From an uncultured Lentisphaeria bacterium (lineage in GTDB: Bacteria > Verrucomicrobiota > Lentisphaeria > Victivallales > UBA1829), in NCBI GenBank assembly GCA_949282305.1, contig CASDPB010000016.1, positions 1 through 42,237 of the forward strand: a DNA stretch of 42,237 nt, in the 5' to 3' direction. Positions 1 through 42,237 of the stretch are shown here, one piece after another; the stretch's first letter is position 1, and every line of letters starts with the position of its first letter. The notes under the pieces were generated by a model. It had not been told where the DNA came from and made no database searches. It saw nothing but the letters and a program-made list of their open reading frames with translations. Made by a program: the position numbers and the translations under genes.

Positions 1-140
1 ATAACAAGGTAAGGACAATGCTTCGACAGGCATATGGATACAGAGATCTTGAATATATGCGCCTCAAGATTTTCAACCTACCGAACAACAATCTCAAAAT
101 CATCATTTGAGGCGAGTTTTTCACAAACTGCAGAAGAGGC
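1..140 (+). mobile_element. Right end of an ISL3-type insertion sequence
   Basis: The window opens inside a transposase gene whose reading frame stops at 108-110. About 30 bases follow before sequence that fits the neighbouring regulator again. The segment ending in GAAGAGGC near 133-140 resembles ISL3-family terminal repeats, which often begin GGCTCTTC when read inward. This is recalled from the family and not tested against the other end, which lies outside the window. The exact boundary is therefore approximate. The element appears to sit inside the minus-strand GntR regulator gene. Confidence 0.55.
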
Positions 141-637
141 AGATTTTTCCAGGAATCCAGAAACGGCGCCCGCCAGTAGCTTCGTCCGCTGTAGACCACC
201 CCGCGGATCGGCGCGCGCAGCAGCTGTGTCAGGCTGGCACGTTCAAAAAGAGTCGTTTCCTCCGGGGGACCGCTCAGCAGGGAGAGGTTGATCGGGAACA
301 GTCCGTTGCGGAACACCTCCGCCCGGAGCGAGGAATAGGGTTCGCTTTCATGGAAAGTGTCCTTGGGGAGAACCATCAGAATCAGCCGGTGCGTCAGGTT
401 GGAAACGTCGGACATCTTCTGATTGATGAAGATTCCGGTTCCCCGCACTCCGCGGATCAGCCCCTCTGTGCGGAGCAGCTTCAAGGCGCAGTCGATTGTC
501 CGGTGGCTGACCTTGAAATGTTCCGCCAGCTCCAGCTTCGGAGGAAGAGTCCCGTCCGGAAATTGGCCGCGCAGGATGCCGTCCCGCAGAGTGTTGACGA
601 CAAATTCCGTCTTTGTCTGATCTTTTCTCGACCGCAT
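1..637 (-). CDS. GntR-family transcriptional regulator, cut at its C-terminus
   Basis: The frame starts at ATG 637 with MRSRKDQTKTEF and runs open to the left edge. Residues 8-75 form a GntR winged helix: LRDGILRGQFPDGTLPPK, then LAEHFKVSHRTIDCALKLL and GLIRGVRGTGIFI. After it comes a sensor domain of the LacI type (HRLILMVLP, RAPIRGVVYSGRSYW). From about base 140 leftward the translation (QFVKNSPQMMILRLLFGR) no longer resembles such a domain and overlaps the transposase tail on the other strand. The simplest reading is an insertion-disrupted regulator that keeps its DNA-binding domain and roughly 100 residues of sensor. There is no ATG further upstream before an in-frame stop at 677-679. The target genes are unknown. 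Confidence 0.7.
   Translation of the reverse strand, partial: MRSRKDQTKTEFVVNTLRDGILRGQFPDGTLPPKLELAEHFKVSHRTIDCALKLLRTEGLIRGVRGTGIFINQKMSDVSNLTHRLILMVLPKDTFHESEPYSSLRAEVFRNGLFPINLSLLSGPPEETTLFERASLTQLLRAPIRGVVYSGRSYWRAPFLDSWKNLPLLQFVKNSPQMMILRLLFGRLKILRRIYSRSLYPYACRSIVLTLL
3..110 (+). CDS. ISL3-family transposase, C-terminal fragment
   Basis: An open frame enters from the left edge and codes for 35 residues before a TGA stop. It contains AYGYRDLEYMRLKI, preceded by NKVRTMLRQ. This matches the characteristic C-terminus of DDE transposases of the ISL3/IS204/IS1001 group, where an N-K-x-K-x-[IL]-K-R-x-[AR]-[FY]-G-[FY]-R pattern is typical. The catalytic residues lie outside the window, so activity cannot be judged. 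The short conserved tail is distinctive but brief; another DDE family with a similar tail is possible. Confidence 0.6.
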   Translation, partial: NKVRTMLRQAYGYRDLEYMRLKIFNLPNNNLKIII

Positions 638-801
638 TTTCTGATTCTTGTTTTTTATGTGGTTTGATATTGTGGTTTATTGATAAATATGAACATGAAA
701 AGAAGAAAATCAAGTGATGAAAGGGGAAAAAATCCATTTTTTTTGAAAAAACAACGACGTTCCGGCAGTTTCTCCTTTCCGGTTTTTCAACTTTTGCTCC
801 G

Positions 802-834
802 CTTACACTTGCGAAAAATGATTCTTGGTGTAAG
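802..834. promoter_or_regulatory. Inverted repeat and possible promoter upstream of rimO
   Basis: CTTACAC (802-808) is repeated inverted as GTGTAAG (828-834), with 19 bases between. A TTGCGA at 809-814 and a TAAGTT at 831-836 are 16 bases apart and could be -35 and -10 boxes. The repeat would then overlap the promoter, as an operator might. The arms are short and AT-rich, so this is a weak call. The rest of the 638-868 gap between the divergent GntR and rimO genes is AT-rich and shows a TTGATA direct repeat at 664 and 680. Confidence 0.25.
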
Positions 835-925
835 TTATTAGCGGTTTGGATTCATTTGCAAATGGAGTATGATATTGAGCAGGATAAAAAACGATACGGC
901 GGATTCTTCCCCGGAAGTGCGCGGC

Positions 926-2272
926 ATGGTCAAGGTGACGAGCCTCGGATGCGCGAAAAATTTTGTGGATACGGAAATCGCGTCCGCTTCTTTTCTTTGT
1001 GAGGGATTCGGGCTGACGTCATCGGATGCGGATGCGGATATTCAGTTCATCAACACCTGCGCGTTTCTCGAAGACGCCCGGAACGAGGCGGCGAAAACCA
1101 TTCGCGGCGTCCGGCGCTGGAAGGAAGCCGCACCGGATGCGAGACGTGTGATCGTCGCCGGATGTTTTGTCGAGTGGGCGGATGCCGCGGAACTTGAAAA
1201 ATACCCTTATGTGGATGCGTGGATGCGGATTGATTCCGTCGCGGACGCGGGAAAGACTGCCGCCGGACTTCTTGACGGCGCGGCAAAGTTTCCTCAGAAA
1301 AAATCCCGTCCCTCCTATCTTTATACCCATGAGACGCCCCGTGTTCAGCTGACGCCCTCCCATTATGCGTATATCAAGATGGCGGACGGGTGCGATAACT
1401 GCTGCACTTACTGCAGGATTCCTTCGATTCGCGGAAACCTGCGGAGCCGTGAGCTGAACGATGTCGCGGAAGAGGCGCGCTGTCTGGTGAAGAACGGCGT
1501 CAGGGAGCTGATCCTGATCGCACAGGACAGCGGCGCGTTCGGGCGCGACCGGAACGGAAGGCCGTGTCTCGCGGAACTTCTGGAGGAGCTGGACAGGATC
1601 CGGGGCGACTTTTACCTGCGGCTGATGTATCTGCATCCGGCAAGCGTGAATGATGAACTGCTCCATGCGATGGAAAAGTCGAAACATCTGATCCGCTGTG
1701 TCGAAATGCCGCTTCAGCATATAGCGGAAAATGTTCTGAAAGCCATGCACCGCAAAGTGTTTGAAGCGGAAACGCGCGAAGTCGTAAGACGGATGCGGGA
1801 AATCGGTTATTCGATCCGCACAACGTTCATGACCGGTTTTCCCGGTGAGACCGCGGAGGATTTTGAAACGCTCCGCAGGTTTGTGGAGGAAACGGAATTC
1901 GAGCGGCTCGGCGTCTTTGCCTATTCGCGTGAAGCGGGGACTCCGGCGGCGGAACTGCCGGGACAGGTTGCCCCGCAGCTCGCGAAACGCCGCCGCAACC
2001 TGCTTCTGAAACTTCAGCGCGGAATCAGCCTGAAACACAACCGGGAGCTGATCGGAAGGGAAATTGATGTCATCGTGGATGAAGTGCTTTCCCGGACAAA
2101 AGCGGTCGGACGGACTCTGTTCGACGCGCCGGACATCGACAATCTGGTCGTTGTGACTTCCAGGGCTCCGCTTTCCGTCGGGGACGTCGTGAAGGCAAAG
2201 GTGACGGAAGCCGCCGAATATGAACTCTGCGCAAAAGCCGTCTGTGAAAAAATGAGAGGAAAACACAAATGA
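926..2272 (+). CDS. rimO: Ribosomal protein S12 methylthiotransferase RimO
   Basis: RimO is a radical-SAM enzyme that adds a methylthio group to an aspartate of ribosomal protein S12. The N-terminal UPF0004 domain has three cluster-binding cysteines, in SLGCAKNFVDTE, INTCAF and VAGCFVE. The radical-SAM motif is GCDNCCTYC (C-x3-C-x2-C, with one extra Cys inside). The C-terminus is a TRAM domain with the RimO-like stretch RTKAVGRTLFDAPDID. SLGCAKNFVDTE favours RimO over MiaB. The start at 926 gives 448 residues, the usual RimO length, with GGAAG upstream. An in-frame ATG at 869 would add 19 residues of non-conserved sequence and has GGAG only one base before it. The last codons overlap pgsA by four bases (ATGA), suggesting coupled translation. 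Confidence 0.9.
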   Translation: MVKVTSLGCAKNFVDTEIASASFLCEGFGLTSSDADADIQFINTCAFLEDARNEAAKTIRGVRRWKEAAPDARRVIVAGCFVEWADAAELEKYPYVDAWMRIDSVADAGKTAAGLLDGAAKFPQKKSRPSYLYTHETPRVQLTPSHYAYIKMADGCDNCCTYCRIPSIRGNLRSRELNDVAEEARCLVKNGVRELILIAQDSGAFGRDRNGRPCLAELLEELDRIRGDFYLRLMYLHPASVNDELLHAMEKSKHLIRCVEMPLQHIAENVLKAMHRKVFEAETREVVRRMREIGYSIRTTFMTGFPGETAEDFETLRRFVEETEFERLGVFAYSREAGTPAAELPGQVAPQLAKRRRNLLLKLQRGISLKHNRELIGREIDVIVDEVLSRTKAVGRTLFDAPDIDNLVVVTSRAPLSVGDVVKAKVTEAAEYELCAKAVCEKMRGKHK

Positions 2273-2874
2273 ACTGGATGAAGAATCTGCCGAACCAACT
2301 GACCGTCAGCCGGATTATCCTGATCTTCTTTTTTGTCCTGCTTGCCAATATCGACGCCAGCAAGATCAATTTCGTCTATATCTCTCCGGGTGTTTCCCAC
2401 ACCTGCCACCTGATCGCATACATCATTGCCATCATCGCGGGAATTACGGACTGGTTCGACGGGTATCTTGCGCGCAAGTACAAGTGTGAAAGCGATTTCG
2501 GACGTCTGATGGATCCGCTTGCGGACAAGATTTTCATCGTGGCGACTTTTGTGATGTTTTCCGATTACCGGATTATCCCCGCATGGATCGTGGTGATCGT
2601 CATTGCGCGGGAGTTCATGGTGACGGGACTGCGTCTGCTGGCGATCAGCGACGGCATTGTAATTTCCGCCGACAAGTCCGGCAAGATCAAGACAGCGCTT
2701 CAGATGTTCGCTCTGCTGATTGCCGGTGCCGGATGGGTCAACCTTTTCGATATCACCCAGCCGGTGATCTGGAATCTCTGGTATGCCCTGATTCTTGTCG
2801 TCATGTTCGTCACGCTCTATTCCGGAGTCTCTTATTTTGTCAAAAACTATAAACTTTTCAAGAACAAGTTCTGA
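2269..2874 (+). CDS. pgsA: CDP-diacylglycerol--glycerol-3-phosphate 3-phosphatidyltransferase
   Basis: This membrane enzyme joins CDP-diacylglycerol and glycerol 3-phosphate to make phosphatidylglycerol phosphate, the committed step to phosphatidylglycerol and cardiolipin. The CDP-alcohol phosphatidyltransferase motif D-x2-DG-x2-AR-x8-G-x3-D-x3-D is complete, from D61 to D86 (DWFDGYLAR ... FGRLMDPLADK). Several hydrophobic helices span the 201 residues, and the N-terminal LPNQLTVSRI is typical of PgsA. It starts inside the rimO stop (ATGA overlap), and hflX begins three bases after its end, so the three genes are likely co-transcribed. Confidence 0.9.
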   Translation: MNWMKNLPNQLTVSRIILIFFFVLLANIDASKINFVYISPGVSHTCHLIAYIIAIIAGITDWFDGYLARKYKCESDFGRLMDPLADKIFIVATFVMFSDYRIIPAWIVVIVIAREFMVTGLRLLAISDGIVISADKSGKIKTALQMFALLIAGAGWVNLFDITQPVIWNLWYALILVVMFVTLYSGVSYFVKNYKLFKNKF

Positions 2875-2877
2875 TTC

Positions 2878-4185
2878 ATGGGCATTGACGGAGATACTTT
2901 GACAGTGGTAAACGAAAGAGGGGGCAAGGCGCCCGCGTTCCTGATCGGAATCCAGGATGCGGACTGTTCCCATGCGTCCGCCATGGAGTATCTGGATGAG
3001 CTGCGCGAGCTCGTGAACACTCTTGAAATTCCCGTCGCCGGAGAGAAAATCGTTTCCGTAAGACAGATCAATCCGAAATTTTATGTCGGTTCCGGCAAAA
3101 TTCAGGAACTGAAGGCGGAGGCGCAGGCGCATGGGGCTTCCATTCTGGTTTTCGACTGCGAACTCGGTCCCTCCCAGCAGCGCAATATTGAAAAAGAGTG
3201 CTCCATGAAGGTGTTCGACCGTCAGGAGGTCATCCTTGACATTTTCGCGGAACGGGCGCGGACCCGGGAGGCGGTGCTTCAGGTGGAGCTTGCGCGCAAC
3301 CGTTATTATCTGCCGCGGCTGACCGGCGCATGGTCGCATCTTTCCCGTCAGCGGGGCGGAGCGCTCGGCACGCGAGGCGAGGGCGAGAAACAGATCGAAT
3401 ATGACCGGCGCATGGTCAAACGCCGTATTTCCGCTCTGGAAGAAGAACTGAAACTGGTTCGCAAACAGCGTTCGACCCAGCGCAAGGGACGCTTGCGGAA
3501 TCCTATCTGCAACTGTGCGATCATCGGCTATACCAACGCGGGCAAATCATCGCTTCTGAATGCCCTGACCGGTGCGGATGTGCTGGCGGAAAACAAACTT
3601 TTCGCGACGCTTGACCCGACGACGCGCCGCCTGGTTCTGCCCGACAGGCAGGAACTCCTGCTGACGGATACCGTCGGTTTCGTCCGCAAACTTCCGCACA
3701 CTCTGGTGGAGGCGTTCAAGTCGACGCTTGAAGAGGCGGTTATCGCGGATTTTCTCCTGCTGGTGCTGGACATTTCCAGTCCGCATGTGGAATCCCATTG
3801 GGAAACGACGCTTTCGGTTCTCTCTGAACTGGATGCGGCGGACAAGCGGATGCTGGTCGTATTCAACAAGTGCGATCTGCAGAAGGATCCCGTGGTTCTT
3901 GCCCGGATCCGTTCGATTGCACCGGATGGAATATTTATCTCCTGTTTTACGAAAGAAGGCTTCGGAGAACTTCAAAGTGCACTTTCTTCGTATTCTCGCG
4001 GACAAAGTTGTATTTTGGAACTTGAAATTCCGCCTTCGCGGTCCGATATTATCGCCTTGCTGCATTCCAAAGGACATATCTATGAATCTTCGTGGTCTGA
4101 ATCCGGGCTGTTCGAAGCCGTGGTGAATGTCCCGGCGGAGTATCAGGAGTTTTTTTCGGAGTTCGCAAAGCAGGAACCGGAATGA
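2878..4185 (+). CDS. hflX: Ribosome-associated GTPase HflX
   Basis: HflX is a GTPase that binds ribosomes and can split or rescue stalled ones under stress. The N-terminal HflX domain (about 25-200) includes INPKFYVGSGKIQEL, FDCELGPSQQRNIE and a helical linker with the Gly-rich GGALGTRGEGEKQIE. The G domain has the P-loop GYTNAGKS (217-224), switch I DPTTRR, G3 DTVGF (264-268) and G4 NKCD (330-333). The length of 435 residues is normal. The gene follows pgsA by three bases with no strong ribosome-binding site, which suggests translational coupling. Confidence 0.92.
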   Translation: MGIDGDTLTVVNERGGKAPAFLIGIQDADCSHASAMEYLDELRELVNTLEIPVAGEKIVSVRQINPKFYVGSGKIQELKAEAQAHGASILVFDCELGPSQQRNIEKECSMKVFDRQEVILDIFAERARTREAVLQVELARNRYYLPRLTGAWSHLSRQRGGALGTRGEGEKQIEYDRRMVKRRISALEEELKLVRKQRSTQRKGRLRNPICNCAIIGYTNAGKSSLLNALTGADVLAENKLFATLDPTTRRLVLPDRQELLLTDTVGFVRKLPHTLVEAFKSTLEEAVIADFLLLVLDISSPHVESHWETTLSVLSELDAADKRMLVVFNKCDLQKDPVVLARIRSIAPDGIFISCFTKEGFGELQSALSSYSRGQSCILELEIPPSRSDIIALLHSKGHIYESSWSESGLFEAVVNVPAEYQEFFSEFAKQEPE

Positions 4186-4220
4186 TTTTATGTGAATGAC
4201 AACCAATCGGCGGCGGAGGC

Positions 4221-4234
4221 TTCGGCATGCCGAA
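4221..4234. repeat. Perfect 14-bp palindrome between hflX and the next gene
   Basis: TTCGGCATGCCGAA is a perfect palindrome in the 66-base gap, 18 bases before the next start codon. A near-identical hairpin (TTCGGCATCTGCCGAA) lies at 26018-26033. It could be a weak hairpin in the leader or a protein-binding site. No T-run follows, so it is not a convincing terminator. Confidence 0.35.
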
Positions 4235-4251
4235 ACAAAGGAATGGGATAG

Positions 4252-7200
4252 ATGAAAAAGAAGATATTTTGGAATGGAAGCATTTTTACGCTGATTCTTG
4301 CCGCGGTTCTGCTGGCGGCTCCCGATCTTTCCGCGCAGGAAACGGGCGCAGCGGCTGCCCGCCGCGAAATTCCGCGCGATCTCTGGAACCTCTGGCGCAA
4401 AGGATTTGAACTCTTTGAACGGGGAGAAATGAAAATGATCTCCGGAAAATATGAAGAGTCCATCCCTTTCTATCAGCAGTCCCTGGACGCGTTCAACCAG
4501 GTCAAAAAGCAGAACCCGAACTGGAACAAAAGCGTGATTGATTACCGTATCGGTCTGTCCATGCGCCGCATCGCATCCGCCAGACGCAAGGCGAAAGAAG
4601 CCGCGGAATCTGCAAAACGCAGGGAGGAACGCAGAAAATATGAGGCGGAAGCAAAGGCAATCAGGGAAAAAGATGAAAAATACAAAGCTGTCAGCGCAGA
4701 AAACGAGAAGCTGAGAAAACAGCTTGAGGCGCTTCAGGGGGAATTGAAAGACGTTCGTTACAATGCGGAACGCGGCAATGCCGCCATCCGGCAGATCAAG
4801 GAACTGCTCGCTGAACGGGATGTCCTTGAAAAGAAACTGGCGGTTCTGAATCTCCAGTATACGGAACTTCTGGAAAAGCATAAAAAGGCGTCTATCTCCC
4901 CGGAAATGGAAAAGCTCCTGACCACGGAACAGGCAAGAAGCGCCGCTTTCATGAAACTCATCAAAGAGCAGAACAAGGAACTGGAGAACATCAGAAAACA
5001 GTACAGCGAACTGACCGCGGAAAAGGAAAAACGCGATAAAATGCTGGAAGAGGTTTCCAAAACACTTTCCAATGAGAAAACTTTTGCCGAGGTGGAACGC
5101 AGGAAACTTCAGGACGATCTCGCAGCAGCCAGGAAAAAACTGGAGGAGACGGAAAATAAACTCAAGGTTTCCGCAGATGCTCTTGCCGAAAAGACACGTG
5201 CGGCGGAAGAGGCCGTCGAACAGGTCAACAGACTGAAGGCGGAGCAGCCCCTTGCCGCTTCCGCACGCAGAATTGAGGCGGAAGCCGCCGCGGTGAAAAA
5301 GGATAATGAAACGCTCCGGAAAGCGGCGGCGGAGGCTGTCGCCGAAAAGACGGCGCTGACGGAAAAACTGGCGAAGAACATGGAGGAAAGTGCAAAACTG
5401 AAAAAGGATCTTGTGGAAAACATTGAGCAGCGCAATTCCTTTGCAAAAGCGAATGACTCCATGTCGAAACGGCTTGCCGAACTGGAAAAAAACTCCGGAA
5501 AACTGGCTGAGGACTGCGCTTCGCTGAAGAAAGAGCTTGCAAAGGCAACTGCCGAACGCGATCTCTTTGCAAAAAAAGTGAATGATAATTTCAACGATAC
5601 GGCGGATCGGCGCATTGCCGAATTGAAAACACAAATCGCGTCTCTCAACACGGAACTTGCCTCTCAGAAGAAAACGAATGAAACTCTTGCCGCCGCGTCC
5701 CGGAAACAGGTGGAGGAGTCTGCAAAACTCTCTGCCGCGAAAGCGGAGCTTGAAACGCAGTTGAAAAAACTGAATGCGGATCTTGCCGGACAGTCCGCAG
5801 CCGCCGATCAGCTGGAGCGGAAAACAGCGGAACTCAAAGCACTTCAGGAACAGCTTGCCGCAAAGGATGCCGCGGGCAGGAAACTGGCAAAGGAAATGGA
5901 GACCTTGAAACTTTCTCTTGCCGCGTCGAAGACGGCTTCCACGGATTCCAAAGGTGTGGACACCGCGCGTCTGGAAACCGCGATAGCGGCATTGACGGCA
6001 AAGGTGACGGCAACGGAAAAATCTCTCAAGGAGGTTACGGAATCCAGAGACGAGCTTGAGAACCGGATGAAAACCATGAAGGAACAGATTGCTGAATCCG
6101 GCAGACTCGCCGGGGAGAATACGGAACTGAAACAAAAGATTTCGGAACTCAACGGACAGCTTGCCGCCCTGGAACAGTCCAGAAAGGCTCTCGAAACGGC
6201 AAGAAAATCTCTGGAAACGGAAGTCTCGGAGCTCAAGAGCAAGTCTGAAAAGGCGACGGAACTTTCCGCCGCTCCGGATGCGGCAAAAGCCGAACTTACC
6301 AGGCTGACGGCTTCCCTGATCGAACTCCGTGAGGCGAATGCGCAGTATGAAAATGCAGTAAGAAATCTGACTTCCGCCAGAAAACGGCTGGAAACGGAAA
6401 AAGATGAACTTGCCCGGAAGCTCGCCGAAGCGGAAAAGCAGCTGGAGGCACGGGACATCGCGCCGAACAATTCCATTGTGGCAAAGGAAAATCTGGACTT
6501 GAAGGAGAAGGTGGTCCGCAGTGAAAAACTCTATGAGGAGCTGAAGGCGGAACGCAATGAACTGGCTTCGCGGCGCATTGCCCTGGACAAGGAGGTCGTG
6601 GAGCTTCGCCGTGAAAATGAAGCATTGAAGAAAAGCGAAACACTGCTGAAGGCTGATCTGAAGCGCTGGACAGAAGGCGCCGGCGGTGCGGGCGATGACG
6701 CAATCGCCAAGAAGAATCAGGCGATAGACGAACTGATTAAGGAACTGGAAGCCGGCAAGGCAGTTCAGAGAAAGATGGAACTGGAGATGACCGATCTCCG
6801 CAATGAGGCGTCCCGCCAGAAAATCCGCGCGGACAAGGCGCTGGAAACGGCAAAAAAAGCGGTGGATGATTCCAGAAGATTCCGCCGCGAGCTGACGAAT
6901 CTGCGTGCGGATATTGAAGACGGCATGATTCCCGTGAAGTCCTCCGGCAGACAGGAAGAACGTGTGACGAAGACGGAGCCGGAAAAGAACGTGAAGTCCG
7001 AGGAGTCCGCTTTGGTTGTGGAAGAGAAACCGGCGTATGACGTCAAGGAATATCAGCAGGCGATGGACAATGCGCGCGCAGCGGAAACGAAGAAGGACTG
7101 GGGCACAGCCCTCTGGCAGTACTGGCGGGCGGCGGACATCGCCGGGAAGAAGGCGGAGCCTTATCTGGCTCTGGTCCGTGTTCATCTCCAGCGCAATGAA

Positions 7201-7284
7201 AAGGAATCTGCGGAGAAGGCATACCGCAAGGCGCTTCAGTACGGAGCCGAGCGTGATACCTCTCTGGAAGAACAGTTCAAATAA
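4252..7284 (+). CDS. Exported coiled-coil protein with TPR-like ends
   Basis: The product has 1010 residues and no named function that I recognise. Residues 1-29 form a signal peptide (KKK, then a hydrophobic run ending DLSAQ). Residues about 45-105 (FELFERGEMKMISGKYEESI) and about 925-1005 (DWGTALWQYWRAADIAGKKA, EKAYRKALQYG) look like TPR or half-TPR helices. Nearly everything between, about 110-890, is charged heptad-like sequence rich in Glu, Lys, Ala and Leu, predicting a very long coiled coil perhaps 100 nm in length. It probably acts in the periplasm or envelope, perhaps as a spacer or scaffold. It lies directly upstream of the YbaB-family gene and recR, where dnaX often sits in other bacteria. 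A ribosome site (GGAATGGG) precedes the start. Confidence 0.75.
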   Translation: MKKKIFWNGSIFTLILAAVLLAAPDLSAQETGAAAARREIPRDLWNLWRKGFELFERGEMKMISGKYEESIPFYQQSLDAFNQVKKQNPNWNKSVIDYRIGLSMRRIASARRKAKEAAESAKRREERRKYEAEAKAIREKDEKYKAVSAENEKLRKQLEALQGELKDVRYNAERGNAAIRQIKELLAERDVLEKKLAVLNLQYTELLEKHKKASISPEMEKLLTTEQARSAAFMKLIKEQNKELENIRKQYSELTAEKEKRDKMLEEVSKTLSNEKTFAEVERRKLQDDLAAARKKLEETENKLKVSADALAEKTRAAEEAVEQVNRLKAEQPLAASARRIEAEAAAVKKDNETLRKAAAEAVAEKTALTEKLAKNMEESAKLKKDLVENIEQRNSFAKANDSMSKRLAELEKNSGKLAEDCASLKKELAKATAERDLFAKKVNDNFNDTADRRIAELKTQIASLNTELASQKKTNETLAAASRKQVEESAKLSAAKAELETQLKKLNADLAGQSAAADQLERKTAELKALQEQLAAKDAAGRKLAKEMETLKLSLAASKTASTDSKGVDTARLETAIAALTAKVTATEKSLKEVTESRDELENRMKTMKEQIAESGRLAGENTELKQKISELNGQLAALEQSRKALETARKSLETEVSELKSKSEKATELSAAPDAAKAELTRLTASLIELREANAQYENAVRNLTSARKRLETEKDELARKLAEAEKQLEARDIAPNNSIVAKENLDLKEKVVRSEKLYEELKAERNELASRRIALDKEVVELRRENEALKKSETLLKADLKRWTEGAGGAGDDAIAKKNQAIDELIKELEAGKAVQRKMELEMTDLRNEASRQKIRADKALETAKKAVDDSRRFRRELTNLRADIEDGMIPVKSSGRQEERVTKTEPEKNVKSEESALVVEEKPAYDVKEYQQAMDNARAAETKKDWGTALWQYWRAADIAGKKAEPYLALVRVHLQRNEKESAEKAYRKALQYGAERDTSLEEQFK

Positions 7285-7312
7285 CCAAATCAAAAAGGCA
7301 GGATGAAGTAAA

Positions 7313-7645
7313 ATGTCCATGTTTGGCAATCTCGGTGAAATGGCGGGACTCATGAAGAAATTCGGTGAGATCCAGAAAAATATGAAGAAAATGAAGGAAG
7401 AACTTGCGTCGATCGAAGTCGCGGGAAAAAATGCGGCAGGACAGGTTGAAGTTGTCGTTTCCGGCGATTTCAATGTGAAGAAGGTCTACATTGCCCCCTC
7501 TCTTGTTGAAATGAAGGACGCTTCGATTCTGGAATCCGCCGTGTTTGAAGCGATGAACAACGCTCTTATGCAGGCGAAGACGGAGAGCGCGAAGAAACTT
7601 TCCGAAGCGACCGGCGGGATCAACATTCCGGGAATCACCGGGTAA
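7313..7645 (+). CDS. YbaB/EbfC family nucleoid-associated protein
   Basis: A 110-residue protein of the YbaB/EbfC family, which are small dimeric DNA-binding proteins usually encoded next to recR. Recognisable parts are the helical N-terminus (MAGLMKKFGEIQKNMKKMKEEL), the beta region AAGQVEVVVSGDFNVKKVYI with the family's G-x-V-x-V-x2-[ST]-G pattern, and a C-terminal helix with AMNNALMQAKTESAKKL. AGGATGAAG precedes the ATG. recR begins eight bases after its end, so the two are almost certainly co-transcribed, as in many bacteria. Family members bind DNA without strict sequence preference. Confidence 0.9.
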   Translation: MSMFGNLGEMAGLMKKFGEIQKNMKKMKEELASIEVAGKNAAGQVEVVVSGDFNVKKVYIAPSLVEMKDASILESAVFEAMNNALMQAKTESAKKLSEATGGINIPGITG

Positions 7646-7653
7646 GAGAGAAT

Positions 7654-8271
7654 ATGACGGGGAAGTATCCACAGGCGCTGGAAGAGCTCATGGAGCTGCT
7701 GCGCGGTCTGCCGGGTGTCGGCAGGAGGAGCGCGGAACGGATGGCGCTTTCGCTTTTCGCATGGGATGAGGAGAAACTGGAAGCATTGTCTGAAAACCTG
7801 CATACGCTGAAACGGCGTGTCCGCAAGTGTCCGCAGTGCGGAAACCTTGCAGGAGACGACAGCGAGGACGGACTTTGCATGATCTGCATTTCTCCGGTTC
7901 GTGATCCCTCGGTGATCTGCGTGGTCGAGGAAGCCACGCAGATCCGCAATATTGAAGCGAGCGGGGTGTTCAAAGGTCTGTATCATGTCCTCGGCGGGCG
8001 GATTGCCCCTCTGGAGGGCAAAGGCATTGAATCAATTGACGTGGAAGGCTTGGAAAAGCGGCTTGCCGGAGGCTGTATCCGTGAAATCATTCTGGCATTG
8101 AGTCCCGATGTGGAAGGGCAGGCGACTGCGATTTATCTGGCGAACCGCCTGAAGTTTCCGGACTTGAAGATCAGCCGTCTGGCGCAGGGACTCCCCGCCG
8201 GATCGGATTTGAGCTATGCCGATCCCGCCACCATTGCGGCGGCGGTAAGCGGGCGGACCCGGTTCGACTGA
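7654..8271 (+). CDS. recR: Recombination mediator protein RecR
   Basis: RecR works with RecO, and RecF where present, to load RecA onto SSB-coated single-stranded DNA at gaps. The 205 residues show the N-terminal helix-hairpin-helix (LRGLPGVGRRSAERMALSLF), a four-cysteine zinc finger (CPQCGNL ... CMIC), a Toprim domain beginning VICVVEE with YHVLGGRIAPLEGKG, and the family's C-terminal ISRLAQGLPAGSDLSYAD. Length and domain order are normal. It follows the YbaB-family gene by eight bases. Confidence 0.95.
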   Translation: MTGKYPQALEELMELLRGLPGVGRRSAERMALSLFAWDEEKLEALSENLHTLKRRVRKCPQCGNLAGDDSEDGLCMICISPVRDPSVICVVEEATQIRNIEASGVFKGLYHVLGGRIAPLEGKGIESIDVEGLEKRLAGGCIREIILALSPDVEGQATAIYLANRLKFPDLKISRLAQGLPAGSDLSYADPATIAAAVSGRTRFD

Positions 8272-8309
8272 AACGGAAAATCTGAAAGGGCAGGGGACAG
8301 GAGAGAATT

Positions 8310-9179
8310 ATGGAAAGCGAAAAAACAAGAATTGCATTGCTCCAGGACAAGGCACGCGGTTCCATCGGGGAGGCGGCGGAGACAACGGAAAAGCTGATTG
8401 CGGAAGCTGCCGCGAACGGAGCGAAGATCATTTGCACGCAGGAGCTGTTCCTGACGGAATATTTCTGCTGGAAACAGAACCCGGCGTTTTTCAATCTGGC
8501 GCACCCGATACCGTCCGCCCTGACCGATCGCTTCTGCGGAATTGCGAAGCGCCACGATGTGGTTCTGATTCTTTCCCTGTTCGAGCACCGCGCACCGGGA
8601 CTGCACCACAATACAGCCGTCGTGATTGATGCGGACGGAACACTCCTCGGCAAATACCGGAAGATGCACATTCCGCAGGATCCCGGATTCGAGGAAAAAT
8701 TTTATTTCGCGCCCGGCGATACGGGGTTCCGGGCATTCGATACGAAATATGGACGGATCGGCGTGATTGTCTGCTGGGATCAGTGGTATCCCGAATCGGC
8801 ACGCCTGACCGCGCTGAAGGGAGCGAAGATCATATTCTGCCCGACGGCGATCGGAGGGCTTGCCTCGGAGGGGGCGGAACTGGGGGCGCTTCAACGCGAC
8901 GCATGGCTGAATGTCCAGCGGGGACACGCGGTTGCCAACGGCTGTTATTATGCCGCCGTGAATCGTGTCGGAGTGGAGCATGACACCCGTTTCTGGGGGT
9001 CGTCGTTCGTCTGTGACTTTTACGGGAACCATATTGTGACGGGCTCGACCGACCGATGTGAAATTCTGTATGCGGACTGCGATTTTCATGCCATGGAGGA
9101 GCACCGCAGAATGTGGCCGTTCTTCCGCGACCGCAGAATCGATGCGTATGAAAATATCATGAGGCGTTTTGATGATTGA
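8310..9179 (+). CDS. aguB: N-carbamoylputrescine amidase
   Basis: This nitrilase-fold enzyme hydrolyses N-carbamoylputrescine to putrescine, CO2 and ammonia, the last step of the agmatine route. The catalytic triad is visible: Glu45 in CTQELFLTEYF, Lys118 in GKYRKMHIPQDP and Cys155 in VIVCWDQWYPE. The stretches FYFAPGDTGF and RGHAVANGCYYAAVNRVG also match AguB. The length of 289 residues is normal. Its end overlaps the start of aguA by a few bases, so the two steps of the pathway are made from one message. A ribosome site (ACAGGAGAG) lies just upstream. Confidence 0.93.
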   Translation: MESEKTRIALLQDKARGSIGEAAETTEKLIAEAAANGAKIICTQELFLTEYFCWKQNPAFFNLAHPIPSALTDRFCGIAKRHDVVLILSLFEHRAPGLHHNTAVVIDADGTLLGKYRKMHIPQDPGFEEKFYFAPGDTGFRAFDTKYGRIGVIVCWDQWYPESARLTALKGAKIIFCPTAIGGLASEGAELGALQRDAWLNVQRGHAVANGCYYAAVNRVGVEHDTRFWGSSFVCDFYGNHIVTGSTDRCEILYADCDFHAMEEHRRMWPFFRDRRIDAYENIMRRFDD

Positions 9180-10236
9180 AGTTTTTGCCAATGAAGAATC
9201 TCCGAAGGCGCTCGGCTTTGCGATGCCGCCGGAATGGAGTGCGCAGGAGTCCGTTTTTCTGAGCTGGCCGTCGAATCCGCAGACTTGGCCCGGCGTATTC
9301 CGCAGGGCGGAAGAGGCGTATGCGTCGTTCGCCGCGGCAATTTCGCGGTATGAGCGGGTGCGCATTATCTGCGCCGCGTCGGAGTTCGACCGTGCCAATG
9401 ACGCGCTTGCGGATGCGGATGCGTGTTTTGAGCGGATTGAGTTTCTGGATATTCCCACGAATGACGCATGGTGCCGGGATCACGGTCCGATATTTGTGAA
9501 GAATCCGCAGACCGGCGAACGTGCGGTTCTTGATTTCACTTACAATGCCTGGGGAGGCAAGTTCCCGCCGTGGGACAAGGACAATGCGGTGGCGGAACAG
9601 GTTGCGGAATATTTCAATTTCCGGCATTTCCGGATACCGTTTGTCTGTGAAGGCGGTGCGCTGGAAGTCAACGGGGCGGGGGATCTTCTCACGACCAGGT
9701 CTGTCATACTGAACGAAAACCGCAATGCCGGTATCACCGAGTCCGAAGCGGAAGAGATTCTCTGCGAAGCCCTCGGGGCTGAGCAGGTGATGTGGCTGGA
9801 TCGGGGACTTTCCGGCGATGACACGGACGGACATATTGATACGATCGCCCGTTTTGTCCGGGAGGATGTTGTGCTTGCGCCGTCCGCACCGTCCGGCAAT
9901 CCGAATCATGATGTCCTGAAGGAAAATATCCACGCCCTCCGCAGGATGCGCACTTCCGACAAAGGAACTCTCCTGGAAGTGATTCCCCTGAACTCGCCGA
10001 AGCCGATCACACCCGAAGGCTGGCGGGAGGAGATCCTGCCGGCGACCTATGCGAATTTCCTGCTGATCAATCATGCGGTTCTCGTGCCGACCTACCGGCA
10101 GGATTCCGCCGATACAGAAGCAATGGAAATCATCGGACAGGCGTATCCAGGACGTGCAGTCATCCCGATTGACTGCCATGACATCATTCTGGAGGGCGGT
10201 GCGCTGCACTGTCTGAGCCAGCAGCAGCCGCTGTAG
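9172..10236 (+). CDS. aguA: Agmatine deiminase
   Basis: AguA converts agmatine to N-carbamoylputrescine and ammonia, feeding the amidase encoded just upstream. It belongs to the guanidino-modifying superfamily. Seen here are MPPEWSAQESVFLSWP near the N-terminus, NDAWCRDHGPIFV, DTDGHIDTIARF with the catalytic His, and the nucleophilic Cys near the end in LEGGALHCLSQQQP. ATG 9172 gives 354 residues; a TTG at 9169 immediately before it could also initiate. TGAGGCG lies just upstream. Together with aguB the cell can make putrescine from agmatine; no arginine decarboxylase gene is in the window. Confidence 0.93.
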   Translation: MIEVFANEESPKALGFAMPPEWSAQESVFLSWPSNPQTWPGVFRRAEEAYASFAAAISRYERVRIICAASEFDRANDALADADACFERIEFLDIPTNDAWCRDHGPIFVKNPQTGERAVLDFTYNAWGGKFPPWDKDNAVAEQVAEYFNFRHFRIPFVCEGGALEVNGAGDLLTTRSVILNENRNAGITESEAEEILCEALGAEQVMWLDRGLSGDDTDGHIDTIARFVREDVVLAPSAPSGNPNHDVLKENIHALRRMRTSDKGTLLEVIPLNSPKPITPEGWREEILPATYANFLLINHAVLVPTYRQDSADTEAMEIIGQAYPGRAVIPIDCHDIILEGGALHCLSQQQPL

Positions 10237-10242
10237 CGCGTC

Positions 10243-10271
10243 TTGTATCTGCATATATGTTGTGGTATATT
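10243..10271 (+). promoter_or_regulatory. Promoter of recQ, placed for a nearly leaderless transcript
   Basis: TTGTAT (10243-10248) and TATATT (10266-10271) are 17 bases apart, with TGTGG just before the -10 box. A start point about seven bases downstream falls at or next to the recQ ATG (10279). No Shine-Dalgarno-like sequence lies between the -10 box and the ATG. Confidence 0.5.
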
Positions 10272-10278
10272 ATGCAGC

Positions 10279-12618
10279 ATGAAAAATGAACTTTACAGCG
10301 CCCTGAAGCGATACTTCGGATTCGATTCCTTTCTTGACCATCAGGAAAACATTGTCAATGATGTTCTGAACGGAGAGGATATTTGCGTCGTCATGCCGAC
10401 CGGCGCGGGAAAATCACTCTGTTACCAGCTGCCGCTTCTGATGCGTCCCGGATACAGCATCGTGGTTTCGCCGCTGATTTCCCTGATGAAGGATCAGGTG
10501 GATACCCTGCGCGGACGGGGAATTCCGGCGGCGTTTGTCAATACAAGCCTGTCCGCGGCGGAGCAGTTTGCGATTCTGAGGGACGCGGCAGGGGGGAAAG
10601 TGAAGCTGCTGTATGTCGCTCCGGAGCGTTTTCAGACGAATTCCTTTCGCGGGTTTCTGCAGTCGAATCCCCCCGAAGCGCTGGTCGTGGATGAAGCGCA
10701 CTGCATCAGCCAGTGGGGACATGATTTCCGTCCGTCATATCTGCGGCTCGGAGAAATGATCGAGACATTCGGCATCCCGCAGGTCTGTGCGTTTACGGCG
10801 ACCGCGACTCCGCATGTGCGGGAAGATATTGTCCGGCAGCTCCGGCGTCCGGAGATGACCTTGCATGTCGCAGGGTTCAAGCGTCCGAATCTTGCGTTTT
10901 CCGTGGTGCACGCCGGAGGCGCGGAACAGAAGAACGCCTTCATCCGCAGACTGCTGGCAAAAAAGCGGGTGCCGACCATCATCTACACATCTACGAGAAA
11001 GGCAGTGGAGCAGCTTCAGGATGAGTTCAAATGTATAGCCTATCATGCCGGGATGTCCGATTCGGAACGGACGGATGCCCAGGAACGTTTCATGAACGAA
11101 CCCTGTCCGGTTCTGGTCGCCACCAACGCATTCGGCATGGGAATCGACCGCCCGGATGTGCGCCGCGTGATCCATTACAATATTCCGGGTTCGATTGAGG
11201 CATACTATCAGGAGGCGGGACGCGCGGGCAGGGACGGCGAACCCGCGGAATGTATTCTGCTTTATTCCTACAGCGACCGTTTTATCCAGGAGTTTCTGAT
11301 AGACCTGAACAATCCGCCGAAGGAAATTGTGGAGGAGGTCTATGAAGTGCTCCTCAAGGAGTCGCGCAGACGCCGGGACACGGTTCTGGAAATGACGATG
11401 GCACAGATTCTGCCTCATGTGGCGGATGCGAAATCGGAAGGACAGATCGGGGCGGCGCTGAGCATTCTGGAACAGAACAATTACATTGCGCGTGCCTACA
11501 ATGCCCATGACCGTGTCCATCTGTATTTCACCGGTGATCCCGAAACGCTGTGCCGGGAGCATGAAGCGCAGGCAACGCAGCGATCCCGCTTCATTTACCG
11601 TTTTCTTGCGGCGAAAGGCAGCCGCGCCCTTCTGGAAAAAGAGTATACCTATGAGGAACTGGCACGGATCGGCGGGCTCAATGTGGAGCAGATCAAGCGG
11701 GTGATTGCGAATCTGAACGGTTCCGTCCTGAATTATACGATACCTTTCCGCGGACGCGCCACGGAGCTGCTCCGCCCTGAAAAAGAGGAGCTGGACATTG
11801 ATTTTACCGAACTGGAATACAAACGCCGGCTGGAAACGGAACGTCTGGAGGATATGATCCGTTATACGAGAAATGCGAAGTGCCGGCAGGCGTATCTGAT
11901 TTCCTACTTCGGAGAGGATACGGGGAATTGGAAATGTGAAAACTGTGATCTCTGCTCCGAGAATGCGGCATACTCCCGGCAGCTGACGAAGCGCGAACAG
12001 GAAGCCGTCGTCATGATTCTGCAGGCGGTTCAGGCATTCGACGGACGGCTGGGGGGAGGGCGCCTGAGCCAGATTCTCGCCGGTGCACGCCGTCCGGAGA
12101 CCACCAGATACGGGTATGACCGCGATCCGTTCTTCGGCAGGCTGAAATCTTTAAGCCAGAATAACATTCTGCTTCTGCTGAAGGCGCTGGAAGCGGCAAA
12201 TTATTTGACACGGACAGGAAACCCCGAGTATCCGTGTCTCGTGCTGAGCCGGCTTGGCGCCGACGTGCTTTGCGGAGGAAAAATACTTTCTCTCGCGATT
12301 CCGGATCTAAAATCTGCGGAGCCGGAACGACCGAAAAGGGAAAGGAGGAAAGCCGCCGGACGCGGAGAGATCAGGGAGCGGGTTCTTTACGGAAATGATG
12401 AAGAGCTGTTTGAACATCTGCGCGAGCTTCGTGCGGAACTGGCGGCAAAGAAACGGGTTCCGGCTTACTGCATCCTGCCGGACGCCGCATTGCGCGAGTT
12501 TGCCGAAAAACGCCCGTTTTCCGTTCCCGAAGCGGCTTTGATCCGCGGCGTCGGCAATGCAAAACTGCGCACGATTGTGCCGTTCTTTCTGGAAGCGATC
12601 CAGAAGTGGAGCAGGTAG
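10279..12618 (+). CDS. recQ: ATP-dependent DNA helicase RecQ
   Basis: RecQ is a 3'-5' superfamily 2 helicase acting in recombination and repair. Motifs seen are 0 (FGFDSFLDHQENIV), I/Walker A (MPTGAGKS, 39-46), II (VVDEAHCISQWGHDFRPSY), III (FTATATP), and IV-VI (VATNAFGMGIDRPDVRRVIHYNIP, YYQEAGRAGRDG). A zinc module (CRQAYLISYF ... CENCDLC), an RQC winged helix and a C-terminal HRDC domain (HLRELRAELAAKKRVPAYCILP) follow. It has 779 residues against about 600 for many RecQ proteins; part of the extra lies in a basic linker before the HRDC domain (RPKRERRKAAGR). ATG 10279 fits the family start; an ATG at 10243 would add 12 residues and lies inside the promoter. Confidence 0.93.
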   Translation: MKNELYSALKRYFGFDSFLDHQENIVNDVLNGEDICVVMPTGAGKSLCYQLPLLMRPGYSIVVSPLISLMKDQVDTLRGRGIPAAFVNTSLSAAEQFAILRDAAGGKVKLLYVAPERFQTNSFRGFLQSNPPEALVVDEAHCISQWGHDFRPSYLRLGEMIETFGIPQVCAFTATATPHVREDIVRQLRRPEMTLHVAGFKRPNLAFSVVHAGGAEQKNAFIRRLLAKKRVPTIIYTSTRKAVEQLQDEFKCIAYHAGMSDSERTDAQERFMNEPCPVLVATNAFGMGIDRPDVRRVIHYNIPGSIEAYYQEAGRAGRDGEPAECILLYSYSDRFIQEFLIDLNNPPKEIVEEVYEVLLKESRRRRDTVLEMTMAQILPHVADAKSEGQIGAALSILEQNNYIARAYNAHDRVHLYFTGDPETLCREHEAQATQRSRFIYRFLAAKGSRALLEKEYTYEELARIGGLNVEQIKRVIANLNGSVLNYTIPFRGRATELLRPEKEELDIDFTELEYKRRLETERLEDMIRYTRNAKCRQAYLISYFGEDTGNWKCENCDLCSENAAYSRQLTKREQEAVVMILQAVQAFDGRLGGGRLSQILAGARRPETTRYGYDRDPFFGRLKSLSQNNILLLLKALEAANYLTRTGNPEYPCLVLSRLGADVLCGGKILSLAIPDLKSAEPERPKRERRKAAGRGEIRERVLYGNDEELFEHLRELRAELAAKKRVPAYCILPDAALREFAEKRPFSVPEAALIRGVGNAKLRTIVPFFLEAIQKWSR

Positions 12619-12623
12619 GAGCA

Positions 12624-12643
12624 GGGCACGCGGCAGCGTGCCC
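12624..12643 (+). terminator. GC-rich hairpin after recQ
   Basis: GGGCACGC (12624-12631) pairs perfectly with GCGTGCCC (12636-12643) around a GGCA loop, six bases after the recQ stop. It lies between convergent genes. Only a short T-rich stretch (TTGTCAGTTC) follows, so termination may be inefficient or protein-assisted. Confidence 0.6.
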
Positions 12644-12656
12644 TTGTCAGTTCATC

Positions 12657-13211
12657 TCATTTGTTGAAAATCTTGTAGTTGCGCTCGGAATTCTTGACGA
12701 GACCGTTTGCCGTCGCGGGATCGAACGGGCCTTCCACTGTGACAATCATTGTTTCGTTGTCCGTCAGGAGTTCCGGCTTGAAGGAACGGTAATACATTCC
12801 ATCAATTACAAACGCGAGTTCGCTGGAACTTCCCTTGGCGCGCATATTTACGGAAAGCGCACTCCAGATTTTCTGTCCCCGGTCGCTGAGTGTGATGATC
12901 AGGTCGAAGAAATCGGGATCGTTTTTGCGCTGAACCATGCCGATTTTCACAAAGTCGCGCGAATGCAGATAGGAGTTCTTGTTGACGCAGACCGTGCCGC
13001 CGGCAAAGGACTCCACCTCTTTTTCCATCATGTCACCGCGCTGATATTTGATGATGTCATGGATCGACACCACATAGCTTGGGGTTTGGTCGACCTCGTC
13101 GTTGAAATACTTGTCCGGATCGGCAAGCATCTCCTCGCAGGAAGATGCACCCATCAGAAAAATCGCGGCGGCACCTGCCGCGACAGCGGAAAACATGCGT
13201 TTCAGTTTCAT
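12657..13211 (-). CDS. Mla-linked lipoprotein, resembling the SecD P1 head region
   Basis: A 184-residue protein with a signal peptide and a likely lipobox ending at Cys25 (LMGASSC); the -3 residue is Ala, which is tolerated but not ideal. The C-terminal half (FAGGTVCVNKNSYL, DLIITLSDRGQKIWSAL, ELAFVIDGMYYRSFKP, VEGPFDPATANGLV) recalls the periplasmic head of SecD: a beta-rich fold with a Leu-T-x2-G-x2 motif and a strand-helix end. That resemblance is by eye only. It is the last gene of the mlaEFD operon, 35 bases after mlaD, with a good ribosome site (AAGGAG). Its position suggests a periplasmic partner of the transporter, perhaps doing part of the job of MlaC, which is absent. The function is not established. 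Confidence 0.65.
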   Translation of the reverse strand: MKLKRMFSAVAAGAAAIFLMGASSCEEMLADPDKYFNDEVDQTPSYVVSIHDIIKYQRGDMMEKEVESFAGGTVCVNKNSYLHSRDFVKIGMVQRKNDPDFFDLIITLSDRGQKIWSALSVNMRAKGSSSELAFVIDGMYYRSFKPELLTDNETMIVTVEGPFDPATANGLVKNSERNYKIFNK

Positions 13212-13246
13212 TGCTTCAAACTCCTTGTCTTTGTTTCCGATACGGC

Positions 13247-14323
13247 TCAGAGAGCACCAAGCAGGACGCTGCCGAAGGTGGCGACCGGCGCCATCTCGCG
13301 CAAATCATCCACCGCGCTGCGGATTTCCCTGACCGTATCACGCATTTCGTTGTAAAGGGAATCATCGGTCATCAGTTTGTTCAATGTTCCCTTTTTATTG
13401 CTCATCATTTTCGCAAGAGTGTCCAAATTCTCAAGCGCCGAATTCAAATTGTTGTAGAAGCGTCCATCGTCCATCATGAACTTCGCAAGACTTCCCTTGT
13501 CCGTGTTCAGCTTTACCGCAAACGCATTCATGTTCTTCATGAACATCGTCATTTCCCGATATGCCTCCTCGTCGTTCAGGAGCTTGCCGAGAGTTCCCCT
13601 GCCGGACTGGATTCCGGCAAGAATCGCGTCAAACTTCTTTGAGAATGCGGAGAGTTCCACGAATGCCTTCTGAGCGTCCACGTAAAATGCGGGATCGGTG
13701 AAGAGTTTGCCGAGAGTTCCCTTTCCGGCTTTGATCTCCTCGCAGATGTCATTCAGGTTTTCGGCATTTTCCTCAATTCTCTTCAGTGCGTCGCGAATCT
13801 TTTCCAGGACGCCGCCTTCCAGAATCACTTCCCGGAAATATTTTTCATCCTCGCGGAATGCGGCGATCAGTTCCGAAGCCTCCTTGATGATGTCAATCGG
13901 CGGCAGACCGTCGAATACCGTGTCAACGGGATAGGCTTCGCCTTCCGGCGTGCCGGGATTGATGTTCACATAAGCGCCGCCGAATACGGAGGAATTCTGG
14001 ATCAGCATTTCATAGCCCTTGTAAATGCGGATCTCTTTGCGGAGCTTCATTCTCACGATGACCGCATTGTTTCCGGGGGCAAGCTCCAGAGAATCGACCG
14101 TGCCCATTTCCACGCCGATGATCTTGACCTTGTCGTTCACCGCAAGAGTGCTGGCGTGGGGAAAGCGTGCAGAAATATAAAAATGTTTTCTCGTATCGAA
14201 GTAATCCTTGCCGCGGATCATCACGGTAAAGTAAAACAGAATGCACAGGGCACCGATGCAGAACAGTCCCGTCAGAAATTCCGGAGAGAACAGAAGGTTG
14301 CGTTTCCGGTTTGTAAGATTCAT
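13247..14323 (-). CDS. MlaD/MCE-domain lipid transport protein
   Basis: This is the substrate-binding MCE subunit of an Mla-type phospholipid ABC transporter. One transmembrane helix (about 14-36) precedes an MCE domain (about 45-125) containing RFPHASTLAVNDKVKIIGVE and VFGGAYVNINPG. The long C-terminal part, about 145-345, is helical and carries four copies of a G-[TS]-L-x-K-[LF] motif at residues 202, 243, 277 and 312, each followed by an acidic turn and a helix. E. coli MlaD (183 residues) lacks this tail; longer MCE proteins use such helices to bridge the periplasm. Start ATG 14323 overlaps the mlaF stop by four bases. Confidence 0.85.
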   Translation of the reverse strand: MNLTNRKRNLLFSPEFLTGLFCIGALCILFYFTVMIRGKDYFDTRKHFYISARFPHASTLAVNDKVKIIGVEMGTVDSLELAPGNNAVIVRMKLRKEIRIYKGYEMLIQNSSVFGGAYVNINPGTPEGEAYPVDTVFDGLPPIDIIKEASELIAAFREDEKYFREVILEGGVLEKIRDALKRIEENAENLNDICEEIKAGKGTLGKLFTDPAFYVDAQKAFVELSAFSKKFDAILAGIQSGRGTLGKLLNDEEAYREMTMFMKNMNAFAVKLNTDKGSLAKFMMDDGRFYNNLNSALENLDTLAKMMSNKKGTLNKLMTDDSLYNEMRDTVREIRSAVDDLREMAPVATFGSVLLGAL

Positions 14324-15069
14324 AATACACCAGCCTTTCGGGTATGAAATTGTGCGGAGATAAATTCTCTGACCAACGGATTTTCACTCTTTATGAAATC
14401 GGAGGGCGTCCCGCATTCTATCATGGCGCCCTCATAAAGCATTGCAACCGTATCACCGATATTCAATGCGCTGACCAGGTCATGCGTCACGACAACGGAA
14501 GTCATGCTGTATTTGTTCTTGAGCATGTCGATCAGCCCGTCGATTTTGCGCGACATGACAGGATCCAGTCCGGAAGTCGGCTCATCGTAGAGCATGATCT
14601 TCGGCTCGCACACCACAGCCCGGGCAAGCCCGGCTCTCTTCACCATGCCTCCGGAAATTTCCCCGGGCATTTTGTACATGGAGTCTTTCAGTTCCAGAAA
14701 ATCCAGCATTGCCATGACTTTTTCCCGGATCTGCTCCTCGGTATAGCTGTAACGTTCGCGCAAAGGCAGAGCCACGTTGTCATAAATATTCATCCAGTTC
14801 ATCAATGCGCCGCCCTGAAACAGCATTCCGGTTCTGGAACGCAGGGCTTCCAGATCACGGCGGCGCATGGATTCCACGTGCAGACCGTCCACAATCACAC
14901 TGCCTGAATCCGGCTGAAGCAGCCCGATGATATGGGAAAGCGTCACCGATTTTCCGGTGCCGGACGGCCCGACGATGATGAAGGTCTCGCCCTCCTTCAC
15001 ATGGAAGGAAAGAGCGTCCAGAACCTTGCGCCCGCCAAGCGTTTTGTGTACATCGCGAAACTCGATCAT
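14320..15069 (-). CDS. mlaF: Phospholipid ABC transporter ATP-binding protein MlaF
   Basis: This is the cytoplasmic ATPase that powers the MlaE permease. Its 249 residues contain Walker A GPSGTGKS (34-41), the MlaF-type signature ISGGMVKRAGLARA, Walker B IMLYDEPTSGLDP and the H-loop VVVTHDL. The start at 15069 (MIEFRDVHKTLGG) is set by homology and by overlap with the mlaE stop (TGATG, one shared base). The same frame is open for 60 codons further upstream, but that part lies entirely within mlaE and is not protein-like. Confidence 0.9.
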   Translation of the reverse strand: MIEFRDVHKTLGGRKVLDALSFHVKEGETFIIVGPSGTGKSVTLSHIIGLLQPDSGSVIVDGLHVESMRRRDLEALRSRTGMLFQGGALMNWMNIYDNVALPLRERYSYTEEQIREKVMAMLDFLELKDSMYKMPGEISGGMVKRAGLARAVVCEPKIMLYDEPTSGLDPVMSRKIDGLIDMLKNKYSMTSVVVTHDLVSALNIGDTVAMLYEGAMIECGTPSDFIKSENPLVREFISAQFHTRKAGVL

Positions 15070-15839
15070 CAGTAAAACATCCTCGTTATGATATAGCCGA
15101 CAATCAGGATGACCAGAAAACATGCGACCACCGACTTCTTCGTAGCCAGCCCCACGCCGACCGCGCCATCCTTCGCGACCATCCCCTGATGGCAGCTGAT
15201 CGCCACAATGATGATCGCAAACACCCACGCCTTGAATACGCCGACCCATAATTCCCGTTCATAGAGCATGAAACGCACATTGTCGAAATACATGGTCCAG
15301 CCGACACCCAGCTGAGTATAGGCGACCAGTCCCCCGCCGAGAATGCCGATCAGGTCAGTATACATCGTCAGCACGGGACACATCACCATCATCGCCAGCA
15401 AACGCGGCGCCACAAGAAAACGCACCGGGTTGATCGACATCACTTCCAGCGCCGCGAGCTCCTGCGAAACCTTCATCGTCCCCAGCAGTGCCGCCATGCC
15501 GGAACCAACGCTTGCCGCAAGAATCAGCGCGGTCATGAACGGCCCCATTTCGCGGAACATCGTCTGCGCCACCAGAAAACCGACGCGCATTTCCTGTCCA
15601 TAGGTTTTCAGGATCAGGCCCGCCTGAAGCGCAAGGATCATGCCGGTGAAGAGCGCGACCACGGAAGTTACGCCGAAACTTCTGACGCCGCAGAGCATCA
15701 TCTGCCGGTAGACCTCCTTCCGGTTCCGCCAGAGGGACGGAAGAAACAGAAAGGCAAGCAGGATCATCCGCACGCCGCCGCCGACGCGCGTCAGAAACTC
15801 AATGACCTTTTTCCCGAACGCAAAAACCGGTTTGTTCAT
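15069..15839 (-). CDS. mlaE: Phospholipid ABC transporter permease MlaE
   Basis: This inner-membrane permease moves phospholipids between the inner membrane and the MCE subunit. The 256 residues carry several hydrophobic helices and family signatures: VTSVVALFTGMILALQAG, QEMRVGFLVAQTMFREMGPFM, GSGMAALLGTMKVSQELAALEVM and PRLLAMMVMCPVL. ATG 15839 has GTGGTGAAA before it; a GTG at 15848 is an alternative that adds three residues. It lies 47 bases downstream of the WPL-repeat gene on the same strand, so that gene probably leads the operon. Confidence 0.9.
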   Translation of the reverse strand: MNKPVFAFGKKVIEFLTRVGGGVRMILLAFLFLPSLWRNRKEVYRQMMLCGVRSFGVTSVVALFTGMILALQAGLILKTYGQEMRVGFLVAQTMFREMGPFMTALILAASVGSGMAALLGTMKVSQELAALEVMSINPVRFLVAPRLLAMMVMCPVLTMYTDLIGILGGGLVAYTQLGVGWTMYFDNVRFMLYERELWVGVFKAWVFAIIIVAISCHQGMVAKDGAVGVGLATKKSVVACFLVILIVGYIITRMFY

Positions 15840-15885
15840 TTTCACCACACTTCATTACGATCAACATCCAAGCAAGATAACTCCA

Positions 15886-17325
15886 TTACAGAGAAAAATC
15901 AAGGCAGTAAAACAGGCGGACGCACGTATTTTTCCCCTGATTCCTGATATTGACAAGCCCGAAGAGAATGTCGTATTCGGATTTTCCCGCACAAGGACGG
16001 TCCTGCGAATAGAAGGGCCCTATGGAAAAACCGCTGCCGTCCGCGGTTCGATAGCCTCCGGACAGTCCCCACAGAATATCGAATGCCCTCCCTTTCTCAT
16101 TCCGGGTCACTTCAAAAAAACGCCAGAACGCGGCATAGTTCCGTTCCACAAAGCCAAGCTGCTTCACAGGAACGAAATCAAGTCCGTGCATTTCAGAACT
16201 TCCGCCGTTCGTCCGCTGCGAAAGAAACGGCCAGAGATGGGTATAAGAGGAATACTCTCTCCTGGCTTCCGGATCATATACGCTGCGTCTCAGATACAGA
16301 GGCAGGAAGGCATGCCAGTGAGTGCGTCGGAAATTGCCTTCCGAGGTCAGATTCAATCCCAGCGGCCAGAGAAAATAGGAGTAATAGGCATGGTCGGAAA
16401 CCGCTTCCCCCCAGAACGGCCAGAAATAAAGGCAGAATCCCTTGCCGCCATTCAGATCCTTTCCGTATTTGAACAGAGGCCACAACACACTCAACGCCAT
16501 CTGTCTGTCCCTGAATGTCTTATAGGAAAAAAGCGGCGGCAGGACAGTCAGATTCGCAATTCCGTTCCATTGTTCATATCCGCCCAGGGGAACGGAGAGA
16601 AACGCGAAATCTTCCGGGTTTTTCCGGGATTGCGCGATATTCAGCAGCGGCCAGAGAAAGGAGACGTTCTTCCGTATGCCTTCGACAGTGCGTTCCGCAT
16701 AGAGCGGAAAAATGCGGAACCCCTTCATGCCGGGGCCGTGTTCCAGATTGAACAGCGGCCAGAGAAAACCGTTGCTGACCACATGGTTCTTTTCCCCGTA
16801 TTTGTAAAGCGGAAACAGGATGAACTGCATCCGCTGATAGGAGAAGAAGTTATACATATTTCCGTAAAACGGAAAGAAAAACCAGGAACAGGTCCCGTTT
16901 TTATGCCGTTCCAGAAACCATAACGGAAAAAGATAGTGTTCATAAGAATCGTTTTTCCCGGTGGAACTGAAATAGGGAAGGAGCCAGAAATAACTGCCGG
17001 AGCGGGTCTTGCGGTATATGGACAGCGGCCAGACAATATCCGAGGCAAAGCGTCCGTCCGCCTTGGTTTCCATGCTCCAGACCGGACGAAACGCCGTCAG
17101 GGACTCCCCGTCCGCCTTGCAATAGGATTCAAACAACGGACCGAGAATGCGCAAATGCTTCCTTTTCCCGGTTACGGGATTGTCCGGCTTGTAGACCAGC
17201 AGCGGCGGAAGGTTGACGGAGATACGGGAGTTCTCCTCCGGCGGACAGGGCGGCTGCACCGGCTCCAGCGCGACGGCGGAGGAAGATACACCCGCAAGCA
17301 CTGCCAATATCATAAAAAAACGCAT
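15886..17325 (-). CDS. WPL-repeat exported protein at the head of the mla operon
   Basis: I do not recognise a characterised homologue. The 479 residues begin with a signal peptide (MRFFMILAVLAGVSSSAVA). From about residue 75 to 450 the protein is built of roughly 13-15 units of 20-35 residues. Each unit centres on an aromatic-rich strand of the form [FLY]-[LF]-[WF]-P-[LF], for example DIVWPLSIY, GFLWPLFNL, SFLWPLLNI, SVLWPLFKYG, YFLWPLGLNL and THLWPFLSQR. Short polar, often Gly-containing turns join them. Alternating strands with aromatic girdles suggest a beta-barrel or beta-propeller in the outer membrane (inference). The start at 17325 has GAGGAAA upstream; an in-frame start at 17364 would precede the signal peptide with unrelated sequence. 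Its place 47 bases before mlaE suggests it is the outer-membrane partner of this Mla system. Confidence 0.7.
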   Translation of the reverse strand: MRFFMILAVLAGVSSSAVALEPVQPPCPPEENSRISVNLPPLLVYKPDNPVTGKRKHLRILGPLFESYCKADGESLTAFRPVWSMETKADGRFASDIVWPLSIYRKTRSGSYFWLLPYFSSTGKNDSYEHYLFPLWFLERHKNGTCSWFFFPFYGNMYNFFSYQRMQFILFPLYKYGEKNHVVSNGFLWPLFNLEHGPGMKGFRIFPLYAERTVEGIRKNVSFLWPLLNIAQSRKNPEDFAFLSVPLGGYEQWNGIANLTVLPPLFSYKTFRDRQMALSVLWPLFKYGKDLNGGKGFCLYFWPFWGEAVSDHAYYSYFLWPLGLNLTSEGNFRRTHWHAFLPLYLRRSVYDPEARREYSSYTHLWPFLSQRTNGGSSEMHGLDFVPVKQLGFVERNYAAFWRFFEVTRNEKGRAFDILWGLSGGYRTADGSGFSIGPFYSQDRPCAGKSEYDILFGLVNIRNQGKNTCVRLFYCLDFSL

Positions 17326-17369
17326 GAACGTTTCCTCTTTCCTGAAATTGTAAAAAATTATCATCTGAA

Positions 17370-17397
17370 AATATACATGCGGTTATTCAACTTGCAA
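17370..17397 (-). promoter_or_regulatory. Promoter of the WPL-repeat/mla operon
   Basis: On the minus strand TTGCAA (17397-17392) and TATATT (17375-17370) are 16 bases apart, about 45 bases before the ATG at 17325. A GAGGAAA ribosome site sits seven bases before that ATG. No other promoter is obvious between the operon's genes, which are tightly packed. Confidence 0.5.
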
Positions 17398-17488
17398 GAA
17401 AAGTGATATATACTCATGGGAAATTTCCTGTCTCTGGAATAAGACGTCTCCGGAAAATCCCGGTGCTCCGCCATCTCAGGAAGACGAT

Positions 17489-17517
17489 TTGAAATTGTTG
17501 TCTGAATGTGCTAGATT
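17489..17517 (+). promoter_or_regulatory. Promoter of the metallo-beta-lactamase-fold gene
   Basis: TTGAAA (17489-17494) and TAGATT (17512-17517) are 17 bases apart, about 39 bases before the ATG at 17556. The -10 region, GTGCTAGATTTACCGT, is nearly the same as that upstream of the glutaredoxin gene (GTGCTACATTTACCGT, 20534-20549). Confidence 0.5.
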
Positions 17518-17555
17518 TACCGTCTTCCGTTTCATCTTTCAAAAGGATACTGAAA

Positions 17556-18680
17556 ATGAGTGATGTGAAAGGAAAGAAGAAAAGGCGTATGCTGATGATC
17601 CTGACAGCCGCATGTGCCGGTGTCCTGCTGCTCCTTGCCGCCGGCGCCGCCTGTTATGTCAATACCCGGTTCGGGGAACTGCCCGACGGGGAGTGCCGGA
17701 AACGTTTTTCCGCGCTGCCGAATTACGCCGATGGAAAGTTTGTGAACCGGGAACCCGCTGTCATGCGGATGACGAAAGCCGGGGCGTCGGCGGGACTTTT
17801 CCGTTTTCTCTTCACTTCGGAAAACGCGCCCCGTTTTGAATTGCCGTCTGTGAAACTGACAAAAAGCTCCTTTCCCGGAAAACCGGAAGATTACGCCGTT
17901 TACTGGCTGGGACATTCGATGCTGATTTTTGAACTGAACGGCATGCGTTTCCTGACGGATCCCGTATTCGGGAACGCCGCACCGATCCCCGGCGTCGTCA
18001 GACGCTGCTGCGAATCTCCGCTCGCAAGGGAGGAACTCCCGGATCTCGATTTCGTTCTTGTCTCGCACGATCATTACGACCACATGGAGTATCGGACGAT
18101 CCGTTTCCTGAAGGATTCGGAAACTCATTTTATCGTGCCGCTCGGGGCAGGGGCGCGGTTGCGGGGATGGGGGATTGCCCCGCAGCGGATTCATGAGCTG
18201 AACTGGGAAGATTCCATTGCATTTGCCGGACTCCGGATCACCGCGCTGACCTCCCGTCATTTCTCAGGCAGATCCTTCCATGACCGCGACCGGACTTTAT
18301 GGGCGGCGTTTCTGATCGAAGGAGGCGGCAGAAGGATTTTTTTCGGCGCGGACGGCGGATATGGAAAACATTTCAGGGAGATAGGAGAAAAATACGGTCC
18401 GTTCGACCTGGTCTGTCTTGAGATCGACGCATGGAATGAGCGCTGGCCGGACAATCATATGTTTCCGGAAGAAGTGATCCGGGCATTTCAGGAGCTGGGG
18501 GGAGGGGTGCTTCTGCCGATTCACTGGGGAGTGTTCGACCTGGCAATGCACCCGTGGGACGAATCAATCCGCAAGGTCATGGAACATGCGGGGCAGGCGA
18601 AGATCCGGGTCGTCACCCCGAAAATAGGCGAGAAAATACAGCCGGATTCCGCAGTGACTGCGGAATGGTGGAGGAGATGA
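17556..18680 (+). CDS. Membrane-anchored metallo-beta-lactamase-fold hydrolase
   Basis: A 374-residue protein of the UlaG/NAPE-PLD-like branch of the metallo-beta-lactamase fold. A basic N-terminus and a hydrophobic helix (about 12-35) suggest anchoring in the inner membrane, with the enzyme outside. The metal motif is SHDHYDHMEY (H171, H173, D175, H176). Further ligands are probably in LTSRHFSGR, FFGADGGYG and the late LPIHWGVFDLAMHPW. The stretch YWLGHSMLIFELNGMRFLTDPVFG and the phrase HWGVFDLA resemble N-acylphosphatidylethanolamine phospholipase D-like proteins and RomA-type proteins. The substrate cannot be told. ATG 17556 has AAAAGGA upstream; an upstream in-frame ATG at 17508 overlaps the promoter. 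Confidence 0.8.
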   Translation: MSDVKGKKKRRMLMILTAACAGVLLLLAAGAACYVNTRFGELPDGECRKRFSALPNYADGKFVNREPAVMRMTKAGASAGLFRFLFTSENAPRFELPSVKLTKSSFPGKPEDYAVYWLGHSMLIFELNGMRFLTDPVFGNAAPIPGVVRRCCESPLAREELPDLDFVLVSHDHYDHMEYRTIRFLKDSETHFIVPLGAGARLRGWGIAPQRIHELNWEDSIAFAGLRITALTSRHFSGRSFHDRDRTLWAAFLIEGGGRRIFFGADGGYGKHFREIGEKYGPFDLVCLEIDAWNERWPDNHMFPEEVIRAFQELGGGVLLPIHWGVFDLAMHPWDESIRKVMEHAGQAKIRVVTPKIGEKIQPDSAVTAEWWRR

Positions 18681-18720
18681 GCCGTCCCGTCCGTGCCCCG
18701 GACTCCGTATCAACGGCATT

Positions 18721-19323
18721 TCAGAGAAACTCCCTGATGCCGGTGGCGATCATCTGCATTGCCGTCGCGGCGATAATCAGCCCGGTAAGACGAATCAGCG
18801 GTCCGATCAGATGTGTTTTCTCCAATACATTGTTGATGGCGGGGGAGAACATCATGAATATGAAATTGGTGAATATTGCCAGAAACAAAGCACAGGTCGT
18901 CGCGAGAATGCCGAACTCCGCCGTGCTTGAGATTGCGGCGGCGATGGTTCCCGGTCCGGCGATCAGAGGCGCGGCGAGAGGCACCAGCGAAAGATCCGTG
19001 AAGTTTTCCTTCATTGTCTGGTGACGCTTCTGCATGAAACGCCCCTCCCGGATGGCGGTCCAGCCGATCAGGAAAACGACCAGTCCACCTGTGATCCGCA
19101 GGGAGTAGAGTTCCACGCGGAAAACTTTGCTGAGAACAATTTCCCCGGCTCCGGCAAGCACGATCAGCATCAGCAGTGCGGCGGCGGAGGATTTCCAGGA
19201 GAGCTCGAAAATCTGCTTTTTCGACAGTGGCGGGTCGTAAGCGGCAAGAAACATGACTTTGCTCGCAGGGTTCAAGAGCGCCAACAGGTAAAGAGAATTT
19301 TCCAGAATCTGGCTGTACTGCAT
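18721..19323 (-). CDS. MarC family integral membrane protein
   Basis: A 200-residue hydrophobic protein with about six membrane helices, matching the MarC/YchE/YhgN family. Recognisable parts are LYLLALLNPASKVMFLAAY at the N-terminus, LRITGGLVVFLIGWTAI in the middle and SLVPLAAPLIAGPGTIAAAI, the family's conserved P-L-[AT]-x-P-[LM]-x-[AG]-G-P-G-[AT]-[IM] signature. The molecular function of this family is unsettled; the old link to multiple antibiotic resistance was withdrawn for E. coli MarC. It is convergent with the preceding hydrolase gene and stands alone. Confidence 0.85.
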   Translation of the reverse strand: MQYSQILENSLYLLALLNPASKVMFLAAYDPPLSKKQIFELSWKSSAAALLMLIVLAGAGEIVLSKVFRVELYSLRITGGLVVFLIGWTAIREGRFMQKRHQTMKENFTDLSLVPLAAPLIAGPGTIAAAISSTAEFGILATTCALFLAIFTNFIFMMFSPAINNVLEKTHLIGPLIRLTGLIIAATAMQMIATGIREFL

Positions 19324-19358
19324 TTTGTTTTTCCGTCCCGGATGTTTTTTGTTTTGTT

Positions 19359-20378
19359 CTACTTGAAATATTGATAGTATGAATCCTTCAGCTGTCTTTC
19401 ATAGATGGGCCGGAGCTCCTCCGCACTGACGAACCGGCAGGGGATCTGCAGGGCGGTTCTCTTCGCATGGGGATTTCCGATCATCTCGATCAGGTGATCC
19501 AGCCTCCGTTCGGAAAGAGTGCGGAATGGACGGTAAACCGCGCCCAGGACTCCGTCGTAATGCAGATACTCGAACGGCAGAGTATAGGCGTAGACGCAGG
19601 CGGGATGATAATCCGGCGAGACAACGGCGCAGTATTCCAGAAGATTCCCAAGCACCATGCTTTCCAGCGCAAACACTCCGGGAATCCTGTTCCCGGCAAT
19701 TTCCCGGTATGCCGCTTCCAGTGAGTGATCACCGTCACCGTGGGGGAAACATTCCAGATGAATTCCGTAGTTCCGGGCAAGTTTCCGGCGATGGTCCATC
19801 TGTCCGTTGAAAATGCTGCAGATCATGGCGACCCGGCGGATGCCGTGTTCCTGAAAGGAAGCGAAAACTCCGCGGAGCGCATCGTCGTAATCATACCAGA
19901 CGGAATGGAACGTCTGCTGCGTATTGTCCTGGAGCAGAATCGGATAGCGGGATTCCGCCAGACGACGTGCCGGCGGAGTGTCCGGATCAAGCGAAAGCGT
20001 GTAAATGACGCCGTCCACCTGACGGTTCAGAATGTCTTCCAGCGCATCGGCTTCCTCCTGCGGGTCGTAATTTGTTATGGAGATGATGAGGCGGTATCCG
20101 CGTTTTCCGGCATCCGCCATGAGCGCGTGCGCCACACATCCCTCCATGCGGTTGTAAAAAGCGCCGAGGACAAGTCCGATGGTATTGGTTTTTCCGGTCC
20201 GCAGGGTCTGGGCTGCCTGACTCGGTCTGTATCCCAGCCGTTCCGCGGCATCTCTGACCCGCTTCTGCACGTCATGGCTGACATGGTTGAGATCCTTGCC
20301 GCTGAAAACACGCGACACCGCGGCAAAACTGCATCCGGCAGCCTCTGCGACGTCCTTGATCGTAATCCGTTTTTTCAT
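19359..20378 (-). CDS. LacI-family transcriptional regulator
   Basis: A 339-residue regulator. The N-terminal LacI helix-turn-helix is clear (TIKDVAEAAGCSFAAVSRVFSG), with the hinge VRDAAERLGYRPSQAAQTLRTGKT. The periplasmic-binding-protein-like domain follows (NTIGLVLGAF, DALEDILNRQVDGVIY, GIRRVAMICS). The C-terminal sensor region, from about 230 on, is less standard than in sugar LacI repressors (YAYTLPFEYLHYDGVLGAVYRPF). A perfect 18-bp operator-like palindrome lies 27 bases before the start codon, suggesting autoregulation. No metabolic gene is next to it, so its regulon is probably elsewhere. Confidence 0.9.
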   Translation of the reverse strand: MKKRITIKDVAEAAGCSFAAVSRVFSGKDLNHVSHDVQKRVRDAAERLGYRPSQAAQTLRTGKTNTIGLVLGAFYNRMEGCVAHALMADAGKRGYRLIISITNYDPQEEADALEDILNRQVDGVIYTLSLDPDTPPARRLAESRYPILLQDNTQQTFHSVWYDYDDALRGVFASFQEHGIRRVAMICSIFNGQMDHRRKLARNYGIHLECFPHGDGDHSLEAAYREIAGNRIPGVFALESMVLGNLLEYCAVVSPDYHPACVYAYTLPFEYLHYDGVLGAVYRPFRTLSERRLDHLIEMIGNPHAKRTALQIPCRFVSAEELRPIYERQLKDSYYQYFK

Positions 20379-20404
20379 TTTCCTGTCCGACGTTGAATCT
20401 TTGT

Positions 20405-20422
20405 ATGGAAAACGTTTTCCAT
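20405..20422. promoter_or_regulatory. LacI-type operator
   Basis: ATGGAAAACGTTTTCCAT is a perfect 18-bp palindrome with the central CG typical of LacI-family operators. It lies just downstream of the predicted transcription start of the LacI gene, a position suited to autorepression. Confidence 0.75.
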
Positions 20423-20434
20423 TACAGTGTGAAT

Positions 20435-20462
20435 ATTATATCACATGCAGTCCGAAATGCAA
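20435..20462 (-). promoter_or_regulatory. Promoter of the LacI-family gene
   Basis: On the minus strand TTGCAT (20462-20457) and TATAAT (20440-20435) are separated by 16 bases. The expected start point is near 20428, six bases before the operator palindrome. Confidence 0.6.
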
Positions 20463-20515
20463 GAGCCGGAGAATGCTTTTCCGGAAAAAACAGTGCATCC
20501 GGCAGGAGTGTCCGC

Positions 20516-20543
20516 TTGCCTTTGGGAAGAACCGTGCTACATT
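20516..20543 (+). promoter_or_regulatory. Promoter of the glutaredoxin-like gene
   Basis: TTGCCT (20516-20521) and TACATT (20538-20543) are 16 bases apart, about 40 bases before the ATG at 20583. The -10 region shares GTGCTA-[GC]-ATTTACCGT with the promoter at 17489-17517. AGAAGGGGG is the ribosome site. Confidence 0.4.
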
Positions 20544-20582
20544 TACCGTAACTGCAGAACCAAATAAGAGAAGGGGGCAGAT

Positions 20583-20840
20583 ATGCTGAATGTCTATGCC
20601 TGGAGCGTGTGCCCGCACTGTCACAGGACAATCGAATGGCTCAGGGAGCACCGGATTCCGTTCAACTATCTGGAGATCGAGGAGCAGCCGAAAGACGTAA
20701 TTCAGAAAGTGATTGACGTGAACGGCGGAGATGACTGGGTGGTTCCCACACTGGAATATAACGGTCAATGGCGTCCGGGGCAGGTCTACGATCCCGTGCA
20801 ACTGGAAAAAGACCTGCGCAGATGGGGACTCGTGAAATAG
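20583..20840 (+). CDS. Glutaredoxin-like protein
   Basis: An 85-residue thioredoxin-fold protein with the redox motif CPHC near the N-terminus (YAWSVCPHCHRTIEWL) and a cis-proline segment VVPTLEYNGQW. Helix 2 and the strand FNYLEIEEQP fit glutaredoxins of the NrdH/GrxC type. CPHC differs from the usual glutaredoxin CPYC, and the function is likely thiol-disulfide exchange with glutathione or a thioredoxin reductase-like partner. It is a single gene with its own promoter, convergent with the glycosyltransferase gene to the right. Confidence 0.85.
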   Translation: MLNVYAWSVCPHCHRTIEWLREHRIPFNYLEIEEQPKDVIQKVIDVNGGDDWVVPTLEYNGQWRPGQVYDPVQLEKDLRRWGLVK

Positions 20841-20841
20841 C

Positions 20842-20880
20842 TGAAACGCTCATGGGAAGCCTTTCCCCGTGAGCGCTTTC
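20842..20880. terminator. Hairpin between convergent genes
   Basis: GAAACGCTCATGGG and CCCCGTGAGCGCTTTC form an imperfect stem (CGCTCAYGGG core) just after the glutaredoxin stop. It lies between convergent genes and could serve both. No clear T-run follows on either strand, so the call is tentative. Confidence 0.4.
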
Positions 20881-20892
20881 ACGGAAAAATCC

Positions 20893-21837
20893 TCAACTCA
20901 CAAAGGAGATCAGATATCTGTAGAGATATTTGAATGAAAAAGCTCCTTGCAGTGCCGCTCTCAGATGACCGCGGACAATTTCTTTCGGGCGTGTTTCCTT
21001 CTTTGCTTCCCTGGCAAGCCTGCCATGAATTGCGGCAAAACGTTTCCCAATGACGGAACTGTATTTCTCTCCGGCTTCAGGGTGTCGCTCCAGAAATTCA
21101 TTCAGGATTTTCAGGATCAGACTCATTTTCTCATAGTTTGTGCTCGACAGATTGCTTGAATGCCGTCTTCTGAGAAACACAGGGTTCTCTATCGCATGAA
21201 GATTTGTCCTGACAGCCAGCTCCAGTGCCAGCTTATAATCATAACTGCATTGCAATGTCGCATCATAACCGCCAAGCTGACGGAATAGATTCAGCGGCAT
21301 CAGTGTCCCGCAGTTATGCACTATGATGTGCAAGATCAGATCGGGAAGAATATTGCCGCTCGGAAACGTTTTCATTTTGCTTTTTGTCGGCAGTTTCTTC
21401 CCCGCGGAATCAATTGTGATGTACTGTCCGTAACTGCATCCGTCCGGGTCATCCGCAAGAGGCGCATACAGCCTTTCCAGCGCATCCGGCAGGAAAATGT
21501 CATCGGAATCATTGAATACCAGATACTTGCCGCGGGCATGAGCCGCCGCCTTGTTTTTTGCCGCGGCATCTCCCCGGTTTTCCTGATAAATATAACTTAC
21601 GTCGGGAAACTCTTTCCGGATCATTTCCCCGGTTCCATCCGTGGAACCATCGTCCACTACAATAATTTCAAAATCGCCGAAGGTCTGGCTTCGGAGTGAC
21701 GCCAGTGATTCTCTCAGATAGTCTTTCCGGTTGTATGTGGACACCCCGACAGTGATTAGCGGTGCGCCTTTTAATTGATGACATTCCGTTTTCAGTCTTC
21801 TGCTTTCCGTATTTTCCACTTTATTTCCCTTTCCCAT
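20893..21837 (-). CDS. Family 2 glycosyltransferase
   Basis: A 314-residue GT-A-fold enzyme that transfers a sugar from a nucleotide donor, probably in surface glycan assembly. Residues about 25-130 carry the GT2 pattern: ITVGVSTYNRKDYLRESLASL, FEIIVVDDGSTDGTGEMI, and the DXD-like motif FNDSDDIFLPDAL. The acceptor part includes the QLGGYDATLQCSYDYKLALELA stretch typical of GT2. The start at 21837 is inferred, because the frame is open further but would overlap the upstream gene with a sequence of non-GT character. The enzyme has no membrane helices. It is 53 bases downstream of the preceding gene and probably shares its message. Confidence 0.8.
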   Translation of the reverse strand: MGKGNKVENTESRRLKTECHQLKGAPLITVGVSTYNRKDYLRESLASLRSQTFGDFEIIVVDDGSTDGTGEMIRKEFPDVSYIYQENRGDAAAKNKAAAHARGKYLVFNDSDDIFLPDALERLYAPLADDPDGCSYGQYITIDSAGKKLPTKSKMKTFPSGNILPDLILHIIVHNCGTLMPLNLFRQLGGYDATLQCSYDYKLALELAVRTNLHAIENPVFLRRRHSSNLSSTNYEKMSLILKILNEFLERHPEAGEKYSSVIGKRFAAIHGRLAREAKKETRPKEIVRGHLRAALQGAFSFKYLYRYLISFVS

Positions 21838-21889
21838 AGGTAACACGCCCAATTCCTGGCGGCATTGCAAAACTGTGTGTCGCTCCGTA

Positions 21890-23251
21890 TCAAAGGCGCA
21901 GCCACATGTCATGCAGATGAGCGAACATTCTTCTGCACCATCCGCAATGTTCATATCGAACATGATATTTCCGGACTGCCTTCTGTGCGAAATCCATGTA
22001 GAAATCGTATATCCCGCCATCCGGGGTGATAGGATTCCAGTTCCGTAATGCGTCTTCCGCGGACTGCGCCCGGAGTTTACGCATATTTTCGATATATTGC
22101 CTCAGAAAAGCTGACTGGCAGAGATATTTTTCCGGAATCGCATAATGACTCATGTTCCAAAGAAAGAAATTGTCACGGTCCCTCGGTTTTTTCTTTGTGA
22201 CGTCAGAAAAGTTCTTTAAATCGGTGACATCGGCTATTCCGCTGAAATAGCCGCACGGAGAAATCAGATAACGGTTCAGAAAAGCAGACTGCAGACCAAT
22301 TGTGCCAAATTGGACGACAGCCCCGTCGATATAGGAGAGCAGAACCTGAGAGAAGTTCGCGATCCTGCCGGAAATCGGTTCATGAATTAAATTAGGATAT
22401 GACAGTTTCAGCACATCAATCTGCTGTTCTGAATAGAGCGGTTCCACCGGATGCTGGGTAAGTATGATCCCTATGTCCGGTGGAACGGAACTCATCACGT
22501 GTTCCAGAAATTCCAGTTGAGAAGGATAAACAGAATGAGCCTCAATCTCATAATTCCGGTCTGTTCCGAGCGGCAGGATAAAAAGCATACGGTATTTCTG
22601 ATAATATTTCCTGACAAACCGATCCGTTTCGTGGCTTCTGTGGAGAGCGGTAAAAATCAAATTGCGGAAAGAAGTGAGTTTCTCCCTGTCTCTGCGCAGA
22701 TTTTCCGGGTCATACGGCAATTCATTGATCTGCTGTGCGAATCGGGAATTGAAAGCCTGATTGCTGCGTCCCCAGGGATCCAGAAAAAATGTTTTGGGGT
22801 AGGGGGCTCTTGAAAAAAGCGAATATTCCAGATGAAGTATCAGCGCATCCGGATATAGATCCTGCAAAAACGGAACAGGCGTATCGGTAATAATCAAATC
22901 CGGCGTGAAATCCTGAAGACATTTCCGATAGAGATTGGCAAGATATTTTCCATAGCTGTCGCTGTTCTGCTCCTTCTGCCAATGGCAGAGGCTTTTCAGA
23001 ATATCGAATTGATAATGTCCGGTAAGAATATTCTGCTCTAAAGTATGAAGCTCCGTATTTTCCGGGAATTGCAGTTTTTCTTTTCTGGCGTAAGCCGCCA
23101 GTTCTTTACTGAGGATAAGATGAAATGTGCTTGACGGATAAGCATCCGCTAAAACAGTCTGCAACTTTGTATACCATTTGGATAGTCTGACTGTCGAACC
23201 GGGGATTGAGGCGGAATATAATACAGGATTTATATGAAATAAAACATTCAT
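21890..23251 (-). CDS. Putative GT-B glycosyltransferase, capsule-synthesis-like
   Basis: I cannot assign this 453-residue protein to a named family with certainty. The N-terminus (MNVLFHINPVLYSAS) looks like a GT-B Rossmann strand. DLIITDTPVPFLQDLYPDALILHLEYSLF resembles the donor- or acceptor-binding part of such enzymes. Further on come RMLFILPLGTDRN, DIGIILTQHPVEP and GAVVQFGTIGLQSAFLNRYLISP, a pattern like the 'H-P ... S-[ST]-x-G-x-E-A' region of capsular polysaccharide (Kdo transferase KpsC/KpsS-like) and CDP-glycerol transferase proteins. The gene is more AT-rich than its neighbours (inspected, not computed), which suggests acquisition. It is likely cytosolic and works with the GT2 gene downstream. 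Confidence 0.55.
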   Translation of the reverse strand: MNVLFHINPVLYSASIPGSTVRLSKWYTKLQTVLADAYPSSTFHLILSKELAAYARKEKLQFPENTELHTLEQNILTGHYQFDILKSLCHWQKEQNSDSYGKYLANLYRKCLQDFTPDLIITDTPVPFLQDLYPDALILHLEYSLFSRAPYPKTFFLDPWGRSNQAFNSRFAQQINELPYDPENLRRDREKLTSFRNLIFTALHRSHETDRFVRKYYQKYRMLFILPLGTDRNYEIEAHSVYPSQLEFLEHVMSSVPPDIGIILTQHPVEPLYSEQQIDVLKLSYPNLIHEPISGRIANFSQVLLSYIDGAVVQFGTIGLQSAFLNRYLISPCGYFSGIADVTDLKNFSDVTKKKPRDRDNFFLWNMSHYAIPEKYLCQSAFLRQYIENMRKLRAQSAEDALRNWNPITPDGGIYDFYMDFAQKAVRKYHVRYEHCGWCRRMFAHLHDMWLRL

Positions 23252-23901
23252 TTTTTTCTTTCAGCCTTTTTCTATGTAAAAATCCATTCGTTGGAGATTC
23301 ATACCATGTTGAACATGAACCAAATGAGTAAATCTGCAGCCCGCATGTGTCGCATAATACACAGTATGTTAAGATGTTTTGAGCAGTAAATGCGCGGGAT
23401 GTGATGAAACATGAACCGGCATGGAAACACTGCTGCTGTGGAGAAGATGAAAAACAGAAATGCAACAGAGACGGAACGGTTTTTTCTTAATTTATATAAA
23501 TTTAATATAAAATTGAATTCACCTGATCTGCATTTTAGAATTGTTTTATCTCTTTTTATGGGGAACCTTGCGGAAAAAGCCCTTGAAAAAAGCACTCAAC
23601 AGTTATATACTATTACCCATGAACAGCACATACTGTGTATTATGCGACATGACCGCTGACTTTTTTCATGGGTCGGCGGCGGCATTTCAGCAGAAGACGG
23701 AGACAAGTTTTTGACAAATCTGGAGTTCTTTTTCGATGATGAAGAAATTTTGTTTTTGGACTATGCTGAATTCATTTTCAGGATTTGTCGATTTCGCCAA
23801 AAGTAAAAACGCCGGAGTTGTCAGTCGTGACGCCAGATCTGAGCGACACAAAATAATCTTTCCGGTTTGAACACTTCATTCAGAAAAAGGAACCTGTCTT
23901 T
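23252..23901. other. AT-rich gap between divergent glycosyltransferase genes
   Basis: No convincing gene is present. Short open frames on both strands (23299-23595 minus, 23411-23659 plus) lack ribosome sites and recognisable sequence. The core, roughly 23400-23560, is strongly AT-rich. A perfect 22-bp inverted repeat brackets 23348-23649 and is listed separately. The right end carries the ribosome site (AAAAAGGA) of the next glycosyltransferase. The gap may be a degraded insertion or a regulatory region for the divergent glycan genes. Confidence 0.6.
23348..23649. repeat. 22-bp perfect inverted repeat bracketing about 302 bp
   Basis: The 22 bases at 23348-23369 (TGTCGCATAATACACAG and the next five) occur as an exact reverse complement at 23628-23649. 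Both outer ends are flanked by the dinucleotide TG. The element could be a small non-autonomous transposable element (MITE) with terminal inverted repeats, or a pair of binding or recombination sites. No transposase is encoded inside it. Confidence 0.6.
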
Positions 23902-24753
23902 ATGAACCCGACCAGAATCAGTGTCATTATCTGCACCTACAACCGGAAGGATGTACTGGAAAAAGCGTTGAACGCCTACCGGAATCAGACATTCCGGGAT
24001 TTTGAGGTGATTGTCACTTCCGACGGCTCATCGGACGGCACAGATGAAATGATGGAAATGCTCCGGGGACAGCTGGATTATCCGCTTCATTACATCCGGC
24101 AGGCGGACAAAGGATTCCGGAAAAGCCTGGCGGTAAACAAGGCGATCCGGCTCGCGGCGGGAAAAATACTGGTTTTCGCGGATGACGACATGATTCCGCC
24201 GCCGCGTTATCTGGAAAGCTATTCCAGGGTCTTCCATGCCGCCGCGGACGCCGACGCGCTGCTGGTCTATTCCAAATATATTCCGGTTGATACGGGAGAT
24301 GAGCGTTTTACGCTGGAGAAGATCCGCAGCGGAGACTACATGAAAAGAGTCACGCTGTCCGACCGGATTCATCTGTTTTACTGGAAACTGAAATACCGCC
24401 TGTATTTCCGCCGGAATGATCCGAGGCGTCCGAAACTGAACGGCAACAACTTTGCGGTTTCCGCCGCGGCAGTCCGGGCGGTCAACGGACTGGATTCGGA
24501 TTTCACCGGCTGGGGATACGAGGATGACGATCTGCGCAGGCGTCTGCTGGCTGTCGGGACAAAACAGACAGAGGCGGTATGCTCCGCATGGAATTTCAAT
24601 CTCGGGTATTCCCGGGACAGCAAAACAACGGCACAGCGTCCCGAACTGCTTGCACGTGCGGCATATAACAAACAACTGGCGTATGATGAAAGCCGTCCCG
24701 CCCGCTGTATCCACGGCATGGACGGAGCGGAAGCCGCCGAAATACTTTTCTGA
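23902..24753 (+). CDS. Family 2 glycosyltransferase with GT7-like C-terminal region
   Basis: A 283-residue cytosolic GT-A enzyme. The N-terminal half has the GT2 pattern: ISVIICTYNRKDVLEKALNAY, FEVIVTSDGSSDGTDEMM, and a metal-binding DDD in ILVFADDDMIPPPRYL. The C-terminal GLDSDFTGWGYEDDDLRRRLL matches the GWGxEDDDL motif of galactosyltransferase-type (GT7-like) C-terminal regions, where these acidic residues help bind the acceptor sugar. Its N-terminal motif is close to that of the GT2 gene at 20893-21837. It is followed 14 bases later by another transferase gene. Confidence 0.85.
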   Translation: MNPTRISVIICTYNRKDVLEKALNAYRNQTFRDFEVIVTSDGSSDGTDEMMEMLRGQLDYPLHYIRQADKGFRKSLAVNKAIRLAAGKILVFADDDMIPPPRYLESYSRVFHAAADADALLVYSKYIPVDTGDERFTLEKIRSGDYMKRVTLSDRIHLFYWKLKYRLYFRRNDPRRPKLNGNNFAVSAAAVRAVNGLDSDFTGWGYEDDDLRRRLLAVGTKQTEAVCSAWNFNLGYSRDSKTTAQRPELLARAAYNKQLAYDESRPARCIHGMDGAEAAEILF

Positions 24754-24767
24754 AGGACGGTGCAGCG

Positions 24768-26012
24768 ATGATTCATGTAGCGTTTCATCTGCGGGCGGTT
24801 CATACCGACATTGATTATACCCGTCTGGAGGAGACAGGCAATCCCGGCATCGGCGGAACGGAATTCGAGTTTCTGCTGATTGCGCAGGCTCTTGCCCGCC
24901 GGAATCCGGACATCCGTGTTTCTCTGATCGCCCCGCTGAAGCTCCGGGTGAACGCGGTGCGGCAGTTGACGTCGGATGACACTCCCGATGCCCTGCGGCG
25001 GCTTTGCAGACGGGAAGGCGTCACCGTGCTGGTCATGGAATCCCGTGTGGATTCGGAATACCTCGAGGTGTTCCGGAATGAAAACGTCCGGCTGATTCTC
25101 TGGGCGCACTGCTTCACATCCCGGGAACGGATTCGCGAGATCGAGAGGAATCCCGCGGTCCGGCAGCTGGTCTGCGTCGGGCATGAACAGCTGGAAATGC
25201 TGCGGGATCATGACGTTTTCTCAAAGGCGACGTTCATCTACAACTGCGTCCCCGTGCCGGAATTTCTGCCGAAGATGGTGAAGCAGCATCCTTTTGAAGA
25301 GCGTGAGCCGATCGTCGCTTATCTGGGGTCTCTGCATTACATGAAAGGGTTTCATCTGCTGGCGGCGGCATGGAGGCGGATCCGTGCCGCGGTTCCGGGA
25401 GCCACTCTGCATGTGCTCGGCGGAACGTCCGGAGAGACTCTCGGTCCCTGCGGGATTGCATCGCCGAAATATGAGAGTCAGTTTGTGCAACATCTGCTCG
25501 AATCAGACGGGAAGCTCATGGACTCCGTGGTATTCCACGGCAATGTCGGAAAGGAAAAATGGGAGATGCTCTGCCGCGCCAAAGTCGGAGTCCCCAATCC
25601 TTCCGGACGTTCGGAGACATTCTGCCTGAGTCTGATCGAGATGCTTCTTGGCGGCGCGCGCGTTACGACAATCGCTTCTCCCACGGCACGGGATGTGTCC
25701 CCGTTCCCGGAGGATCTGTATCGGAAGCCGGAGAAACTGGCGGATTCCGTCATTGCGCTGCTGCTTGCGGAGAGAGCCCCGGATTATGAGGCGACGGTAA
25801 AACTTCTGACGGAACGTTTCGGGCTTGTTTCCGTTCTCGCCCGCTGGCGTGAATGCCTGTTCGCGGTAGCGGAGGACAGACCGGTCTTTCCGGATGAGAA
25901 ACTGGTTGTTTATCATCCGGATTTTCAAAAGCGTCTGCGCCGTGTCAATGCGGATGTGCGCAGATTTTTCCCGTTTCTTCCGGCAATCGGCGCGGCGTTT
26001 CAGAAATGCTGA
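24768..26012 (+). CDS. GT4-like (GT-B) glycosyltransferase
   Basis: A 414-residue enzyme, probably a retaining transferase of the GT4 type that extends a glycan. The N-terminal domain holds GNPGIGGTEFEFLLIAQALARR, an acceptor-side GT-B opening with a Gly-Gly-x-E start. The C-terminal domain has AYLGSLHYMKGFHLLAAAW, ATLHVLGG and NPSGRSETFCLSLIEMLLGGARVTT, a version of the E-x7-E donor-binding motif. AAGGA before the ATG and a 14-base gap to the preceding gene suggest they are translated from one message. Confidence 0.82.
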   Translation: MIHVAFHLRAVHTDIDYTRLEETGNPGIGGTEFEFLLIAQALARRNPDIRVSLIAPLKLRVNAVRQLTSDDTPDALRRLCRREGVTVLVMESRVDSEYLEVFRNENVRLILWAHCFTSRERIREIERNPAVRQLVCVGHEQLEMLRDHDVFSKATFIYNCVPVPEFLPKMVKQHPFEEREPIVAYLGSLHYMKGFHLLAAAWRRIRAAVPGATLHVLGGTSGETLGPCGIASPKYESQFVQHLLESDGKLMDSVVFHGNVGKEKWEMLCRAKVGVPNPSGRSETFCLSLIEMLLGGARVTTIASPTARDVSPFPEDLYRKPEKLADSVIALLLAERAPDYEATVKLLTERFGLVSVLARWRECLFAVAEDRPVFPDEKLVVYHPDFQKRLRRVNADVRRFFPFLPAIGAAFQKC

Positions 26013-26017
26013 GGCGT

Positions 26018-26033
26018 TTCGGCATCTGCCGAA
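26018..26033. terminator. Short hairpin between convergent genes
   Basis: TTCGGCA-TC-TGCCGAA, six bases after the glycosyltransferase stop and just before the end of the convergent TatD-like gene. Its loop must open some base pairs, and no T-run follows, so termination here is only possible. It is very similar to the palindrome at 4221-4234. Confidence 0.35.
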
Positions 26034-26867
26034 TCAGCGCTGAAACTCTTCAATCCGCAGAGGGTGGATCCCGAATTCCGGTTTCCAGTTCGGAGACGCG
26101 GAATAGAAACGGTTTGGATTTTCAAACAGAATCCGGTTCACCGTTTCGGCGGAATGCCCATCCCGTTTCATGAATTCTGCGGTTTTCACCAGACTCAGGG
26201 GATCGGACACCCCCCAGTCGGCGGAGCCGTCCACGATCATGCGGTCGGAACCATATTCATGAATCAGGGCGGAAACACGCTCGGGATTCAGCTTTGAAAC
26301 CGGATAAACCGTCATTCCGGTCCAGCAGCCTGTTTCACGTGCCTGCTTCATACAGACTTCCGTATTGTGGTCGATCAAAACTTTTGCAACGTCGATTCCC
26401 TCGTTCCGTATCACATCCGCCGTCCATTCGATTCCTTTTTCCTTGTTCACGTGCGGCAGATGAATGATGACGGGCATATTCCTGCGGTGCGCTATCGCAA
26501 GCTGGCGCTCGAACGCCGCACGTTCATTCCGGGTGATATTGTTCAGCCCGATCTCTCCCAGCGCGACACAGCGGGGATGATCCAGATATTCTTCGATTCC
26601 GTCGATCACTTCATTCGCAAGCACCGTATCTTCGGCTTCCTTCGGATTCAGCGCGACTGCCGCATAGTGATCTATTCCGAAACGGCGCGCACGAACTGTT
26701 TCAAACTCCAGAATCAACTGAAAGTAGTCGTAGAATGTCCCCGCGTAGCGACGGTTGCAGCCCATCCAGAAGGACGGTTCGACGCAGGCGCGGATTCCCG
26801 CCTTGAACATTGCCTGGTAGTCGTCGGTCGTTCTGGAATACATGTGAATGTGAGGTTCGATAATCAT
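26034..26867 (-). CDS. TatD-family metallohydrolase resembling EboB
   Basis: A 277-residue TIM-barrel hydrolase of the amidohydrolase superfamily. Likely metal ligands are H6 and H8 (EPHIHMYSR), the Glu in VALGEIGLN, the His in VIIHLPHVNKEKG and in VLIDHNTEV, and the Asp in IVDGSADWGVSDPL. The stretches SRTTDDYQAMFKAGIRACVE, PSFWMG, YDYF and SADWGVSDPL resemble EboB, the TatD-like protein of ebo clusters, more than DNase-type TatD; this is recalled from the family. EboB's partners (EboA, C, D, E, F) are not in the window. It overlaps nothing and lies three bases downstream of the zinc-ribbon gene, so the two form a unit. Confidence 0.75.
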   Translation of the reverse strand: MIIEPHIHMYSRTTDDYQAMFKAGIRACVEPSFWMGCNRRYAGTFYDYFQLILEFETVRARRFGIDHYAAVALNPKEAEDTVLANEVIDGIEEYLDHPRCVALGEIGLNNITRNERAAFERQLAIAHRRNMPVIIHLPHVNKEKGIEWTADVIRNEGIDVAKVLIDHNTEVCMKQARETGCWTGMTVYPVSKLNPERVSALIHEYGSDRMIVDGSADWGVSDPLSLVKTAEFMKRDGHSAETVNRILFENPNRFYSASPNWKPEFGIHPLRIEEFQR

Positions 26868-26870
26868 GGT

Positions 26871-27254
26871 TCACTTTTCCTTTTTCGGAGTGAATGACGG
26901 ACAGTCATCCATCGGATTGACGTCTCTGGCGAATTTCATGCAGCGTGTCAGGAACGGATGCGCGATCAGATGCGCGCAATCCCGGCAGAACTTCTTTTCG
27001 TCCGCCGCCGCCCTGATTTCGGGTTTCTTCTCAAAGTCCGCCCCCAGCAGGCTCTTGAATTTCAGTGCCGCGTCATTTTCCAGAGGGGAGGTCTTCTTTT
27101 CCGTTTTATCCTCCTTCAACTCCTCAATGACGGCACCGCAGGAGACACATTTCAGAACCTCCCCTTTTCTGGTCCAGCCGTCCATGACGGTTTCCTTTTT
27201 CAAAAACGTGTTTTTTCCGCAGTGCGGACAGTCAAATGAATCACCCGGTTTCAT
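26871..27254 (-). CDS. Zinc-ribbon protein
   Basis: A 127-residue protein with two four-cysteine modules. The first is C9-x2-C12 (CPHCGK) with C36-x2-C39 (CVSCG), a classic zinc ribbon. The second is C90-x2-C93 (CRDCAHL), C105 and C118, joined by an acidic linker rich in Lys and Glu. I cannot name a function; it may bind nucleic acid or protein, or serve as a metal-carrying partner for the hydrolase. It is the first gene of the unit, three bases before the EboB-like gene. Confidence 0.7.
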   Translation of the reverse strand: MKPGDSFDCPHCGKNTFLKKETVMDGWTRKGEVLKCVSCGAVIEELKEDKTEKKTSPLENDAALKFKSLLGADFEKKPEIRAAADEKKFCRDCAHLIAHPFLTRCMKFARDVNPMDDCPSFTPKKEK

Positions 27255-27418
27255 TGTCGCTTCTCCCGATTACCGTGTTAATGCCGATAGCTTAATCCGG
27301 ACATCCAGAAAATGCAAATGGAAAAGTGCCGGACATCTTTCTTTTTTATCATTTCCGGACGGCTGTCGGACGGTATGCATGATAAAAAAATGGATTTTTT
27401 TGAAAAAAAGCTTTACTT

Positions 27419-27435
27419 TATATCAAAATGATATA
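27419..27435. promoter_or_regulatory. Operator-like palindrome upstream of the GntR gene
   Basis: TATATCA-AAA-TGATATA is a perfect inverted repeat with 7-bp arms, 26 bases before the TTG start. It sits in an AT-rich stretch behind a TTGAAA (27400-27405) and could be the regulator's own binding site. Confidence 0.45.
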
Positions 27436-27461
27436 TTTTATAAACAGGAGGACATGGGATT

Positions 27462-28541
27462 TTGGGAATGCGAAAGACAAAGTCATATAAACTGGAATCC
27501 ATTCTGGAGCAGAGAATCCGGATGGGAAATTATACTTTGCTGAATTTTCCCGCGGAGCGCAGACTGGCCTCCACCTTTAAAGTGACTCAGATGACAGTCC
27601 GAAAAGCGGTAAAGAATCTGGAGAGACGCGGTTTACTCGAACGTTTGCCCAACGGCACTGCAACGGCAGCTCGGGTAAACGGCGGTATGGTTGTTTTCCT
27701 GGCACCGTCTTTTCTTTCCTCTCATATATTCATGTTTCAGCGGATGCTTGCCACAGTTGCCAAGGAGGTCGGCTGGCAGTTGCAGACCATTCTGTATATG
27801 CATTGGGATGATGCCTGCATTGAAGAAGCACTAGACCGTTTTGACGGAGTATTTCTTTATCCCGTGAGGGAAAAGATATCTGAACGCCTGACAGAACTGC
27901 TTCAGAGGACTGCAACACCTGTTGTTTGTCTTGGCGGCGACATGAGCAGTTTAGGTGTTCCCTCTTTTCTGGATCATCCGGCAAATGCCGAAGAACTGAT
28001 CATTGATTTTCTGCAGAAGCAAGGATATAGCAAAATTGATTTTCTGCTTACGCAGCCTCGTGATACAGATAATGCACAATGGCATGAAAATTGGGTTCGA
28101 CGTTTGAAATGCCGTAGATTGACGGGTGACTTTCTGGAATATCCCGTGGAATCCTATGGCGACAGTTTGGAACAGGCATTTCAATGTGTGGGTTCGCTCA
28201 TTGAACAAAATGCATTCAGAAGCAATTGTCTGCTCGGTGCAACGGTAAATGAGGCGATCGGAGCCTGCCGTGCGCTGGCTTCTCACGGAATTATGCCGGG
28301 GCGTGACATTGCCGTAAGCTCTGTTGTCGGCAGTCGGGAAGGTATCGCAAAGTTTTTTATTCCCTCCATTACGGCTGTGTTTTCCGGAGACTGCCGAGGA
28401 ATACTGGCGGACTATTTCAAATGGATGGAACAGCCAGAAAAAGGTTGGGATGGAGAAATGATATGTTATGGGAAGAACGGGTATGTGTTCGCCGGAGAAT
28501 CCGTAATTGCCGCAGAGCTGTTGCAAAGCACGAAGAAATAA
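27462..28541 (+). CDS. GntR-type winged helix fused to a LacI-like sensor
   Basis: A 359-residue regulator. Residues about 8-75 form a GntR winged helix (LESILEQRIRMGNYTLLNFP, RLASTFKVTQMTVRKAVKNLERRGL). The remainder is a periplasmic-binding-protein-like sensor (GGMVVFLAPSF, FDGVFLYP, LLGATVNEAIGACRALASHG), as in AraR-type regulators. TTG 27462 lies nine bases after AGGAGGA; ATG 27468 is the alternative and sits 15 bases away. It directly precedes an FAD oxidoreductase and a secreted glycoside hydrolase, which it probably controls in response to a sugar. Confidence 0.82.
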   Translation: MGMRKTKSYKLESILEQRIRMGNYTLLNFPAERRLASTFKVTQMTVRKAVKNLERRGLLERLPNGTATAARVNGGMVVFLAPSFLSSHIFMFQRMLATVAKEVGWQLQTILYMHWDDACIEEALDRFDGVFLYPVREKISERLTELLQRTATPVVCLGGDMSSLGVPSFLDHPANAEELIIDFLQKQGYSKIDFLLTQPRDTDNAQWHENWVRRLKCRRLTGDFLEYPVESYGDSLEQAFQCVGSLIEQNAFRSNCLLGATVNEAIGACRALASHGIMPGRDIAVSSVVGSREGIAKFFIPSITAVFSGDCRGILADYFKWMEQPEKGWDGEMICYGKNGYVFAGESVIAAELLQSTKK

Positions 28542-28568
28542 GGACATTGGAAAAGAGAGATTGCAAGA

Positions 28569-29921
28569 ATGAAAACAATTGGTTATCAATGTAACTTGCC
28601 GATCCGTCGGGAAGTGGATGTCATGGTTGCAGGCGGAGGTCCGGCGGGAATCGCTGCTGCGGTTACAGCCGCCAGACTGGGAGCAAAGGTATTTCTTGCC
28701 GAAAATCTCAGTGCATTCGGAGGCATGGGGACATCAGGTGGACTGCCATTCTTTTGTCGTCCCACCGATGGAATTAATTTTCTTTCCGCTGGTTTTGGAG
28801 AAGAGGTCTACAACCGGTTGTGGGAAGAAAAAGGCGCTGGTGTGAAAATGGTGCGGGGAGAGCATCCCGAAGAGATCGGCGGTTTTATCTACAACCCCGA
28901 AGTATTGAAACGTGTTTATGACAGACTCGCAGTGGATGCGGACGTCGATTTTCTATTCAATACCTCCCTGATTGATGTTATCACGGCAGATGACGGAGTA
29001 GTCACACATGCAGTCTGTTCTGCCAAGAGCGGTCTTTTTACCATATCCGCGAGAGTGTTTATCGACGCGACCGGTGACGGTGATCTTTGTGCCATGGCCG
29101 GAGCTGAATATGAAAAAGGAGATGAAAACGGCAAAATGCAGGCAGGAACATTGTGCAGTCTCTGGAGCGGAATTGAGTGGGAGCGAATGAAGATCTGGTG
29201 TGACGGGGCACGAATGCCGGAAGCAATCCGTAAAAATCTCTTTTCCGTTCCGGATATTAGTCTACCGGGAATTCTGCACACGGTAGCGGATTCTGGCTGG
29301 GGAAATGTCGGGCATGTATTCGGCGTGGACGGCACCGATGAACAAAGCATTACGCTGGCGCTGGTTGACGCTCGTCATAGGCTTCCTGAGTATGAAACCT
29401 ACTATCGTCGTTTTGTTCCGGGGGCGGAGAATGCTGTCATGCTTTGGACTGCCGCCTATCTGGGACTTCGGGAATCCCGCCGGATTATGGGGGACTATGT
29501 GCTTAATGTCGAAGACTTCAAGCGGCAGGCGGTTTTCCCTGATGAAATCGGGCGGTATGCCTATCCGGTCGATTTACATGCTCCACACCCGATGCGGGAA
29601 CGTGCAAAGGATGATGTTTTTCAGAGATTGCGTTACCGCAATCCGGGGGAAAGTTACGGTATTCCCTATCGCTGCCTGATACCCCGCTCGCTCAAAAACG
29701 TACTGGTTGCGGGGCGCTGTGTCAGTACTGACCGCTATATGCAAGGTTCGTTACGTGTCCAGCCGGGATGCCACATCACCGGACAAGCTGCCGGTTGTGC
29801 TGCGGCTTTTGCAGCTTCGCAAAACGGAGTGGTGCGGGATGTCCCGGTTATTGCGTTGCAGCGGAAACTGACAGAAATCGGCGCGTTTCTTCCAAATTTC
29901 AATCATAAGGAGGGAAAATAA
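28569..29921 (+). CDS. FAD-dependent oxidoreductase (FAD_oxidored family)
   Basis: A 450-residue flavoenzyme. The N-terminal Rossmann motif is VMVAGGGPAGIAAAVTAARLG (20-40), with the family's GAKVFLAENLSAFGGMGTSGGLP next. DATGDGDLCAMAGAEYEKG and RCVSTDRYMQGSLRVQPGCHITGQAAGCAAA are FAD-contact regions. No signal peptide is present. Members of this family sit near glycoside hydrolase genes in Lentisphaerota and related phyla, where they may oxidise sugar or uronic acid hydroxyls (inference). The gene starts 27 bases after the GntR gene and is paralogous to that at 39694-40998. Confidence 0.85.
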   Translation: MKTIGYQCNLPIRREVDVMVAGGGPAGIAAAVTAARLGAKVFLAENLSAFGGMGTSGGLPFFCRPTDGINFLSAGFGEEVYNRLWEEKGAGVKMVRGEHPEEIGGFIYNPEVLKRVYDRLAVDADVDFLFNTSLIDVITADDGVVTHAVCSAKSGLFTISARVFIDATGDGDLCAMAGAEYEKGDENGKMQAGTLCSLWSGIEWERMKIWCDGARMPEAIRKNLFSVPDISLPGILHTVADSGWGNVGHVFGVDGTDEQSITLALVDARHRLPEYETYYRRFVPGAENAVMLWTAAYLGLRESRRIMGDYVLNVEDFKRQAVFPDEIGRYAYPVDLHAPHPMRERAKDDVFQRLRYRNPGESYGIPYRCLIPRSLKNVLVAGRCVSTDRYMQGSLRVQPGCHITGQAAGCAAAFAASQNGVVRDVPVIALQRKLTEIGAFLPNFNHKEGK

Positions 29922-30006
29922 GAAAAAACGTTGTGGAGCTCGAATGGAAAGGAAACGGGATTTTTCTGATTTATTGGATTCATTATTTTAAGCGAATGGA
30001 GGAAAA

Positions 30007-31980
30007 ATGAGATTTCTGTGTGTTGTTGCGCTTTTTTGTTGTTTCTTCATGGCGGGGAAGGCAAAAGATATTGACTTGAACGCAAACTGGCGTTTTTCGG
30101 ACAAGGATGACCCCGGCTGTTCCGCTTTGGATTTTGACGACTCCGACTGGAAGAAGGTCAAAGTTCCAGGATACTGGAAACACTGCGGCTTTTCAAATGT
30201 GCGGGGAATCGGCTGGTACCGCTGCCGTGTCTTACTTGATCCCGCGGTCAGGGTTCCGCGGCAATTGGTAATGGAGGGCGTTGCAAGATGTGATGAAACT
30301 TATTTCAATGGAAAACTGATCGGCAAGACCGGTGATTTCTCGGATGATTTTTCAAACCAGAAATATCGGATGCGGATTTATGAGATTCCGCCGGAACTGA
30401 TCCGGCGGGAGAATATCATTGCCGTAAGGGTCTTTCCGGGGCGCGAACTTGCCGGAGGAGGACTTGTCCGCCCTGTCTGCATCAGAGAACTTTCAGAACA
30501 GGATATGTTTGGAGTCGCGAATAAAATTGAAGAGTTTTATTATGCGAAAGGAGCCTCTTTTGTCTGGCAGCCGGAAGTATTTAACAGAACGATGAATACA
30601 GCATCAGCTGTTCTCCATACGGAACTTCGGGATTTCAGCGGTAATCTGCTAGTACATAAGGAATGGCCGTTTCGGCTAAGTGGTCAGAAAAAATTGAGTT
30701 TTGAGTGTTCCACCGTTCTGCCGGAGACGGGAATCTATACAGTAAGAAGTTTTGTACTTGTGAATGGAGAGAGAAGGGGAACTGCTGTTTCAAAGGCGGC
30801 AGTTCTTCCTCCTGTCAAGCCTGCTGCCTTGCGCGATTCCCGGTTCGGTGTTGCTTCGCATTTGAACTGGTGGGATGAAAAAAGCGTCCTGCGTTCGCTT
30901 GATCTTATGAAGAGAATACAGCTTGGAAGTATCAGAACCGGATTCATCTGGCGTGAAATTGAACCCGTTGCAGGCAAACCTGACTTCAGCCGGACTGATC
31001 TGATCGTTAAAGAAGCGAAAAAACGCGGCCTTGCCGTTCTGCCGGTCATCTCCAGTGTTCCCTCTTGGGCCATCGCGGGAAAAGCACACAATAAGGCCTT
31101 ACCGTTAGTACAGTTGGAAGAGCAGCGGAAATATCTTGCATGTCTTATGGAGCGTTACAAGGATACGATAAAAATTTGGGAATTCGACAATGAACCGAAC
31201 CTTAACAAGTATCTTCCGCAGGAGTATGCACGGGCTTTGCGCGGTGCCGTGGAAACGGCGGAGACACTCTCTCCGAAACCAGTGATTCTGGTTGGGGGAC
31301 TCTCCTCTGTTCATATTCGCCGTCCGGGAAGGATTGCAGCCCCCCGTTATTTGGCAGCTTTATACAATGATGTGAAAGATTTTTCCGGCGTTGCATTCCA
31401 TCCTTATATCGGTTGGCCAAAAAACAATGACCGGATTGCAGGTAATTTCCTAAAATCCATTGATTCCGTAATCAATGTGATGAGGACATATACCAAAACA
31501 CCGGAGCTCTACCTGACGGAATATTCCACATCCATCAGACCTGATGCAGGGCGCACTGAACTGGATCAGGCACGCTTTCTAGTCGTTACAACAGTTTCCG
31601 GATTGACAAGGAAAGAGGTTCACGGTTTCTTCTGGTACAATTTCCGTAATAAAGGTGTGCATCCAACAGATGGAGAAATGAACTATGGACTGCTTAACAT
31701 GGATTTTTCTCCCCATACAGCTTTTGTCGCCTATGCCGTATTGATTGACCAGCTTAGTTTTCTGAACTGGACTGGCATGCAGAAGGCTTCAGATGGAGTA
31801 ACACTGCATGTATTTGAAAATGACTCCCGAAAAGTGCTGGTTGGCTGGACGGATTCGGGAACAGATACCGTCACAATTCCCGATGTAGAACAAGTAATCA
31901 ATCTGGTTGGAATGCCGCGAGGTAATAACTCAAAAGTGGAATTGTCTACTCTTCCTGTGTATATAACAGTAAAGAAATGA
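30007..31980 (+). CDS. Secreted clan GH-A glycoside hydrolase with sugar-binding N-domain
   Basis: A 657-residue secreted hydrolase. Residues 1-19 are a signal peptide ending MAGKA. Residues about 25-165 match the N-terminal jelly-roll sugar-binding domain of GH2-type enzymes (WRFSDKDDPGCSALDFDDSDWKKVKVPGYW, RQLVMEGVARCDETYFNGKLIG). A beta-sandwich follows, then a TIM barrel from about 280. The acid/base Glu is E396 in WEFDNEPN and the nucleophile is probably E505 in LYLTEYSTS, the two-Glu layout of clan GH-A (GH39/GH5-like). The specificity is not clear. GGAGG stands five bases before the ATG. It likely shares the regulator upstream. Confidence 0.8.
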   Translation: MRFLCVVALFCCFFMAGKAKDIDLNANWRFSDKDDPGCSALDFDDSDWKKVKVPGYWKHCGFSNVRGIGWYRCRVLLDPAVRVPRQLVMEGVARCDETYFNGKLIGKTGDFSDDFSNQKYRMRIYEIPPELIRRENIIAVRVFPGRELAGGGLVRPVCIRELSEQDMFGVANKIEEFYYAKGASFVWQPEVFNRTMNTASAVLHTELRDFSGNLLVHKEWPFRLSGQKKLSFECSTVLPETGIYTVRSFVLVNGERRGTAVSKAAVLPPVKPAALRDSRFGVASHLNWWDEKSVLRSLDLMKRIQLGSIRTGFIWREIEPVAGKPDFSRTDLIVKEAKKRGLAVLPVISSVPSWAIAGKAHNKALPLVQLEEQRKYLACLMERYKDTIKIWEFDNEPNLNKYLPQEYARALRGAVETAETLSPKPVILVGGLSSVHIRRPGRIAAPRYLAALYNDVKDFSGVAFHPYIGWPKNNDRIAGNFLKSIDSVINVMRTYTKTPELYLTEYSTSIRPDAGRTELDQARFLVVTTVSGLTRKEVHGFFWYNFRNKGVHPTDGEMNYGLLNMDFSPHTAFVAYAVLIDQLSFLNWTGMQKASDGVTLHVFENDSRKVLVGWTDSGTDTVTIPDVEQVINLVGMPRGNNSKVELSTLPVYITVKK

Positions 31981-32037
31981 GGCAAAGATGATTCCTGCAT
32001 GAAATTCCCGGCTCGCTGCAACAATTAAGGAGAGAAA

Positions 32038-32109
32038 ATGAAAAATCAAACTTACATACAACCGCAGGGGTGCAGAGGGCATCCGTTTACCGATGGGAAA
32101 CTTGTATGA
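32038..32109 (+). CDS. 23-codon open frame with strong ribosome site
   Basis: MKNQTYIQPQGCRGHPFTDG and three further residues follow AAGGAGAG four bases before the ATG. The ribosome site is among the best in this part of the window. The product could be a short peptide, or this could be the surviving start of a gene lost by deletion. Nothing similar is known to me, so the coding status is uncertain. Confidence 0.3.
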   Translation: MKNQTYIQPQGCRGHPFTDGKLV

Positions 32110-32222
32110 TTTCCAAATCATGATGAAAAGTCATGTCTTTCATGTCATTGGAACTTGAAAATGCTGTTGAATCGAATAAAATCCGAGTCCGAGAGATTCT
32201 TGATGAAAAAAAGGATGCAAAA

Positions 32223-32963
32223 ATGATGAGCAATAGAGTTGAAATAACAGAAAAAGCATGGGCAGAAAAAAAAGATTTTACCCTTATCGAGCTCCTTATC
32301 GTAATTGCGATCATCGCGATTCTCGCGGCAATGCTTCTGCCTGCCTTAAGCAAAGCCAGAGAACGCGCAAATACAGTCAAATGTCTCAGTAATGAGAAAC
32401 AGGCAGGTGTAGGAACGTCCATGTATTTGGGAGATAATTTGGATTTCTTCATGCCATATCAGTTGACAAAAAGCCAAACAGGGTTGACAAATGGACGTGT
32501 TTGGGCAGAAATGTTAAGCGATGCAAAATATGTGAACCGTGCCATTTTTGCGTGCCCGTCCTTGAAATCTCCTAAAGGTCAGACAAACTATACTCCATCA
32601 GGAATGACTTATACCGGATATGGATACAATCACTACAATCTCGGTTCAAACATGGCAGTGATTACGAGTGACAAGAACACAGCAAAGATGAGCCAGCTGC
32701 GTCACCCGTCCATCGGTTACATGGTCATGGATACAAATCAGGGACTGGGGTCGAACCTTGGAAGTTTCTGTGTGCTTGATTTTGAATCATCCAACCCGGC
32801 AAAAAACGGGAGACCCGACCCGCGTCACGGCGGAGGGGTGAACATTCTTTATGTAGATGGACATGCAGGATATAAAAAAGTATCAATTGGAAAGCCTTAT
32901 CAGGATCTTACGGCAAGAATAGGAGATTCCTATTATCCGGATCAATGGCGGTGCGGACGCTGA
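32223..32963 (+). CDS. Type II secretion-like pseudopilin, H-x9-DG type
   Basis: A 246-residue protein with an N-terminal prepilin-like helix [20 protein letters not shown] and the usual Glu at +5 (E23). The residue before Phe19 is Asp rather than the Gly that prepilin peptidase normally cleaves after, and the leader is 18 residues. The C-terminus has [14 protein letters not shown], an exact H-x9-DG, seen in the large pseudopilin families of Lentisphaerota and Planctomycetota. Such proteins are thought to form surface or secretion fibres. ATG 32223 has AAGGA seven bases upstream; an earlier in-frame ATG at 32133 has no ribosome site and adds residues unlike a leader. Confidence 0.8.
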
Positions 32964-33321
32964 TCGAAACGGCTTGTCGGGGAACCGGCACGGCGGCTGA
33001 TCGCATGGCTGCGCCGAGAAGCCGTCTCATGTTATTTATAAGGATTTGCATTTTCATCAAAAATGAATTTTACATAAAAATACAATTTTTTTCATGTGCG
33101 TCTGCCGGAAAAAGTATGGAATCATGTCTTGCTTTCAGACTTTTTTACAGAAAAAATCCGTCTTTTCCGTATATTTCTCCGGCGGTCTCTTGATTTTAAC
33201 AGGCTCCATGTTATGATACTGAACATATTGTCTTTCCTGCCGGCCAGGGTGGTAAGCTGCGGGATGTATTAAATTACGGCAATATGACAACAACAAACAA
33301 TGGTGAGAGGAACAAAAGGAA
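32964..33321. other. Gap between pseudopilin and symporter genes
   Basis: The left part holds the imperfect hairpin listed next. The middle, 33030-33180, is AT-rich without a supported gene. The right part holds a likely promoter for the symporter: TTGATT (33190-33195) and TATGAT (33212-33217) with a 16-base spacer. GAGAGGA at 33305-33311 is the ribosome site. Confidence 0.55.
32969..33025 (+). terminator. Hairpin after the pseudopilin gene
   Basis: ACGGCTTGTCGG (32969-32980) pairs with CCGAGAAGCCGT (33014-33025), 12 bases with one mismatch. The 33-base loop is GC-rich. An AT-rich stretch (CTCATGTTATTTATAAGG) follows. It is a likely terminator for the pseudopilin transcript. Confidence 0.5.
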
Positions 33322-35622
33322 ATGAGTTGGCTGGACTGGCTTATCGTGCTGGTTCCCGTGGCATTCGTGATGTACATGGGTTATCGTTCACGGCTGTATA
33401 TCAGGGGAGTGGCGGACTTTCTGTCCGCGGGGCGCATCTGCGGACGTTATGTAATCAGCGTCGCGGATGTCGCAAACGGACTTTCGATCATTACGCTTGT
33501 GGCGTTCGTCGAAGTGCATTACAAGACCGGATTTGCGATGACCTTCTGGAACAACATCATCCTGCCGCTTTCCCTTGTCCTCTCCTTGACGGGTTACTGT
33601 GTCTACCGTTTCCGGGAGACCAAGGCGATGTCGCTGGGGCAGTTTCTGGAGATGCGCTACAACCGTCCGCTCCGCATTTTCGCGGCGGCACTGCGCTCCC
33701 TCTCCGAAATGCTTGCGAACATGATCTGTCCAGCTGTCGCCGCCCGTTTCTTCATCTATTATCTTGATCTGCCGCATTCCTTTACTTTTCTCGGGCTGGA
33801 AATCCCGACATTCATGGTGGTGGTGTTCATCGTGCTGACGCTTGCCATTACAATCATCTGCATGGGCGGCACGCTGGCACTGGTCATCACGGACACGATC
33901 CAGGGACTTTTCTGTTACCCGATGCTTGTTGTATTTACCATATTTGTTCTGGTGACATTTTCCTGGTCCAACGAGATCATACCCGTCATGGGAGACCGTG
34001 TCGCCGGCGAGAGCTTTCTGAGTCCTTATGATATTTCCGGTCTCCGGGACTTCAATCTTTTTGCTCTGATCGTGACGATCATTGCAACGGTTCTGCACCG
34101 TGCCAGCTGGATCGGCGCGGGCAACACTTCCGCGGCGAAGACTCCTCACGAGCAGAAGATGGCGAATGTGCTGGGAACATGGCGCACGGGATTCAGCGGC
34201 ATTTTCTATATTCTTCTCGCCGTGACGATCCTGACACTCCTGAATCACAAGGACTTTTCGCCGAAGGCAAGGGACATCAGAGCAGCAATTTCGACCCGCA
34301 TCGCCGAAGAGCTCGTGCCGGAACCGGAGTTGCGCCAGGAACTGATTGCGAAAGTTTCCGCAATACCGGAGCATGAGCATACCATTGGCAAGGATGTCCC
34401 GCTGTCCCAGGAGAAAAACCTGGATTCCCCTTACTTCGACACCGCTCTTGAAACTCTCCGCAAGGGAGACAACGGCAATGCGAAATTCCAGGAGTTCCGG
34501 ACGCTCTACAATCAGATGATGCTTCCCATGACGATGCGCAACCTCCTGCCGATGGGTTTGATGGGGCTGTTCTGTCTGCTGATGGTTCTGATGATGGTTT
34601 CAACGGACGATTCCCGTATTTACAGCGCGGCGCTGACGATTTCCCAGGATGTGATTGTGCCGTTCCGCAAGAAGGGATTCACGCCGGAACAGCATATCCG
34701 GGTCATCCGGATTGTTTCGATCGGTGTGGGCGTCTTTTTCTTTTTCGGCTCGTTTTTCATGGCGCAGCTGGATTACATCAATCTGTTTGTCACGATCATG
34801 TGCTCGATGTGGCTGGGCGGCTGCGGGCCGGTCATGATCTTCGGGCTTTACAGCCGTTTCGGGACCTCCGCCGGCGCGTTCGCTTCGCTCCTGACCGGCA
34901 TGTTCCTTTCACTCGGCGGCATTTTTGTCCAGCGCAACTGGGCTGACATGGTGTATCCATGGCTGGACGAACTCGGCTGGGTGGACCCCATCGGCAGATT
35001 CCTTGCCGCCGTGTCTTCGCCGTTTGAACCTTATATTCTCTGGCGCATGGACCCGATCAAGTTCCCGATCAACTCCATGGAAATTTATTTTATCACCATG
35101 CTGATCAGCATGGTGGTCTACTGCCTTGTCTCCTGGATTACCTATCGCGGCCCGTTCAATCTGGACCGTATGCTTCACCGCGGCATTTACAATATCGACG
35201 GAGAGAAAAACATCAAAACGACATGGAGTTTCCGGAACGTGTTCTCCAAGCTGATCGGCATCACGCCGGAATATACCCGCGGCGACAAGTTCATCGCCTG
35301 GTCGGTGTTTCTCTATTCCTTCGGGTATCAGTTCGTCATCACCTTCCTTCTGGTGGTTCTGTGCAATGCCATTTCTCCGTGGCCGATGGAATGGTGGGGA
35401 TATTACTTCCTCATTGTATCCCTGATCGTCCCCGGCATTGTCGCGACGATTTCCACGGTCTGGTTTACCGTCGGCGGCGTGATAGACCTGCGCCAGTTGT
35501 TCATTGACCTGAAAAACCGCAAGGACAATCCGCTTGACGACGGGCGCGTGGAAGGCAATATGTCGCTGGCGGACAAGGCGATTCTGGAAGAGATCGACAA
35601 GGAACAGGAGCATAAGGCATAA
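33322..35622 (+). CDS. Sodium:solute symporter (SSS) family transporter
   Basis: A 766-residue inner-membrane transporter with roughly 13-15 hydrophobic helices. The N-terminal WLDWLIVLVPVAFVMYMGYRS, FLSAGRICGRYVISVADVANGLSIITLVAF and STDDSRIYSAALTISQDVI fit the SSS family, which imports sugars, amino acids or other solutes with Na+. It is longer than the typical 500-600 residues because of a hydrophilic insertion of about 90 residues (near 310-405, DFSPKARDIR to FRTLYNQ), plus an extended C-terminus. Its place between a secreted hydrolase and an intracellular hydrolase suggests import of the released sugar. The substrate cannot be read. Confidence 0.85.
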   Translation: MSWLDWLIVLVPVAFVMYMGYRSRLYIRGVADFLSAGRICGRYVISVADVANGLSIITLVAFVEVHYKTGFAMTFWNNIILPLSLVLSLTGYCVYRFRETKAMSLGQFLEMRYNRPLRIFAAALRSLSEMLANMICPAVAARFFIYYLDLPHSFTFLGLEIPTFMVVVFIVLTLAITIICMGGTLALVITDTIQGLFCYPMLVVFTIFVLVTFSWSNEIIPVMGDRVAGESFLSPYDISGLRDFNLFALIVTIIATVLHRASWIGAGNTSAAKTPHEQKMANVLGTWRTGFSGIFYILLAVTILTLLNHKDFSPKARDIRAAISTRIAEELVPEPELRQELIAKVSAIPEHEHTIGKDVPLSQEKNLDSPYFDTALETLRKGDNGNAKFQEFRTLYNQMMLPMTMRNLLPMGLMGLFCLLMVLMMVSTDDSRIYSAALTISQDVIVPFRKKGFTPEQHIRVIRIVSIGVGVFFFFGSFFMAQLDYINLFVTIMCSMWLGGCGPVMIFGLYSRFGTSAGAFASLLTGMFLSLGGIFVQRNWADMVYPWLDELGWVDPIGRFLAAVSSPFEPYILWRMDPIKFPINSMEIYFITMLISMVVYCLVSWITYRGPFNLDRMLHRGIYNIDGEKNIKTTWSFRNVFSKLIGITPEYTRGDKFIAWSVFLYSFGYQFVITFLLVVLCNAISPWPMEWWGYYFLIVSLIVPGIVATISTVWFTVGGVIDLRQLFIDLKNRKDNPLDDGRVEGNMSLADKAILEEIDKEQEHKA

Positions 35623-35638
35623 CGTGCCTGTATTCCCG

Positions 35639-35692
35639 GGATGCGCGGAACGGAACCGGCTCCGGCAGATGCCGTTTCCTTCTCCCGCATCC
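35639..35692 (+). terminator. Long imperfect hairpin after the symporter gene
   Basis: Bases 35639-35660 (starting GGATGCGCGGAACGG) and 35671-35692 (ending CTCCCGCATCC) form an imperfect 22-bp stem with a 10-base loop. TGCTGTTTT follows. It lies 16 bases after the symporter stop and fits a rho-independent terminator, though the T-run is short. Confidence 0.55.
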
Positions 35693-35735
35693 TGCTGTTT
35701 TCCGTGAAAAAGCGCGAAAACCTGTTCTTTGCCGC

Positions 35736-35763
35736 TTGATTTTTACTGAAATGTCACTATTAT
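35736..35763 (+). promoter_or_regulatory. Promoter of the GH78-like gene
   Basis: TTGATT (35736-35741) and TATTAT (35758-35763) are 16 bases apart, about 48 bases before the ATG at 35811. AAAAGGGGAGG is the ribosome site. Confidence 0.45.
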
Positions 35764-35810
35764 GCTTTTAGAGAAAGTATCCGGGAACAATTCAGAAAAG
35801 GGGAGGTTTT

Positions 35811-38618
35811 ATGGCTGTTGGGACACTTCCGAAACATTTGACGGGTGAATGGATCTGGCTTCCGGAAAAATCCGGCGGGGTCGCGCGGGACATCAGGGTA
35901 TTTGCCAGAAAAGAGTTTGTCCTGGAATCCTCCGTCCCCTTTGCCGAGCTTTGGATTTCCGCGATTCCCTCTTATCATGTTTATGTGAACGGGGAACATG
36001 TCGGTTACGGCCCCGCGGCTCCCACGCGAACGAAATGTTACGGCGACTTTTACGACATCGCACCTTATCTTGAGGTCGGCGCCAATGTGATTTCAGTGAT
36101 TGTTTATGACATGGCGATTCCGACTTATTCCAGGTATCCGCATCCGCCGAAGATATGGTGCCAGGTGAATATCGGGGAACGTCCGGTTCTCTGGACGGAT
36201 TCCACATGGCGCATGATTGAACCGCGGTGTTATTCCGGCGGACAGCCGCGATGTCACGCCGGACTGGAATATACGGAAAATGTGAATATCAAAGATTATC
36301 CCGGAGGTTGGCAACAGCCGGGATTTCAGGACGAGGACTGGCTGGAAGCCCGTGTGATCGGGGCTGTGACCGACAGCACCCCGCCTTTGGATATTTCCCA
36401 TATCCACCCTTTCATGTGGTTCGAGACGGATACCCTTGAACCGCGCTCTTCCGGAAAATTCCGCGAAGGCAGGGAGTTCACTTTCCTTTCCTACCGCAAC
36501 CCGGACACATTTCAGGCAGGCACGTATGCCGCGCAGACTTACGTGTATATCGGGGAAAATTGCGAAACGGAAATCCAGATTTCATCCGATGATCCTTTTA
36601 TACTGTTCTGCAACAACGACGTTGTCTGCAAACGGGAACAGAGTGTGACGGCTCCCCCGCTTTTCGAGATTCACGGCGCATTCGGCGTCGGCAGGGAACT
36701 TCTGCTTCATTGCAGACTGCCCCTGAAAAAAGGCTGGAACCGTCTGCTCTGCATTCAGAAATGCTGTGCGAATCCAATGGGATTCATGATCGTGTTTCCG
36801 GAGTTTCCGAAAGGAACGCTGATGTTCCAGCGCGAACCCGCCGAATCGTCCATGCCGGGATGGCTCACGGAAGGACCCCTGCGGATGCCGTTTGAATTTG
36901 CCGCGCCCTCGCTGGTGCTGAAAAGCACGGAGCAGAACGGCTTCCTGCCTCTTTATGAACATTTGAACGACATCTCCGGATATTTGAATCACTGTGAATA
37001 TGTGCCCGACGCCGCGCCGGTATCTTCCGCGGACAGTCTGATGACCGGAGATTATGTGATTTACAACCTGGACGAAATCCAGTATGGCTTCCCCATGCTG
37101 GACATCTCCGGCTCCGATGGAGACATCGTGGACATCACTTCGGGAATTCATCTGATCGACGATCATGTGAAATCAATCGGTCCGTTGGGGCGCAAGACCG
37201 ACACGATTCATCTTGCCGACGGTTCCAATTCCTGGATGCGTCTCGAACCGCGCGGCGTGAAATACATCATGCTGACGGTGCGCAGAGCCGCGGACACGGT
37301 TCAGCCGATTCTGCGTTTCATCTCCTACGCCTCGGATTCCGCCGCGGATACGGATTTCATTTGTTCCGACGAGGAATTCAACGCGATCTGGAACAGTGCA
37401 ATATCCTCCATCCACCAGTGCGCATGTCAGAACATCATTGACAACCCGTGCGGACGCCGCTGTCAGTCTCTTGCGGAATCCTACATTTACTCCATGACTC
37501 TCTATGCTCTGTTTGGCGGATACAATCTTTCCGCGAAGGCGCTTGCAGAATTCGCCGAGGGACAGCTCGAAAACGGCATGATGCAGCAGATTGCGCCGTC
37601 CGGCATCTTCTCCTATGCGCCGGATGTCTCGCTGCTTTGGGTGCTCTGGCTGAACGAACACTGGATCGCCAGCGGGGACGCCGCTTTCCGCGACAGCATG
37701 ATCCCCACGCTGAACCTTCTGCTTGACTTCTTCCGTTTCTCCGCCGCGAAGCATGATTCCCTGCTGATTGTGGAAGCGCTCGGAAAATCCGTCTTCCTGA
37801 ACGAAACGGGAACACTGGACGAGTGCGGGATGTTCACCTCTCTGAATGCACTGTACTGCCGCGCTCTCCTGTCCGCATCGAAACTTTATGAAGATGCCGG
37901 CATGGAGAAGAGGAGCAAGGCATGTCTTGCTCAGGCGACGAAACTTGCCGAGCGGATACGCAAGCTGGCGTATGATCCCGAAACCGGCTTCTTCGCAGAT
38001 TCCTATTGCAACGGGAAACGCTCCGGGCGCTGTTCGTTCCAGACCAATCTGATCGCGCTCTATTCCGGCGTTGCGAAACCGTCCGCCTTTGAAGCGTTCT
38101 CTTTGAAGTATCTGGTTGACAAACGGGAGCTTCTCCCGCTCTCCAATACAAAGTTCTTCGCGTTTGTCCTGGAAACTCTTTTCGCATTCAAACAGCAGTA
38201 TTTTGCCATTGAACTGATCCGGGAGGCCTACCGTTACAACCGGAAACTGGAGGCGGAAAAACAGGCAAACCCGAATCCCCATATTTTCCTGGTCATTGCG
38301 GCGAATTACATCATCCGCGAACTGCTCGGCATCCGTGCCGCTGTTCCCGGAATGGGGCAGATTTATTTCAATCCCGCCTGCCGGAATGTTCGTTCCGCGA
38401 AAGGACGCATTCCCAATGCCGGAGGCAAGATCATGCTGGAATGGAAACTGACGGAGGATGAGGAGCTGGCGGTGAACATTGACTCCAATCATCCGCTGGA
38501 TGTCCTGCCGATGCTGGAAGGCTGTCATATTGCGGGGAGCACATTCAACCTTGGCAATTACGTCAATCTGCTGGACCCCGAAAGCGGCGGAGAGACGGAA
38601 GCGCAGACGGAAAAGTGA
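35811..38618 (+). CDS. GH78-like (alpha-L-rhamnosidase-type) protein with altered catalytic motif
   Basis: A 935-residue protein without signal peptide, likely cytosolic. The N-terminal beta-sandwich domains resemble those of GH78 enzymes (FAELWISAIPSYHVYVNGEHVGYGPAAP). The central part (about 530-830) is an (alpha/alpha)6 barrel with LLWVLWLNEHWIASGDAAF. The C-terminal MGQIYFNPACRNVRSAKGRIP corresponds to the usual late GH78 domain. Where GH78 enzymes carry D-x-P-x-R-E-R, with the Glu as general acid, this protein has DNPCGRRCQSLAES at 544-557, replacing the acid by Arg. No W-E-x-W second-acid motif is visible either. It may be a related enzyme using different residues, or a non-catalytic homologue. 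It follows the symporter. Confidence 0.75.
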   Translation: MAVGTLPKHLTGEWIWLPEKSGGVARDIRVFARKEFVLESSVPFAELWISAIPSYHVYVNGEHVGYGPAAPTRTKCYGDFYDIAPYLEVGANVISVIVYDMAIPTYSRYPHPPKIWCQVNIGERPVLWTDSTWRMIEPRCYSGGQPRCHAGLEYTENVNIKDYPGGWQQPGFQDEDWLEARVIGAVTDSTPPLDISHIHPFMWFETDTLEPRSSGKFREGREFTFLSYRNPDTFQAGTYAAQTYVYIGENCETEIQISSDDPFILFCNNDVVCKREQSVTAPPLFEIHGAFGVGRELLLHCRLPLKKGWNRLLCIQKCCANPMGFMIVFPEFPKGTLMFQREPAESSMPGWLTEGPLRMPFEFAAPSLVLKSTEQNGFLPLYEHLNDISGYLNHCEYVPDAAPVSSADSLMTGDYVIYNLDEIQYGFPMLDISGSDGDIVDITSGIHLIDDHVKSIGPLGRKTDTIHLADGSNSWMRLEPRGVKYIMLTVRRAADTVQPILRFISYASDSAADTDFICSDEEFNAIWNSAISSIHQCACQNIIDNPCGRRCQSLAESYIYSMTLYALFGGYNLSAKALAEFAEGQLENGMMQQIAPSGIFSYAPDVSLLWVLWLNEHWIASGDAAFRDSMIPTLNLLLDFFRFSAAKHDSLLIVEALGKSVFLNETGTLDECGMFTSLNALYCRALLSASKLYEDAGMEKRSKACLAQATKLAERIRKLAYDPETGFFADSYCNGKRSGRCSFQTNLIALYSGVAKPSAFEAFSLKYLVDKRELLPLSNTKFFAFVLETLFAFKQQYFAIELIREAYRYNRKLEAEKQANPNPHIFLVIAANYIIRELLGIRAAVPGMGQIYFNPACRNVRSAKGRIPNAGGKIMLEWKLTEDEELAVNIDSNHPLDVLPMLEGCHIAGSTFNLGNYVNLLDPESGGETEAQTEK

Positions 38619-38694
38619 TTCCGGCTCCGATGCTTCCGGATGATGTCCGGGGCAGGGGGCATATCCGTTTCAACGGCTGAGGAGACCGGCGGTA

Positions 38695-39546
38695 TCAGGA
38701 TGGCTGCTGCATCCTTTCAAAACTTTCCTGCGCAGTTCTTTTTCCTTTTTTGAATTCCACGGGAGTCACGCCGCAAAGCTGATGAAAAACGGCGGTGAAA
38801 TAGTTGCTGTCGGAAAAACCGCACAGACGCGAAATCTTAGTTACGGAAAGCGCCGGATGGAGTTTGAGATAGATCTTCGACTCTTCGATTCTTCTTTGCG
38901 CCAGAAGTCTGCGGAACGAGCTTCCCGTCTTGCGGCGGATCAGCGCACCGAGATAATTCGGGTTCACTTTCAGCAGGTCGGCAAGTTCGGAAAGGGCGAT
39001 GTTCTCCAGATAATGGCAGTTGATGAAATTCCGGCAGTTTTCGATGTAGAATTCTTCGTCGTGCTGCTTGCCGCCCATGCCGCCGGCGGCAGAAAAAAGC
39101 TCCAGTTCGATTTTCAGGAAATCTGCGATAAATGAAGCCGCCCGCCGAATCTGCCTGCGCCTTTCCGCCGTGACACGCGGCGGATTTCTGACTCCGGGGG
39201 GCAGTTCCGGCGTATCGTTTTCCGGCAGAAGATTGCCGAAATAGATGACCGCGCAGAGACTGCCCGCGTCCATGACAGGGCAGGCATACTCCCAGATTCC
39301 GTGCGGACAGCATCCGAAAAAACAGCGTCCGCGCTTTGCCACTTCCAGGCTTCTGCTCTTGTTCCCGGAACAGCTCCTGTTGCCGTCGCGCAGTTTTGCA
39401 AAACGGCAGAAATCGGAATGGTGCAGATATTGATCCGGGGCGAGCTTCAGCTTTTCGCAGCGGTAAAACGCCGGGTGCCTTACCTCTATGCTGACGGAGG
39501 CTGCCGTCTTTTTTTCGCAGAAGCGGAGAAGTTCCACCAGGTCCAT
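38695..39546 (-). CDS. AraC-family regulator with cysteine-rich PocR-like sensor
   Basis: A 283-residue regulator. The C-terminal 100 residues are an AraC double helix-turn-helix (NIALSELADLLKVNPNYLGALIRRKTGSSF, ALSVTKISRLCGFSDSNYFTAVFHQLCGVTPVEFKKG). The N-terminal half holds nine cysteines in the first hundred residues (10, 30, 47, 59, 75, 79, 80, 89, 98), with FFGCCPHGIWEYACPVMDAG resembling the PocR sensory domain, which binds small molecules such as hydrocarbon derivatives. A metal or redox input is possible. It is divergent from the second FAD oxidoreductase, its likely target. Confidence 0.78.
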   Translation of the reverse strand: MDLVELLRFCEKKTAASVSIEVRHPAFYRCEKLKLAPDQYLHHSDFCRFAKLRDGNRSCSGNKSRSLEVAKRGRCFFGCCPHGIWEYACPVMDAGSLCAVIYFGNLLPENDTPELPPGVRNPPRVTAERRRQIRRAASFIADFLKIELELFSAAGGMGGKQHDEEFYIENCRNFINCHYLENIALSELADLLKVNPNYLGALIRRKTGSSFRRLLAQRRIEESKIYLKLHPALSVTKISRLCGFSDSNYFTAVFHQLCGVTPVEFKKGKRTAQESFERMQQPS

Positions 39547-39693
39547 GTCGGATGCTTTCTTTGTTTATGTGAAATGTGAGATAATTTAAGAGTTCTTCTT
39601 TGAAAATTCAAGGCTTTTTCTCTTTTTTACAGTATAATTGATAAAAAGAAAAAGGGGAGGCAGGACGCTTCACCGTAAAAAAAAGGAGATGCC

Positions 39694-40998
39694 ATGAAAA
39701 CATACACGGAACCGGCAAGAACCATTCCTGTCGTCGCGGAAACGGAAGTCCTGATTGCGGGCGGAGGTCCCGCGGGAATCGGAGCGGCTCTTGGAGCGGC
39801 GCGCGCCGGCGCGAAAGTCATGATCGTGGAACAGTCCAACGCGCTCGGAGGGATGGCGACCAGCGGCATGATGTCGCACTGGAGCGGCGGCTCGACCTCG
39901 CCGCTGCTCGACGAGATCATGCACCGCGCCTGCGAAAGCACGTCCCTTCCGAAGAATCCGAACGAGGGATACAGCTGGTGCATCAGCCACGAGTGTCTCA
40001 AGAGCACTCTGCTTCAGATGATGGACGAGGCGGGCGTAAAGGTTCAGCTTTACACTCAGATTGCCGATGTGATTATGGACGGCAGCCGCGTTGCGGGGAT
40101 CATCACGGAAAGCAAATCCGGGCGCGAGGCAATCATGGCGAAAGTCGTGGTCGACGCCACCGGAGACGGCGATGTTGCGGCGCGCGCGGGCGCGGAATAT
40201 GAACTCGGACGCGAAGGCGATCATATCTGCCAGCCGGTTACGCTGATGTTCCGCATCGGCGGCGTTGATTACTCCAGAGCGATCTTTCCCGGCAGTTTCG
40301 AGTCCTATATCGACGTGCCGAAAGGCGAGATTCAGGCGCTCGGAAAGTCCATTCTGACCCATCCCGCCGGACACGTTCTGCTTTATCGGACACGCATTCC
40401 CGGCGAGGTCTGCGTCAACATGACGAACGTCATCAACATCGATGCGACCGATGTCCGCCAGCTGACGGAAGCCGAGAAGGTCTGCCGCAGACAGATGGAT
40501 GAAATGATTCCCTTCCTGCGTGAATATGCGCCCGGATACGAGGATTGCTATCTGGTGACTTCCGCATCGAATGTCGGCGTGCGCGAAACCCGTCATTTCA
40601 AAGGGCTTTACACGGTAACGGCGGAGGATATTCTTGAGGCGCGTGTCTTCGATGACTGGATTGCCGCAAGGAATTATTTCAATTTTGACATTCACAGCCT
40701 CAAAGGTCCCGGACTCGACGAGAACGGCGCTCAGAAACACTTTCACTCGAAGGGCGTTTACACGATTCCCTATCGGGCATGTGTTCCGGTCAGGATTGAT
40801 TCGCTTCTGCTTTCCGGACGCAATATTTCCGGCACGCACAAGGCGCATTCCAATTTCCGCGTCATGCCGATCTGCCTGAATGTCGGGCAGGGGGTCGGAA
40901 CCGCGGCGGCAATCGCCGTCGGGGAAAATATCCAGCCACGTCAGGTCGATGTGAAAAAGGTTCAGGCGCTTCTGAACAAGGCGGGAGTGAAGGTCTGA
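39694..40998 (+). CDS. FAD-dependent oxidoreductase (FAD_oxidored family)
   Basis: A 434-residue flavoenzyme related to that at 28569-29921. The Rossmann motif is VLIAGGGPAGIGAALGAARAG, followed by VMIVEQSNALGGMATSGMMSHWSGG. Other FAD-contact regions are DATGDGDVAARAGAEYELG and LSGRNISGTHKAHSNFRVMPICLNVGQGVG. No signal peptide is visible. AAGGAG stands six bases before the ATG, and a TATAAT at 39633-39638 may be its -10 box. The divergent AraC regulator probably controls it. The substrate is unknown; a sugar-derived compound is the likely guess from the surrounding genes. Confidence 0.85.
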   Translation: MKTYTEPARTIPVVAETEVLIAGGGPAGIGAALGAARAGAKVMIVEQSNALGGMATSGMMSHWSGGSTSPLLDEIMHRACESTSLPKNPNEGYSWCISHECLKSTLLQMMDEAGVKVQLYTQIADVIMDGSRVAGIITESKSGREAIMAKVVVDATGDGDVAARAGAEYELGREGDHICQPVTLMFRIGGVDYSRAIFPGSFESYIDVPKGEIQALGKSILTHPAGHVLLYRTRIPGEVCVNMTNVINIDATDVRQLTEAEKVCRRQMDEMIPFLREYAPGYEDCYLVTSASNVGVRETRHFKGLYTVTAEDILEARVFDDWIAARNYFNFDIHSLKGPGLDENGAQKHFHSKGVYTIPYRACVPVRIDSLLLSGRNISGTHKAHSNFRVMPICLNVGQGVGTAAAIAVGENIQPRQVDVKKVQALLNKAGVKV

Positions 40999-41008
40999 GT
41001 GCGGACTT

Positions 41009-41085
41009 GCCGCTTTCGGAAAAGACGTCTTCCGACTTCCGGAACGGTTCCGCCGTCCGGCGCGGGACATTTTTTCCGAAGCGGC
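41009..41085. terminator. Bulged long-range stem between convergent genes
   Basis: GCCGCTTTCGGAAAA (41009-41023) pairs with TTTTCCGAAGCGGC (41072-41085) except for one bulged T. The loop of 48 bases holds a second small palindrome (CCGGAACGGTTCCG). The structure lies between the convergent FAD oxidoreductase and pentapeptide-repeat genes and could terminate both. Confidence 0.4.
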
Positions 41086-41726
41086 TATTTGACAGTCACA
41101 CCGAGCAGTTTTGCCAGTTCGACGGCTTGAAACATATTCACAACCGCCCCTTTGAGCTCACCGGCGTCCATGGAGAGGACGATGCCGGAAATATCGCATG
41201 TCGCAAGGTCAACTCCTTTCAATGCCGTGCGGTAAAGATTGGCTTTTCTGAAACGGGATTCGTCTGCGGAAAAGCCTTTCAGACGGCATTCCGTCAGAAA
41301 CGCTTCGGAAAAGTCGCTCCGCATTACGGCAAAACGGTCTGTCCTGGCTTTGTGGAAAACGGCATAACTGAAATTGCTTTCGGCTATGCCGACATGAAAG
41401 AAACGTGCTTCGCTGAAGTTGGAGCCGATCGCCTTGACCGCATGGAATTCCGCGCGGCAGAAATAGGCGTCGCTGAAATCGCAGTTGGAAAGTTCGCAGG
41501 CTCGGAAGATCGCGTCCGTGAAACTGCTTCCGGAAAAAGAACAGTGTGTCAGGCGGCAGTTCTCAAAAAGAACATGCCCGAACGAAAGTCCGCTCAAATC
41601 CTCCTGCTGAATGCGGAGACCGCTGAAGCGCCGATCCGCAATTTCGTCGTTGTCCCCGCCGCATTCTCTCCGCAGTGCGGAAAGGTCATTGCATTCTTCC
41701 GGGCAATGCCCGATTACCGGTTTCAT
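41085..41726 (-). CDS. Pentapeptide-repeat protein
   Basis: A 213-residue protein made mostly of pentapeptide repeats of the form A(D/N)LxF, here seen as FENCRLTHCSFSGSSFTDAIF, SNCDFSDAYFCRAEF, SNFSEARFFHVGIAESNFSYAVF and SRFRKANLYRTAL. Such repeats fold as a right-handed quadrilateral beta-helix. Some family members mimic DNA and protect gyrase, but nothing here shows that. Cys residues replace many interior positions. No signal peptide is seen. The start at ATG 41726 has GAGAGAG upstream; in-frame ATGs at 41741 and 41753 are alternatives. It stands alone on the minus strand. Confidence 0.7.
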   Translation of the reverse strand: MKPVIGHCPEECNDLSALRRECGGDNDEIADRRFSGLRIQQEDLSGLSFGHVLFENCRLTHCSFSGSSFTDAIFRACELSNCDFSDAYFCRAEFHAVKAIGSNFSEARFFHVGIAESNFSYAVFHKARTDRFAVMRSDFSEAFLTECRLKGFSADESRFRKANLYRTALKGVDLATCDISGIVLSMDAGELKGAVVNMFQAVELAKLLGVTVK

Positions 41727-41931
41727 AATCGTCTCTCTCATTTGACAATACATCCTGTTTCATTGCAATTCATATCGGTAACATACAGGCAGTTCATGCC
41801 GCTTCAAGGCGGGAACGCAAATATTCTTCTATGATTCCCGCGGCATCCTGAAAGCAGACGGTTTCATGGAAAAAAAAGGCCGACAAGGGAAAAAATTAAA
41901 GTTTTTTTTGGGAAGAGGCTGTTTTAGGGTC

Positions 41932-41959
41932 TTGACAAAAAACAGTTTTTGTTTATAAT
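41932..41959 (+). promoter_or_regulatory. Strong promoter of the right-edge GntR gene
   Basis: TTGACA (41932-41937) and TATAAT (41954-41959) are consensus boxes with a 16-base spacer, the best promoter in the window. The start point is expected near 41966, inside the inverted repeat described next. GGGGGAGAG is the ribosome site of the gene at 42000. Confidence 0.75.
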
Positions 41960-41968
41960 TAAAACTGT
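41942..41968. promoter_or_regulatory. Operator-like inverted repeat over the -10 box
   Basis: ACAGTTTT (41942-41949) and AAAACTGT (41961-41968) are inverted with 11 bases between, spanning the -10 box and the expected start point. A near-repeat of the left arm, AACAGGTTTTTGTTTAA, begins at 41970. The layout fits autorepression by the GntR protein. Confidence 0.55.
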
Positions 41969-41999
41969 AAACAGGTTTTTGTTTAAACGGGGGAGAGCT

Positions 42000-42237
42000 A
42001 TGTCAGGCATAAAAACCGAAATGGCAAAACAGTCCATCGTGCGGTACATTCGGGAAAACGGAGTGAAGCCCGGAGAGAAACTGCCGTCTCAGGACACTTT
42101 GCGGAAAGTGCTCGGCTTCGGGGGCGCGACCATCGGTTCGGCGATCAATGAACTGAAGGTCGACGGCGTTCTGGATGTCCGCGACAAGATCGGCGTGTAT
42201 CTGATTGACCCGAACATGGACGGTCATGCCGGGCGCA
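42000..42237 (+). CDS. GntR-family regulator, N-terminal part
   Basis: The first 79 codons of a GntR-family regulator, cut by the window edge. MAKQSIVRYIRENGVKPGEKLPSQDTLRKVLGFGGATIGSAINELKVDGVLDVRDKIGVYLI is a GntR winged helix with the usual P-G-x-x-L-P-S motif. The sensor domain lies outside the window, so the ligand class cannot be told. It has the strong promoter and operator-like repeat just upstream, suggesting autoregulation. Confidence 0.8.
   Translation, partial: MSGIKTEMAKQSIVRYIRENGVKPGEKLPSQDTLRKVLGFGGATIGSAINELKVDGVLDVRDKIGVYLIDPNMDGHAGR

Follow-up and report, generated by a model that had tools for sequence, protein, structure and literature searches.

Two described systems provide the closest comparison for the locus analyzed here: the Mla pathway of Proteobacteria (MlaA-MlaC-MlaBDEF) and the minimal MlaEFD of Veillonella (PMC10665443). 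In both of them, as in our locus, mlaE, mlaF and mlaD are located in one operon that encodes an ABC/MCE phospholipid transporter. MlaABC are mostly proteobacterial, and the beta-barrel of MlaD is absent in PVC bacteria (PMC10665443), so that the manner in which the PVC Mla system reaches the outer membrane is an open question. In another MCE system, Pqi, the partner protein PqiC is likewise encoded together with the transporter; it is located at the outer membrane and forms an octameric toroid (PMC10897342).

The DNA under study (the window, 42,237 nucleotides) derives from an uncultured Lentisphaeria bacterium of the phylum Verrucomicrobiota. In contrast to the proteobacterial and Veillonella systems, its mlaEFD genes are preceded by a gene for a repeat protein with recurring [W/F]-P turns (termed here the W-P protein), MlaC and usually MlaA are missing, and MlaD lacks a barrel domain and carries instead a short conserved hydrophobic tail. 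Judged from sequence comparison, the W-P protein is very probably exported and dedicated to one type of MlaEFD as its partner.

Gene organization of the locus

The W-P gene is the first of an operon that continues with mlaE, mlaF and mlaD, all on the minus strand (Table 1). The ends of mlaE and mlaF, and those of mlaF and mlaD, overlap by a few bases. Together, the three mla products are predicted to make up the core components of a phospholipid ABC transporter of the MCE type. This operon is the main clue to the function of the W-P protein, and one that was not visible to the preliminary description of the gene.

Table 1. Features of the W-P/mla operon in the window (positions in nucleotides unless stated otherwise).
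Feature	Position	Strand	Remarks
W-P hairpin-repeat protein gene	15886..17325	-	479 aa; ATG at 17325, stop 15886-15888
Signal-peptide-like N-terminus of the W-P protein	17266..17325	-	MRFFMILAVLAGVSSSAVAL; type I-like, from the sequence
23 units of ~18.6 residues, centred on [W/F]-P	15889..17166	-	From the family alignment
Unit centres 1-12	residues 63, 81, 100, 117, 134, 152, 172, 190, 207, 226, 246, 264		Numbering of the window protein
Unit centres 13-23	residues 283, 303, 321, 342, 366, 386, 402, 420, 437, 457, 473		Numbering of the window protein
mlaE-like permease	15069..15839	-	PF02405, E=1e-65; 46 nt past the W-P gene stop
mlaF-like ATPase	14320..15072	-	PF00005, E=1.9e-29; best NCBIfam model MlaF; overlaps mlaE stop
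mlaD-like MCE protein	13247..14323	-	358 aa; PF02470, E=3.8e-16; overlaps mlaF stop
Hydrophobic C-terminus of MlaD	13250..13291	-	APVATFGSVLLGAL; conserved in MlaDs linked to the W-P gene
Promoter-like site, TTGCAA-16-TATATT, 5' of the W-P gene	17370..17397	-	Weak: 5 such sites in the region versus 3.1 expected
Terminator-like stem-loop and T run past mlaD	13162..13184	-	8 such sites versus 5.5 expected

As the preliminary description had stated, a protein with a signal peptide is encoded here (on the minus strand), its N-terminus being hydrophobic and signal-like. A simple signal test was passed by 98 of 133 relatives, a shortfall that is due in part to uncertain start codons. Only 24 of the 133 have a lipobox-like motif, in which the Cys is not followed by Asp, indicating that membrane anchoring is not uniform in the family.

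The earlier statement that the repeat belongs to no characterised family was borne out as well. No match to the W-P protein was obtained in Pfam (E≤1), NCBIfam, PHROG or the PDB sequences, and the same was true of Pfam (E≤0.1) and PDB sequence searches with 14 family members (the window protein and 13 relatives). In particular, neither PF04333 (MlaA) nor PF05494 (MlaC) was matched in the Pfam search, and membership in either family was rejected because the profile searches were empty. Unlike PqiC, the W-P protein has no PqiC Pfam match. No description of such a protein was found in the literature searched, which left most subscription journals outside its range. As far as these tools show, the W-P component, its repeat and its association with mla thus appear to be undescribed, and the pump itself is of a known kind.

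Several other frames of the window lack a Pfam match. A 249-residue protein (12606-13355, plus strand) is convergent with mlaD, and a protein in the same place is found at three related loci (L012-L014), with 43-56% identity. A frame of 1010 residues (4252-7284, plus strand) occupies an A-rich stretch (AT skew ~0.27), and a 1308-residue open frame (3547-7473) lies on the opposite strand. Finally, a frame of 453 residues (21890-23251, minus strand) in a low-GC stretch (0.43) is situated beside glycosyltransferases, in what is possibly a surface-polysaccharide locus.

Distribution and linkage to mlaEFD

The named relatives within the same genus are from uncultured Victivallales/Lentisphaeria bacteria and share 63% identity with the window protein. 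Searches with single sequences detected relatives in 15 of 137 genomes of the order, and a profile built from 14 members was used for the phylum-wide search (388 sampled genomes of Verrucomicrobiota). Matches were found in 191 of the 388, of which those in 172 had E<1e-20 and the remainder were weak. In one class of the phylum the gene was present in 288 of 318 genomes (91%), and in 134 of 143 among the better assemblies. No relatives were seen among viral contigs in one scan.

The gene is closely tied to mla. Across the phylum, 133 loci were compared; in 116 the next gene 3' on the same strand is mlaE, and in 110 the complete set of mlaE, mlaF and mlaD, encoded together as in the window, was retained. 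Of 71 further loci, 64 were linked to mla, so that overall 180 of 204 loci have mlaE as the gene that directly follows, in the same orientation. The 24 unlinked loci comprise three at a contig end and 21 exceptions; about 10% of the members are encoded away from mla genes, and no common alternative partner was seen among the neighbours of ten of them. Three such members (L114, L122 and L129) bear a lipobox.

In a control set of 28 mlaE loci, from 13 genomes lacking the repeat gene, such a protein was absent from all. Since MlaE is nearly universal in the phylum (359 of 388 genomes), the repeat gene is a feature of one sort of MlaEFD. Within the window's own family, two MlaE genes were found in every one of the seven sampled carriers, and among the 14 genomes without the repeat gene one MlaE was found in 13 and none in the other, counts that are not independent owing to shared ancestry.

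In another family of the order, a lipoprotein-like protein of 583 residues with W-P units (L019:112-1860; also L030) shows weak similarity to the family (E ~1e-4) and adjoins two ABC-ATPase-like frames. This case suggests that a wider superfamily of W-P repeat proteins may possibly exist.

A conserved tail on the linked MlaD

Where mlaD accompanies the repeat gene, its product has a short hydrophobic tail at the C-terminus (e.g., DDFRETSPITTFSSIFFGAF). A strict form of this C-terminal motif was present in 87 of the 110 linked MlaDs, and nearly all of the others carry variants, such as GPITAVGVVANALF; of the remainder, two have nothing but the terminal GLF left, and another is truncated or frame-shifted at its end. 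By comparison, 30 of 31 unlinked MlaDs lacked the strict motif, and the single one with a match is from a fragmented genome, in which a linked copy could not be checked. This tail, which lies distally on the MlaD hexamer, may therefore be the point at which the W-P protein is met.

The repeat unit

The W-P-L repeat noted in the preliminary description is real: [WF]P[LF] occurs 11 times in the protein, whereas 5000 shuffles of its composition gave 0.84 on average and never more than 6; the strict form [FL]x[WF]P[LF] occurs four times, against a mean of 0.17. Its dimensions had to be revised, since the original count was estimated from one sequence and ours is derived from an alignment of 134 family sequences. 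Rather than about 13-15 units at a spacing of 20-35 residues, there are 23 units at a spacing of 16-24 residues (mean, 18.6). A proline, or an equivalent residue, marks the centre of each of the 23 units, the first at residue 63 and the last at 473, and in most units proline is conserved in 97-100% of the 134 sequences. Hydrophobic residues are concentrated at positions -2 to +2 around the proline, on both sides of the chain, and charge climbs to about half of the residues at -7 and +6, i.e., at the far ends of the unit.

Covariation and the predicted fold

Covariation was analyzed by mean-field DCA of 205 sequences (effective number, ~161), and the signal was averaged across all 23 units. It showed two antiparallel ridges: one between unit n and unit n+1 across the polar turn (e.g., +3/-4, z=5.2; +5/-5, z=4.2) and the other within the unit, across the W-P position (e.g., -5/+4, z=5.0; -7/+6, z=4.4). 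The summed scores were 8.4 for the near side (n/n+1), 7.9 within the unit and 0.7 for the far side; the within-unit value compares with a maximum of 3.9 among 2000 nulls with random unit centres. The analysis with a 20-letter alphabet agreed (10.1, 7.0 and 1.7, respectively). Charge swaps are evident at residues 165/178 (+- in 45 sequences, -+ in 41, ++ in 8 and -- in 11) and also at residues 450/461, and the mean charge covariance over all units was uninformative.

Four units (8-11) were modelled with AlphaFold from 20 rows, which were distinct repeats from only four related proteins (that of the window and three of its relatives), with a pLDDT of 77.7 and a pTM of 0.59. The model contains strands of six residues, broken at every W-P and at every polar loop. 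A full-length model, from four rows of 64% identity, reached a pLDDT of only 28. Given the fold-back at W-P and pairing on the near side only, the unit is predicted, by covariation and the four-unit model in agreement, to be a short hairpin that turns at W-P, and the chain to be a meander of about 46 short strands. The all-beta strand pairs that the preliminary description had placed after the signal peptide are thereby supported.

The same data do not favor a closed barrel with an aromatic girdle and long membrane strands, as had been envisaged there. Long strands paired over their full length with both neighbours, as in outer-membrane barrels, were not found, and a long-strand membrane barrel was rejected owing to the absence of far-side covariation, which a meander of about 20 long strands would require. 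First-to-last strand pairing, which would indicate closure, was indistinguishable from noise in the DCA. In its more general form, the proposal describes a beta-barrel integral to the outer membrane, acting with MlaEFD as a channel. The signal peptide, the antiparallel meander and the 23 regular units would be in keeping with such a channel; moreover, within the order to which the window belongs, F closes the last strand, with a beta-signal-like LF[YW]xLEF at or near the C-terminus, although only 14 of 133 sampled members have a C-terminal F. However, many relatives extend in a tail past the last strand and some carry the lipobox, the far-side pairing of long strands is absent, the fold-back at W-P is strong and the modelled strands have only about six residues. 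Such a channel is quite improbable on this evidence. A propeller is conceivable in principle. Its four-stranded blades would recur every ~40-75 residues, compared with the period of 18.6 residues seen here, and no propeller topped the fold search with the four modelled units.

Taken together, pairing and hydrophobicity indicate no difference between one face of the sheet and the other. The edges do differ: that of the W-P turns is hydrophobic and the opposite one is charged. Such a hydrophobic edge must be buried, either in a membrane, within a ring or spiral, or against lipid. A tight turn with an aromatic residue and a proline in its two middle positions is classically where a cis-proline, type VI turn is found, and we propose that the W-P turns are plausibly of this kind.

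Comparison with known hairpin-repeat proteins

Fold searches with the four-unit model in two libraries yielded no E-value below 0.1. The weak neighbours included Pf MORN1, viral MORN proteins and the single-layer sheet of OspA. The MORN repeat (PF02493) is a 23-residue unit with a GxG / YxGEW consensus, whose proposed role in lipid binding has been questioned (PMC7725318). The architecture indicated by covariation and the four-unit model is MORN-like, in that tandem hairpins of two strands of ~6 residues form one continuous meander. The unit, however, is different: MORN repeats have 23 residues starting with GxG, whereas the W-P unit has about 19 and a [W/F]-P turn, and neither a Pfam MORN match nor a significant Foldseek E-value was obtained. 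Membership in the MORN family was thus rejected, on the basis of the 18.6-residue W/F-P unit and the empty Pfam search.

The beta-flower/Tubby-like domains (PF21784-PF21786, clan CL0395; PMC10584680) share with the W-P protein the use of short hairpins, which in the beta-flower are petals with strand-end aromatics directed toward a hydrophobic centre, and in both groups some members are lipoproteins. In contrast, the beta-flower domains have only 8-12 strands, and [DNEQ]xxG at the hairpin tips. In the absence of a match to PF21784-PF21786 or any other Pfam-A family, this assignment was also rejected.

Proposed role of the W-P protein

Among 45 genomes that carry the gene, 38 lack MlaA (PF04333) and 42 lack MlaC (PF05494). 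The genome of the window has no MlaC, and hence not the six-component Mla system. It does encode an MlaA domain (E=5e-41), at another locus (L254:1354-3399, contig C13), in a predicted lipoprotein of 681 residues in which it is fused to an alpha/beta-hydrolase-like domain. Three relatives, too, have long frames (750-808 residues) that contain MlaA. In addition, the same genome has a second, distinct mlaE-mlaF-mlaD set (L256, contig C84), whose MlaD has 332 residues and is devoid of the hydrophobic tail. Owing to this MlaA domain and the second MlaEFD, the W-P protein cannot count as the only outer component in this genome.

The partnership with MlaEFD is well supported. As to its nature, we consider it probable (at roughly 0.6) that the W-P hairpin array is the envelope partner of a Verrucomicrobiota-type MlaEFD, which passes lipid to or from the distal end of MlaD. 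The 23 short hairpins would fold at their aromatic-proline turns into a continuous antiparallel ribbon of ~46 strands, with a W-P edge that is hydrophobic on both faces and another edge that is charged. The protein would reside at or near the outer membrane, as a lipoprotein in some lineages and in soluble or peripheral form in others. Its hydrophobic edge could bind acyl chains, be seated in the membrane or, if the ribbon curls, line a lumen, and the protein would exchange lipid with the hydrophobic tip of the MlaD hexamer, in whichever direction transport may run. The protein would thus take on the work of MlaA and MlaC, which are absent from most carrier genomes. An outer-membrane site and lipid hand-over with MlaD appear likely because the protein is predicted to be exported, a subset of its relatives have a lipobox, MlaA and MlaC are usually absent and the conserved feature is a hydrophobic one.

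Long repeat arrays often serve as scaffolds. The W-P protein could accordingly act in the periplasm as a scaffold or tether, keeping MlaD, peptidoglycan or the outer membrane in position, with no lipid handling of its own; the doubts raised about lipid binding by the similar MORN hairpins (PMC7725318) would be in line with this, and the conserved MlaD tail could simply dock. It is, however, the hydrophobic W-P edge that is conserved, rather than a polar binding face, and a mere scaffold, co-transcribed with the core of the pump in genomes devoid of MlaA and MlaC, would leave lipid hand-over unfilled. A scaffold is therefore considered unlikely.

At the other extreme, the protein might itself be a conduit for lipid, comparable to the bridge-like lipid transfer proteins: a hydrophobic ribbon or spiral long enough to cross much of the periplasm. 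If extended, 46 strands at 4.8 A would span ~220 A, and the hydrophobic edge is continuous. Against this, MlaD itself already has a long extension past its MCE domain in this system, the AsmA/TamB Pfam models were not matched and the full-length model gave no confident global shape; we regard a conduit of this length as very unlikely.

Returning to the envelope partner that exchanges lipid with MlaD, a more specific version of it can be put forward tentatively, and with less confidence than the general one: the new hairpin-repeat fold may be the phylum's own replacement of MlaA and MlaC, and provide a hydrophobic groove, spiral or lumen through which lipid passes between the tip of the MlaD hexamer and the outer membrane.

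Significance

Since no Pfam or NCBIfam model is matched, profile-based annotation would leave the W-P protein hypothetical in hundreds of genomes. The analysis also brings to light an undescribed type of repeat, the turns of which are formed by an aromatic residue and proline. The gene is nearly universal in one class of the phylum, and, as a conserved, unannotated gene for an exported protein at the head of an mlaEFD operon, it represents a concrete candidate for the outer end of the Mla system in PVC bacteria.
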